From the NCBI GenBank assembly GCA_947466225.1, contig CANIBL010000016.1, positions 1 to 48,870 of the forward strand: a stretch of DNA of 48,870 bases. The letters are read 5' to 3'. The stretch's first letter is position 1; every line of letters begins with the position of its first letter. The notes beneath the pieces are model-generated. The model saw only the letters and a list, made by a program, of their open reading frames with translations. It did no database searches and was not told where the DNA came from. The position numbers and the translations under genes were made by a program. This DNA comes from Deltaproteobacteria bacterium (GTDB lineage Bacteria > Bdellovibrionota_B > Oligoflexia > Oligoflexales > Bog-1112). Positions 1 to 48,870 of the stretch are shown here, piece by piece.

Positions 1-860
1 ATGGTAAACGTTTCATCATGAATCGAAGCTTCGATGGCTTGGTGAATCAGAGGAGCCAGTTTTTCTGGATGCATACTCAACTCTTTTCCGACCAGAGATT
101 CGGCCAAAGAACTTGCCAAATGAACAAAATTTTCTTGCATATGATGGAAGAGATTTTTTTTACTTTGAAAGACTTCTTGGCAAATGGCGTTGAGAGAGTC
201 AAGGATCGCGGATTGATCCGCCCCAAATTTTTCTGCGGCAATCCGCATGCCTTCCTCAACCCCTTGTTGAATCAATGCCTCTCGTTCTGCTTCTGAAAGA
301 ACTTGCACGGACGACGCAACGGAATCAGGAAGAACGCTTTCTTCTGTAACTGCCGCTTCTACTATAATGGGAGCTGGTGCTTCTGATTCTTTAAATTTAA
401 AGGACGAAAGTGTTTCTTCGACCAAAGGCGTTACCTCTACTGCCGCCTCACTGTTTTCCGCCTTGTCACCTACATCTGAGTCGAAAACGCCCGCTTTCAG
501 CATAATATCAGGTTGAAATTCAACTGAATTTTCTGCATCCGCCTCGAAAGATTCTATGCTTTGTTTTTTGTCTTTTTCTGTAGGCCAGCCCGGCGTAAAA
601 TCTTTTGGTCGCAGAATGGGACGCCATTGATTCACATCTTGAAGATTTTGGCTCAAGACATCGGTTTTGGAAATTTCTTCTGCTAATGTTTCGGGGTCGT
701 GAAGCTGGTGGAAAATGATATTGGAACGCGGATTATCCGCATAGAAAACCTTGGACTCACAAACATTTTCAAAGCTGTATTCTTCCACAGTTACCCTGTT
801 AAAGGTACTCGAATCCTTTCGAATATAGCGACCTTTTCGCGGCATGCCTTCTGTCAACAT
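1..860 (-). CDS. fliH: Flagellar assembly protein FliH (partial, runs off left edge)
   Basis: The reverse strand has one open frame from the ATG at 860 to the window edge, about 286 codons without a stop. The N-terminal 190 residues are acidic, low-complexity and poorly conserved, as is usual for FliH. The later part is helical and contains EREALIQQGVEEGMRIA and a long amphipathic segment ending in LAPLIHQAIEAS, which resembles the FliH/YscL stalk that binds the export ATPase FliI. In this family FliH regulates FliI at the cytoplasmic face of the flagellar type III export gate. The gene begins 22 bp after the fliF stop, with a weak GAGG-like ribosome site. Identity rests on position and fold pattern rather than a sharp motif. 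The C-terminus is outside the window. Confidence 0.72.
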   Translation of the reverse strand, partial: MLTEGMPRKGRYIRKDSSTFNRVTVEEYSFENVCESKVFYADNPRSNIIFHQLHDPETLAEEISKTDVLSQNLQDVNQWRPILRPKDFTPGWPTEKDKKQSIESFEADAENSVEFQPDIMLKAGVFDSDVGDKAENSEAAVEVTPLVEETLSSFKFKESEAPAPIIVEAAVTEESVLPDSVASSVQVLSEAEREALIQQGVEEGMRIAAEKFGADQSAILDSLNAICQEVFQSKKNLFHHMQENFVHLASSLAESLVGKELSMHPEKLAPLIHQAIEASIHDETFT

Positions 861-882
861 ACTGAACCTCTACCCGTAGATA

Positions 883-2502
883 TTATCCCGACATTTGACT
901 TGGATTCATCAACATACGAATGGCTTCTGTGGTGCGTTTAGGTTCATTTCGAGCCAAAAACAATACCTGCTCTTTGGGAGAAAGCTTATCGAAAGATACT
1001 TCTTCTTGAACCTGAACTTTTTTCGCAATGGTCGATTCCAGATCTGGCTTATATTCTTCCGCAATATGTTGAGAAGCTTTCTTTTCTGGATCATAGGAAA
1101 GCCATCTAAAGTAGGGCCGTACCACGAAGGCAAAAAACAGTAGGAGCGCAAGTGCAATGGAACCGGATAAAGCCAACGTAGATAGATAGGTACGCGTTTC
1201 TTGTTTTTGCTGGGAAATCTCCTGCTGCTGCACTGGGTCCATTTGAAACATCATATTTTGCACACTCAAAGAATCTCGTCCCTCTTTGAATCCCACGGCA
1301 TTTTTAATGAGTTCCTCAATTTTTTTTATCTCTTCTGGGGTTCTTGCACTAAAATCGGGGGTGGTGCCATCAACTGGATATACTTGCTTTCCATCTACAA
1401 TGGCAGATACGGTGATTCGGGTAATATTACCTACCGGCAAGGTTTTTTCGCTTACCGTTTTCGATACTTCATAGTTAATAAATTCAGTATCCTTTTTGCT
1501 GCCACTTTTTGAAGATGATCCGGTTACTTTTTCACTCTCCCCCGGCACATTGGACTTAGCTCCGGGAATTCCCGTGGGCGTTAGTCCCTCTCCTTCCATG
1601 GAAAATCCCTGGGTACTCTTATGCACAATGGCTGAATTATCGGGATTTACATCGGTAATCATCTGCTTTTCTTCTGTGAAGTCAACGCCAACATCAACTC
1701 GAGCCTCAATGCGATCAGGTCCAACGATTTTCCCCACGATAGCGCGGATGCGCTCTTCCATCATTTTTTCGATGTTTCGTTTGTAACTCATCAATTCACG
1801 AGATTGCTGAGAGGACGAGTTCTCGGACTCCACCTCGGTGAGCATTTGCCCTTCCCCGTCGATGATGGTGATATCGTTCAAGGTCAAGCCTTCTACTGAT
1901 CGAGACACTAGATGTTGGATGCCTTTTATCTGCTTTTTTTCTAGGGTAAATCCCCGCTTGGTTTTGATATAAATTGCAGCAGTGGTTTTTTTCACATCGT
2001 TCAGAAACAATGTGGATTTTGGTTGTACGATGTGAACCCGCGCGGTAAGGATTCCATCGATGGCACCGATGGTACGAGACAATTCGCCTTGAATCGCCCG
2101 CAACTTCTGCACCTGTTGCTCAAATTCCGTTTTGGTGAAATTCTCTTTATCAAAACTTTCCCAACCTACAACGCCGTTGCTGGGCAATCCTTCTGCACTC
2201 AGCATCAATCGAACACGGTCCACATTTTCAGTTGGAACCTTTACCCCTTTTGCATCGATGACATAGTCATTGACATTGTTTTTCTTCAAATAATCGGAAA
2301 TGGCATGCACATCCTCTTGGGAGATATCCATAAACAAGTATTGATACTCGGTGCGATTTCGGGTGGTGAGGAAAATAGAAAGAACCAAAATTCCCCCTGC
2401 AATCGAACCGAGGGAAATCGCTCGCTGTAGATTGGTCAATTTTTGCCATGTTAAGAGAATCGACATTTGGATGGTATTTAAAAAATCAGCAGCTGTACTC
2501 AC
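883..2502 (-). CDS. fliF: Flagellar MS-ring protein FliF
   Basis: 539 residues, normal for FliF, which forms the membrane-embedded MS ring on which the rotor and export gate are built. A membrane helix lies at about 28-47, followed by the YscJ/FliF ring-building domains (about 50-225, including the AEGLPSNGVVGWESFD stretch), the periplasmic FliF domain with a Ser/Gly-rich loop near 320-340, and a second membrane helix at about 438-462. The cytoplasmic tail (about 508-532, KEQVLFLARNEPKRTTEAI) is the conserved FliG-binding helix. The start is GTG at 2502 with GAGAGG eight bases upstream; fliE ends 16 bp earlier. The retained FliG-binding tail matters because no fliG follows: the next gene is fliH. 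Confidence 0.96.
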   Translation of the reverse strand: MSTAADFLNTIQMSILLTWQKLTNLQRAISLGSIAGGILVLSIFLTTRNRTEYQYLFMDISQEDVHAISDYLKKNNVNDYVIDAKGVKVPTENVDRVRLMLSAEGLPSNGVVGWESFDKENFTKTEFEQQVQKLRAIQGELSRTIGAIDGILTARVHIVQPKSTLFLNDVKKTTAAIYIKTKRGFTLEKKQIKGIQHLVSRSVEGLTLNDITIIDGEGQMLTEVESENSSSQQSRELMSYKRNIEKMMEERIRAIVGKIVGPDRIEARVDVGVDFTEEKQMITDVNPDNSAIVHKSTQGFSMEGEGLTPTGIPGAKSNVPGESEKVTGSSSKSGSKKDTEFINYEVSKTVSEKTLPVGNITRITVSAIVDGKQVYPVDGTTPDFSARTPEEIKKIEELIKNAVGFKEGRDSLSVQNMMFQMDPVQQQEISQQKQETRTYLSTLALSGSIALALLLFFAFVVRPYFRWLSYDPEKKASQHIAEEYKPDLESTIAKKVQVQEEVSFDKLSPKEQVLFLARNEPKRTTEAIRMLMNPSQMSG

Positions 2503-2518
2503 GGGTGATCCTCTCTAC

Positions 2519-2836
2519 TTAGATCGACATACGCATTACTTCTTGATAAGCTTCTAAGGCTTTATTTCTAATTTGCACCAACATTTGAAACCCCAGCTCA
2601 GCTTGATTCACAGCCAGCATGGTTTCGTGAATATTGTCGTTCTTACCAGAAGCCAAATCTGTGGCTTGGGTGTCAGCTGATTTTTGCAATGCATTTACTT
2701 CATTCACACTGTCTTTAAGATGATCAAAGAAGGACTTTTCTGTTTTCTCTGGCGCAGCAGGTCCCGGCAATTCGGGCTTTTTTTGGACCTGATTTTGCGC
2801 TTGCTGAATGTACTGGTTCAGATGAACAGCGTTCAC
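2519..2836 (-). CDS. fliE: Flagellar hook-basal body complex protein FliE
   Basis: 105 residues. FliE is the adaptor between the MS ring/export gate and the proximal rod. The C-terminal 60 residues carry the family signature: an NIHETMLAVNQAELGFQMLVQ helix region followed by a NKALEAYQEVMRMSI ending typical of FliE. The N-terminal third is variable and rich in Gln and Pro. The GTG start at 2836 has a strong AAGGAGG site five bases upstream, which decides the start. It lies in the flgB-flgC-fliE-fliF order known in many bacteria, but is separated from flgC by 164 bp holding a repeat element. Confidence 0.94.
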   Translation of the reverse strand: MNAVHLNQYIQQAQNQVQKKPELPGPAAPEKTEKSFFDHLKDSVNEVNALQKSADTQATDLASGKNDNIHETMLAVNQAELGFQMLVQIRNKALEAYQEVMRMSI

Positions 2837-2880
2837 GGGTTCCTCCTTAGCCTATTTTATACGTTCTGGTTTCATGTCCC

Positions 2881-2974
2881 GTCATGCCCAGGCCGCCGCG
2901 GCCGTACAGGCATGTGCTATGATCGAGGGAGCTCCCCAGCGACCAAAGATCACTGGGGATGGCGGAATATAATA
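2881..2974. repeat. About 95-bp dispersed repeat, copy A
   Basis: This lies in the fliE-flgC gap. It shares blocks in the same order with 14700-14795: ATGCCCAGGCCGCC at the left, then GATCGAGGG, TCCCC, GCGACCAA, and a right end of type TGGG-ATG-GGA-TAAAAT. The copies are diverged but collinear. Internal dyads, such as the GC-rich left part and CCCCAG/CTGGGG near 2934-2958, suggest a folded element of the REP or MITE kind. It lies inside a flagellar operon, so the transcript probably carries it. Confidence 0.6.
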
Positions 2975-3000
2975 TACTTTCCACTCTTTCCCTCATACTC

Positions 3001-3441
3001 TTACTTCCCAAGTTCCAAGGCCTTTACAGCCATGGACTTTGCTTCGTTAAGCGCTGTGGCGTTGGCTTCATAGGCACGGGTTGCTGCAATCATATTCACC
3101 ATTTCCGTCATCACTTGTATATTGGGTTTTTTCACATAACCTGTTTTATCCGCATCTGGATGTCCCGGTTCAAACACCCGCTTTGCTTCTTGCTGATCTT
3201 CATGAATTTGCATCACTTGTACTTTTTTCAGTTGTGCATCTTCGGTTTCATTCAAGTAATCTTCAAATGCAGGGCCGGCTGATACAGCACTAAATACCAC
3301 ATCTTTTCTTTTATACGGGCCCCCTTCTGGAGTCCGGGTAGTTTCAACGTTGGCAAGATTAGAGCTCAACACGTTCATACGCGTGCGCTGCGCCGCCAAA
3401 CCAGAAGAGCTAATCTGCATCGATTTAAATAAACTGCTCAT
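3001..3441 (-). CDS. flgC: Flagellar basal-body rod protein FlgC
   Basis: 146 residues, typical for FlgC, a proximal-rod subunit exported through the flagellar type III system. The N-terminus has the rod/hook family pattern SGLAAQRTRMNVLSSNLANVETT, and the C-terminus ends in the paired helix MTEMVNMIAATRAYEANATALN, which is diagnostic of the FlgBC/FlgE superfamily. The GGPYKRKDVVF segment that follows the N-terminal helix is FlgC-like. The start overlaps the flgB stop by four bases, so the two are translationally coupled. Confidence 0.96.
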   Translation of the reverse strand: MSSLFKSMQISSSGLAAQRTRMNVLSSNLANVETTRTPEGGPYKRKDVVFSAVSAGPAFEDYLNETEDAQLKKVQVMQIHEDQQEAKRVFEPGHPDADKTGYVKKPNIQVMTEMVNMIAATRAYEANATALNEAKSMAVKALELGK

Positions 3442-3857
3442 CCTCTGCCTCCATTAATTGCATACCGAAGAAGACCTATTTTCTTAGACAGCGTTTCCAC
3501 AGTAGCTCGATACAACAACTGGTTTTGGGCCAACAATGCCATCTCCGCATCGAGATCCACCGTGTTTCCATCATTACCCACCGACTCCGTGGGGCGCATG
3601 TACACTTCTGGCTCTACCTTTCCATCGCCACTGACAAATGGATGCATGCGGTGCTGTGCATCTGTAGCGGTGGCTGCTTCGGATTTTTGCTCCCCCAAGG
3701 CCTGCAATTGTGATTCAAAATCAAACCCCAAGGATCGATAGCCCGGTGTTTCTGCGTTTGCAACGTTTGCGTTGATCACTTCACTTCGTTTAAGTCGAAA
3801 GTTCAAGGCATCCATCTGGATGCTATCACTTTGATTCATTAATCCGAGAAGCTTCAT
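3438..3857 (-). CDS. flgB: Flagellar basal-body rod protein FlgB
   Basis: 139 residues, the usual length for FlgB, the rod subunit that contacts FliE. It has the expected N-terminal helix with NANVANAETPGYRSLGFDF and a C-terminal region (TVDLDAEMALLAQNQLLYRATVETL) that matches the FlgB signature closely. It overlaps the upstream sigma-54 activator by four bases and flgC by four bases, so all three are almost certainly one transcript. Confidence 0.95.
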   Translation of the reverse strand: MKLLGLMNQSDSIQMDALNFRLKRSEVINANVANAETPGYRSLGFDFESQLQALGEQKSEAATATDAQHRMHPFVSGDGKVEPEVYMRPTESVGNDGNTVDLDAEMALLAQNQLLYRATVETLSKKIGLLRYAINGGRG

Positions 3858-4948
3858 AGTCCGCTCCGTCCACTCAGAGGGCTGATCACATCGATCCCCT
3901 CTGCGGTAAATTCATTGATTTTGTTTCGCAAAGTTCTCAAACTGATACCCAATGTTTTAGCTGCATGGGTACGATTGCCTTGATGATGCTTAAGGGTTTC
4001 TAAAATGAATTGGGTCTCAATCAATCGCAAACTTTTCCCGATTGGCAAGGTGGAAATCCAATCAGAAGAAAGCGGCAGATCCTCTCCCTCAAATGGAATA
4101 TTGGACAAGGTAATTTGATCGGACGTCGAGAGAATAGCGGCCCGTTGGATTACATTTTGCAGCTCTCGCACATTGCCAGGCCATTTGTGGGCTTTAAGTC
4201 TTTCCATGGCATCTGCTGTAAAGTGTAAAGACGGTCGTCCATTTTGCGCCGAAAAATCTTGTAAGAAATTTTTGGCCAATAGTTCGATGTCACGAGGACG
4301 TTCGCGAAGCGGCGGAATTTCAATATGGAGTACATACAATCGATAGTACAAGTCTTGACGAAATTTTCCTTGCGCCACCGCTTTGGTTATATCTCGGTTG
4401 GTCGTCGCAATCACCCGGGTTTGGATGGGAATGGGAGCTGAACCTCCAATTCGATCGATTTCTTTCTCTTGTAATGCACGCAATAATTTGGATTGAAGAG
4501 GCAGCTCAATTTCCGTCACTTCATCCAAGAGAAGGGTACCATGACTGGCTTGTTCGAATTTTCCGATGTGCCGATGATCTGCGCCGGTAAAGGCCCCTTT
4601 TTCAAAACCAAATAATTCGCTTTCCAACAAGGTAGAAGGCATGGCAGCACAGTTCACTGCGATGAAAGGGCTGGTTTGTGGGTTGGGGCCGGCCTCATAG
4701 ATGGCTCTGGCAATCACCTCTTTTCCCACACCGGATTCCCCAGTGATAAGAATGGGCACGTTGGTGTCAGCAATTTGCCAAATGATGTCTTGGATGCGCA
4801 TCATTTTTTCGTCAGCTGTAGGAAACAACTGCTTTCCATCGGAACGTGCTGGACGTCGGCCCTTTCGACTTTGAATAAAGTCCAAGTAGGTGCTGGCTTG
4901 TGCTTGGCCAGAAGAGAGAGAGGATGAAAATTCTTTAACTTGTGACAC
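3854..4948 (-). CDS. Sigma-54-dependent transcriptional activator, no receiver domain (FlrC/FleQ-like)
   Basis: 364 residues. A bacterial enhancer-binding AAA+ ATPase that remodels RNA polymerase-sigma-54. Walker A GESGVGKE is at 70-77, the sigma-54-contacting loop GAFTGA at 118-123, and Walker B TLLLDE at 138-143; a Fis-type helix-turn-helix (HAAKTLGISLRTLRNKI) closes the protein. The first 45 residues are low-complexity and there is no phospho-receiver, GAF or PAS domain, so control is probably through level, partner proteins or an atypical short N-terminus. The start is GTG at 4948. It sits directly ahead of flgB with a four-base overlap, which points to a flagellar regulator. I could not find a clear -24/-12 promoter nearby. 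Confidence 0.9.
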   Translation of the reverse strand: MSQVKEFSSSLSSGQAQASTYLDFIQSRKGRRPARSDGKQLFPTADEKMMRIQDIIWQIADTNVPILITGESGVGKEVIARAIYEAGPNPQTSPFIAVNCAAMPSTLLESELFGFEKGAFTGADHRHIGKFEQASHGTLLLDEVTEIELPLQSKLLRALQEKEIDRIGGSAPIPIQTRVIATTNRDITKAVAQGKFRQDLYYRLYVLHIEIPPLRERPRDIELLAKNFLQDFSAQNGRPSLHFTADAMERLKAHKWPGNVRELQNVIQRAAILSTSDQITLSNIPFEGEDLPLSSDWISTLPIGKSLRLIETQFILETLKHHQGNRTHAAKTLGISLRTLRNKINEFTAEGIDVISPLSGRSGL

Positions 4949-4958
4949 GCTGCACTCC

Positions 4959-7124
4959 TTACTTTGAAAGTTGAACCAGGTGTTCTTTGGCTAAATTTGC
5001 ATAAAATGGATTGTTGCCATCTTCTTGGGCTGACTTCAGCGCTTGAATCGCCATTTCTCTTTTTCCAGCCCGATACAGCAACAATCCGCCTTTATAAAAA
5101 GACTCGGCTCGTTGATCCCAGTCTTTTACATGGGTTGCAAGGTACACATGCAGACTTCCTGCGTCGTAAAATTGGTTGTCCTCTCGGTATTTTTCTGCCA
5201 GCTCCAAAAGACGAGCGGCCCAAAGTTTTTTTCCTTCTTTGCTTTCGTTCACTTTTTCCGTAGGTAAAGATTTAAAGAGGAGAATGGCAGCAGCGGATTG
5301 TTCTTTTTTTCCTGCTTTTTCAAAAAAGGTTGCCAAATGGTCGAGGAGAAATACGGTTTTTTCCGTTGGAGGATGAGTGCGGACCCAATCTGGTTTTTGT
5401 CCTTTGCTTTTGGTCAAAACTTGCTGCCAATTTTCCAAAACTATTTCGGCTGGAGCTTCTAAGGAAAGGGTGGCATCACTCACCAGAGAGTTTTCTAAAT
5501 CCCCTTCGATATCTTGCCAAACCTTTGCTTTGTCTATGTCAGTCATATCTTTCCACAATGATTTCATTGAACTATCAGCCTTTTTCATTTTTTCTTTTTG
5601 CCCATCTGCCTCTCCCTCTTTGGTATGCAAGAACTGCGCCCCCAGGGTGGAAATCCAAAATTTGGCACAAAAAGCGCGAGGGAGATTGCCTCGGTTTTCA
5701 GGTAGGGATTGATAGAAGAACAAGGCTTTTTCTTCTTGGGATTCCTTGCGATAGGCTTCTGCCAAGGCCCATTGAATATCTACTGGGATGGGAGTTGTTT
5801 TCCAAGCTGCAGGCGCGCTTTCATATAATGCAACGATCTCTTTCGTCTCATTTTTTTCTGACTCCGTCAGGATTTTGGCCTGGATTTTTTCTTGCCCCTC
5901 TTTTTGTAAAACCGCATAAAACGGGTTCTCTTCTGTCATTTCATCGGAATCAAAGTAAGCCTTTGCCAATGCGGCAGTTGTTTCATTCCAATCGGCGTCC
6001 GGTTGTAAGTACGTATGTAACAAGAGGCTTGTAGCCAACCGTTTGGTTTTGGGTACAGAGGATTTTTCTATCAAAAATCCCACTTGCTTCACTTGATTTG
6101 CAGAAAACACCGGCAACAAAGCATTTGGACGATTCATGTTCCAGTACGCAGCTCGCAGTAATTTCTGTAGCGCAAGTTCTCCTGTGCCTCTGTCCACTAC
6201 GGCATCCAAATTTTTACTTCTCATGGCACCTTGTTGGTTTCGCGCATCGCTCATCGCTTGTGCATCCAACTTCCGCAACGCCGCATATTGCGCCCACGTG
6301 GATCCTGGAAATCGCTCCAGCAGCATGCCGTAGTAGCTGTCTGCCAAAAGGTAGTTTTTCCTCTTAAAAGTAAGTTCAGCTAAAATCCAGAGGGATTGGG
6401 GGTCTTTTTTAAAAATGCTTTCTTCCAGTTGCAACAGTTGTTGATACAATCGAAGAGATTTTGCATGAAACCCTGTTTCGTATGCCTCTAAGGCAAGATC
6501 AGATAGAGATTTTTCGCTCACATCGGTTTCTACAGCCGGAGAAGCACCAAAAAGAGTCAAAGGAAGAGGATAGATATACGCAGGAAATTGCTGCCATGTA
6601 GTCGGATCTTCTCTCTCGTTATCTGTTTCTATAGGAGTAAAGATTGGTTTCTCTTCTATAGAGCCAGAAATAAGGGGTACGACCCAGGCCTGAAGGGAGT
6701 CCGACTGATGTTTGAGAGAGGATTGGCCTACATTTCCCAAGGGCAGATGGCTGCCCGGCATTCGATCGAGCTGATAACCAGTTTCAAAAATTTCCAGGTA
6801 AATTCGCGGAGGTGCATCCAACTGGACCACATGGGACCGAAGCGTTGCATCCACCAATTGTAAGGTAACATCCGTCCCGTACCCAGGTACTTCGCGTATC
6901 ACAATCCCAGAAACAACCTTAGGGTCTCTTGGTATTTTTGTTGTGATTTCAGATGGTTTTGTATCTTTCAGCTGAAGGGTAACCGTATGTTGTACACGAT
7001 TTTGTTGAAAGCGGTACTCTCGAAGAGAGGATAAAGGAAGGGTCCACTTATAGTAGCGGCCGGCCGGAAATAGCACCGCTGGGAGCAAGAGAGATAAGAT
7101 GAAGAGGTATTTCCCAGTGGACAT
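4959..7124 (-). CDS. Exported protein with AMIN-like N-terminal region and TPR-like repeats
   Basis: 721 residues. A signal peptide covers about residues 1-21 (hydrophobic LFILSLLLPAVLFPAG). Residues of about 45-115 have alternating hydrophobic strands ending in PPRIYLEIFE, which resembles an AMIN domain, a periplasmic targeting module that binds peptidoglycan or septal/flagellar machinery. From about 205 to the end the protein is helical, with repeated Ala/Leu/Tyr-rich pairs (AELTFKRKNYLLADSYYG, AGKREMAIQALKSA) typical of tetratricopeptide repeats. It ends ten bases before the sigma-54 activator, so it heads the flagellar operon. I infer a periplasmic scaffold for flagellar or envelope assembly; the exact function is not recognised. 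Confidence 0.72.
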   Translation of the reverse strand: MSTGKYLFILSLLLPAVLFPAGRYYKWTLPLSSLREYRFQQNRVQHTVTLQLKDTKPSEITTKIPRDPKVVSGIVIREVPGYGTDVTLQLVDATLRSHVVQLDAPPRIYLEIFETGYQLDRMPGSHLPLGNVGQSSLKHQSDSLQAWVVPLISGSIEEKPIFTPIETDNEREDPTTWQQFPAYIYPLPLTLFGASPAVETDVSEKSLSDLALEAYETGFHAKSLRLYQQLLQLEESIFKKDPQSLWILAELTFKRKNYLLADSYYGMLLERFPGSTWAQYAALRKLDAQAMSDARNQQGAMRSKNLDAVVDRGTGELALQKLLRAAYWNMNRPNALLPVFSANQVKQVGFLIEKSSVPKTKRLATSLLLHTYLQPDADWNETTAALAKAYFDSDEMTEENPFYAVLQKEGQEKIQAKILTESEKNETKEIVALYESAPAAWKTTPIPVDIQWALAEAYRKESQEEKALFFYQSLPENRGNLPRAFCAKFWISTLGAQFLHTKEGEADGQKEKMKKADSSMKSLWKDMTDIDKAKVWQDIEGDLENSLVSDATLSLEAPAEIVLENWQQVLTKSKGQKPDWVRTHPPTEKTVFLLDHLATFFEKAGKKEQSAAAILLFKSLPTEKVNESKEGKKLWAARLLELAEKYREDNQFYDAGSLHVYLATHVKDWDQRAESFYKGGLLLYRAGKREMAIQALKSAQEDGNNPFYANLAKEHLVQLSK

Positions 7125-7250
7125 AGCCGACGTTCCCTTTCAAGGCGTTCTATGATAGATCTTGCAAGATGCATGCCACTTGAGATCCTTTGAAAGGGCG
7201 ATTTCTACCAGTGGAGTTTTACCTCGTTAGCGAAAAGTGGAAGTCGTCAA

Positions 7251-7265
7251 ACTTGTGACACAAGT
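7251..7265. promoter_or_regulatory. Perfect palindrome, possible operator
   Basis: ACTTGTG-A-CACAAGT is a perfect seven-base dyad with a single central base. It lies in the 162-bp divergent gap between the flagellar operon and hldE, about 22 bases before the first hldE ATG. Such a site fits a homodimeric regulator, but no regulator for it is known here. Confidence 0.35.
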
Positions 7266-7286
7266 GCCAAATTCCTGGCGAAAGAA

Positions 7287-8765
7287 ATGGAGTCTACTAT
7301 GCTGCCTTGGACGCGTCGTCCGATTCGGATTGCAGTGATTGGAGATGTGATTTTGGATGAATACTGGCAAGGGAATGTGCATCGCATTTCCCCTGAAGCC
7401 CCAGTTCCGGTTCATCATGTGCAACAGATTTCTCATCATCCAGGTGGCGCTGCCAATACTGCATTGAATATTCAAAAAGTGGGGGGCCAAGCTTTTCTAT
7501 TTGGCACCTGGGGCAAAGATGAAGCAGCAGAAATTTTGGGTACCTTGTTGGAGTCAGAGGGGATTTCTTGCAAAGGGATTCTACAAGTACCCCAACGACC
7601 CACTGCGAGAAAAACCCGCATTACCTCAGGCCCTCAACAAATGCTGCGCATCGATCGAGAGCAACCTTTTCCCTTAGAAGAAGCTTTTCAGAAAGACTTG
7701 CTGCAACGACTTGAGTCCCAAGAATGGGATGGTTTGTTGCTCAGCGATTATGGTAAAGGCGTTTTGCCATATGCCTTTGTACGTCAAATCATGGCATTGG
7801 CACAGAAACGGAAAATCCCGGTGGTAGTGGATCCAAAGGGCAGAGACTTTGAACGCTACCAAGGCTGCACGTTGGTAACGCCCAACATCAAAGAATCCTG
7901 TGTGGCATTGGGACTCAATGAAGAAGGTAGTTACACAGGGGAATTTTTGGGACGAGAGATTCAGAAAAAGTTTGGACTTCAAGACGTTCTCGTTACCATG
8001 GGCGCAAAGGGCATGATCTACGTGCCCCATGATGCCAAAATAAAGTCTGTACATGCACAAGCAAAAGCAAAGGAAGTATTTGATGTATCCGGCGCTGGAG
8101 ATACGGTTGCCGCTGTAATGGCTCTTTCACTTGCAACCCGAACGCCAGTTGCAAAAGCCGTGCATTTCGCTACCGTAGCTGCGGGAAAAGTTGTAGAAAA
8201 GTGGGGGACTCGCCCCATTCTACAAGAAGAGCTTGAAGTGGGATTGCAAGAAGCGGCGATGGAAAGTGAAACCCAGGTAAAAGGAACCAAAGGCAAAGTA
8301 TGGGCTCGAGACAATTTCCCAGGTCTAGCCAAAAAATTGCATGACCAGCAAAAGAAAATTGTGTTCACCAATGGATGTTTTGATTTGATGCATGTGGGGC
8401 ATGTGACCTACTTGGAACAAGCCAAAGGGTTGGGAGATGTGCTGGTGATCGGGGTCAACACCGATGAATCGGTACAACGTCTGAAAGGGGAAAAGCGTCC
8501 AATTATTCCCCTACAGGAACGTATGCGCATGCTGGCTGGGTTGCAATGTGTGGATTATGTAGTGGCCTTTGGAGAAGATACTCCAGCAGAACTGATCGCA
8601 CAGGTAGAACCGGATGTGTTGGTAAAGGGATCGGATTACCAGGTGCATCAAATTGCAGGCGCCGATTTTGTACTGGCCCGTGGGGGTAGTGTGCAGTGTT
8701 TAGATTTTGTAGAAGGCTGGTCTTCAAGCCGAGTTATTGCGAAGATTTTAGAATCGGAGGGGTAA
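7287..8765 (+). CDS. hldE: Bifunctional heptose-7-phosphate kinase / heptose-1-phosphate adenylyltransferase
   Basis: 492 residues. It makes ADP-heptose for the LPS inner core: the N-terminal kinase phosphorylates D-glycero-D-manno-heptose 7-phosphate at O1, and the C-terminal domain adenylates the 1-phosphate after phosphatase action. The PfkB/ribokinase half (about 1-325) has GGAANTALNIQKVGG and the catalytic GAGD motif within DVSGAGDTVAAV near 265-275. The nucleotidyltransferase half has the HxGH signature in GCFDLMHVGHVTYLEQ near 360-375. Length and fusion match E. coli HldE. A second in-frame ATG at 7299 has GGAG six bases upstream and may be the true start. It is a single gene, divergent from the flagellar operon. 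Confidence 0.97.
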   Translation: MESTMLPWTRRPIRIAVIGDVILDEYWQGNVHRISPEAPVPVHHVQQISHHPGGAANTALNIQKVGGQAFLFGTWGKDEAAEILGTLLESEGISCKGILQVPQRPTARKTRITSGPQQMLRIDREQPFPLEEAFQKDLLQRLESQEWDGLLLSDYGKGVLPYAFVRQIMALAQKRKIPVVVDPKGRDFERYQGCTLVTPNIKESCVALGLNEEGSYTGEFLGREIQKKFGLQDVLVTMGAKGMIYVPHDAKIKSVHAQAKAKEVFDVSGAGDTVAAVMALSLATRTPVAKAVHFATVAAGKVVEKWGTRPILQEELEVGLQEAAMESETQVKGTKGKVWARDNFPGLAKKLHDQQKKIVFTNGCFDLMHVGHVTYLEQAKGLGDVLVIGVNTDESVQRLKGEKRPIIPLQERMRMLAGLQCVDYVVAFGEDTPAELIAQVEPDVLVKGSDYQVHQIAGADFVLARGGSVQCLDFVEGWSSSRVIAKILESEG

Positions 8766-8790
8766 ACTGTTTTTTAGAAAAAAAATCATT

Positions 8791-9705
8791 TCATTTGAAG
8801 ACTAGTTGAATGCGCTCATCTTGTTGATTACGTAGCAATACCGTAGAAAACTCCCGGGCAGTACTATACCCCACCACCCAATTTTCTCCGACCAAACCAG
8901 CATCACAATGAATCACACCACGACGCGTGAATACACCTATTCCATATGGTATATGAAATGCAGTTACCTCATACTTGCCAGCTTCAATTTTTTTTGCCAG
9001 CAGGTATACTCCACTTGCATCTTCCGAAAGTGGCATATGAAAATGAGGACGATCCAAATGCCACTCCAGGTACCACCCCCCGCCTTTATCTGTCATAATG
9101 TAATCCTGGGAGTAGGTAGGACCAATATTCATACCCCAAATGGGATATCCAGTTTCCTCGGAGGGAAATTTCACAATGGCTCCCATCTCTACGGCCACCG
9201 CTCCGTAGTACGAGAGTTTCTCAGGAGAAGCTATCTCAATCGGAATATGAAAAACCCTTTTCTCAGTAGAAATACACAACCGACCATTTACACCTAAAAT
9301 ATTTGATGCACGCTCTGATTCAAAATAATTTTCATCAGAAGCCTCAATCCAATCTCCCACAAGTATGGCACGGTTTGGCAGAATATTTTCTGCCATTTCT
9401 TGCTGCGACATACTATATGAGAGATTGTGAATTTCTTTTCCTTCAATCGCTGAATCGTACACTCGCAATCCATCAGGAGATAATTGATACAATTGTCCTT
9501 CTTGAATCACACAGTGAAGTCCCTTGGTTTTCATATAGCCCTGTTCGCTACCCACCCGATTCACCATCAAATTCTGGAGAGTCACTACGTCATATTCTGG
9601 TAATTTAGTATATATCTCATGTAAACTTGAAAAAATTGGACTAGGAGCAGAAAATATCGTCTCAGAAAAAAAGACCGCTAAAAAACATAAAATAACTCGT
9701 AGCAT
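8791..9705 (-). CDS. Predicted secreted protein, family not recognised
   Basis: 304 residues. The N-terminus is a clear signal peptide (LRVILCFLAVFFSETIFSA), so the protein is periplasmic, outer-membrane or exported. The mature part is mixed alpha/beta with several aromatic, His-rich strands: GGGWYLEWHLDRPHFHMPL near 210-230 and YGIGVFTRRGVIHCDAGL near 255-272. The clustered His residues could bind a metal, as in cupin-like barrels, but I see no firm family motif and assign no function. It is convergent with hldE, 25 bp apart. Upstream DNA is A+T-rich. Confidence 0.75.
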   Translation of the reverse strand: MLRVILCFLAVFFSETIFSAPSPIFSSLHEIYTKLPEYDVVTLQNLMVNRVGSEQGYMKTKGLHCVIQEGQLYQLSPDGLRVYDSAIEGKEIHNLSYSMSQQEMAENILPNRAILVGDWIEASDENYFESERASNILGVNGRLCISTEKRVFHIPIEIASPEKLSYYGAVAVEMGAIVKFPSEETGYPIWGMNIGPTYSQDYIMTDKGGGWYLEWHLDRPHFHMPLSEDASGVYLLAKKIEAGKYEVTAFHIPYGIGVFTRRGVIHCDAGLVGENWVVGYSTAREFSTVLLRNQQDERIQLVFK

Positions 9706-10168
9706 AGATGATACTGCCTTTTCATATAAAAAAATAGACGGAAAAATTCAAGTTGCCAGACTAATGCGATACTTATAGATCAAATTTCAACGTAAAAAAA
9801 TTGGAACTAAAAATGGGGATTCTTTTTCTTCATAAGAGTTTTAAGCAAAGTACACTCTAGCCTGTTGAAGAGATGAATATGTAGCGCATGCAGGTCGATT
9901 GAATGCAAAGAGAAAAAACGGAAGGGACGCGGGGGAAGTCAAAAGAAAACAGCTTGATTACATTTCCGATGTTGACTGGGTTCCATCATTCATCCAATGC
10001 TTCGATTTGAGAACTACACCACATATATTTGAAATAAATGGCTCTGCCCCTGCAAATCCGTCTATGTCACGATCTAAAACTGCACCAAGAAGAAAATTCT
10101 TTTCACATGAAAAAGCAAAGCCCAAGTCTTCATATGAAGAGTCATTTCTTAGGCCCCTAGACGAAAAA
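9706..10168. other. 463-bp intergenic region, no gene supported
   Basis: A+T-rich near 9720-9880 and nearer average composition afterwards. It probably holds the promoter of the minus-strand secreted protein (8791-9705). A plus-strand frame is open from about 9869 and runs into the antisense of the helicase gene; it has only a TTG start at 9899 without a good ribosome site. It might be a remnant but cannot be claimed as a gene. No repeat, tRNA or terminator was recognised. Confidence 0.5.
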
Positions 10169-13099
10169 TCACATCAGCAATGCCAACAAATCTTCGCGGG
10201 TAAGACCCGCTGCAGTAGTACCCTGTCCCAAGGCAGCATCTGCCAACGCTCGCTTCTTCTCCTGCAACAGCAGGATGCGCTCCTCTACTGTATCCTTGGC
10301 AATCATACGCACCACCATCACCGGCTTATCTTGTCCAATTCGATGGGCCCGATCTGCTGCTTGTTCCTCTACTGCAGGATTCCACCAGGGATCCATGATA
10401 AACACGTGATCAGCTGCAGTAAGCGTGAGTCCAACGCCAGCTGCTTTGAGAGAGAGCAGCAAAATCTGCGATTGCGGGTCTGTTTGAAATCGATCCACCA
10501 CACCTTGTCGATCTCGTGTAGTCCCATCGATTCGCAAGAAGGCAAGGCCTGCCGCCTCCAAGCGATTTTCCATTAAATCCAAAAAAGACGTCCATTGGGA
10601 AAACACCAACGCCTTGTGGCCATCTGCTGTACAAGTCTCGAGAGCTTCCACCAAGGCTTCTACTTTGCTCGACGTTTCTGCTTGATGCCCCGGTAAAAGC
10701 CCCGGATGACATGCAGCCTGGCGCAAGCGCAGCAACACTTCCAAGAGTGAAATCGGATTGGCCTTGGACTCCAACTCTGCGAGAATGTCCTTTTTCGTCG
10801 CCATGCGCACGGTTTGATAGAGCTCGGTTTCCTGTGACGTCAACTGGCATGTCCAGACTTTATCTGTACGCGGTGGCAACTGCGGTGCAACTTGAGACTT
10901 CAATCTACGCAAGAAGAACGGTGCAATGCGACTGCGCAAGCCTTCGAGAGCGGCAGCCTCTTCCGTACTGCGCAACAGCTTTTGATATCGATCAGAGAAA
11001 TCAGAAAATCCCCCCAAAAGCCCTCGATTGAGGAAGTGAAACTGGCTCCATAAATCCTGGAGTCGGTTTTCTACCGGGGTACCGGTCAACGCAATGCGAA
11101 AGTGGGCCTGTAGTTGGAAGACAGACTGGGCCACTTGGCTGTGTGGGTTCTTAATCTGCTGCGCCTCATCCAGCACGATCACACGCCATCGATGCTGACG
11201 CAGTACTTCAGAATCCAATCGCGCCAAGGCATAAGTGGTTAAGATCGCCCCTTCTGGAGATGCTGGTAAACTTCGATCTTTGCCATGATAGATGCTGACA
11301 GGAAATCCGGGACGAAAGGTTTGAATCTCTCGCTCCCAGTTATACAGCACACTGGTAGGCACGATGATCAAGCTCGGAGACTCCAGCACACAAATGGCCT
11401 GTAGTGTCTTACCCAACCCCATGTCATCAGCAAGCAGGGCCCCAAGCTCCGCTCGCTGCAACAACCCAAGCCACCGCACCCCTTCTAGCTGATAACTGCG
11501 CAAGTCTGCGCGCAAATTATCCGGAGCCGTCCACAGCCATGGCTCCGCCAGCCGTGCGACTGCAGAGTCTACCGGCCATGCCACGGGTTGCTCGAGTTCT
11601 TCACACAGTCGCGCCAAATCTGGCAGCAGACAAGCCGGTACCTCGCCCTGCTCCTTTTGCGCAGAGAAGAGCAAATGCAGCCTCTCGCCGTACTTTGCCA
11701 ACCATTGGGCTGGAATCGGGGCCCACCCCCCTTCGAGCAAGGGCACGAGACTCTCCCCTTGTTGCCACGCACGTAGCACCTGCTGGGGATCCGCAGAAAA
11801 AGATCGACCCCCAGCCTCACAAGAAAAGGATAGGCCCACGCCGGCAGATCCAGCTGTCGTCACCGTGAGATGCGCCAATAAAGCCGGGCGTTCTTCAAAG
11901 TACTCCACACCGGGCCCTTGGATGGCCTCTTGCCATCGCGAGGTCTTTTTTACCCAAACCAGCGCCTCTTCCTTAGAAAGAAATCGCTCTTGCTCCAGCT
12001 GCAGACCCAAATCACGGCGTAAATCTTCTGCAAGACCCGCTTCAGCCGGTAAATCGCGCAAGGGGATACGATCGCCCGCAATCAGCTGCAACTGGCCATT
12101 CTCGACGACCGCACACACGGGATCCCCGTAGGCAATGCGCGGTCGCACCACCAGCATGTGCTGGGGCTGGGTCACACGGGTCAGGAGCTCAATATGAGGA
12201 TATAGATCATCGCGCACCCCTTGCCGACGGGTGCGGTTGTCTACGCGCACCTTAGGCGTCAGCTGGGGCAATAACCGAGCAAAGAACTCTGCCGTCTCGC
12301 GCTCTGGGATAAACTTCCCCTGGCGCAGGAGATCTTGCTCCTCTTGGGTAAAGACCGAGGGCTCTACCCGGGGGTGTAAGGTTTGCTTCACCTGGCAACC
12401 GCCATTTTGAAAGCTTTGGCGTACCTCCGGATCTGGCTTTCCCTGTACCCGAATGCCGCCAACAGTATCCTCGATCTGCAAACAGATACCACGCACGTCT
12501 TCTGAGGTACGCGCTGGCACGCCATCCAGAAAAACACAGGACTCTTCGGCCTGCAAAAGACCCAATACCGTACGCAAGAGATACGCCGGCAGCAGTCCGC
12601 TTCTCTGGGACTTGAGGGCATAGTCCACCTGAAGATCGGTTTGCGAGAGGGTGAGATCTCGCATACCCTCTTTTTGGGTAAAGCTCAGCAAATCCCCGAT
12701 CACCCGACGGCGATCGCCGCCCTTTTGCACCCAACGCTCAAGCAACAGCTCTGTACCACGCACCGAGAACTCATAGCGCAAGCCACTCGTGGCTGCGGTA
12801 GCCTCCAGCACAGGCATTCCTGTATCTTCTACACGGCGCAAGAAAATGGCTGCGGCCACTGTATGACAACAAGGGTCATCTTCACCGCGGCAGGTACAGC
12901 TCCAATCCATCTCCTCTAACCAGAGCGTAACCTTGGGCGTCGCCAAATGGGCAGAGTCCGGCACTTGTAGTACCACCCCTTCTCCAGCCCCTTTCGGGTT
13001 CACGCGAGAGATACGTCCACTGCGCGCAAGTTCGACGCCTTTGGACCAGAGATGGGGGGATACGGCTTCTCGGATTTCTTGAAAAAATTCGTCAGTCAT
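10169..13099 (-). CDS. SWI2/SNF2-family helicase with SWIM zinc finger
   Basis: 976 residues. A double-stranded-DNA translocase that uses ATP to move along DNA and displace proteins. A SWIM zinc finger lies at about 68-79 (C-x-C, then C-x-H in CTCRGEDDPCCHT). The SNF2 ATPase has motif I DDMGLGKTLQ near 555, the DEAQ box (VIVLDEAQQ) near 641, helicase-C start HKALVFSQW near 828 and motif VI AADRAHRIGQ near 920. The middle (about 100-520) is a less conserved extension. It follows mrp by six bases on the same strand and is probably co-transcribed. This gene and mrp look more GC-rich than their neighbours. The cellular role (transcription, repair or RNA polymerase recycling) cannot be read from the sequence. 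Confidence 0.93.
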   Translation of the reverse strand: MTDEFFQEIREAVSPHLWSKGVELARSGRISRVNPKGAGEGVVLQVPDSAHLATPKVTLWLEEMDWSCTCRGEDDPCCHTVAAAIFLRRVEDTGMPVLEATAATSGLRYEFSVRGTELLLERWVQKGGDRRRVIGDLLSFTQKEGMRDLTLSQTDLQVDYALKSQRSGLLPAYLLRTVLGLLQAEESCVFLDGVPARTSEDVRGICLQIEDTVGGIRVQGKPDPEVRQSFQNGGCQVKQTLHPRVEPSVFTQEEQDLLRQGKFIPERETAEFFARLLPQLTPKVRVDNRTRRQGVRDDLYPHIELLTRVTQPQHMLVVRPRIAYGDPVCAVVENGQLQLIAGDRIPLRDLPAEAGLAEDLRRDLGLQLEQERFLSKEEALVWVKKTSRWQEAIQGPGVEYFEERPALLAHLTVTTAGSAGVGLSFSCEAGGRSFSADPQQVLRAWQQGESLVPLLEGGWAPIPAQWLAKYGERLHLLFSAQKEQGEVPACLLPDLARLCEELEQPVAWPVDSAVARLAEPWLWTAPDNLRADLRSYQLEGVRWLGLLQRAELGALLADDMGLGKTLQAICVLESPSLIIVPTSVLYNWEREIQTFRPGFPVSIYHGKDRSLPASPEGAILTTYALARLDSEVLRQHRWRVIVLDEAQQIKNPHSQVAQSVFQLQAHFRIALTGTPVENRLQDLWSQFHFLNRGLLGGFSDFSDRYQKLLRSTEEAAALEGLRSRIAPFFLRRLKSQVAPQLPPRTDKVWTCQLTSQETELYQTVRMATKKDILAELESKANPISLLEVLLRLRQAACHPGLLPGHQAETSSKVEALVEALETCTADGHKALVFSQWTSFLDLMENRLEAAGLAFLRIDGTTRDRQGVVDRFQTDPQSQILLLSLKAAGVGLTLTAADHVFIMDPWWNPAVEEQAADRAHRIGQDKPVMVVRMIAKDTVEERILLLQEKKRALADAALGQGTTAAGLTREDLLALLM

Positions 13100-13105
13100 G
13101 GGTTT

Positions 13106-14200
13106 TCAAAGGTCGAGGGGCTTTTGCAACAGACGGTCGCAGATGCCTTGAAAGATTTGATACAAAGGGGATGTCTTTTCGAAGGCGATGGGCATCCCCT
13201 TTACACTATGCTGCAGTAAGGTCCGGTCGAAGGGGAGCTGCCCCAATTTAGACACCCGTTTGGCATCCAAGAAGGCTTCGAGATGACCCTCAAAGAGCGC
13301 CTCCTCGTGACCGCACTTGGAACAACGATGCACGGCCATATTCTCCACCACGCCGGCGATGGGAACTTGCAACGCGTGAAACATAGACAATGCCTTATGG
13401 GCATCGATCAAGGCCAAATCCTGAGCTGTGGTTACGATCACAGCTCGAGCCAGGGGCACCTTCTCCACGAGGGTAAGTTGCACATCTCCAGTTCCAGGCG
13501 GTAAATCGATGAGCAAGTAGTCGAGTTCGCCCCAGGCTACGTCGTAACAAAGTTGGTTAAATGCCTTGGCGATCATAGGACCACGCCACATTACCGGGTT
13601 TTCTCCATCAGAGAAGAACCCAAACGAGGCACAGGGAATGCCATACGCTGACGGCGGCACCAACTTGTCATCGGCGCCCACGGCCATAGGCCCCCTTAAA
13701 CCCAACAAACTTGGAACTGAGGGGCCATAAATATCCGCATCCAAAATGCCCACTCGATAGCCTTTTTCTTGCAATGCAGCCGCAAGATTCACGCATACCG
13801 TGGACTTCCCTACACCGCCCTTTCCCGAGGCAACGGCGATAATTTCCTTTACGCCGGGAATAGGCCTACGGTTTACCTGCATTTGAAAGGGAGCCGAAGC
13901 AACAGGATGGGGCTTGGGTATTTCTCGTGTCACGCGATGCAAAGGGCGAAAGTTCACGCTGAGCGCATCGCTCAGACCCACGGCCCCCTCAATGAGCGCA
14001 CGCTCGATTACTCGCTTTTGCTCCAGCACTAGGTTGTCAGAGGCAACCTGCACCTGCCAGCCTTTGCCAAAGGGGATGACTTCCAGCACCCGCTTAGACA
14101 GAGGCAATTCCGGTGTTTGGGGCCAGTGGCCCTGGGTTTCCATCTGCTGCAAAACAAGGGACAGGCGATCCAGGAGGGGCTGCGGCATGGCGGTGGTCAT
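13106..14200 (-). CDS. mrp: Mrp/ApbC/NBP35-family iron-sulfur cluster carrier ATPase
   Basis: 364 residues. A cytosolic P-loop ATPase that carries 4Fe-4S clusters to target proteins. The deviant Walker A GKGGVGKST is at 126-133, followed by the ILDADIYGPSVPSLLG signature. The cluster-binding CxxC is in HRCSKCGHE near 293-297. Residues 1-85 correspond to the MIP18/DUF59-like N-terminal domain but look degenerate: the usual conserved Cys-containing motif is not visible. It is upstream of the SNF2 helicase with a six-base gap. The ATG at 14200 is the natural start, with AAGAGAGATC upstream. Confidence 0.94.
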   Translation of the reverse strand: MTTAMPQPLLDRLSLVLQQMETQGHWPQTPELPLSKRVLEVIPFGKGWQVQVASDNLVLEQKRVIERALIEGAVGLSDALSVNFRPLHRVTREIPKPHPVASAPFQMQVNRRPIPGVKEIIAVASGKGGVGKSTVCVNLAAALQEKGYRVGILDADIYGPSVPSLLGLRGPMAVGADDKLVPPSAYGIPCASFGFFSDGENPVMWRGPMIAKAFNQLCYDVAWGELDYLLIDLPPGTGDVQLTLVEKVPLARAVIVTTAQDLALIDAHKALSMFHALQVPIAGVVENMAVHRCSKCGHEEALFEGHLEAFLDAKRVSKLGQLPFDRTLLQHSVKGMPIAFEKTSPLYQIFQGICDRLLQKPLDL

Positions 14201-14291
14201 AGAAAGATCTCTCTTGGGGGCGTATCAATGACGGGATCTAGGCTTCTGGTTGCCCATCTATTCCATACTCTGGAGGTGGCTTCAAGGGTTT

Positions 14292-14603
14292 TTACTTACC
14301 AGCAGGATCAACCCCGTCTAGAGAGCTTGGATCATATGCTGGATTGGGGAAGTGAATAAAATGAGGTTCTGCGGCAATCGGATCTGCAAGATTTTTTCCC
14401 ATAACTCCACGCCACCAGGTCCAGAAACGGCTCTCACTTCGAACGTCTTTTGCTTGCGCTCTTCGTTCTACTGTTTGTGCTACCGTCGCTCGAGCATCCG
14501 CTCGGGTGATCGGGCATTTGGAGTTGGGCTCGCTCGCCCAAGCTGGAGCGGAGAGAGAAAGAGAGAAGATGGCCACTCGTTTCAATAAATGCATCAAAGA
14601 CAT
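14292..14603 (-). CDS. Small predicted secreted protein
   Basis: 103 residues. The start is supported by AAGGAGT eight bases before the ATG at 14603. Residues 1-23 form a signal peptide ending in APAWASEP. The mature protein of about 80 residues has an Arg/Ala-rich helix (ITRADARATVAQTVERRAQA), a Trp-rich patch (FWTWWRGVMGK) and a Pro-rich tail. No family is recognised. It lies 91 bp upstream of mrp on the same strand and may share its transcript. The good ribosome site and signal peptide make it likely real. Confidence 0.68.
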   Translation of the reverse strand: MSLMHLLKRVAIFSLSLSAPAWASEPNSKCPITRADARATVAQTVERRAQAKDVRSESRFWTWWRGVMGKNLADPIAAEPHFIHFPNPAYDPSSLDGVDPAGK

Positions 14604-14699
14604 AGATCAGACTCCTTTTTTTGGGCTAGTCTATGTAAGTTTCTGATTTTCTTACAGATAGAGGTTTGTATACCCATTGCCAATGAAGAAGCCCTTTCC

Positions 14700-14795
14700 G
14701 TAATGCCCAGGCCGCCTGCGCCGCAGGGCGGTCTCCCACGATCGAGGGGGGATCCCCGACGCGACCAACCGGTCCTTGGGCATGAGGGATAAAAT
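14700..14795. repeat. About 95-bp dispersed repeat, copy B
   Basis: Collinear with 2881-2974 through ATGCCCAGGCCGCC, GATCGAGGG, TCCCC, GCGACCAA and the right end. The outer ends form a near-perfect dyad: ATGCCCAGG at 14703-14711 against CCTTGGGCAT at 14774-14783. GC-rich inner arms (GCCGCC/GGCGG) fold within. It sits in the divergent gap between the small secreted protein and smpB, unlike copy A, which sits within an operon. It looks like a small non-coding palindromic element. Confidence 0.6.
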
Positions 14796-14884
14796 CCATT
14801 TCTTCAACTCAGGAAAAAGTATCGCTTTGGTTGTAAGTCTGATAGGAGCTGGAGTTCAGCTTTTTCACAAGGGGACGCCGCTCT

Positions 14885-15346
14885 ATGTCCAGTAAGATTC
14901 TGGTACAAAACCGGAAAGCTTTTCACGAATATGAAATTATCGAGACCTTCGAAGCCGGCCTTGCCTTGCAAGGGACCGAGGTCAAATCCATTCGCGAGGG
15001 TCAAGTCCACCTTACAGATGGCTGGGTAAATATCACTCCCACGAGTGAAGCCATCTTGATGCAAGTCAAAATTGCCCCCTACTCCCAAGGTAATATTTAT
15101 AACCATGCAGAAGCACGTCCTCGCAAATTGTTGCTTCATCGAAAAGAACTGCTTCAATTAGAGGAGCATGTCTCCACGCGAGGCAACACGATTATCCCAC
15201 TCAAAATTTACTTGAAGGGGCACTTTGTCAAAGTAGAAATTGCCATCGTACGTGGGAAGAAACTGTATGATAAACGGCAGGCCACAAAAAAGCGGGAGAC
15301 CCAGCGGGAGATTGAACGAGATCATAAAATCAAAGTTCGAGTGTAA
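14885..15346 (+). CDS. smpB: SsrA (tmRNA)-binding protein SmpB
   Basis: 153 residues, typical. SmpB binds tmRNA and, with it, rescues ribosomes stalled on non-stop messages. Signatures seen: NRKAFHEYEIIETFEAGLAL at the N-terminus, GTEVKSIREGQVHL, and the basic C-terminal tail with LYDKRQATKKRETQREI, which enters the empty mRNA channel. The start ATG has an AGGGG-type ribosome site. It stands alone on the plus strand. No ssrA gene is visible in the window, although the pair is linked in some bacteria. Confidence 0.97.
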   Translation: MSSKILVQNRKAFHEYEIIETFEAGLALQGTEVKSIREGQVHLTDGWVNITPTSEAILMQVKIAPYSQGNIYNHAEARPRKLLLHRKELLQLEEHVSTRGNTIIPLKIYLKGHFVKVEIAIVRGKKLYDKRQATKKRETQREIERDHKIKVRV

Positions 15347-15415
15347 CGCTATGGCGTCTCTCCCGCCTACCTATCTACCTGACATTATCAGGAGAAAGAT
15401 CGCTCGATACATCGA

Positions 15416-15811
15416 CTACAACCCATGGGAAGAATGAATCTCTTGATTTGCCTGAAAGGCAAGTTCGACAAAGTGAGGGGCAAACTCCAATGAATGGGTT
15501 CCATAGACAGGGAACCCTTCAGAGAACTGAAGAAAAGAGCGATAGCGTTCTGTTGGGCTCACATTGTGCCGAAGAGACTGCAAAAAAGCCCTTGTTTCGG
15601 AATGAAACAAATCGTTGGGAAATTCTGCAATCATCTGATCCAGATAGAAATTCACACGTTGCAAGGTTTCAGGGGTGAGGGGATGGGCAGAGAGAAGAAC
15701 TTGGGACTTTTGTTGGGCCGCATTAACTTCGCGTACAGCCCAATAAGAAACACCAGCCGAACCGAGAACACTGAGACAGGCCACACGAAAGACGAACATC
15801 CAACGAATCAT
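15416..15811 (-). CDS. Small predicted exported or membrane-anchored protein
   Basis: 131 residues, with a strong AAGGAGG ribosome site six bases before the ATG at 15811. A hydrophobic segment at about 5-27 (FVFRVACLSVLGSAGVSYWAV) is a signal peptide or N-terminal anchor. The rest is helical and periplasmic by prediction, with the LTPETLQRVNFYLDQMI and HSETRAFLQSL segments. No family is recognised. It ends in TAG, showing that amber is a normal stop in this genome. It lies 69 bp downstream of ruvB on the same strand and may be the last gene of that transcript. Confidence 0.68.
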   Translation of the reverse strand: MIRWMFVFRVACLSVLGSAGVSYWAVREVNAAQQKSQVLLSAHPLTPETLQRVNFYLDQMIAEFPNDLFHSETRAFLQSLRHNVSPTERYRSFLQFSEGFPVYGTHSLEFAPHFVELAFQANQEIHSSHGL

Positions 15812-15880
15812 AGGATACCTCCTTCTAAAAACCAGACTCTATCGTCACCAGGACTTCGTAGCTCAGGTGAGAGCAACTTG

Positions 15881-16930
15881 TCAAATTTTCATATCGAGAG
15901 GTTCGCCGTTTTGGCTTGTTTGTAGATATGCAAGGCCTTTTTCTGTCAACAAGCGCCCCCTTGCACTACGGCTAACATACCCGCAGTACACAAGAAAAGG
16001 CTCGTAGACCTCCTCAATGGTGCTGCGTTCTTCTCCTAGGGTAATCGCCAGCGCATCAATGCCCACCGGCCCCCCTTGATACCGCGCATGCATCATAGTC
16101 AAGATATCCCGATCCATGCGATCCAAACCCTGACTGTCGATATCTAGACGCTGCAACCCTTCTCGCACCACACGGTCATCGATAATCCCGGCATGAAGCA
16201 CCTCGGCAAAATCCCAGACTCTGCGCAATAAGCGTAGCGCTACACGCGGCGTACCACGAGAGGACAGTGCCAACTCGCGAGCACCGCCAGCTCCAAGCTG
16301 GATCCCAAGTAACCCCGCCCCACGTACGAGGATTTGCTCCAACGCTTCTACTTCATAGAAATCCAATTTTTCTTGGATCCCAAATCGGCTCAGAAAAGGT
16401 CGACTTAGACTCGATAGCCGCGTAGTGGCCCCTACCAGCGTGAAGGGGGCCAAGGGGATCGTCACAGAACGGGCCGTAGGTCCTTGCCCTACCACCACAT
16501 CAAGAGAAAAATTTTCCATGGCGGAATAAAGGACTTCCTCCACCTGAATCGGGAGGCGGTGAATTTCATCAATGAAGAGCAGCGCCGAAGGCTCTAGCCC
16601 TGCCAAAAGCCCGGCTAAATCTCCTGGTTTGTCCAACGAGGGCCCTGTGGTGCTGTGAAAGGGGACAGAGAGCTCATTGGCAATAATATGAGCCAAGGTA
16701 GTTTTGCCGAGCCCTGGAGGCCCATGGAGAATCACATGGTCCAGGGGCTGTCCGCGGTTTTTTGCTGCTGCAACGAAAATTTTGAGATTTTCCTTGGCAT
16801 GGGTTTGACCGGGGTAATCATCAAAACTGGCGGGACGCAATTGGATTGCAGCAGGCGCAATTTCTTCCACTTGAGGAAGAGGGCTTACATAGCGTTCGAT
16901 GGTGGTGGAATGATTTCGCTGGATTTCCAT
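15881..16930 (-). CDS. ruvB: Holliday junction branch-migration ATPase RuvB
   Basis: 349 residues. RuvB forms the hexameric AAA+ motor that, with RuvA, drives branch migration of Holliday junctions. The AAA+ core shows LRPASFDDYPGQ, Walker A GPPGLGKTT at 70-78 and Walker B LLFIDEIHR near 116-124. SRGTPRVALRLLRRVWDFAE lies in the lid region, and the C-terminal winged-helix DNA-binding domain ends with RGRLLTEKGLAYL. About 20 extra residues precede the usual core. Upstream, the 82-bp ruvA-ruvB gap holds a long hairpin. ruvC is not adjacent. Confidence 0.97.
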   Translation of the reverse strand: MEIQRNHSTTIERYVSPLPQVEEIAPAAIQLRPASFDDYPGQTHAKENLKIFVAAAKNRGQPLDHVILHGPPGLGKTTLAHIIANELSVPFHSTTGPSLDKPGDLAGLLAGLEPSALLFIDEIHRLPIQVEEVLYSAMENFSLDVVVGQGPTARSVTIPLAPFTLVGATTRLSSLSRPFLSRFGIQEKLDFYEVEALEQILVRGAGLLGIQLGAGGARELALSSRGTPRVALRLLRRVWDFAEVLHAGIIDDRVVREGLQRLDIDSQGLDRMDRDILTMMHARYQGGPVGIDALAITLGEERSTIEEVYEPFLVYCGYVSRSARGRLLTEKGLAYLQTSQNGEPLDMKI

Positions 16931-16950
16931 ATTTTTACATCATTTTAGGG

Positions 16951-17002
16951 TTTTTTTGCGCAACCGGCTGCTTTTGCGGAACCAGCTGGTTGCGCAAAAA
17001 AA
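16951..17002. repeat. Long stem-loop between ruvA and ruvB
   Basis: Two 20-base arms (16951-16970 and 16983-17002) are complementary at 19 of 20 positions around a 12-base loop. Each arm carries TGCGCAACC/GGTTGCGCA plus a T7/A7 extension. Read on either strand the U-tract is 5' and the A-tract 3', so this is not a standard terminator. The right arm contains GGAACCAGCTG, the same core as the ends of the palindrome at 20127-20409 and the site at 40642-40662, suggesting one repeat family. Confidence 0.65.
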
Positions 17003-17012
17003 GTAAAAAAAA

Positions 17013-17663
17013 TTAAAATAAAGAAGAAATCGTCTTTGACCGCAACTGCTGCAAACAAGCCCGTAGAAGATCAGCAAACTTTCCAGCTGGCATTTCCTCT
17101 ATCACCCTATGCAACACAGGGGTAATCTCTTTGTCCTTAAATCCTAAGTTGGTCAAGGCAGAGTGCAGATCATCTTCACAGTCTGCGACGGGAGCAGCCG
17201 AAGCACCCGCACGCGCAAGCGGCACAACATCAGCCCCACGACGCAACAGCGCTGCATGAGCTGATTTTGAAAGCTTGGCTTTGAGTTCAAGCAAGACTTT
17301 CTCTGCGGTACGTTGCCCAATACCCGGCACCTCCGTCAGAAGATCCACCCGGTTCTGATCCACGATGTGCACCAACTCTCGCACGGTAATCGTAGAAAGA
17401 ATGGCCATGGCTACCTTCGGTCCCACCCCATTGATCTGAATCAACAGCTCAAAAAGATCGCGATCTGCCTTCGAAGAGAATCCATACAAACGCAACGAGT
17501 CTTCTCGCACCCGCGTATGAACCCAAACTTGACAGGCAGTACCGATGGCCAATTGCGTAACATAGGATAACGGCAAGGCAAGACCATAGCCAACCCCGCT
17601 TACATCCAATACGATGCCAACTGGGGTGAGATCTTGAATGGTACCAGAGAGAAATTCAATCAT
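17013..17663 (-). CDS. ruvA: Holliday junction DNA-binding protein RuvA
   Basis: 216 residues. RuvA binds four-way junctions and loads RuvB. Domain I (about 1-64) is the OB fold starting [14 protein letters not shown]. Domain II has the two helix-hairpin-helix motifs, [17 protein letters not shown] and [19 protein letters not shown]. Domain III at the C-terminus ([16 protein letters not shown]) is the RuvB-contacting three-helix bundle. An Ala/Arg-rich linker lies near 140-160. The start overlaps the metK stop by four bases, so it is translationally coupled to metK, which is an unusual partner. Confidence 0.96.
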
Positions 17664-18823
17664 GTGGCATATCGCTTCAGTTCATCCAATTTGTCGGTTT
17701 TTTCCCAGGGGAACTCACTGCGTCCAAAGTGCCCATAGGCAGCAGTCGCCTGATACATAGGCTGGCGCAATGCCAAACTGTCGATAATCTCTTGCGGCTT
17801 TAAGCGGAAATGCTCGCGCACAATTTCAGCCAATTTATGAGCAGGCAATGTAGAAGTGCCATAGCTCTCTACAAATACACTGACGGGTTCGGCAACCCCG
17901 ATAGCATACGCAAGTTGCACCAAGCATTTTCCTGCCAATCCGGCTGCCACCAAGTTTTTGGCAATATAACGACCCATATAAGCGGCAGAACGATCTACCT
18001 TTGTAGGATCTTTTCCTGAGAATGCACCACCACCGTGAGCTCCATGACCACCGTAGGTATCCACGATAATTTTACGGCCTGTAAGACCCGTATCGGCTGC
18101 CGGTCCACCGATCACAAAGCGACCGGTTGGGTTAATCAAAAATCGCGTATTTTGGAGTAGATCGCGTGGAATCGTGGGCTTAATGCAAGACTCGATCACA
18201 AATTCTTTTAGCGTTTCATAGGGAACATCAGGACCGTGTTGCGTCGAAATGATGACCGTATCTACCCGCTTGAGTATATTTCCTTCGTACTCTACTGTTA
18301 CTTGGCTCTTAACATCGGGGCGCAGCCAATCCACAGCTTTACTATGACGAAGTTTGGACAAGGTTCGCAATAGTTGGTGGGCATAGGAAATTGATGCCGG
18401 CATGAACTCTGGGGTTTCGGTACATGCGTAGCCGAACATCATCCCTTGATCGCCAGCACCTTGTTCTTTGAACAATCCTTCGCCTTCATTCACACCCATG
18501 GCGATGTCAGCAGATTGTTTATCCATACATGTCAATACCGCACAGCTGCGATAATCAAATCCCAGGGCGCCATCGTCATAGCCGATATCGCCAATCACTT
18601 TACGAGCCACCGCTTGGTAATCGATCTGCGCAGAAGAAGTAATCTCACCAGCAAGTACTACCAATCCAGTCTTAACCAGGGTTTCACACGCAACTCGCGC
18701 ATAAGGATCCTTAGCCAGCAAGGCATCTAATACTGCATCACTGATCTGATCGGCCACTTTATCAGGATGGCCTTCGCCTACAGATTCAGAAGTAAATAGG
18801 TGCCGAGAGTAGGACTGCGTCAT
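17660..18823 (-). CDS. metK: S-adenosylmethionine synthetase
   Basis: 387 residues, the standard bacterial length. It makes S-adenosylmethionine from ATP and methionine in the cytosol. Signatures seen: [20 protein letters not shown] (ATP site, N-terminal), [20 protein letters not shown] (hexapeptide GAGDQG), the loop with [14 protein letters not shown], and [19 protein letters not shown]. The ATG at 18823 has AAAGGAGC upstream and lies one base after the truB stop region. It therefore sits inside the nusA-infB-rbfA-truB-metK-ruvA-ruvB series. Confidence 0.98.
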
Positions 18824-18824
18824 C

Positions 18825-19733
18825 TTATAAGCTCCTTTGGAGTCGAATCCGATCCTTTCCTATGCATGTTCCAATTCCAAACGCACGTTCGGAATCAACC
18901 AATAAGAAAGGTTTACTCGGAATGGATGTACCCGGTAACAGACAGAGCGATGAATGTAGCTCTTTTCCCTGTAGAAGGGAAAGTACATCTTCAGTAGAAT
19001 GAATGGCAAGTTGTGGAATTTCGCGCAAGCGATGAATCGGCACCAATATCTCTCGCATTCGCGCCTCATCTAAGCCATCAAGTGACACTGTTTGATCCAG
19101 CGAAAATCCCGATGCCGCCTCGCGTACCAATCGATCCACTCGTCCACAAGTCCCCAGTGCCGTACATAGATCTCGTACCAAGCTGCGTACGTAGGTTCCT
19201 TTGGAACACGTCATTCGCAAGGACAACAAATTGCCTTCTAGTGAATCAAGGGAGAGTGCATATATTTCCACTTTTCGCAAAAATGTAGCGAGAAATTCTT
19301 CTGACAACGCTTCCTGTCTCGCGTAAGCATACAAGGCTTTCCCTTTATGCTTTACGGCAGAGAACGCAGGGGGAATCTGTTCGATGGGACCAAGAAAGGC
19401 CTTTGCTGCTTGCTGTGCAGCTTCGAGGGTCACATGCTCCCAAGGCGCAGTTGCCGTAACCGTACCCTCTCGATCGAGAGTGTCGGTGGTTTCACCCATA
19501 AAAATTTGGCACCAGTACGTTTTGGGAGAATCAAGAAGCAAATCTTGTACTCGTGTCGCCGCGCCAAAGAGCACAGGCAACACGCCTTCTGCATCAGGAT
19601 CCAAGGTACCCACATGGCCCAGCTTTACCCGACCGAGGCTCCGCTGTAATATACGAGATACATCTTTAGACGTCATGCCGCGAGGCTTGTTGATGGGCAA
19701 CACGCCTGCGAGGCGATCAAAGGGTTGGCGCAT
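18825..19733 (-). CDS. truB: tRNA pseudouridine-55 synthase TruB
   Basis: 302 residues. TruB isomerises U55 in the T-loop of most tRNAs. The N-terminal [16 protein letters not shown] and the catalytic-Asp motif GTLDPDAEG (Asp45) are clear. [14 protein letters not shown] and the C-terminal PUA-like region follow. The C-terminus is somewhat short and variable. It is preceded by rbfA with a 14-base gap and followed by metK, in the classical rbfA-truB order. Confidence 0.96.
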
Positions 19734-19747
19734 GGAGGGGGCTCTCT

Positions 19748-20101
19748 CTACTCGTCAGCGGAATCTTTATTGATTTTTTCCAGCAAGGATTCGATTTTTG
19801 CGCCTTCTTCCACGCTTTCATCATATCGAAAGCGCAATTCTGGCAATTTTCGAATCTTGATATGGGCCGAGAGAGAGGTACGCAAATAGCCTGCACAACT
19901 TCTCAACGCCACTTCAATTTCCGGCAATTTACTTGGGTCAAATACCCGAAAAAATACCGTTGCCTGTTGAAGGTCCCCAGAAAGTCGCACGTGAGTGATG
20001 CTGATACCTTGCAAACGGGGGTCACGCAACCGATCACCTACAAAGCAACTTGCCAATAAATCTCGAATTTCATCTGCGAGGCGCAGGGTACGAAGTCCCA
20101 T
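19748..20101 (-). CDS. rbfA: Ribosome-binding factor A
   Basis: 117 residues. RbfA binds free 30S particles and helps mature the 5' end of 16S rRNA. The KH-like fold is evident: LRLADEIRDLLASCF at the N-terminus, RLQGISITHVRLSGDLQQATVF in the middle, and the C-terminal PELRFRYDESVEEGAKIE signature. The upstream gap to infB, normally short, is 325 bp here because of a large palindrome. Confidence 0.95.
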   Translation of the reverse strand: MGLRTLRLADEIRDLLASCFVGDRLRDPRLQGISITHVRLSGDLQQATVFFRVFDPSKLPEIEVALRSCAGYLRTSLSAHIKIRKLPELRFRYDESVEEGAKIESLLEKINKDSADE

Positions 20102-20126
20102 TTTTTTCTTTCTTTTCTTTTATAGG

Positions 20127-20409
20127 GGAACCAGCTGCGCAGTTTCCCCTGATCCCTCCTTGCTGATGAGAGGAATACGGGTACAAGATAAACCAGACAC
20201 AAAACCAAGGCCGGCGCGACGATCGGATCCTCCCAACTCTCAAAATCGCAAGCGGAGCTCTCGTCCAGGACCTGTTACTTTCGGTTGCGATTTTGAGAGG
20301 AGGGGAGATTCTGTCTGAGCGCCGGCCGTGTCTCCTTATGGAATTCTTGCCAAGCTCTCGTATGCTCTCCTCCCCAGCAAGGAGGTGTGGAAACTGCGCA
20401 GCTGGTTCC
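20127..20409. repeat. 283-bp imperfect palindrome (MITE-like) between infB and rbfA
   Basis: The outer 21 bases are perfect inverted repeats (20127-20147 and 20389-20409; core GGAACCAGCTGCGCAG). Inner matched pairs share almost the same centre near 20268: CCTCCTTGCTG (20155-20165/20375-20385), GGCCGGCGC (20209-20217/20319-20327) and CTCTCAAAATCGCAA (20237-20251/20285-20299). The whole stretch is therefore one giant, partly diverged hairpin. It has no coding frame of its own. A related end, with the TTTTATAGGG flank, occurs at 40635-40665. Confidence 0.85.
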
Positions 20410-20426
20410 ACAAAAAGACCAAACCG

Positions 20427-23400
20427 CTAAATATCCAACACAGCTGCTTGTTCATCCATCTGGAAAGCCTCGATTACATCTCCGACTTTTACATCGTTGT
20501 AGCCGTCGATAGAGATTCCACATTCGTAGCCACGAGCTACTTCTTTTACATCTTCTTTGAATCTGCGCAGAGAGCCCACTTTCCCCGTGTAGATTACGAT
20601 TTCATTTCGAACCAATCGCAACAGAGAAGAGCGAGAAATTTTCCCATCCATCACAGAAGAGCCGGCAATCAAGCCAATTTTCGGCACGTTGATGGCTTCT
20701 CGTACTTGAGCATGACCGGTAATGGTCTCCACACAAACAGGCGGCAACTTCCCAACCATCAAGCTTTTTACCGCATCGATCAAATCGTAGATCACGCTGT
20801 AATACTTAATGATCGATCCGGCTGCCTGTACGCGAGAGGCCAATGCACTAATGGCACGCACGTTGAATCCAAAGAGGATCGATCCACTGGTCTCGGCCAA
20901 GCTAAGGTCGGATTGGTTGATCCCCCCTACCGCTTTGTGCACGATCACCACGGATACTTTTTCTGACTTTAGCTTCGTGATCGCATCAGAAATGGCTTCC
21001 AATGACCCTTGGGTATCGGCCTTCAAAATCAAGTTGAGGCGAGGCGCTTCGTCGTTACGTACTTTACCCAACAACTCTTCCAAGCTAGTAGCAGCGACGC
21101 TACCACCTGTTACAGCTTGTTGGTTTTCGCGGATTTGGAGCACTTCACGCAAGACTTTTTCATCTTCTACTACGTGGGCCACATCCCCAGCTTCTGGCAC
21201 ATCGGTAAGACCCACAATCTCCACTGGAATAGAAGGCGTCGCTTGCAGCACTGGCTTACGGTTGTGGTCATACATCGCACGTACACGACCCGTAGAGGTA
21301 CCAGCAACGAGCATATCACCGGGTGACAACGTACCGCTAGTTACGATAACCGTAGCAACGGGTCCCCGATTTTTATCCAAGTTGGCTTCCACGACAGTAG
21401 CAGTAGCAGGACCTGTGTACTCGGCTTGCAATTCCAAAATTTCGGTTTGCAACAAGACAGCTTCCAGCAACTCATCGATACCGGTTCCCTTTAGTGCAGA
21501 AACCTTAATCAACTGGTTTTGTCCGCCCCACTCTTCCGATTGAATCCCATGCTCACTCAACTCGTTCATAATACGATCGAGATTGATATTTTGTTTGTCG
21601 ATCTTGTTGATAGCCACAATAATCGGCACATCAGCAGACCGAGCGTGAGAAATGGCTTCAATCGTCTGCGGCATTACGCCGTCATCCGCAGCCACAACCA
21701 AGATAACGATATCGGTGAGCTTGGCTCCACGCGCACGCATAGCAGAGAACGCTTCGTGCCCCGGTGTATCGATAAAGGTAATCGGAGATCCGTTATGCAC
21801 AACACAATAGGCCCCAATATGCTGGGTAATCCCACCGGCCTCTTGCTCGGCAACCTTACTTTTTCGGATACGGTCCAAAATCGATGTTTTTCCATGGTCC
21901 ACGTGTCCCATTACGGTCACGATCGGCGGACGGGTACGCATCTCACCGCGCTTGGCACCCAAGTGCTCCAAGACGTCAGATACATTTCGGGTCGCATCTT
22001 TACACTCGAACCCAAACTCACTCGATAGCAAGGCAGCTGTATCGAAATCAATGGCTTGGTTTAGCGTCGCCATGATGCCTTGTCCCATCAATTTCTTGAT
22101 AAGTTCAGAGGCTTTTACACTCATTTGATGGGCAAGGTCGGAGATCGAAATGGCATTACCCGTGACCTTCACTACGCGATATGCAGCGCGAGGCGTGGTC
22201 ATGGCAGTGGCTTTAAAATCTCTTCGAGATCTTTTGTTATCGCGACGCTTTCCACCGGAAGGCGTGTAAACCTTCTTGCGGCGAGGCGCCTCTAACACAT
22301 CCTCGACGACTTCGACTTCGACCTCTGTATCCAGAGACTCCAGAAGTTCCCGCGTCGACAAACTCTTACGTTTAGGTGCAGGTTTTACAACCTTCGGCTC
22401 GACTTCTGGCACAATACCAGGACGATCCGTCTTCCCTTTAATCGGGAAGGCCTTTTTATTGGTACGCTCGCCAAATTCGTCCTCACCAGGTGGGAACGGC
22501 ATCGGAGGCGGTGCTGCATGAGGCGGCTGAGAACTACGGAATCCACCAGACGAGCCTTGAGACCCTTGGTACCCTCCCGTAGACCCTTGGGACCCACCGG
22601 AAGAAACCGAACGATATCGATTATCTGGTCCACCACGAGAATCTTCTCGTAGGGGAGGGCGAGATGACATCGGACGAGGGGCAACCTTGGGTTGAGATTG
22701 TACCTGTTGCTGATGCCGTAGTTCTTCAACTTCTTTCGTTGTGGCCTTACGTACAATCGTAGCGCCTGAGCCAGGCGTAAACAATTGCCGTCTCTCGGCT
22801 CGCTCCGGTCGAGGCTCGGAAGATGTAGCATGATGAGAGGTAGACTGTTGGGACTGCTGAGGGCGAGAGGACGGCGTCGGCTCTGGACGTCGAAGAGAAC
22901 GAGACAGCAACTTGGCTTTTGCCTCTGCAATTACCTTGGCATCTTGGGCTGCAATTTGCGCCAATTGCGCCGGAGTTGTCGCTTGTTCCAAGGCGATGGC
23001 AACCGCCTCTCCCTCTCCTTCTTCTGAAGCAGGAGAAACAGAAATAGCCTTGGTTTCTGCTGGCGCAACAGGAGCTGCTTCTACAGCGAGCGCCTCTACA
23101 GATCCAGGCTCACCGGAAGACTCTACCGATTTCGCAGCTCTTCGGATGCGTGTAACGCTTGGAGCCAAGGCTTCTTCGCTTGGGGCTACCACTGTTTCAG
23201 CAGCAGACTCCAATACAGGCTCCACTTTCTTCTCTTCGGGTTTGGGACGACGTCGTACCACAACCTTCGGATCGGAGCCTGCAGTTTCCGCCGCTTTGAC
23301 CTTCTCCACTTGGGCCGCTGTCAATGTACTCTGATGGCTTGCCACCTCAACGCCAATGGCCTTGAGCTTTGCGATCAAAGCCTTACTTTCGAGTTTTAAT

Positions 23401-23435
23401 TCACGAGCCAGTTCATATACACGCATCTTTACCAT
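20427..23435 (-). CDS. infB: Translation initiation factor IF-2
   Basis: 1002 residues, long for IF-2. It is a GTPase that brings initiator fMet-tRNA to the 30S subunit and promotes subunit joining. Residues 1-50 form an IF2_N domain ([18 protein letters not shown]). Residues of about 55-400 are low-complexity: Ala/Glu/Val-rich, then a Gly/Ser/Gln/Pro-rich tract with basic patches. A second IF2_N-like domain ([22 protein letters not shown]) is near 430-460. The G domain has G1 GHVDHGKTS near 510, G3 [15 protein letters not shown] and G4 NKIDK, followed by domains II-IV with the fMet-tRNA-binding C-terminus. The start has good context at 23435. No ylxR gene lies between it and nusA. Confidence 0.98.
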
Positions 23436-23461
23436 TTCAACCTCTCAACCTGAGAAAGGCC

Positions 23462-23509
23462 ATTATACCCATTTGGGGCAGTTTTAGAAGCAAAAGGCCC
23501 CCGCCTTTC
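23462..23509 (-). promoter_or_regulatory. Possible attenuator hairpin and -10 element before infB
   Basis: On the minus strand AAAGGC-GGGG-GCCTTTT (23508-23492) forms a six-base stem with a short T-tract, resembling a weak intrinsic terminator in the 170-bp nusA-infB gap. Just downstream is TATAAT (23467-23462), a consensus -10 hexamer, but the nearest -35-like TTGCTT is 20 bases away. Together they could set infB expression apart from nusA. The evidence is motif-level only. Confidence 0.3.
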
Positions 23510-23605
23510 CCGAGAGGGTGACATCGAGGGAGGCGAGCTGGAGCGCGCCTCTTTAGAGTCGATGGGCAGGGGGGTTCACATCGCACACGAACGGTTAGGT
23601 GGGGG

Positions 23606-25183
23606 TTATTTTCCACCTTCGCTTTGGTTGGCTTCTTGTAGATAACGATCCGCAGCAATTTGGACCGTTCGAGCGATACCGAGGGAGATCTCCGCTTTTT
23701 GGGCTACTTCATCTGCAGAATCTGCGATGACGTCTCCGATGGTCACATACCCTGCATCAGCCAAGGCATAGGCGGTGGCTTCTCCCACTCCGCTTAGCTT
23801 TTTAAACATTTCTACACGAGCCTTACGCGCATCATCCTGAAATACCATTTCTTTTGGTTTTTCGGGAGAGGCTTTTGCATCTTGCGCTGTGTATTCCGAC
23901 GTATCGCGTACGACACCCACTTCTAACTCAGCTGCCTTTTGACGCGCCGCCTCTACAATCCGCTCTGCATCTTCTGTTTCCAGATTCAGCAAGCGACTTA
24001 ATACACGAGGATTCATCTCTGCCAGCTCAGCCGGTGTTTTCACACCTTCGTGAACCAAGATACCGGCATGCATGTCGCCCAAGCCCTCAATCGAAGCGAG
24101 GACCATTTTCACGCCTGCCAACTGCTCTTCCAACTTGGCTTCACTCTTAATGTCGAGTCGCCAGCCGGTTAGTTGTGCTGCCAACCGTACGTTTTGCCCA
24201 CGCTTTCCGATGGCAAGAGAGAGCTGGTCTTCGGCAACGATGACTTCCATGGCATGGCGTTCATCATCTACGATAACCTTAGATACCACAGCGGGGGCCA
24301 GCGCATTGCAAACCAAGCGAGCTGGATCCCGATCCCATGGCACGATGTCGATCTTCTCGCCGTTAAGCTCCTGCACCACAGCTTGAACCCGAACCCCTTT
24401 CATCCCGACGCAAGCACCCACTGGATCCACAGAGGAGTCCTTGGAGTACACTGCAATCTTGGAACGAGCCCCTGGATCTCGCGCCGCAGACTCGATGGTA
24501 ACGATCCCATCATAAATCTCGGTAACATGCTGTTCAAACAAACGAATCAAAAGCCCAGGATGTGCACGAGAAAGCACGATCTGCGGCCCACGAGAAGCGC
24601 GTTTGATTTCCATGACATAGCCTTGGATTCGATCCTTAGGACGGAAACGCTCACCAGGAATTTGCTCTTTTGGTGGAATGATCGCCTCTACACGACCTAA
24701 ATCGATAATGAGACCGTTGCGCTCCATACGGCGCACGTGCCCATTGAGCAGCTCGCCAACACGCTCTTTAAACTCATCATATACTTGCGCTTTTTCTGCA
24801 TCACGCACTTTTTGAATGATAATTTGCTTGGCAGACTGGGCCGCAATACGGCCAAACTTCGAGGTATCGACTTTAACCCCTAGGGCATCGCCGACTTCGG
24901 TCTGTTTGTCGTATTTTTGGGCTTCACTTAGCGCAATCTCTGCATCGGAACTTGGCTGTGCGCCATTGGGGATTACGGTACGAAACTGAAATAAATCAAT
25001 CTCATCCGTCTCCTCGTTGTATGTCGCTTCCAAGTCTGCTTCGAGACCAAAATCCCGCCTGGCAGCGTGGATCATCGCCTGCTCCAACGCGTCGATAATA
25101 ATGCTGCGATCGAGATTTTTATCCCGACTCACCGCGTTGATTACATTGCTAAGCTTACGTTCCCCACTGTCAACAAAGGACAT
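23606..25183 (-). CDS. nusA: Transcription termination/antitermination factor NusA
   Basis: 525 residues. NusA binds RNA polymerase and nascent RNA and affects pausing, termination and antitermination. The N-terminal polymerase-binding domain includes [19 protein letters not shown]. An S1 domain follows ([22 protein letters not shown], in about 140-200), then KH1/KH2 with [15 protein letters not shown] and [15 protein letters not shown]. Two helix-hairpin-helix acidic repeats occupy the C-terminus (near 365-420 and 455-515), as in proteobacterial NusA. rimP, the usual upstream partner, is absent; upstream is 210 bp of A+T-rich DNA and then ctaG. Confidence 0.97.
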
Positions 25184-25393
25184 TCGATATTTTCCTCAAC
25201 TAATTAGTAGCCTTATAGCGAAAATCGCCAGTTATACCTATCCTATCATCTCATACCTTTATACCATCCAATGATCTGAGTTGGGAGATTTTCATCTGAA
25301 AGGAAGGGCATGTAAAGCCCAACCCTGGTACCCCAATCCGGCGGTGCTGTCAAATCGTTTGTGCAATTTGGAGTACCATTCGCACAGCCTTCC

Positions 25394-26293
25394 CTATGGA
25401 ACAGCCTGCTCTGCCATTTCGGCCAAATCCCGCTTCTGCTCTCGATCCGCCCAAACAAAAAAACAGATCGTCATACTAAGGAAAAGCAACACCCCACCCG
25501 GGACCCACATGATCAATCCCCCTAACCGCTGGTCGTCGAGATGGGACCACCGATCAGCCCACCAACGGGGCATGGGAATTCCCTCGTAGGCATACCATAC
25601 CTCTGTGGAAAAAGAGAGACCGGCAGCCAAAATAGAGTCCAATGTCATAATAAACCCGAGAAACAGCAAACGGAATCCCATGGGCAAGGGCGAACGAAGC
25701 GGATATGGATCGATGATGCTGCGCCATAAATACATCGCCGTAATAGCCATAAGAAAGTGTTCCACCAAGTGGATACCGTCATGAAGCAAGGCCATATTGT
25801 AAAATCGGGGCACATGCCAGAACCAGTAATTGCCCTCGAATAAGAAAAGAGCCACCAAGGGGAAAAGCAAGACGCGATGGGTACCCCGGACGAACGAACT
25901 CTTCATCACCGGCAAAATCAGCCGCCGCCGCCACCAAGGGGAAGCCCCTCGCATGATGACATAGAAGGGCACCCCAAAGAGCATCAGCGGCACCCCCACG
26001 TTCACAATCAGCAAGTGCTGGATCATATGGGCAAAAAAAAGCCGATCTGAGAGTGGATCAATAGGCGGCGAAAGCGCCAAAATGTTCACAAAAAGCCCAC
26101 AGGCAAAGCAAGCCAACTGCCAACGGCGAACAGGGGCTTTTCCTTTGAAGGCGCGCAGCCCCTTTATATAGAGATACCCAAGGATCACAAACCCGATCAA
26201 AGTCGGGTCCCAATCCCATTTTAGTTGAAATAACCCCGGCGGCAGCGGCTCATACAAAGCCTCAGACAGGGAGTGGGCATAGGCAACGGACAT
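25394..26293 (-). CDS. ctaG: CtaG-type cytochrome c oxidase assembly factor (caa3_CtaG family)
   Basis: 299 residues with about seven membrane helices. The family is linked to assembly of caa3-type oxidases, probably copper delivery to the CuB site. Features seen: PPIDPLSDRLFFAHMIQHLL with paired His, MLFGVPFYVIMRG, LFLFEGNYWFWHVP, LLHDGIHLVEHFLM with clustered His, and MPRWWADRWSHLDDQRLGGL near the C-terminus. This His/Met pattern is typical of caa3_CtaG (not the Cox11-type CtaG). It lies near coxB-A-C-D but is separated by the nucleotidyltransferase-like gene. The frame closes just upstream of nusA, 210 bp away. Confidence 0.9.
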   Translation of the reverse strand: MSVAYAHSLSEALYEPLPPGLFQLKWDWDPTLIGFVILGYLYIKGLRAFKGKAPVRRWQLACFACGLFVNILALSPPIDPLSDRLFFAHMIQHLLIVNVGVPLMLFGVPFYVIMRGASPWWRRRLILPVMKSSFVRGTHRVLLFPLVALFLFEGNYWFWHVPRFYNMALLHDGIHLVEHFLMAITAMYLWRSIIDPYPLRSPLPMGFRLLFLGFIMTLDSILAAGLSFSTEVWYAYEGIPMPRWWADRWSHLDDQRLGGLIMWVPGGVLLFLSMTICFFVWADREQKRDLAEMAEQAVP

Positions 26294-26647
26294 ATTTCTC
26301 TACCTTTCTCTCGAAAAAAGACTGCCATCCACTTCGCATTGAAACCTCACCACAAAACCAGGCGGACTCAAGAAAGGTCCCCATCATAGCTGATCGACTG
26401 ATGTTACGCAGTCTTTTTGAAAAACCCCTATTTTTGCGAGCTTCATTCGCGTCGCGGATCCCCTTCGATCAAGTAAGATGTCCAGACGCCCGAAACGCCC
26501 TGGGCATGCCGAAATTACACCCAGGGTTTTCAAACAAAAAAGCCTGCGATATCTATTTGTTATATGATTGCACACAAAGTTTCTCAGTATTTTTTTTTGC
26601 TCCGAATAACACTTCGACAAAGCAATCATCGTCTCAGAGGAGAAATT
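26294..26647. other. 354-bp intergenic region between ctaG and the nucleotidyltransferase-like gene
   Basis: It holds the divergent 5' regions of both genes. A seven-base dyad CCCTGGG/CCCAGGG (26498-26504 and 26520-26526) followed by TTTT could be a terminator-like or regulatory hairpin on the plus strand. Immediately before 26648 the ribosome site GAGGAG is clear. No promoter can be named with confidence. Confidence 0.4.
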
Positions 26648-28438
26648 ATGACCCGATTTATGATCACAGTTTTTACCTGTTTTTCATTCCATTTCTCTCT
26701 CTTTGCAGATGAAGCCACTCCTACAGTCAACCCTCAAAGTTTCACTGAGGGTCGAGCACCTCTCGGTCTGATGGGAGAAAAAGGAGGAGAAGAGGTACTC
26801 GGCAACCCAAAAAAAAGGAAAAGCTTTGATGCGAAAGCGAAACCTACAGAGCCAAAAACCGTAGATCCGAACGAAAAATATAAAGCCGTTTCCGCTATCT
26901 TTGATCAAGCAGGGCGAGATCGAAAGATGCTGGAAGAGATTCGAAGCAAAAATACCGAAAAATTTTTCCAGATTGATAAAACTCCACATGGGGATTATAT
27001 CGAACTGTCCAAAGATATTGCCGTAGATTTACATAACTGGCTAAATGACTTGATAAAAGAGGTCATTATTCGAATGGGGCCTCCCCCTACCAAATTTTCT
27101 ATGATCTATATGGGATCTTTAGCCCGAAATGAAGGCAATCTCTACTCTGACCTTGAAGGGGCTTTTTTAGTAGAGTAGAAAACGCCAGAAGTCATTTTGT
27201 ATTTTGAAGCATTTTTTCAGCGGCTTTCCACGCGAATTTATTTACTTGGTGAACACGAAAAAACTGGGCTCACAGGATTTCATTTGGATGGCGCTGACCA
27301 CGCACCCTATCGATCCACTTTCAACACTCGATACGCCAGTTATGCATGGCGAAAGACCATGCAAGACCAAGCCAAGAAAGACTATAAAACCTATTCAATA
27401 CCTACAGAAGGTAGCCGCCTATTTTTAGCCACTCCTAAGGAGTTTGCCTCTCACTCCATTCTCAAATTTAGTCAAAGATCTCTATCTAAAGAAGAAAAAG
27501 TGGCTCGAGAAAAAATGATGCTCAGTCGGACAAAGGCCTATTACCAAGAAGCCCTTGCTCATAAAGAAGATCATTGGTTATTTCGGGATTTCAGCAAGGA
27601 TGATATCTGGGAAAAAATTCGCTACGGCGTAGAGTACATCTATGCACCCTACAACAAAAAAGAAAAAGACATTTCCATCGCAATCGGAAAAACCTTATGC
27701 CGGAATGTTTCTTTTGCCTATGGAGATCGAGACTTATATGCAAGCTATTTGCGTGAATTGCAAATCGTGATGAATTCAAAAGTAAAAGAAAAAAAACAGA
27801 CTGTAAAAAAGAGACGAGAAGAAATTGGATACCTGTGGCTAGAGGAAACCCACAAAAAATTTGGGAAAAAAGTAGACTACCTTACAACAGGACATATGGG
27901 GGACTCCTTAGACCCTAAGCGAGATTTCTATCGATTGGTGGAACAGATTTTTACTAATTTGAATCTGTATTACGATCTAAAAAAAATGGGCACTGCAGAT
28001 GTATTGGATGAAATGGTAGCTCGAAAAATGATTGAACCAGAATTTGGAAAACAGGTGCGCGATCTTATTAATTTTGCATTAAAAATTCGTATAAAGAATC
28101 AAATCGTAGTCAAAAAATCTTCCCATGATATCTTTTTCTCTCAATCAGCCTGGGAGACTGAACTACAAAAAACGCAAGATTCTATTGATAAACTCTCTGA
28201 AGAGCGAGAGATTTTGATTCAAAAAAACCCACAAGACCCAAAAATCGAAATGTCGGATGCAAAGATTTTTGCAAAGAAACAAGCCTTGTGGGAATTGGAA
28301 AAAGCCCCTCCTGGAAGCGTGCTCACAGAGGCTGATGTGCAAAAGCTAAATAATACCTACATCCCAATCATGCAAGAATTGTATCGAAGATTGGGTGAAT
28401 GGTTAGCCTCCACTCACTATCCAATCAACCGACTTTAA
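26648..28438 (+). pseudogene. Secreted DUF294/GlnD-like nucleotidyltransferase gene split by one in-frame amber codon
   Basis: A 597-codon frame from ATG 26648 (GAGGAG seven bases upstream) to 28438, interrupted only by TAG at 27176-27178. It starts with a signal peptide (MITVFTCFSFHFSLFA). Before the stop is GSLARNEGNLYSDLE, the GSxxRxExxxxSDxD/E metal-site pattern of the GlnD/DUF294 nucleotidyltransferase superfamily. After it, in the same frame, the fold continues: ILYFEAFFQRLSTRIYLLGE, GFHLDGADHAPY, RDFYRLVEQIFTNLNLYY and a helical region with DVLDEMVARKMIEPEFGKQV, like the DUF294 C-terminal helical domain. Either a recent nonsense mutation or stop readthrough. The 3' half (TTG 27197, no clear ribosome site) is unlikely to be expressed alone. 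A signal peptide on this fold is unusual. Confidence 0.75.
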
Positions 28439-28456
28439 GGCTTGGCAAAAAAAACG

Positions 28457-28738
28457 CTACAACGCCAGATGCATGATCGTGTAGACGAGGAGGGCCAACC
28501 CGAGGGAAAAGCCAAAAATTTTGGCCAGAATGTTGGAGTCGTAGCGTAAGTGCATATACCATCCACAAACCATGGTAAACTTCACCACCGATAGTCCCAG
28601 CAGAAGCGGAATCATCAACTTGGCATTGCTCCTAAAGGTATCATTTTTAAAGACCCCCCACTCGATGAAAGTAATGAAGCATAGAACTGCCGCAAATTTC
28701 CAGTACAAACCTACCGTTGCGTGTTGATTCTCCCCCAT
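28457..28738 (-). CDS. coxD: Cytochrome c oxidase subunit IV (prokaryotic COX4 type)
   Basis: 93 residues with three predicted membrane helices. It matches the small COX4_pro subunit of bacterial haem-copper oxidases: WKFAAVLCFITFIEWGVF, then PLLLGLSVVKFTMVCGWYMHLRYD, and a final helix LALLVYTIMHLAL. It supports assembly or stability and carries no cofactor. It is the last gene of the cox operon, 12 bases after coxC, and converges on the nucleotidyltransferase-like gene 18 bp away. Confidence 0.88.
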   Translation of the reverse strand: MGENQHATVGLYWKFAAVLCFITFIEWGVFKNDTFRSNAKLMIPLLLGLSVVKFTMVCGWYMHLRYDSNILAKIFGFSLGLALLVYTIMHLAL

Positions 28739-28750
28739 ATGCGTCCCCTC

Positions 28751-29344
28751 TTATAGGTATACAAACAGATATACGACGGTAAAAATCAAGATCCAAACCA
28801 CGTCCACAAAGTGCCAGTATAACCCAGCCACCTCTAGCTGCACGGAGGGAAACCACTCCTTGCCCCGTATGAATGAGGTTACCAGCATCGAGGTCAACCA
28901 CAACACCCCAAAAAATACGTGGGTACCATGGCACCCAGTAAGCAAGTAAAAGCTAGAGCCAAATACGTTCGTCGTGAGACCCAATCCTGCGTGGATAAAG
29001 TGGTGAAACTCAAAATATTGGAACCCCAAAAAGATAATTCCACCCAAAATTACCATCGCAGTCCAAAAACGAAATTTCTTGATCTCGCGATGCTGACACG
29101 CATGCAGCGCCAACACCATGGCGACAGAGCTCATCAACAAATCAAAGGTACTTAGGGTGGTGATGTCGATATTGAAGATATCTGTAGCCTTTGGCCCCAC
29201 CAATCCTCGATCTCGATTCACCAAATAGTTGAGAATCAAAGCTCCAAATAGAAAACACTCGGATCCAATCAGCACCCACATCCCAAATTTGCGGTTGTCG
29301 ATCCCAGTTACCGTATGATGCACAGCGTGCGCGTCAGCACTCAC
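28751..29344 (-). CDS. coxC: Cytochrome c oxidase subunit III
   Basis: 197 residues, the five-helix short type found in caa3/quinol-oxidase-like enzymes. Signatures: FGMWVLIGSECFLFGALI (with the conserved Glu in the membrane), YLLTGCHGTHVFFGVLWL, and EVAGLYWHFVDVVWILIFT. Subunit III has no metal centre and stabilises proton uptake by subunit I. It starts 11 bases after the coxA stop. Confidence 0.95.
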   Translation of the reverse strand: MSADAHAVHHTVTGIDNRKFGMWVLIGSECFLFGALILNYLVNRDRGLVGPKATDIFNIDITTLSTFDLLMSSVAMVLALHACQHREIKKFRFWTAMVILGGIIFLGFQYFEFHHFIHAGLGLTTNVFGSSFYLLTGCHGTHVFFGVLWLTSMLVTSFIRGKEWFPSVQLEVAGLYWHFVDVVWILIFTVVYLFVYL

Positions 29345-29355
29345 AATATTCCTCC

Positions 29356-31164
29356 TTAGGCCTCTTCAAAAATCCAGCCATATGTTGCCAGCAATGTCAC
29401 AACCAAACCAGCCACGCTGATATAGTGCCCCACTTCATCAAAGAAAAATCCAATCGCAACGATTTCTAACCCTGCAGCCAATATGATGGGCCAGAAAGAG
29501 GGGTGCGGCAAATGCTTCGTCGCGGGATCTACATCCGGCTGATAGCGAGGCGTAAGTCGCCTACCATCGTGGGTGTACTTTTGGTGCCACCAGTCATCCA
29601 AATTTTTAACCTCGGGATCCACGGCAAAGTTGTACTCTGGCGGAGGAGAAGCCAAACTCCACTCTAACGTGCGCCCATCCCAACAATCTGCTGGTGCTTT
29701 TTTCTTCTTCGTCGCCATGGTGTAGACAATATTGACCACAAACATCACACCACCGAGTGCCGTAACGTAAGAACCGGAGGTGGCCACCAAGTTCCATAAG
29801 TTCCAACCCTGATCTCCTGCATAAGTAAAGACTCGACGCGGCATCCCTTGCATGCCCAAGAAGTGCATCGGAAAGAAGGTCAAATTGAAACCCAACATGT
29901 AGAGCCAAAATTGGGCTTTTCCCATCCCCTCATGAAGATAGTAGCCAAACACTTTGGGGAACCAGTAGAAAATCCCCCCAAACAACGCCATTACCGCACC
30001 GCCGTACAGTACATAATGAAAGTGAGCCACGACAAAGTAGGTATCTTGGTGCTGCGAATCAATAGGAGGAGAGGAGTGCATCACCCCAGACAACCCCCCA
30101 AAGGTAAACATGGCAATGAAACTCATAGCGAATAGCATGGCGGTGGTAAACCGAATTTGCCCCCCCCATAGAGTAGAAATCCAGTTAAAAATCTTCACCC
30201 CAGTCGGCACCGCGATCAACATGGTGGCGGCAGAGAACAATGCCTGCGCCCAGGGTCCCAATCCGGTGGTAAACATGTGGTGCGCCCATACAGCAAAACC
30301 TAAAAATCCAATCGCACAGGAAGAGTACACCATTACGGTATACCCAAAGAGGGGCTTGCGAGAAAATGTAGGCAAAATCTCGGACACGATCCCCATGGCC
30401 GGTAGAATGAGAATGTAGACTTCTGGATGGCCAAAGATCCAAAAAAAGTGCTGCCACATAATCACTTGGCCACCGCCAGCAGGATCAAAAAATCCTGTGC
30501 CAAAGGTCCGATCGAAAGTCATCATGACCAAGGCAACCGTGATCACCGGCAGCGCCAAAATCAGCAAAACTTGGGTTACCAGCGTGGTCCAAATGAAGAT
30601 GGGCATCTTAAGCAAGGTCATACCCTTGCACCGCATATTGAGAATTGTCACCAAGAAGTTGATAGCCGCAATAAGCGAAGCTAACCCCAAAATCTGCACC
30701 CCAAATACCCAAAAATCAATGGCATGAGAGGGGCTAAACGCCTTGCCTGTCAAGTTAGCATAGTTGAACCAACCACCATCGGGGGCCAGTCGCACCACGA
30801 AAGAAAAGTTCAACAACAACCCACCAAAAAGAAAAATCCAGTAGCTCAACGCATTCATACGAGGAAAGGCGACATCGGGCGCCCCGATCATCAACGGCGT
30901 TAAGAAGTTAAAAAAGGCGGCACTCAAGGGCATCACAAAAAGAAAGATCATGGTGGTGCCATGCATGGTCACCAAACTGTTAAAGGTACCAGCCGTCACC
31001 AGGGTATTGTTTGGAATCGCCAGCTGGGTTCGCATAAGCAGTGCTTCGATTCCCCCGCAAAGGAGAAAGAAAAATGCCGAAACAGCATACATAATCCCGA
31101 TTCGTTTGTGGTCCACCGTGGTAATCCAACTGATCACCCCAGTATTGGGTAAACACTTTGCCAT
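29356..31164 (-). CDS. coxA: Cytochrome c oxidase subunit I
   Basis: 602 residues. The catalytic haem-copper subunit, which reduces O2 to water and pumps protons. It shows HGTTMIFLFVMP (haem a ligand region), WQHFFWIFGHPEVYILILP near 225-243 (CuB His and the cross-linked Tyr), the HHMFTTG pair, and HFHYVLYGG with the haem a/a3 axial His residues. The GHPEVY motif marks A-type oxidases. Twelve or more membrane helices are apparent, and a C-terminal extension adds about one or two more. It follows coxB by 21 bases. Confidence 0.98.
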   Translation of the reverse strand: MAKCLPNTGVISWITTVDHKRIGIMYAVSAFFFLLCGGIEALLMRTQLAIPNNTLVTAGTFNSLVTMHGTTMIFLFVMPLSAAFFNFLTPLMIGAPDVAFPRMNALSYWIFLFGGLLLNFSFVVRLAPDGGWFNYANLTGKAFSPSHAIDFWVFGVQILGLASLIAAINFLVTILNMRCKGMTLLKMPIFIWTTLVTQVLLILALPVITVALVMMTFDRTFGTGFFDPAGGGQVIMWQHFFWIFGHPEVYILILPAMGIVSEILPTFSRKPLFGYTVMVYSSCAIGFLGFAVWAHHMFTTGLGPWAQALFSAATMLIAVPTGVKIFNWISTLWGGQIRFTTAMLFAMSFIAMFTFGGLSGVMHSSPPIDSQHQDTYFVVAHFHYVLYGGAVMALFGGIFYWFPKVFGYYLHEGMGKAQFWLYMLGFNLTFFPMHFLGMQGMPRRVFTYAGDQGWNLWNLVATSGSYVTALGGVMFVVNIVYTMATKKKKAPADCWDGRTLEWSLASPPPEYNFAVDPEVKNLDDWWHQKYTHDGRRLTPRYQPDVDPATKHLPHPSFWPIILAAGLEIVAIGFFFDEVGHYISVAGLVVTLLATYGWIFEEA

Positions 31165-31185
31165 ATCCGCTCCGCCCTCTCAGGT

Positions 31186-32328
31186 TCAATACGTCTTTGC
31201 TGTGGAGTAGCGCAAGTAGGCCGCTACTGCTTCTATATCCGCCTGTGGGAGTCCCAAGGACACCATCTTAGAACCAGGCTTAATAGAAGAAGGATCATGG
31301 ACCCAATCGTGAAAATTCTCTGCTGTATTGTGTCGCGTACCTGCCGCGATCATACGCCGCGAACCAAAATCCGTGAGGTTTGGTCCCGCTTTATGGGCAG
31401 GCGGCGTCATTGCAAGCAATTGCTTTTCCAAATCAGCAGAAGGGGTTTTTTCGATGGTATGACAGCTCATGCATTGCATGAAAACTTGTTCCCCCTTCTT
31501 TTCCAAGTCAGTTTGTACCACGGGTGGATTATGAAAGACAGTTGCCCATCGTTCAAACTCGGCTTTTTCGTGCAAAACGGCTTCAAACCGCATCAGCGCA
31601 TGAGAAAGTCCACAAAGCTCGGCGCATTGCCCTTGATAATACTCTCCTCCCTTTTTTTCCGGATGCTGCAAAACAGGCGTGGTAAAAAAGAGATGATTTT
31701 CGGCGCCTTTTCCCGGCAGTGCATCCATCTTTCCCCCAAACTGCGGAACCCAAAAACTATGAATGACATCTGCAGAAGAGATTTCAAAATAGACTGGCGT
31801 TTTTTCTGGTAGGTGGAGTTCATTGGCGGTGGTAATCCCCAGTTCAGGATATCGAAATTCCCACCACCACTGATGCCCAATAACCTCGATTCGCATAGCA
31901 TTGGCTGGCACTTGATGTTTCTCTGGTTGGCGAAAAATAATTTGCCAGGTCGGTACTGCAATAAATAACAACAGAATGACGGGGATAATGGTCCAGGTAA
32001 ACTCTAAGATGGCATTTCCATGCACCTGCTTGGGTGGCACCAATGTGCCCCACTCTTCGTCGCTCACACGAAAGCGCCGAATGGCATATACGAGTGGAAT
32101 GCTTACCGCGAGAAATACAATGGCAACAACAACGGTGGTAATGGCATAGACATAATTGATGCCCTGGGCCCAATCTGTAAGTCCAGCCAAAGTATCCATA
32201 GGGGTTTTAAACGAGGCACTCAACGAGTACGGATGCTCATCAAAGGAACCAGCTCCACGTAAGAGGGAGGCTATACTTGCGCTGAGAAGGCAAGCGACCC
32301 TACCCATCGCTTTTGATTTTGGTTTCAA
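31186..32328 (-). CDS. coxB: Cytochrome c oxidase subunit II fused to a cytochrome c domain (caa3 type)
   Basis: About 380 residues from TTG at 32328, which I prefer because GGAG lies six bases upstream and a lysine-rich signal peptide follows (KPKSKAMGRVACLLSASIASLL); the frame is open back to 32403 and an ATG at 32307 is also possible. Two membrane hairpin helices (VYAITTVVVAIVFLAVSIP and FTWTIIPVILLLFIAVP) precede the CuA domain with VIHSFWVPQFGGK and GQCAELCGLSHALMRF. The C-terminal haem c domain has CMSCH. It accepts electrons from soluble cytochrome c and passes them to subunit I. First cox gene of the operon, following the YtkA-like gene. Confidence 0.95.
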   Translation of the reverse strand: MKPKSKAMGRVACLLSASIASLLRGAGSFDEHPYSLSASFKTPMDTLAGLTDWAQGINYVYAITTVVVAIVFLAVSIPLVYAIRRFRVSDEEWGTLVPPKQVHGNAILEFTWTIIPVILLLFIAVPTWQIIFRQPEKHQVPANAMRIEVIGHQWWWEFRYPELGITTANELHLPEKTPVYFEISSADVIHSFWVPQFGGKMDALPGKGAENHLFFTTPVLQHPEKKGGEYYQGQCAELCGLSHALMRFEAVLHEKAEFERWATVFHNPPVVQTDLEKKGEQVFMQCMSCHTIEKTPSADLEKQLLAMTPPAHKAGPNLTDFGSRRMIAAGTRHNTAENFHDWVHDPSSIKPGSKMVSLGLPQADIEAVAAYLRYSTAKTY

Positions 32329-32400
32329 TCGCAACTCCCGTTTCAAATAAGATATCGTACCCTTGAGTCTCGCATCATAAATAAAAAACCCCCTACCCGG

Positions 32401-32424
32401 CAAGTAAAGTACTTACTTTACTTG
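32401..32424. repeat. Perfect 11-bp inverted repeat at the end of the YtkA-like gene
   Basis: CAAGTAAAGTA (32401-32411) and TACTTTACTTG (32414-32424) are perfect complements with a two-base centre. It spans the stop codon of the YtkA-like gene, in the 84-bp gap before the coxB start. The centre is too short for an RNA hairpin loop without opening a pair or two. It could be a protein-binding dyad or an mRNA stem that tunes coxB expression. The A+T-rich stem has no following U-tract. Confidence 0.5.
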
Positions 32425-32838
32425 TAAATCTTGAAAGAGCGTCTGAATTTGATTGTCTTTCTCAAAAGAAAATGAAAGACGCCAATGCCCCATCATATGT
32501 AGCTTCACAGGGAAAATTTTCCATTTTCCATCGCCCTGGGTGGTAATTGTCGGCGTTACCACCATACCGTGCTTATGTGCAGGCATTTCGGCAGTGAAGG
32601 CGGTGAGTTTCCATTTTCCCCTTGCTCCCTCTGCCTCTTTTGTGTGAGACACTAGCTCGACAAAGAGAGTCATCATCTGATTCAGCTGCTGCGCAACAGG
32701 GGTTTCCGTTTGCACGAGAACCTGAAACAATTGCCCCGGAATCGGCTGACGCGTGACTTCTCGCATTTCCTTTGCTTTCCCCTCAAGAGAAAGTCCCACG
32801 ATCCATATCCATAGCACACCATGCAACCACGTTTTCAT
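32413..32838 (-). CDS. YtkA-like exported protein
   Basis: 141 residues. A signal peptide (WLHGVLWIWIVGLSLEGKA) is followed by an immunoglobulin-like beta domain with AEMPAHKHGMVVTPTITTQG and FPVKLHMMGHWRLSFSF. The MPxHxHGM and MxGxW patterns are typical of YtkA-like domains, found beside copper and cytochrome oxidase genes and suspected of metal (copper) handling. It is upstream of coxB in the same direction. Its first 18 bases overlap the start of the divergent dihaem peroxidase gene, so the two 5' ends share DNA. Confidence 0.75.
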   Translation of the reverse strand: MKTWLHGVLWIWIVGLSLEGKAKEMREVTRQPIPGQLFQVLVQTETPVAQQLNQMMTLFVELVSHTKEAEGARGKWKLTAFTAEMPAHKHGMVVTPTITTQGDGKWKIFPVKLHMMGHWRLSFSFEKDNQIQTLFQDLQVK

Positions 32839-34296
32839 CTATATCTCCTTTACTGCCTCTCACTTATCCTCGGTGTATGTATCTGGATTTTGTCACCAGA
32901 ACTAGATCATTCTGAAGTCTTTCTTCTGCCACGTGAAGCTGAAGTCGTCGAGCAACTTTCAGCCTTTCGATTTTCTACCACATCTCAGAGTTCTCCCTTG
33001 CCATTTGAAATTGCGCGCCAGCAAGTAGGTAAAACCTGGTTTTTTGATCCGCGGTTTTCTCAGAACGGAAAGATCGCCTGCGCAACGTGCCATCAACCAA
33101 ACAAAAATTTCAGCGATGGCATGCCTGTCGCGCAAGGTATGGGACAAGGCGCGCGACGTACGCCTTCTCTTCTAAATGTGAATTTTGCGCACTGGTTCTT
33201 CTGGGATGGCCGCGCAGATTCTCTCGAAGCACAAGCTTTGGGTCCGATCGAACATCCCTTAGAACACGGTAGCAACCGCATGCGGGTAATACACATACTG
33301 CGCATGTGGTATCGAGAAAATTATGAAACTACTTTTGGACCCTGGCCTGAAGTGTTATCTGGCGCGCTACCTCCAGACGCCATGCCACAGCGCGACCCTC
33401 TCTTGCTTTCCCCAAAGATTGCAACGTATGCATTGGCAAGCTTTCAATCTGCGAGTCAACTTCATGAGATTCTACGTGCGGCAGAACGACTACATCAACC
33501 CGTTTGGCAGCGGGTACCAGCCCACACGGTATCGGCAGCGCCTTCAATACCCAAAGCGTGGCTAGATGCCTGGCATCAACTCCCAAAAGAAACGCACCAT
33601 GCGGTAAATCAAGTTTTTGCCAACTTTGGGCGCGGCATAGCGGCCTATGAGCGCACCTTGATCGCCGTTGACTCGCCCTTCGATACCTTTGTGCAGCGCG
33701 CGCAGAAGGAGACGCCCATCGCACAGGCCTTTACGCCCCAATTTTCTACGAGAGAATACGAAGGTCTGCGCCTATTTTTGGGTTCACAGTGCCACAACTG
33801 TCACAGCGGGCCTCTCTTTAGCGACCAGCAATTTCATAATATTGGCCTCCCGATAAAAAAAGGGGAGACACGTATGGATATCGGACGTGCAGCTGGCATT
33901 ATATTGGCACAATCAGAGAAACAGTTCTCCTGCAAAGGACCTTATTTGAACCGTAAAAGCCCAAGTTGTGACGAATTGGAGTATTTAGATCGAGAGAACC
34001 TTGAGATGGTAGGTGGAGTTAAAACACCCTCCCTTCGCAATGTTGCAGAGCGCCCCCCCTATGGACACGACGGGCGGTTCCCCACGCTACGCTCCATATT
34101 AGAGCACTATAATGAACTACGAGAAGAAGCTGGGATCGGGCATCGAGAAGAAACCCTTCGCCCTCTTGGGTTTTCCTCTCTTCAGCTCGACCAACTTGAG
34201 GCATTTCTACGGTCTTTGAGTTCACCTATATCTGAAGTGCACTGGCCCCATTACCCGCGAGATGAGCAAGACTCGCCTCCTCCAAAAATCGAATGA
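32821..34296 (+). CDS. MauG/CcpA-family dihaem cytochrome c peroxidase
   Basis: 491 residues. An N-terminal hydrophobic segment (LYLLYCLSLILGVCIWIL) acts as signal or anchor, placing it in the periplasm. Haem c sites are IACATCH near 86 and GSQCHNCH near 327. Between them lie peroxidase-family motifs: QGARRTPSLLNV, FFWDGRADSLEAQALGPI, and later GGVKTPSLRNVAERPPYGHDGRF. In this family the enzyme reduces H2O2 with electrons from cytochrome c, or performs MauG-type oxidation. No ribosome site is obvious before 32821, and the start could lie slightly downstream. Its 3' end overlaps the glutaminase gene by 71 bp on the opposite strand. Confidence 0.92.
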   Translation: MQPRFHLYLLYCLSLILGVCIWILSPELDHSEVFLLPREAEVVEQLSAFRFSTTSQSSPLPFEIARQQVGKTWFFDPRFSQNGKIACATCHQPNKNFSDGMPVAQGMGQGARRTPSLLNVNFAHWFFWDGRADSLEAQALGPIEHPLEHGSNRMRVIHILRMWYRENYETTFGPWPEVLSGALPPDAMPQRDPLLLSPKIATYALASFQSASQLHEILRAAERLHQPVWQRVPAHTVSAAPSIPKAWLDAWHQLPKETHHAVNQVFANFGRGIAAYERTLIAVDSPFDTFVQRAQKETPIAQAFTPQFSTREYEGLRLFLGSQCHNCHSGPLFSDQQFHNIGLPIKKGETRMDIGRAAGIILAQSEKQFSCKGPYLNRKSPSCDELEYLDRENLEMVGGVKTPSLRNVAERPPYGHDGRFPTLRSILEHYNELREEAGIGHREETLRPLGFSSLQLDQLEAFLRSLSSPISEVHWPHYPRDEQDSPPPKIE

Positions 34297-35875
34297 CTTG
34301 CAGTTTTCCGCTTTTCTTTGCATCGCTAAGTGGAGTCCCTCCCCAACGATCCACAGGGGAAATATTGCGGCACTTTGAAGTCAAATACAGCACAACCGCT
34401 TCATGACCTTCTGAAGCGGCTAAATGGAGTGGAGTACGTCCATCATAGTCAGCTCCATCGGGGTTGGCACCGTTGGAAATCAAATTCTGCACTTCAAACA
34501 AATCCCCTTGGCTGGCAGCCCAGCACAACTGCACCACCGCTTCAATCTTAGATGCATTTTTCTTCAAACGAGGGTCTTTTTTCTTCGATGAATCTACCAC
34601 GATAGAGTCATAAATATGGAAATTGTATTGCTCCACTAAATGTTGGCAAAACTCAATTCCCCTTACAGAGTTTCCTTGGGCATCCAATCGAGGCGACCAA
34701 ATGGCAAAACCCATCACATTGGGAATAACCACCATCACAGCACCGGAAACGCCGCTTTTTGCCGGCAGCCCAATGGAGAAAGCAAACTCTCCAGAAAAAT
34801 CATACATCCCGCAGGAACCCATCAGCGAAAGACAATTCTGTACCGTAGTAGAAGAAAACACCTTCTCTCCACTGATCGGACAAACACCCCCATTGGCCAA
34901 AGATGCTGCCACAACGGACAAGCCTTCAACATCGATTTCAATGGAGCAGCACTGAAAATAAAAATCCAACGTTTGGAGAAGATCAGATCCAGCAGGAAAG
35001 GTTTTCTTTTCGCGCATGAAATATCCCAGCGCAAAATTTCGATCCGCTGTCTCTCGTTCGGAAAGATACACAGGATTGTTAAAATTCAACCGCGCATTTC
35101 CGGACAATTTACTCCAGGCTTGCAAAATGTAATCAAATCGATCCGCCAAATTCAGATCCGAGCGAATAAGCGAGCAGCTCATGATGCCGCCTGAATTGAT
35201 CATGGGGTTATGTGGCAAATCCTTATGATTTAAGCTCAACTCATTAAATCCACGACCACTGGGTTCTCGTCCCACATGTTCATGGACTTTCTCCCTGCCA
35301 TGCTCTTCCAAGGCCAAGCAATAGGTAATAGGCTTACTCGTAGATTGCAAACAAAACGGAGTTTGAGAATCACCGATCGCATAGCGCTGCCCGCTCACAG
35401 TAGTTACGGAAAGGGCATATTTCTCAGGATCTATGCGCCCCAACTCTGGAATATAATCGGCAACTTTTCCACTGCGATTGGACCGAACGGTTTCAAAGAT
35501 CTCGCGAATTTCTTCGCAAAAAGTTTGAAATTCCGGAATAATCAATCGCTGCTGAATGATATTTTTGAAGAGACTGCTATTCTCCCCAATGGTCGCCTTA
35601 AAATCCGAAAAATTGATTTTGGGGCTAGAAAACTTCCGAATGGCTTCCACAGTCTGTTGAATACGAGCGTCATTGAGCAAAATCCCAGACTTTTCTAGGA
35701 GGTCAAATATCTCATGCTTGTCGATCAAGCCATCGGAATCCGAATCAAAAACCGAGAACATCTCTTGATATTCCCGATTCACGCCATCAAAGATATGATC
35801 GACAGCTTGTGACGGCTCTTCCACGCCATTTCCCGATTTTTTACTTGCGCGCGCGTCAACAGCCCGTGTCTTCAT
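34226..35875 (-). CDS. glsA: Eukaryotic-type glutaminase with EF-hand and ankyrin repeats
   Basis: 549 residues. It hydrolyses glutamine to glutamate and ammonia. Layout: a canonical EF-hand loop at 44-55 (DSDSDGLIDKHE, with Asp at 1, 3, 5 and Glu at 12), a helical linker, the serine-dependent glutaminase domain at about 130-420, then ankyrin repeats at about 455-535 (YDGRTPLHLAASEGHEAVVL, DRWGGTPLSDAKKSGKLQV). The catalytic SxxK is QSTSKP near 176-179. GREPSGRGFNELSLN, PHNPMINSGGI, SCGMYDFSGEFAF and GLPAKSGVSGAV track the animal GLS kidney enzyme, as does the layout. Typical bacterial GlsA is about 310 residues without these ends. It is seven bases after glnA and thus in its operon; the last 23 codons overlap the peroxidase gene. 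Confidence 0.94.
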   Translation of the reverse strand: MKTRAVDARASKKSGNGVEEPSQAVDHIFDGVNREYQEMFSVFDSDSDGLIDKHEIFDLLEKSGILLNDARIQQTVEAIRKFSSPKINFSDFKATIGENSSLFKNIIQQRLIIPEFQTFCEEIREIFETVRSNRSGKVADYIPELGRIDPEKYALSVTTVSGQRYAIGDSQTPFCLQSTSKPITYCLALEEHGREKVHEHVGREPSGRGFNELSLNHKDLPHNPMINSGGIMSCSLIRSDLNLADRFDYILQAWSKLSGNARLNFNNPVYLSERETADRNFALGYFMREKKTFPAGSDLLQTLDFYFQCCSIEIDVEGLSVVAASLANGGVCPISGEKVFSSTTVQNCLSLMGSCGMYDFSGEFAFSIGLPAKSGVSGAVMVVIPNVMGFAIWSPRLDAQGNSVRGIEFCQHLVEQYNFHIYDSIVVDSSKKKDPRLKKNASKIEAVVQLCWAASQGDLFEVQNLISNGANPDGADYDGRTPLHLAASEGHEAVVLYLTSKCRNISPVDRWGGTPLSDAKKSGKLQVIRFLEEASLAHLAGNGASALQI

Positions 35876-35882
35876 AGTTCCC

Positions 35883-36938
35883 TCAAAGCTGACATACAGT
35901 TTGAATCAGTTTAGATACAACTTCGTACGGATTGGCATTGGCACCAGGACGACGATCTTCAAAGTATCCATACCCTTCAAGACTTACATTGAGAGGTATT
36001 CGAATTGAAGCGCCCCGATTGGAAACGCCTGATCTGAATGTATTGATATCGCAGGTTTCGTGGTGCCCAGTAAGACGCTCCGCCAAATTTGCGCCATATA
36101 CTGCGATATGTGCATCATGGGCTTTTTCCAAATTTGCAATTGCAGCTTTAATGGCGCTCATACCAGTTTGGGGATCTCGTGTTGCACGAGTTGAGAAATT
36201 GGTATGCATACCAGCCCCATTCCAGTCCCCCTTCACCGGCTTGTTATCGAAAGAAACGGTAACCTGCTTCTCTTCTGCAATGCGATGAATCAAATATCGA
36301 GCCAACCACAAATGATCGGATACAGTCAAAGGATCTGCGCTCTCGCCTTTTTTTCCTCGATACCCAATTTGAAACTCCCATTGACCCGGCATCACCTCTG
36401 CATTGATTCCGTAAATCATCAGGTTCATTTCAGTACATGCCATCATGTGGGCATCTACAATATCTCGCCCATAGGCTACTTTTGCCCCTACGGAGCAATA
36501 GAAGGGGCCTTGTGGCGCAGGATAGCCATCTTTGGGCCAACCCAATGGCGCGTTGTCTTTAAAGAAGGTGTACTCTTGCTCAAAGCCCACCCAAATGTCG
36601 TGCTGATCGCCGCCTTTTTCCAGCAGTCGACGCAACTCTGCTCGCTGATTGGAAGGATGGGGGGTCTTTGCATCTGCCTCGAACACTTCACACATGACCA
36701 AGAACGCATTGTCTGCCCGCAACGTATCTTTTATGTAGGATACCGGTCGCAAGACCAAATCGGAACTACGCCCCTCGGCTTGATACGTAGAAGAACCGTC
36801 AAATCCCCATTCGGGAAAATCTTGCAAGGAAATGCCTGTTTCGCCTTGGGGTATAATTCTGGTTTTGGAACGCAATTGTTGTGTTGGTTGACATCCATCC
36901 AACCAAATGTACTCAGCATAGCAAAATTCGTTTTTCAT
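35883..36938 (-). CDS. glnII: Glutamine synthetase type II (eukaryote-like GSII)
   Basis: 351 residues from ATG 36938, chosen because GGAGGGTT lies just upstream; the frame is open to 37013. It makes glutamine from glutamate, ammonia and ATP. The short length and motifs fit GSII rather than the 470-residue GSI: WGFDGSSTYQAEGRSSDLVL (beta-grasp), VGFEQEYTFF (metal Glu), AEVMPGQWEFQIGY, WNGAGMHTNFS (ATP/Glu site), FRSGVSNRGASIRIP and GYFEDRRPGANANPYEV. No adenylylation site is expected in GSII. It heads a two-gene operon with glutaminase, and a remnant ammonium transporter lies upstream on the same strand. Confidence 0.96.
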   Translation of the reverse strand: MKNEFCYAEYIWLDGCQPTQQLRSKTRIIPQGETGISLQDFPEWGFDGSSTYQAEGRSSDLVLRPVSYIKDTLRADNAFLVMCEVFEADAKTPHPSNQRAELRRLLEKGGDQHDIWVGFEQEYTFFKDNAPLGWPKDGYPAPQGPFYCSVGAKVAYGRDIVDAHMMACTEMNLMIYGINAEVMPGQWEFQIGYRGKKGESADPLTVSDHLWLARYLIHRIAEEKQVTVSFDNKPVKGDWNGAGMHTNFSTRATRDPQTGMSAIKAAIANLEKAHDAHIAVYGANLAERLTGHHETCDINTFRSGVSNRGASIRIPLNVSLEGYGYFEDRRPGANANPYEVVSKLIQTVCQL

Positions 36939-36963
36939 TCTAACCCTCCAGTTGCGAAAAATG

Positions 36964-36992
36964 AATAGAGTTGAGATACCCTCGACTCTATT
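36964..36992. promoter_or_regulatory. 12-bp inverted repeat upstream of the glutamine synthetase gene
   Basis: AATAGAGTTGAG (36964-36975) and CTCGACTCTATT (36981-36992) pair at 11 of 12 positions around five bases. It lies 26 bases before the ATG, between the dead transporter and glnII. It could be an operator for a nitrogen regulator or a leader hairpin. No sequence-level match to a known site is claimed. Confidence 0.45.
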
Positions 36993-37025
36993 AAGATAGG
37001 TCTCATGCTGCAATCACCGATTCTT

Positions 37026-37870
37026 CTAGTCCAATCTGCAGAGATTCATCATGCTGGTCCAAATCCAACCCAATTTCTCTTGTCTATGCCCCACTCGCAT
37101 GGGGATAATTCGATTGGTCAAGCAGAAAAAGAAGGCGGAAAGAACGACATAGCAGCATACAATACCCAGACCGAAACGATGGGCCATAAAAGTTGCGCCC
37201 TTTCCAAAAATCAGGTCCACCTCTTTTGCCAATACACCGGTAGCCAACCTCCTGACAATGCCCCCAAGACCCTAACAAGAGAAAATATCAAAAGTATCGT
37301 TGATACAAGTTTGGGTTTTCCAGTGGACAGCAAGACGGCTAATTATACTAGCCAAAATCCCCAAGGCAAGACTTTGGGGAATGGTGATAAAGCCTGCAGC
37401 CGGTGTAACTGCCACAAGCCCCACAACAGAGCCGATACAAACGCCCAAAGTCGAAATTTTTTTGCCGCGCACGAGATCAAAAACGCCCCAAGTTAACATC
37501 GCAGTCGCAGAAGGGCTGTTTGTGGCAGCAAATGCAATCACAGCAGATTCATTCGCCCCAAACGCGCCACCTGCAATAAATCCAAACCAGTGCAGCGACA
37601 ACATGCCGGCTCCCAGTACAACATATGGAATATTGGCAAGGAAATGGGATTTTTTGCTATCCGCCTGGCTCAAAGGAGGACCGAGAAATAAAGCGCCGGC
37701 AAAGCACTCTTACGTCAGAAGAAGTATGAACCACATTGGTAAACATGAAGTAGACACGCGGATCTCCGATGATGCCATGGTAGCGATTGGCAAAAAAAAC
37801 CAAACCCCACCAGAACCAAGGCAACCTCACCACGCCGAAACAGACAAACTTTGAACCGTGGTAGAGGTAC
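37026..37870 (-). pseudogene. amt: Decayed ammonium transporter (Amt family)
   Basis: Read on the minus strand, the intact middle (37673-37275) encodes IPYVVLGAGMLSLHWFGF, GANESAVIAFAATNSPSATA, LTWGVFDLVRGKK and VAVTPAAGFITIPQSLAL, matching Amt helices. A TAG at 37272-37274 interrupts it where Amt has its HGVGG region, after which the same frame continues with GLGGIVRRLATGVLA and an Amt-like C-terminal tail with MRVGHRQEKLGW. Upstream near 37700 a frameshift separates a segment with NVVHTSSDV (Amt VVHxSSGVSAL) from the GALFLGP stretch. The N-terminal third cannot be recovered. It lies upstream of glnII on the same strand, fitting a former transport-assimilation unit. Confidence 0.78.
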
Positions 37871-38036
37871 CATTTTCCTTTCCCACTAGGACGCCATAAA
37901 AAATACCAGATCCCACTGCGGCTCGTCTGTTGAAAGGAAGCGGAACTATCTACACTTTGAATATTACAAAACGTGTTTTTTTCCTGGGGGCTGTCAATAT
38001 AGGCGTTTTACTCGCGAGGAGGGGGAGTCGGGAAGG

Positions 38037-38756
38037 CTATAAAGTGGCATCTCCTATATGAGACGTATCCAGCGTCCCCTCTCGCATATTATATCGACGC
38101 ATTTTACAATCAGGCCTTGGATTCAGGCGTCGATCCGCACAAATCACGGCGAGTGGTAAAAGGCCCACTAAAATAGCCCCTGAGGAGGCTATACCGCTAT
38201 ACGTCTGGAAAGCTTCTTTGGGATCAGGATCACTCCCCCACCAAGGCTGGGCCCACCCAAAGGTCGGAACTGCGACCAGGATGGTGAAGCCAGCAGCAAG
38301 CCAAGAAGCAGGTTCTGGTTTGCTAATCCATTTAGCCGCTTTTCGTAGCCTAGGCCATTTTACCCATGACGTTTCGGTCATGCCGTCAGGAATCATAAAA
38401 AGCTCTTTTGCCTCTGTATCTAAGACCCATTTCTCCTGTGTTATTCTATGCCGCAACACGAGCAAGCCATCTGTATTGTTTGGCACCTGCGTAAATTGCA
38501 GCAACATCTCAGGCGTTATTTCAACCGTCTCTTCATCCTCTGGAGGAGACGGGGGAATCGCAATGGAAACATCCGCTCTGAACTCCTGCAGTTCTTGTCC
38601 CTGCTGCTGCTCAGCCGCTTGTAAGTAAGACGTGAACCGACAAGACAACATCAGGAGAAATCCACTAAGACAAAAGCTGAATGAGACAGCGCGCATTATC
38701 AGAGCCCCCAAAGCAGTTGCAATGGTTTCTGTATAAAGAACAATAATACGCTGCAC
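38037..38756 (-). CDS. Predicted membrane protein of unknown family
   Basis: Up to 239 residues. A better start may be Met21 (38696), followed by a signal-like stretch (VSFSFCLSGFLLMLSC) that could be a lipoprotein-type or anchor sequence. A Gln-rich and then acidic periplasmic segment follows, with a soluble region (GLLVLRHRITQEKWVLDTEA). Two C-terminal membrane helices, ASWLAAGFTILVAVPTFGW and IASSGAILVGLLPLAVIC, complete it. No family is recognised. It lies between the dead amt and the insertion sequence. Ribosome-site evidence for either start is weak. Confidence 0.55.
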   Translation of the reverse strand: MQRIIVLYTETIATALGALIMRAVSFSFCLSGFLLMLSCRFTSYLQAAEQQQGQELQEFRADVSIAIPPSPPEDEETVEITPEMLLQFTQVPNNTDGLLVLRHRITQEKWVLDTEAKELFMIPDGMTETSWVKWPRLRKAAKWISKPEPASWLAAGFTILVAVPTFGWAQPWWGSDPDPKEAFQTYSGIASSGAILVGLLPLAVICADRRLNPRPDCKMRRYNMREGTLDTSHIGDATL

Positions 38757-38811
38757 AATGCGGCAGGATTGTATGGGATGGGGACTTCTGGTTACCGTCT
38801 GCGTCGTAAAG

Positions 38812-38831
38812 CCTCGGCCTTCAGGCCGGGG
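38812..38831. repeat. Left-end stem-loop of the IS200/IS605 element
   Basis: CCTCGGCC and GGCCGGGG pair over eight positions, one being G-T, around TTCA. It lies 25 bp beyond the tnpA stop. In this family TnpA recognises such sub-terminal hairpins on single-stranded DNA. Confidence 0.65.
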
Positions 38832-38855
38832 ATATAAGACGCCTTAGTTTCGTAT

Positions 38856-39272
38856 TTATTTTGGTGTATTTTGATTTTCGATATATTTTTTTATGATCTC
38901 AAGAGGTGCTCCGCCACAAGAGGCGGCAAAATAGCTTGGTGACCATAAAGCCTTCTTAAAATATGCGCCTTCAATTTTCTTTCCGTATTTCTTTCTAATT
39001 AATCGGGAAGAGACACCTTTTAAACTGTTCACTAATTTGGAAACACAGACCTTAGGTGGGAAATTCACCAATAGATGAACATGATCTCCTTCGCCATTCA
39101 TCTCTTTAAGATCACATTCAAAATCGAAACAAACCTTTTGAAAAATTTCTTTAAGATCATCGAGCAGGGCTTTTGTGAAAATTTTTCGGCGATATTTTGA
39201 TACAAAGACCAAGTGTACGTGCATTTCAAAAACGCAGTGTCTTCCAGTACGGAAATTAGTTGACAATTCCAT
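38856..39272 (-). CDS. tnpA: IS200/IS605 transposase TnpA (Y1 HUH)
   Basis: 138 residues, full length. The HUH motif HVHLLVNFP lies near 64-72, and the catalytic Tyr is in EIIKKYIENQ near the C-terminus. The N-terminus HVHLVFVSKYRRKIFT is typical of the family. It cuts and rejoins single-stranded element ends through a 5'-phosphotyrosine. AGGAG lies nine bases before the ATG at 39272. Both catalytic motifs are intact, so TnpA may still be active. It is divergent from tnpB, 53 bp apart. Confidence 0.95.
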   Translation of the reverse strand: MELSTNFRTGRHCVFEMHVHLVFVSKYRRKIFTKALLDDLKEIFQKVCFDFECDLKEMNGEGDHVHLLVNFPPKVCVSKLVNSLKGVSSRLIRKKYGKKIEGAYFKKALWSPSYFAASCGGAPLEIIKKYIENQNTPK

Positions 39273-39325
39273 AGACCAACTCCTAAAGTAATATAAAGTT
39301 CATAGCAAATGGAAATTATAGTGTC

Positions 39326-40553
39326 ATGGTAATTCGCAAGGCTTTTAAATTTCGCTTAGAACCATGCCAGAAACAACAAAGTCTTTTGTCTCAGGGCGCT
39401 GGTTGTTCAAGGTTCATATGGAACAAAGCACTTGCTCTACAAAAAGAAAAACTAACGAAGAAAGAAAAAATATTTTCTTATGCAGATCTTTGTAAAGAAC
39501 TTTCCTCATGGAAAGAGACAGAGGAGCTTTCTTTTTTGAGGGAAGCCCACTCGCAACCACTTCAACAAACATTGAAAGACTTAGATCGCGCGATCAAAGA
39601 TGGATTTTCAAAGTCCAAAGGCATGCCAAAATTCAAGAAGAAAAGCATTTCTTGCGAGGGTATGAAATTTCCACAAGGATTTCGATTTGAGGGTCGCCAT
39701 CTTTTCATACCCAAGATTGGGCTGGTAAAAACCTACCAAGGACGCCCTGTCGATGGAACAATGAAAAATCTGACGGTGCGAAAAGAAGCAGGTCTTTGGT
39801 ATGCTGCCGTGCAGGTGGAACAAGAAATTGAAGTGACAACACATGAGAAAATAACCTGCACGGTTGGCATAGATGTGGGGGTAAAACGCTTCGCCACTCT
39901 TTCTAATGGGAAAGTGATTGAGCCAATTTCTGTATATAGAAGATTCGAAGATAAACTAGCCAAAGCATCCAGGAGGTTCGCAAGAAAAGAAAAAAGAGCG
40001 GCGTAATCTTCAGGAGATCCACGAGAAAATTCGTAGGATTCGGCATGATTTTTTGCATAAAGCCACACACTGGATAGCCAAAAACCACGGCACGGTCGTA
40101 CTGGAAGATTTGCAAATTTCCAACATGTCGAGGTCGGCAAAAGGTAGCGTGGAAGAGCCGGGGCGTTGTGTGAAGCAAAAAGCTGGACTCAACAAGTCCA
40201 TTTTGGATCAAGGCTGGTTTGAGTTCAAAAGACAGCTTCAATACAAACTTGACTGGAGTGGTGGGGTTCTGCACGTTGTGCCGCCGCAGTACACCTCTCA
40301 AACGTGCAGTGAGTGTGAACATTGCTCTCCTCTCAATCGCAGGAGCCAGTCTGAGTTTGAATGCGAAAATTGTCATTTCCGAGCCAATGCTGACGAAAAT
40401 GCTGCAAAAAATATAGAAAACAAAGCCCTGGGGCGCAGGGTCATGGCCTGTGGATCGAATCTCGCGGAGAGGTCGTCGAAACAGGAACCGGAGAGGAAGC
40501 GAAAAGTCGGAAAGACCATAAGCAAGCCTCTCTCCTTAGAAATTCCTTTCTAA
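39326..40553 (+). pseudogene. tnpB: TnpB RNA-guided nuclease gene with one frameshift
   Basis: Two overlapping pieces (39326-40006 and about 39990-40553) would make about 409 residues if joined by a +1 shift in the A-rich tract near 39983-39996. All nuclease residues remain: RuvC Asp in VGIDVGVKRFATLS, Glu in VVLEDLQISNM, the zinc finger CSECEHC...CENC, and the last Asp in ANADENAAKNI. The N-terminus VIRKAFKFRLEPCQKQQ is normal. TnpB is the Cas12 ancestor that cuts empty donor sites with an omega-RNA from the element's right end. The shift may be a real inactivation, programmed frameshifting or an assembly error at the homopolymer. Confidence 0.88.
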
Positions 40554-40555
40554 GG
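40534..40555. repeat. Right-end stem-loop of the IS200/IS605 element
   Basis: Perfect nine-base stem with a TTCC loop that overlaps the tnpB stop. It may serve as the right-end recognition hairpin, and the omega-RNA of TnpB would be expected to cover this part. Confidence 0.65.
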
Positions 40556-40634
40556 AATCCCCTTCTTGAGGCGACCTTTGAGCGTAGCTCATTGGGAGAC
40601 GAAAGGAGGGGAGGACGTCAATAAGGCTTCGGGT

Positions 40635-40665
40635 TTTATAGGGAACCAGCTATGCAGTTTCCCCG
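40635..40665. repeat. Solo copy of the palindrome end
   Basis: The TTTTATAGGG flank and GGAACCAGCT...GCAGTTTCC match the left end of the 283-bp palindrome (20118-20150) with two substitutions in the core at 40642-40662. It lies between the insertion sequence and the S46 peptidase gene and can itself fold (GGGAA/TTCCC). It looks like a remnant or minimal member of the same family. Confidence 0.55.
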
Positions 40666-40689
40666 GTAACCCACCGGAAGAATCAAATT

Positions 40690-42894
40690 CTACTGGACCC
40701 CTGTGATCCCCATCTCACCCAAGAGGCGATACGTTTCATCAATGTGCTTCATAATCCACAGCACATAGCGAATGTCCACCAAGATGGAGCGAACTTCTGC
40801 GGCATTGAATTCGTAGTCAGAATAAAGCGCGTCGCTGTTACCATCAAACAACAACCCAACCAGACTGCCCTTGGCATTCATGGCAGCAGAGCCGCTGTTT
40901 CCACCTGTCGTATCGAGAGCCGCAAGGAAGTTTACCGGCACATCTTCGAATCCGCGCTTGTGTACAAGCGTACGAATTTTCTCTGGTAGGTCGAACTCAG
41001 GATCTCCCTCTTTATGCTTTTTCACCAAGCTATCCAAATCGGTGAACGGCACTTGCCACTCATTACGCGGCGCGCTCAAGTAGCCCGCTACGTGACCGAA
41101 GGTAATACGCAGCGTACTGTTGGCATCTGGCGCTAGCAGTTTCTTTTGCTCTGCAGCATAGGCGCGCAAGGTTGCCATATAGCGCGGTACCACTTGATAG
41201 AGAGCCCCGGCATCATGTCGGTCCTTGTTGTCCTGCACTTTTTTTACTTCTGCGAGTTTGAGTCCAATTTGCAAGATCGGATCTTGGCTTGCACGTAAGC
41301 TTTCGGGTGTGGCCTCGTTCAATAACTGTATGCGAGTTTCCAGTTTCTCTAGGGTCGTTGCAGCATAAAGTTCATCAATGCGCATTCGAATGTAGCTCGG
41401 ATCTTTTTTCGCCTTTTCCACATCCAAGACATCGCGCAAGAAGTCGGGCTGTTGTTCCACAGGAGACTGCGCAGCACGAACTAAAACCCATTCCAGAATT
41501 TGGCGACTCAACTCAGAATCGTACTCCAGCTGTGACTCTTCTTCTGCTTGGATATTTTCTTTCCATTTGCGCTCTTGAAAGTCGGGGTGACGCTCTGCAT
41601 CGGGCTTACTTCGCTCCTCTGCCATACGGGCGATGTGAGTAGCAGAAGCAAACACATGAATTAAATCAGAAATAAAGTTTACAGAGAAATTGTTGAAAAT
41701 GTCATCTTTCTTCCAATCGGCCCGTAATTCAGCCGTTACACGCTCCATACCTTCAATCGCACCCGCATGAATTTTTGACTCTTGAGCCCAAGCCGCAACC
41801 TCCTCTTGATGCGTCTTTTTATTCGCTACATAGTTAATGCGTTTTACTGCGGCAGAAGACTCGTCATAATATTTAAGGGAATTGTCCAACGACTTGATTC
41901 GATCATCAAGTTTTTTACGCCACTCAAGTTTTTTGCCACTCAGCTCGCCAAGGAGCACACGCAAAGTACCATACTTTTCTTGAATAAAAGGAATGTTCTC
42001 GTCGACTTTCCACGCAATTTCTCCAGCTGGTTGCAACCGCACGGTACGGCCCGGATACCCAGCCACCAAGGCAAGATCTCCCTCTGCAATTCCCTTCGCT
42101 TCTACATGCAAGAAACTCTTAGGCTGATAGGGCACGTTGTCAGGATGATAGTCACGTGGCTTTCCATCCGGGCCGACATAGGCGCGCAAGAAAGAAAAGT
42201 CGGCGACTTGACGCGGCCAGTGCCAGTTGTCTGTATCCCCCCCAAAATTGCCGATGCGTTGCTCTGGTATGTACACTACGCGCACATCTTTAATGTTCAA
42301 TTTTTTGATGAGGATAAATTTTTCACCGCGAAAATAACTTTTCACTTCCGCCTTAATGCTAGAATCGGCTGCCTCGGCAATTTGAACCAGCTCTTTGCAG
42401 CGATTCTCTTGTGTAAGACCCCGTTCGGTTGGATCTTGGATTTTATCCAATCCGTCATTCACGATAGAAGTGACATCTTCCTCGGATTGGGTGACATAGA
42501 CGTGGTACCCAGACCCTGCCGACCCTTCATCTTTGAGCTCAGACGCATAGAAGCCTTTTTTGAAATAGTCCGCAGTTGTATCCCCCCTAGACTGCGCTTC
42601 CTTTGTCATGCGGCTCGCAGCACCTGCGGCACAATGGTGGTTGGTAATAACCAAGCCCTGCTTAGAAACGAAAGAAGCAGAGCAAAAACCCAGGCTCACG
42701 ATAGAGGACATACGTTGGGGATCAGAGAAAAACGCGGGGTCTTCAACACCCAACTGTTGCAGCAAATCAGCTTGTTGCTTGATCTGCTCTGGCATCCACA
42801 TACCACCTTGATTTACCCAGGCATGATCCGTTGCACACGCCACAGAAGAGAAGAGAAGGGAGCTGAGAATCAACATCCGCTGCCGAGAAATCAT
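40690..42894 (-). CDS. S46-family dipeptidyl peptidase (DPP7-like)
   Basis: 734 residues, normal for S46. A signal peptide (MLILSSLLFSSVACA) sends it to the periplasm or cell surface. These enzymes cut dipeptides from peptide N-termini. The chymotrypsin-like triad is visible: His in LVITNHHC near 84-88, Asp in FGGDTDNWHWPRQVADFSF, and Ser in TTGGNSGSAAMN near 665. GLLFDGN after the Ser has Gly where DPP11 has Arg, which suggests DPP7-like preference for hydrophobic rather than acidic P1 residues (inference). GGMWMPEQI and SIVSLGFCSASFVS are family signatures. It ends in TAG and stands 94 bp after rplX. Confidence 0.95.
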   Translation of the reverse strand: MISRQRMLILSSLLFSSVACATDHAWVNQGGMWMPEQIKQQADLLQQLGVEDPAFFSDPQRMSSIVSLGFCSASFVSKQGLVITNHHCAAGAASRMTKEAQSRGDTTADYFKKGFYASELKDEGSAGSGYHVYVTQSEEDVTSIVNDGLDKIQDPTERGLTQENRCKELVQIAEAADSSIKAEVKSYFRGEKFILIKKLNIKDVRVVYIPEQRIGNFGGDTDNWHWPRQVADFSFLRAYVGPDGKPRDYHPDNVPYQPKSFLHVEAKGIAEGDLALVAGYPGRTVRLQPAGEIAWKVDENIPFIQEKYGTLRVLLGELSGKKLEWRKKLDDRIKSLDNSLKYYDESSAAVKRINYVANKKTHQEEVAAWAQESKIHAGAIEGMERVTAELRADWKKDDIFNNFSVNFISDLIHVFASATHIARMAEERSKPDAERHPDFQERKWKENIQAEEESQLEYDSELSRQILEWVLVRAAQSPVEQQPDFLRDVLDVEKAKKDPSYIRMRIDELYAATTLEKLETRIQLLNEATPESLRASQDPILQIGLKLAEVKKVQDNKDRHDAGALYQVVPRYMATLRAYAAEQKKLLAPDANSTLRITFGHVAGYLSAPRNEWQVPFTDLDSLVKKHKEGDPEFDLPEKIRTLVHKRGFEDVPVNFLAALDTTGGNSGSAAMNAKGSLVGLLFDGNSDALYSDYEFNAAEVRSILVDIRYVLWIMKHIDETYRLLGEMGITGVQ

Positions 42895-42963
42895 AGTAGA
42901 GGCCTCCGTAGATAAACGAGGCCTCTATCATGCGCAATTTATGGGGAATATCAAGAGAAGATC

Positions 42964-42979
42964 GAGGGGCAGGCCCCTC
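42964..42979 (-). terminator. Possible terminator after rplX
   Basis: GAGGGG/CCCCTC pairs around four bases just past the rplX stop. The minus-strand sequence after it is only mildly U-rich (GATCTTCTCTTG), so efficiency would be low. Confidence 0.3.
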
Positions 42980-42988
42980 TCGGAGGGA

Positions 42989-43303
42989 CTAGAGAACGGA
43001 AGCGGACTTCTTGGCAATCCGAACTTTTTTGCCATCTAGCACTTGGTAGCCCAAACGAGTGGCTTTCTTTTCTTTTGGGTCGACGAGGGCGAGGTTGCTG
43101 ATATGGATCGGCATGATCTTTTCTACGATGCCGCCTTCGCTGCCTTCACCGGTGGCGCGTTGGTGCTTCTTGCGCACATTCACACCGCCCACGTACGCGC
43201 GATCCTTTGCACGATCAAAACGGTCGATCTTGCCTGTGTGGCCTTTGGATCCACCAGAGATCACGATTACTTCATCGCCTTTACGTAGTTTGCTGCGGAA
43301 CAT
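42989..43303 (-). CDS. rplX: 50S ribosomal protein L24
   Basis: 104 residues, full length. L24 binds 23S rRNA early in 50S assembly. The KOW motif is clear (RKGDEVIVISGGSKGHTGKI), followed by YVGGVNVRKKHQRAT and MPIHISNLALVDPK. The start has GAGG upstream. It is isolated: rplN and rplE, its normal neighbours in the spc operon, are absent, and the flanks are an S46 peptidase and dsbD. No second L24 copy can be judged from this window. Confidence 0.96.
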   Translation of the reverse strand: MFRSKLRKGDEVIVISGGSKGHTGKIDRFDRAKDRAYVGGVNVRKKHQRATGEGSEGGIVEKIMPIHISNLALVDPKEKKATRLGYQVLDGKKVRIAKKSASVL

Positions 43304-43535
43304 AGATCCTCACCTGTAAGCAACGGGACAGAATATCTGTCGAATTTTGTCTTTTCATTCGATTTCCAATGGGTTATGGGGAGAAGCCACATCGCATGGC
43401 AGGGAACCTTTTCCCACATTGGACTAAACCGCTCTTATACTGAAGGTTGACAGAAGGTTCAACAGGATTTTTCCGCCTTATCAAGGCCTTCATGAGATTG
43501 AGCCCGATAGCGAACCAAGACAAAAAGGAGGGAAT

Positions 43536-45329
43536 ATGAACAAGTTACTGTTGATACTGGGATTTATTGGTTTTTTTTCGGCAGGGCTGCGCACGGCCCC
43601 CTCCGTATTAACGCCGCTGGACGCTCCCGCCCCTGTAGATTTTCGCCCTCAAGATGTCATTGTATGGCAGGGCGCAGGCGCCGCGCGATACAACAACGGC
43701 TACCTGGTACTCTCCCTTCGCCTCCAAACCTTCCATGATTTCTCGATCTACACCCACAATCTCCAATTTGAAAGCCCGGCTGGGCTACCCATCGAAATTT
43801 TACGCGCGCCCCCAGTGCAAGAAATCCAAGATCCACTGAGCGAGAGCCCCAAGAAAGCAGCTATCTATACAGCGGGAGAATTTGAGCTAGGCGTACAAGC
43901 CTCCCCCTCAGATACTGCAACTGAGTTTATCCTCCACATCCGCGCCGTGGGGTGCACCGCACGCCTGTGTCTGCATCCCTACGTACAAGAGATCTCCCTC
44001 CCCGTGTTCGCTCGAGCGGAGGCGTATACCCCCCCTGCAAGCTCAGCTGCAACAAAGCAAGTGACATCGACTCCTTCCCTCGGAAAAGCCTTGTCTCTAG
44101 ATGCGCAAGAAACCGACCAGCTCCTCCGCTCCAGCGCCTGGGGGTGGCTGTTACTACTGCTGTTCCTCGGGGGCTTGCTCACCAACCTCACGCCCTGCGT
44201 CTACCCCATGATCCCCATCACCATCGGCCTCTTGGGTAAACAGAAGAAAAAAAACTCCGCTCTCATCGCAGGATTCAGCTACGCCGCGGGGATCGTGACC
44301 ACGTACACCTCCCTGGCATTGGTAACCGCATGGACCGGGGGGCTCTTCGGCCAGTTCATGGCACATCCCGGGGTGAACCTGGCCTTTGCCTTGCTCATGA
44401 TCGGCATCGCCTGCTCCATGTTGGGATATGGCCACTGGAACCGCACCCAAGCCTTTGGCTTTCGCTTTCAACACTCCCGTCACTGGATCCTCAACGCATT
44501 TGTACTCGGTATTGGCGCTGGATTTGTAGCAGCACCATGTACAGGACCCATCCTCGCTGCCTTGCTCACCTATACGGCGACATCAGGGCATCCGTGGCGC
44601 GCCAGCTTATTCATGCTGATGTACAGCATAGGCTTTGCACTGCCCTATGTAGCACTAGCCAAAGCCGCTCACGTGGTGAAGAAAGTGAAACTCCCCCGTC
44701 ACTTTGACCACACGGTGAAAGTAAGCTTTGCCTCGATCATGTTGGCACTGGGCTGGTATTACCTGCGTGTGCCGTTCTATGACCTGTTTAAAAGTTTGCA
44801 TCACCATTGGGATAAAATCGGACTCAGCGCGTTCCTTCTCAGCCTCTGCATCGCACTGTTGCAACGCAAAATGGGGCGCACTCACAAGCGTCGGGATTCC
44901 CTCGCGGTCAGTCTCTGCCTGTCGATTGCGTTATTTTCTACCTTCGAACACGTTACCCATCCCACCACGGAAGTCAGTGCTGGGGTACAATGGAACCTAG
45001 AGGAGGCCGAGGCCTTCACCGCTGCTCAAGAACGAAAGCAGCCCCTTCTCATCGACATGTGGGCCGAGTGGTGCGAGGCTTGTAAAAAAATGGATGTTAC
45101 AACATTTGCGGATCCTCGGGTACAAAAGGCCCTCCAAAGCTGGACCTTGCTCAAGTTGGACCTTACCGAAGACACGACAGAAAACGAAGCCCGCTTGGAG
45201 AAATACCATGCACCCGGGTTGCCAACCTTGCTACTCATTCCCGACCCCGCAACCCCTGAGAACGTCATCCGCATTACAGGATACACCGAGGCAGAGGCCC
45301 TGCTTCGGGCATTAGAACAACATCGGTAA
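43536..45329 (+). CDS. dsbD: Thiol:disulfide interchange protein DsbD
   Basis: 597 residues, full length. It moves electrons from cytosolic thioredoxin across the inner membrane to periplasmic partners (DsbC, CcmG). A signal peptide covers about 1-18. The periplasmic alpha domain (about 40-155) has the Cys pair CTARLC. Eight membrane helices (about 195-470) carry the redox Cys in TNLTPCVYPMIP near 219 and AAPCTGPIL near 334. The C-terminal thioredoxin-like gamma domain has WAEWCEACKK near 510-519. AAGGAGG is an ideal ribosome site. It starts a plus-strand run with the patatin gene and sfsA; reducing power here would also serve c-type cytochrome maturation. Confidence 0.96.
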   Translation: MNKLLLILGFIGFFSAGLRTAPSVLTPLDAPAPVDFRPQDVIVWQGAGAARYNNGYLVLSLRLQTFHDFSIYTHNLQFESPAGLPIEILRAPPVQEIQDPLSESPKKAAIYTAGEFELGVQASPSDTATEFILHIRAVGCTARLCLHPYVQEISLPVFARAEAYTPPASSAATKQVTSTPSLGKALSLDAQETDQLLRSSAWGWLLLLLFLGGLLTNLTPCVYPMIPITIGLLGKQKKKNSALIAGFSYAAGIVTTYTSLALVTAWTGGLFGQFMAHPGVNLAFALLMIGIACSMLGYGHWNRTQAFGFRFQHSRHWILNAFVLGIGAGFVAAPCTGPILAALLTYTATSGHPWRASLFMLMYSIGFALPYVALAKAAHVVKKVKLPRHFDHTVKVSFASIMLALGWYYLRVPFYDLFKSLHHHWDKIGLSAFLLSLCIALLQRKMGRTHKRRDSLAVSLCLSIALFSTFEHVTHPTTEVSAGVQWNLEEAEAFTAAQERKQPLLIDMWAEWCEACKKMDVTTFADPRVQKALQSWTLLKLDLTEDTTENEARLEKYHAPGLPTLLLIPDPATPENVIRITGYTEAEALLRALEQHR

Positions 45330-45341
45330 AGGGAGAGAGCC

Positions 45342-46874
45342 ATGCAAAAAAATCTGCTGTTGGTTGCATCCGAAGCGCAGTTGATGCTCACCCGAGAAAG
45401 CCTTACGCACATGCATGCCGAGGTAAGCCGAGATCGACAGGTCGAATGCTACAAGATCCCACACAAGAGTTTTACCGAGCTCGAGTTATTCCTCTATCTT
45501 TACCCCTCCCTGGATGCGATAACACCGCACCTACGACGCTACCCCGTAGATCTCCTGCTCTATGATGAGCGACAAGGAGGGCTTGACGCCGTCATTGCCA
45601 TGGACAAGCTGCAAGGGGATTTACAAGCATTAGCGGAGCTGTGGGGTCCTGATTTTCAGTTTCCCATGGGTCGTACCGTGGTGATCTTAGATGATCGTAA
45701 AGACTCTGCCCACCGCACGTTCATTCTGGGACGTGAGCAAGTACGAGATGTTTTGGTAGCCCCAGAAAATTTTTCTCGTATTCTGCGATTTATCGGCAAG
45801 ATACTCATCGCCGATCTTCGACAAAACCAACAAAAAATCGGATGCGCCCTGAGCGGAGGGGGGCTCGAAGGATTTCTCTACCAAGTTGGTTGTACCTACG
45901 CCTTGGAGTCCAGTTTAACGGGACGGGCTTTTAGCGATTGCAACTTGTACTCTGGGGTGAGCTCCGGGTCCATTGTTGCCACGATTCTGGCCAGTAAGAT
46001 TCCTATGGAAGAAGTAGCGGCCTCGCTCTTTGGAAAGTCCGATCGCCTGCCCCAAATGAAAGGCTCTGCCCTCTACGACTTTGCCGGCAAAGAAATCATC
46101 GGCCGCATCGCAAAAGAAAGTATACGTTGGTCCGGGCTTGACCCGTATCAGTGGGCGCAGAAGTTTTTCCGCAGCATCCCCACAGGGTTCTTTAAAGGCG
46201 ACCACCTGCGAGAGTATATTGCCAATGCCATTGCGGAGTACGGAGGTGATGACTCTTTTTCTAGTTTAGAAGCTGAACTCATCATCGGCGCTACAAGCCA
46301 AGACAACTATGAACATGTAATTTTTGGCGCGCCCCCGTGGCAAGATGCCAAAATAAGCGATGCGGTACGCGCCTCCTGCGCGCTGCCTCCGGTTTTTACC
46401 CCTCATATGATTGCAGGGAAAAACTACATCGATGGGCAAATCACCCGCACGTGTAACCTGGAATGGATGGTGAAACGGGGCTGTAGCTTGATCTTTATCA
46501 TCGACCCTCTCAAACCCTACTACACCAACCACGAAGAAGGCATGGATGCATTAGGTGGGGTATTTAATTTGATTCAAACCATCAAGACCTTGGTGTATAC
46601 CCGGTTTCGTACTGCGCTAGCGCACCTCACGGAACGATATCCGGAAGTAGATTTTATCGTCTTTCAACCCTATGATGAATGCGCCCAACTGATGGCTGGC
46701 TCCCCCATGAAATACCGCATCAATGTAGAAATCATTCGACAAGCCTACGTGGGCACCTTGCGCAAACTGCGCATTCGGCACTCCGTTTATGCCAATCGAT
46801 TGGCCAAACACGGCTTTACCTTGATTTCCGAAAAAGCATTATTTGAGAAAGAAAAGGCATCCCTTGATTTTTAG
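45342..46874 (+). CDS. Patatin-like phospholipase with unrecognised N-terminal domain
   Basis: 510 residues. The patatin domain (about 165-400) has the oxyanion motif SGGGLEG near 171-177, the nucleophile GVSSGS near 205-210 and the dyad Asp in YIDGQ near 363 (DGQ instead of the usual DGG/A). Such enzymes are acyl hydrolases; bacterial members include secreted effectors. The first 160 residues are not a known domain: they have predicted beta/alpha segments (LLLVASEAQLMLTRESL, VDLLLYDERQGGLDAVIAM) that hint at a receiver- or Rossmann-like fold, but motifs are missing. No signal peptide. The ribosome site is GGGAGAG. It is 12 bases after dsbD and overlaps or abuts sfsA. Confidence 0.9.
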   Translation: MQKNLLLVASEAQLMLTRESLTHMHAEVSRDRQVECYKIPHKSFTELELFLYLYPSLDAITPHLRRYPVDLLLYDERQGGLDAVIAMDKLQGDLQALAELWGPDFQFPMGRTVVILDDRKDSAHRTFILGREQVRDVLVAPENFSRILRFIGKILIADLRQNQQKIGCALSGGGLEGFLYQVGCTYALESSLTGRAFSDCNLYSGVSSGSIVATILASKIPMEEVAASLFGKSDRLPQMKGSALYDFAGKEIIGRIAKESIRWSGLDPYQWAQKFFRSIPTGFFKGDHLREYIANAIAEYGGDDSFSSLEAELIIGATSQDNYEHVIFGAPPWQDAKISDAVRASCALPPVFTPHMIAGKNYIDGQITRTCNLEWMVKRGCSLIFIIDPLKPYYTNHEEGMDALGGVFNLIQTIKTLVYTRFRTALAHLTERYPEVDFIVFQPYDECAQLMAGSPMKYRINVEIIRQAYVGTLRKLRIRHSVYANRLAKHGFTLISEKALFEKEKASLDF

Positions 46875-47547
46875 CATGCACCGCGCCACGCTGCTTCGCA
46901 GATACAAACGATTTTTAGCTGATGTCGAAATGGCAGATGGCACCTTACTCACTGCTCATTGCCCCAATACCGGTAGTATGCGCACTTGTGGCGCCCCAGG
47001 CGATACCATTTACCTGTCCCATCACCCGGGGAAAGGACGTAAGTATGCCTACTGCTGGGAGCTCACGCAAACGGCACAGGGCTTTGTGGGGGTAAACACC
47101 CATTTACCCAACAAGCTGGTAGAAGAAGCACTGGAGGCAGGAAAAATACCTGAACTTACAGAGTATACGAATTGGAAGCGAGAGGCCACTGCAGGAGAGA
47201 GTCGTTTGGACTTTCGTTTAGAAGGCCCAAAGGGAGTCTGCTGGGTAGAGGTAAAGAATGTAACGTTGCTCGAAGGCGACACCTTGTTTTTTCCCGATGC
47301 TGTCTCCGCCAGAGGCACGAAGCACTTGGAGACCTTGCAACGCCTCAAGCAAGGGGGAGAGCGTGCGGTATTGCTTTTTATCGTGAACCGCACCGATGGG
47401 GCTTCTGTAGCATCTGCTGCACACATTGACCCTGTATATGCCAAGGCTTTTGCAGAGGCGAGACGCCAAGGGGTTGAAGTCTTGGCCTACCGCACCCATC
47501 TTTCACCAGAGGCAATTTTTTTGGGTCAAGCTGTGCGGGTTTTATAA
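46864..47547 (+). CDS. sfsA: SfsA family protein
   Basis: 227 residues from TTG at 46864, preferred because AAAAGG precedes it and the product lines up with E. coli SfsA, giving an IFSMHRATLLRRYKRFLADV start; ATG 46876 and TTG 46843 are alternatives. Signatures: HCPNTGSMRTCGAPGD, KYAYCWELTQTAQGF, SRLDFRLEG, WVEVKNVTLL, FPDAVSARGTKHLETL. SfsA was named for sugar fermentation stimulation and has a nuclease-like (PD-(D/E)XK type) fold; its role is unsettled. The start region overlaps the patatin stop, suggesting translational coupling. The 3' end overlaps pldA by six bases, tail to tail. Confidence 0.94.
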   Translation: MIFSMHRATLLRRYKRFLADVEMADGTLLTAHCPNTGSMRTCGAPGDTIYLSHHPGKGRKYAYCWELTQTAQGFVGVNTHLPNKLVEEALEAGKIPELTEYTNWKREATAGESRLDFRLEGPKGVCWVEVKNVTLLEGDTLFFPDAVSARGTKHLETLQRLKQGGERAVLLFIVNRTDGASVASAAHIDPVYAKAFAEARRQGVEVLAYRTHLSPEAIFLGQAVRVL

Positions 47548-48426
47548 GCTTGGGTTGAAGGCAATACCCACACCAACCCCGTTTGTGTAATGATTGTATT
47601 CGATGAGACTTTGTCCATACCCACTAAATGCCCGAACAAGTCCATTTAGATGCGGACTCAGAGGAAATGTATACGTAACTACGCCAGTTTTATAACGGCC
47701 TCCTTCTTCAAATAAGCCATGACCGCTAATTGTGATCACGTGTTGGGAAAATTTATATGAAAGGGTGGCTTCCCCATACCCGAGATACTTTGCCATATCC
47801 GGATTGTATTTGTTATAGCCCGAGTTCCGACAGACATACCAGGGCCGCAGGCTGATCATCCAATGGGTAGAAGAAGCAGCGGCCTCCAGATAAAAACGGT
47901 TCCATACTCTTTCTTGCGAGTCCCCAAATCCATTGGATGCATGCACAGCGCCTGCCTGTAGAATATCCAGTGACCAACCCCTTGCAACAGGCTTTGCCAT
48001 TTTATAGGTTACAAAAATTTCAGGTTCAAAATCGGTTTCACGGAAAAAAGGAAGATGGTTATATGCTTGCCAAAAAGCAAGTTGCGTATAGGCTACATAC
48101 AAGCTGCTACGAGAAGCAAACATATTTTCCCATATCGGTACTTTAATGCTGAGCTGATAGCTAAACTCTGTTTTTTTGATGTTATTTTCTGGCGTGTTAT
48201 TTTGATAGACTTGGCTATATGGAGAGGTCGTATAGTAGAAAGGTAAAATATAATTTTGCTTGTAAAACACCGCCGAAAAAGCGGTTTGTGAGGCTTCTTC
48301 CTCCTTTTCCATTTTTTTTTCTACAAGGGTTGATTTTCGAATGGCAGGGGTTTGCGTTGCATAGATTTCTTGCAATGAAAACCAACAAATGAAGAGTGGG
48401 GTGCAATAGCATATATGAATTTTCAT
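47542..48426 (-). CDS. pldA: Outer-membrane phospholipase A (OMPLA)
   Basis: 294 residues with an N-terminal signal region (about 1-23, FICWFSLQEIYA). A 12-strand barrel pattern follows: QLSIKVPIWENMFASRSSLY, YVAYTQLAFWQAYN, and PFFRETDFEPEIFVTYK. The calcium-dependent active site is VHASNGFGDSQERVWNRF near 160-175, giving the His, Ser and Asn of OMPLA. It hydrolyses phospholipids in the outer leaflet when membrane asymmetry is lost, and in some pathogens aids lysis or escape. GAGGGAAAAA precedes the ATG at 48426. An acidic, lysine-rich stretch of about 25 residues precedes the barrel. No operon partner is visible. Confidence 0.92.
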   Translation of the reverse strand: MKIHICYCTPLFICWFSLQEIYATQTPAIRKSTLVEKKMEKEEEASQTAFSAVFYKQNYILPFYYTTSPYSQVYQNNTPENNIKKTEFSYQLSIKVPIWENMFASRSSLYVAYTQLAFWQAYNHLPFFRETDFEPEIFVTYKMAKPVARGWSLDILQAGAVHASNGFGDSQERVWNRFYLEAAASSTHWMISLRPWYVCRNSGYNKYNPDMAKYLGYGEATLSYKFSQHVITISGHGLFEEGGRYKTGVVTYTFPLSPHLNGLVRAFSGYGQSLIEYNHYTNGVGVGIAFNPSL

Positions 48427-48870
48427 TTTTTCCCTCTCTGGTTCTACCCTTTACTTTTCTCCTTCGATCGAGCATGTTCAAGTTCGCAACAACAGCTGAG
48501 CTAAAATAGCGTATTTCACAACCAAACTATAAGCAAAAACGCAAAAAAATAGCATATCCTCTCGTAATTCATTGATTCCTATGCAGTCTTTTCATTGTTT
48601 ACAATAAAAAATACAATCATTGATAAACCACAATAGTGGAGATAGATTCCACCCGCAGAGCATGTTTCATTGTTTCGTTATGTAGGTTTTGTCTATTCCG
48701 TTATGCCAATGCTGTTCGGTTAAGAAGCAAAGCTTTGCGGGACAAGGGCTTTGGTAATTTTTGGTTATGGGACAAATTTGGCTGTTGATCGAAAGTAGCT
48801 TTTAGACGCTTTTTCAGGTTATGGCGATAAACAAGAATTTCGGACAGCCCATGAAAGCCTTTGGTAACAT
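48427..48870. other. 444-bp right-edge region with no supported gene
   Basis: A+T-rich. It probably contains the pldA promoter. A short plus-strand frame opens at ATG 48821 and is still open after 16 codons at the edge, with only a weak AGG ribosome site, so a gene starting there cannot be excluded. No repeat or tRNA is recognised. Confidence 0.4.

What the first reader, a model, noticed from the sequence alone, without database searches (positions are those of the whole stretch)
34226..36938. Operon joining type II glutamine synthetase and an animal-type glutaminase
The two genes are seven bases apart and encode opposite reactions. Both products are of the kinds best known from eukaryotes: short GSII, and a GLS-like glutaminase with EF-hand and ankyrin ends. 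Together they could cycle glutamine, glutamate and ammonia, set the Gln:Glu ratio, or release ammonia at a chosen place. I know of no described system that pairs them like this. Gene transfer from or with a eukaryote, or ancestry shared with symbionts, is possible.
Basis: partly seen in the sequence, partly recalled or inferred. Interest (0 to 1): 0.78.

Follow-up and report, generated by a model that had tools for sequence, protein, structure and literature searches.

The report
Conserved ammonium–glutamine gene module in bacteria
A bacterium keeps the gene that makes glutamine next to a human-like gene that breaks it down, and relatives in at least six bacterial phyla do the same, usually with an ammonium channel gene, so this looks like a real but undescribed bacterial system for balancing glutamine rather than genes taken from animals.

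Summary
Window 35883-36938(-) encodes type II glutamine synthetase (GSII). Seven bases on, 34226-35875(-) encodes a glutaminase with the full human KGA architecture (EF-hand, glutaminase, ankyrin; 46% identity; predicted fold TM 0.91 to human KGA). The pairing is not private to this genome. Among 80 bacterial GLS loci, 29 have GSII and 36 have Amt within 2.7 kb, 20 have both, in five of six possible gene orders. GLS genomes without a linked GSII mostly lack GSII altogether (29 of 33 tested). Ordinary glutaminases show no such linkage (0 of 16). Transfer from a eukaryote is not supported: both proteins sit in bacterial clades, human GLS nests inside bacterial GLS, and the window's GSII and GLS have different histories. 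I think the module is a glutamine homeostat: Amt and GSII build glutamine, GLS drains the excess. Bacterial GLS keeps the mammalian filament interface but lost the phosphate-switch lysine, so glutamine alone may switch it on. The host family lacks PII and GlnE. The linkage is shown; the mechanism is inferred.

The parts
35883..36938 (-). GSII (GlnII-type glutamine synthetase), 351 aa, ATG start; residues at the A2-invariant active-site columns present; carries a ~7-aa insert (GYRGKKGESADPL) shared by its bacterial subclade
34226..35875 (-). GLS-type glutaminase, 549 aa, human KGA architecture
35534..35761 (-). EF-hand_14 domain of GLS (residues 39-114)
   Evidence: model pLDDT >90 there
35711..35746 (-). 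canonical Ca2+-type EF-hand loop DSDSDGLIDKHE (residues 44-55); degenerate in most other bacterial GLS and in human GLS
34610..35470 (-). glutaminase catalytic domain (residues 136-422); human S286/K289/Y249/N335/E381/N388/Y414/Y466/V484 equivalents all present; K320 equivalent is E212, R317 equivalent is G209
34283..34528 (-). ankyrin repeats (residues 450-531)
35876..35882 (-). 7-bp gap; SD-like GAGGG overlaps the GSII stop codon; no promoter- or terminator-like site in the gap
37035..37851 (-). decayed Amt (ammonium transporter) gene: matches Amt residues 89-129 and 224-440 of L045 Amt, lacks the N-terminus and a middle stretch, internal TAG at about 37272; the only Amt-family match in the genome assembly
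36964..36992 (-). 8-bp perfect inverted repeat AATAGAGT-N13-ACTCTATT just upstream of the GSII ribosome site; possible operator or attenuator, not seen upstream of GSII in family relatives

Best explanation
The pair is the surviving core of a three-gene ammonium/glutamine module, amt + glnII + gls, shared by many bacterial phyla and repeatedly reassembled by transfer. SHOWN: the genes, their domains, conserved linkage in changing orders, GSII mostly absent when not linked, bacterial ancestry, conserved catalytic residues. INFERRED: Amt imports ammonium and GSII, which lacks the adenylylation switch of type I GS (background knowledge), makes glutamine. GLS is made from the same message but works only when glutamine is high: glutamine binding drives tetramers into active filaments through the interface known from mammalian GLS/GLS2, glutamine is hydrolysed to glutamate and NH4+, and the filaments fall apart as glutamine falls. 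GLS would thus be a substrate-gated relief valve that resets Gln:Glu after an ammonium upshift, doing post-translationally what PII/GlnE-controlled GS and GlnK-gated Amt do elsewhere. Because the activation-loop lysine that makes human GLS phosphate-dependent is replaced (E in this protein), phosphate should not be needed. In this protein an intact EF-hand loop may add Ca2+ control. Here amt has decayed, so the cell probably depends on NH3 diffusion or amino acids and the pair mainly buffers the Gln:Glu ratio.
For: Linkage: 29/80 GLS loci with GSII, 36/80 with Amt, 20 with both within 2.7 kb; orders gs-GLS-amt, gs-amt-GLS, amt-GLS-gs, amt-gs-GLS, GLS-gs-amt; Amt and GSII are the commonest real neighbours. 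29 of 33 GLS genomes without a linked GSII have none anywhere; in 10 of 15 linked genomes the linked GSII is the only GSII. Control: ordinary glutaminase and GSII never adjacent in 16 Flavobacteriaceae. In the window's family, intact Amt occurs only in GLS+GSII genomes and, where contigs allow, beside GLS; G003 and G005 lack all three. PII absent from 8/8 family genomes (13/14 controls have it) and GlnE absent from 8/8. Filament residues F355, F373, Q416, D412(E) kept in 84-86 of 86 bacterial GLS but not in ordinary glutaminases; K320 replaced in 86/86, E in 77. Glutamine-driven filaments and constitutive K320A/K253A mutants of the human enzymes: PMC10912226, PMC13142944. Different histories of GSII and GLS argue that selection holds the genes together.
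Against: No expression, enzyme or filament data exist. Filament formation in bacterial GLS is extrapolated from a few interface residues (F378 is Y; R317 and E325, a salt bridge in the human active filament, are not conserved). K320 is mostly E, not the A of the tested human mutants. Some hosts with the module do have GlnE (Salinispora G058, Marinicaulis G066), so lack of GlnE is not general; PII was searched only in the window's family. Many GLS genes (35/80) have neither partner nearby. The genome also has a type I GS (G000:C20), so GSII need not carry the main flux. Amt is broken here. Two family genomes lacking the module also lack PII, so PII absence is a lineage trait.
Confidence: 0.5

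Rival explanations
1. GLS supplies glutamate (and NH4+ for glutamate dehydrogenase) rather than relieving glutamine excess: in cells without GOGAT, glutamine made by GSII or taken up is the nitrogen store and GLS returns it to glutamate for anabolism or as an osmolyte.
For: No full-length GOGAT large subunit in G000, G004, G007, G003, G001 (at most ~20-bit matches). In a cyanobacterial locus (L093) the GLS neighbours are a cyclase and a cNMP-binding mechanosensitive channel, which hints at osmotic control.
Against: G002 and G006 have GOGAT and still carry the set. Making glutamine with ATP only to hydrolyse it gives no net glutamate unless glutamine is imported, and no glutamine transporter was found among conserved neighbours. 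GDH was not searched.
Confidence: 0.18
2. The module makes or moves ammonia: GLS releases NH3 inside the cell for acid defence, or for outward passage through Amt to a neighbour or host.
For: Amt is the commonest linked gene (36/80); ordinary glutaminase YbaS works with GadC in E. coli acid resistance (background knowledge).
Against: No GadC-like antiporter among conserved neighbours; GSII next door would recapture the ammonia; Amt proteins are mainly importers (background knowledge). Lifestyle of the host was not tested beyond the presence of flagellar FliF in the window.
Confidence: 0.1
3. Hitch-hiking: three nitrogen genes of overlapping regulation travel together by horizontal transfer without any functional cycle between GSII and GLS.
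For: Patchy distribution (GLS-type in 2 of 101 Flavobacteriaceae) and different histories of the window's GSII and GLS.
Against: Different gene orders, different GSII subclades joined to GLS and partial replacement within the cluster are not expected of simple co-transfer; ordinary glutaminases show no such linkage.
Confidence: 0.15
4. The pair came from a eukaryote, or from a symbiont sharing ancestry with one.
For: Human-like domain order and 46% identity to human GLS.
Against: GSII in a bacterial clade; human GLS inside the bacterial GLS tree (AU p=0.004 against a separate bacterial clade); window contig carries bacterial core genes (IF-2, NusA, FliF).
Confidence: 0.01

Closest known systems
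Human glutaminase KGA (GLS) and GLS2
   Same: EF-hand-like N-domain, glutaminase domain, C-terminal ankyrin repeats; all ten catalytic-site positions checked; predicted fold TM 0.91 (target-normalised) to 8gwr; filament-interface F355, F373, Q416, D412
   Different: No mitochondrial context; K320 to E, R317 to G and E325 to H in the activation loop (no phosphate switch predicted); canonical Ca2+ loop in the EF-hand; linked to glnII and amt
GlnII (type II glutamine synthetase) of Streptomyces, rhizobia and Bacteroidota
   Same: GSII family, ~350 aa, conserved active-site columns; 52% identity to S. coelicolor GlnII (4bax)
   Different: Belongs to another bacterial subclade with a 7-aa insert; sits in an operon-like unit with a glutaminase
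Ordinary bacterial glutaminases (YbaS/GlsA, YneH, B. subtilis YbgJ)
   Same: Same catalytic fold and residues
   Different: Separate clade (100/100); no EF-hand and ankyrin pair; filament-interface residues F355, F373, Q416 not conserved; not linked to GSII (0/16)
amtB-glnK operons
   Same: Ammonium channel encoded with a partner that responds to nitrogen status
   Different: Partners are GSII and GLS, not a PII protein; the window's family has no PII at all

Membership tests
GLS-type (KGA-like) glutaminase | EF-hand-like N-domain + glutaminase + ankyrin repeats | tested here: met
   Pfam hits in that order; fold match to 8gwr/5uqe
GLS-type (KGA-like) glutaminase | Catalytic residues Y249, S286, K289, N335, E381, N388, Y414, Y466, V484 | tested here: met
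   all present
GLS-type (KGA-like) glutaminase | Groups with KGA apart from ordinary glutaminases | tested here: met
   100/100 clade
GLS-type (KGA-like) glutaminase | Phosphate activation through K320/R317 and the E325 salt bridge | tested here: not met
   E, G and H at these positions; so 'phosphate-activated glutaminase' is not claimed
GLS-type (KGA-like) glutaminase | Filament-interface residues | tested here: met
   F355, F373, D412, Q416 kept; F378 is Y
GLS-type (KGA-like) glutaminase | Forms filaments | not testable with these tools
   needs electron microscopy
GSII / GlnII | Short (~350 aa) GS with beta-grasp and catalytic domains of type II | tested here: met
   NF041605 440 bits, under its 500-bit equivalog cut-off, probably because of subclade divergence (inferred)
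GSII / GlnII | Active-site Glu/His/Arg columns | tested here: met
   present among invariant columns of alignment A2
amt-glnII-gls module | GLS within 2.7 kb of GSII and/or Amt, also in other lineages | tested here: met
amt-glnII-gls module | Intact Amt | tested here: not met
   truncated, internal TAG; the window holds a degenerate form of the module
Eukaryote-derived gene pair | Nesting inside eukaryotic clades | tested here: not met
amt-glnII-gls module | Single transcript | not testable with these tools
   no RNA data; 7-bp gap and overlapping SD only

The most novel reading that the evidence does not exclude
A bacterial glutamine homeostat that works by enzyme polymerisation and replaces PII/GlnE control: Amt and GSII push nitrogen in, and a glutamine-gated, phosphate-independent filament of GLS (in some species Ca2+-tuned) drains the excess. 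It would be the ancestral setting from which the animal glutaminase and its filament switch were taken.
Probability: 0.3. Interest if true: 0.8.

Novelty: new variant of a known kind. Interest (0 to 1): 0.62.

Why it matters
It shows a recurrent but apparently undescribed bacterial gene module that pairs opposing enzymes of glutamine metabolism with an ammonium channel, in culturable genera (Salinispora, Micromonospora, Nannocystis, Christiangramia, Reichenbachiella), so the function can be tested now. It also bears on the animal enzyme that cancer drugs target: human GLS nests among these bacterial proteins, which already carry its filament interface but not its phosphate switch. That makes the order in which these regulatory traits arose directly testable, and it qualifies the published statement that bacterial glutaminases lack the filament interface (PMC13142944), which fits ordinary bacterial glutaminases but not this group.

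Tried and rejected
Eukaryotic origin: rejected by trees and AU test. Chance adjacency: rejected by conservation and the ordinary-glutaminase control. One inherited block: rejected for the window, where GLS groups with L045 and Actinomycetota (AU p=0.0009 against a clade with its family's G004/G007 and L099) while GSII groups with G004/G007/L099 (98/94; AU p=0.036 against pairing with L045). Promoters/terminators: counts no higher than in shuffles. Operator upstream of GSII: an 8-bp inverted repeat exists, but no matching one in relatives. Pasquali et al. 2017 (J Biol Chem 292:11572) on the origin of glutaminase ankyrin repeats is not held; I recall it proposing that the multidomain architecture came from bacterial ancestors, and its citation in PMC13142944 says the repeats were acquired early. 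Literature search covers open-access papers only. Several GLS sequences come from fragmentary MAGs and some are split in frame (L045, L063, L105, L109).

Full report
OBSERVATION. The two ORFs are as described: GSII at 35883-36938(-), 351 aa, and GLS at 34226-35875(-), 549 aa, with 7 bp between them and the GLS ribosome site overlapping the GSII stop. GSII matches the GSII/GlnII families. GLS has EF-hand_14 (39-114), Glutaminase (136-422) and Ank_2 (450-531). Its best solved relatives are human KGA and GLS2, 503 and 477 bits, against about 201 bits for the best ordinary bacterial glutaminase. A model from 46 bacterial GLS (pLDDT 90) matches near full-length human KGA 8gwr over 500 columns with TM 0.91 (target-normalised), and GAC cores at 1.3-1.7 A. 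The contig carries IF-2, NusA and FliF, so it is bacterial.

A THIRD GENE. Directly upstream lies a broken ammonium transporter. The ORF 37272-37673(-) matches Amt positions 193-314; tblastn with the L045 Amt recovers residues 89-129 and 224-440 through an in-frame TAG. It is the only Amt-family match in the genome. In the family relatives G007 and G004, Amt is intact and directly downstream of GSII-GLS; in G002 it is convergent with GLS; in G006 it lies near the edge of another contig. Every family genome with intact Amt also has GLS and GSII. G001 has GSII and GLS but no Amt found (84% complete). G003 and G005 have none of the three.

CONSERVATION. A scan of 84,980 species genomes with the GLS alignment gave 220 relatives, of which 80 were kept. 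Within 2.7 kb, 29 have GSII, 36 have Amt, 45 have either and 20 have both. Five of the six possible orders occur. Linkage to GSII is seen in Actinomycetota, Bacteroidota, Myxococcota, Pseudomonadota, Planctomycetota and Bdellovibrionota, and to Amt also in Ignavibacteriota. Clustering of all ORFs within 6 kb shows Amt and GSII as the commonest real neighbours (the other large clusters are shadow ORFs of GLS or Amt, by inspection). Of 33 GLS genomes without a linked GSII, only 4 have GSII elsewhere. In 15 linked genomes the linked GSII is the only one in 10. Control: in 101 Flavobacteriaceae, 16 genomes hold an ordinary glutaminase and a GSII, never adjacent; GLS-type occurs in 2, one linked to GSII and one with no GSII (pairs compared by coordinates).

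ANCESTRY. GSII tree: the window's GSII groups with G004, G007 and L099 (98/94) in a bacterial subclade bearing a 7-aa insert; dog and yeast GS are apart. GLS tree: bacterial GLS-type plus human GLS/GLS2 form one clade (100/100) away from ordinary glutaminases, and human GLS lies inside the bacterial part; a tree with bacterial GLS as one clade is rejected (AU p=0.004). Only human sequences represented eukaryotes and their branch is long, so the exact position is unsure. The window's GLS is sister to L045, next to Actinomycetota (100/94), and a clade with G004/G007/L099 is rejected (p=0.0009); its GSII does not pair with L045's (p=0.036). The cluster was therefore put together from parts with different histories. 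L099 is titled Oligoflexia (Bdellovibrionota) and groups with two genomes of the window's own family, so the host is probably of that lineage (inferred).

RESIDUES. In 86 bacterial GLS all checked catalytic positions are kept. The mammalian filament-interface residues F355, F373, Q416 and D412 (E or D) are kept in 84-86 of 86, F378 is mostly Y, and ordinary glutaminases do not keep F355, F373 or Q416. K320, the phosphate-sensing lysine whose K320A change makes human GAC filament with glutamine alone (PMC10912226), is replaced in all 86 (E in 77, A in 4); R317 and E325 are also mostly lost. R387 is kept. I predict glutamine-driven, phosphate-independent assembly; this is inference. The window's EF-hand loop DSDSDGLIDKHE fits the Ca2+ consensus; only a few other sequences do (L084, L104, L118, L082).

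REGULATORY BACKGROUND. PII is absent from all 8 genomes of the family, though found in 13 of 14 control genomes; GlnE is absent from all 8. Full-length GOGAT large subunit is absent from G000, G001, G003, G004 and G007. A type I GS is present in G000. A cell with an unadenylylated GSII, no PII and no GlnE lacks the usual brakes on glutamine synthesis, which fits a glutaminase as counterweight. Salinispora and Marinicaulis do have GlnE, so the module is not restricted to such cells.

MECHANISM. Best explanation (0.5): a relief-valve glutamine homeostat. Shown: the genes, linkage, residues, ancestry. Inferred: co-transcription, glutamine-driven filaments, relief of glutamine excess, Ca2+ tuning. 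Rivals are glutamate supply in GOGAT-less cells, ammonia release, and hitch-hiking; each is stated with its refuter.

NOVELTY. GLS architecture in bacteria and bacterial GSII are known in themselves (the former from recollection of Pasquali et al. 2017, not readable here; cited in PMC13142944). I found no paper describing GLS-GSII-Amt linkage (open-access library only). The conserved module and the conserved filament interface without the phosphate lysine are what I consider new.

Noticed in passing
L002 (G007) ~1412-1425 and L004 (G006) ~1357-1370: The likely GLS start ATG is followed at once by an A10 tract that puts the ATG one base out of frame with GLS in both genomes; slippage, phase variation or assembly error.
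   Followed up: partly
G000 and 7 family genomes: No PII-family protein in any of 8 genomes of the window's family, although 13 of 14 control genomes have one: an unusual absence of a near-universal nitrogen sensor.
   Followed up: partly
L097 and L115, ~7700-8430: A response-regulator gene (LuxR-type by Pfam in L097) lies between amt and GSII-GLS in two Bdellovibrionota MAGs: candidate regulator of the module.
   Followed up: partly
L093 5804-9893 (L098 also has amt ~4.3 kb upstream of GLS): Next to a cyanobacterial GLS are a Cache-domain adenylate/guanylate cyclase and a cyclic-nucleotide-binding MscS channel, with amt further upstream: possible second-messenger or osmotic link. The intervening genes were identified in L093 only.
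   Followed up: partly
L085 6414-8111 and similar in other Bacteroidota loci: An alpha/beta-hydrolase fused to an AraC-type regulator sits upstream of the GLS cluster in about seven loci, six of them Bacteroidota.
   Followed up: no
window 34226-34296: The 3' ends of GLS and of a MauG-like di-heme gene (32821-34296, +) overlap by 71 bp tail to tail.
   Followed up: no
window 38856-40553: IS200/IS605-type element close to the decayed amt: Y1 transposase (38856-39272, -) and a TnpB-like gene split between 39326-40006 and 40053-40553 (+).
   Followed up: partly
window 45342-46874: Patatin-like phospholipase with weak similarity to Legionella VpdC and CBASS lipases, just downstream of a DsbD-like gene.
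   Followed up: no
L045 10001-11579: The closest GLS relative (72% identity) has a frameshift between the EF-hand and catalytic domains and a divergently oriented GSII.
   Followed up: partly
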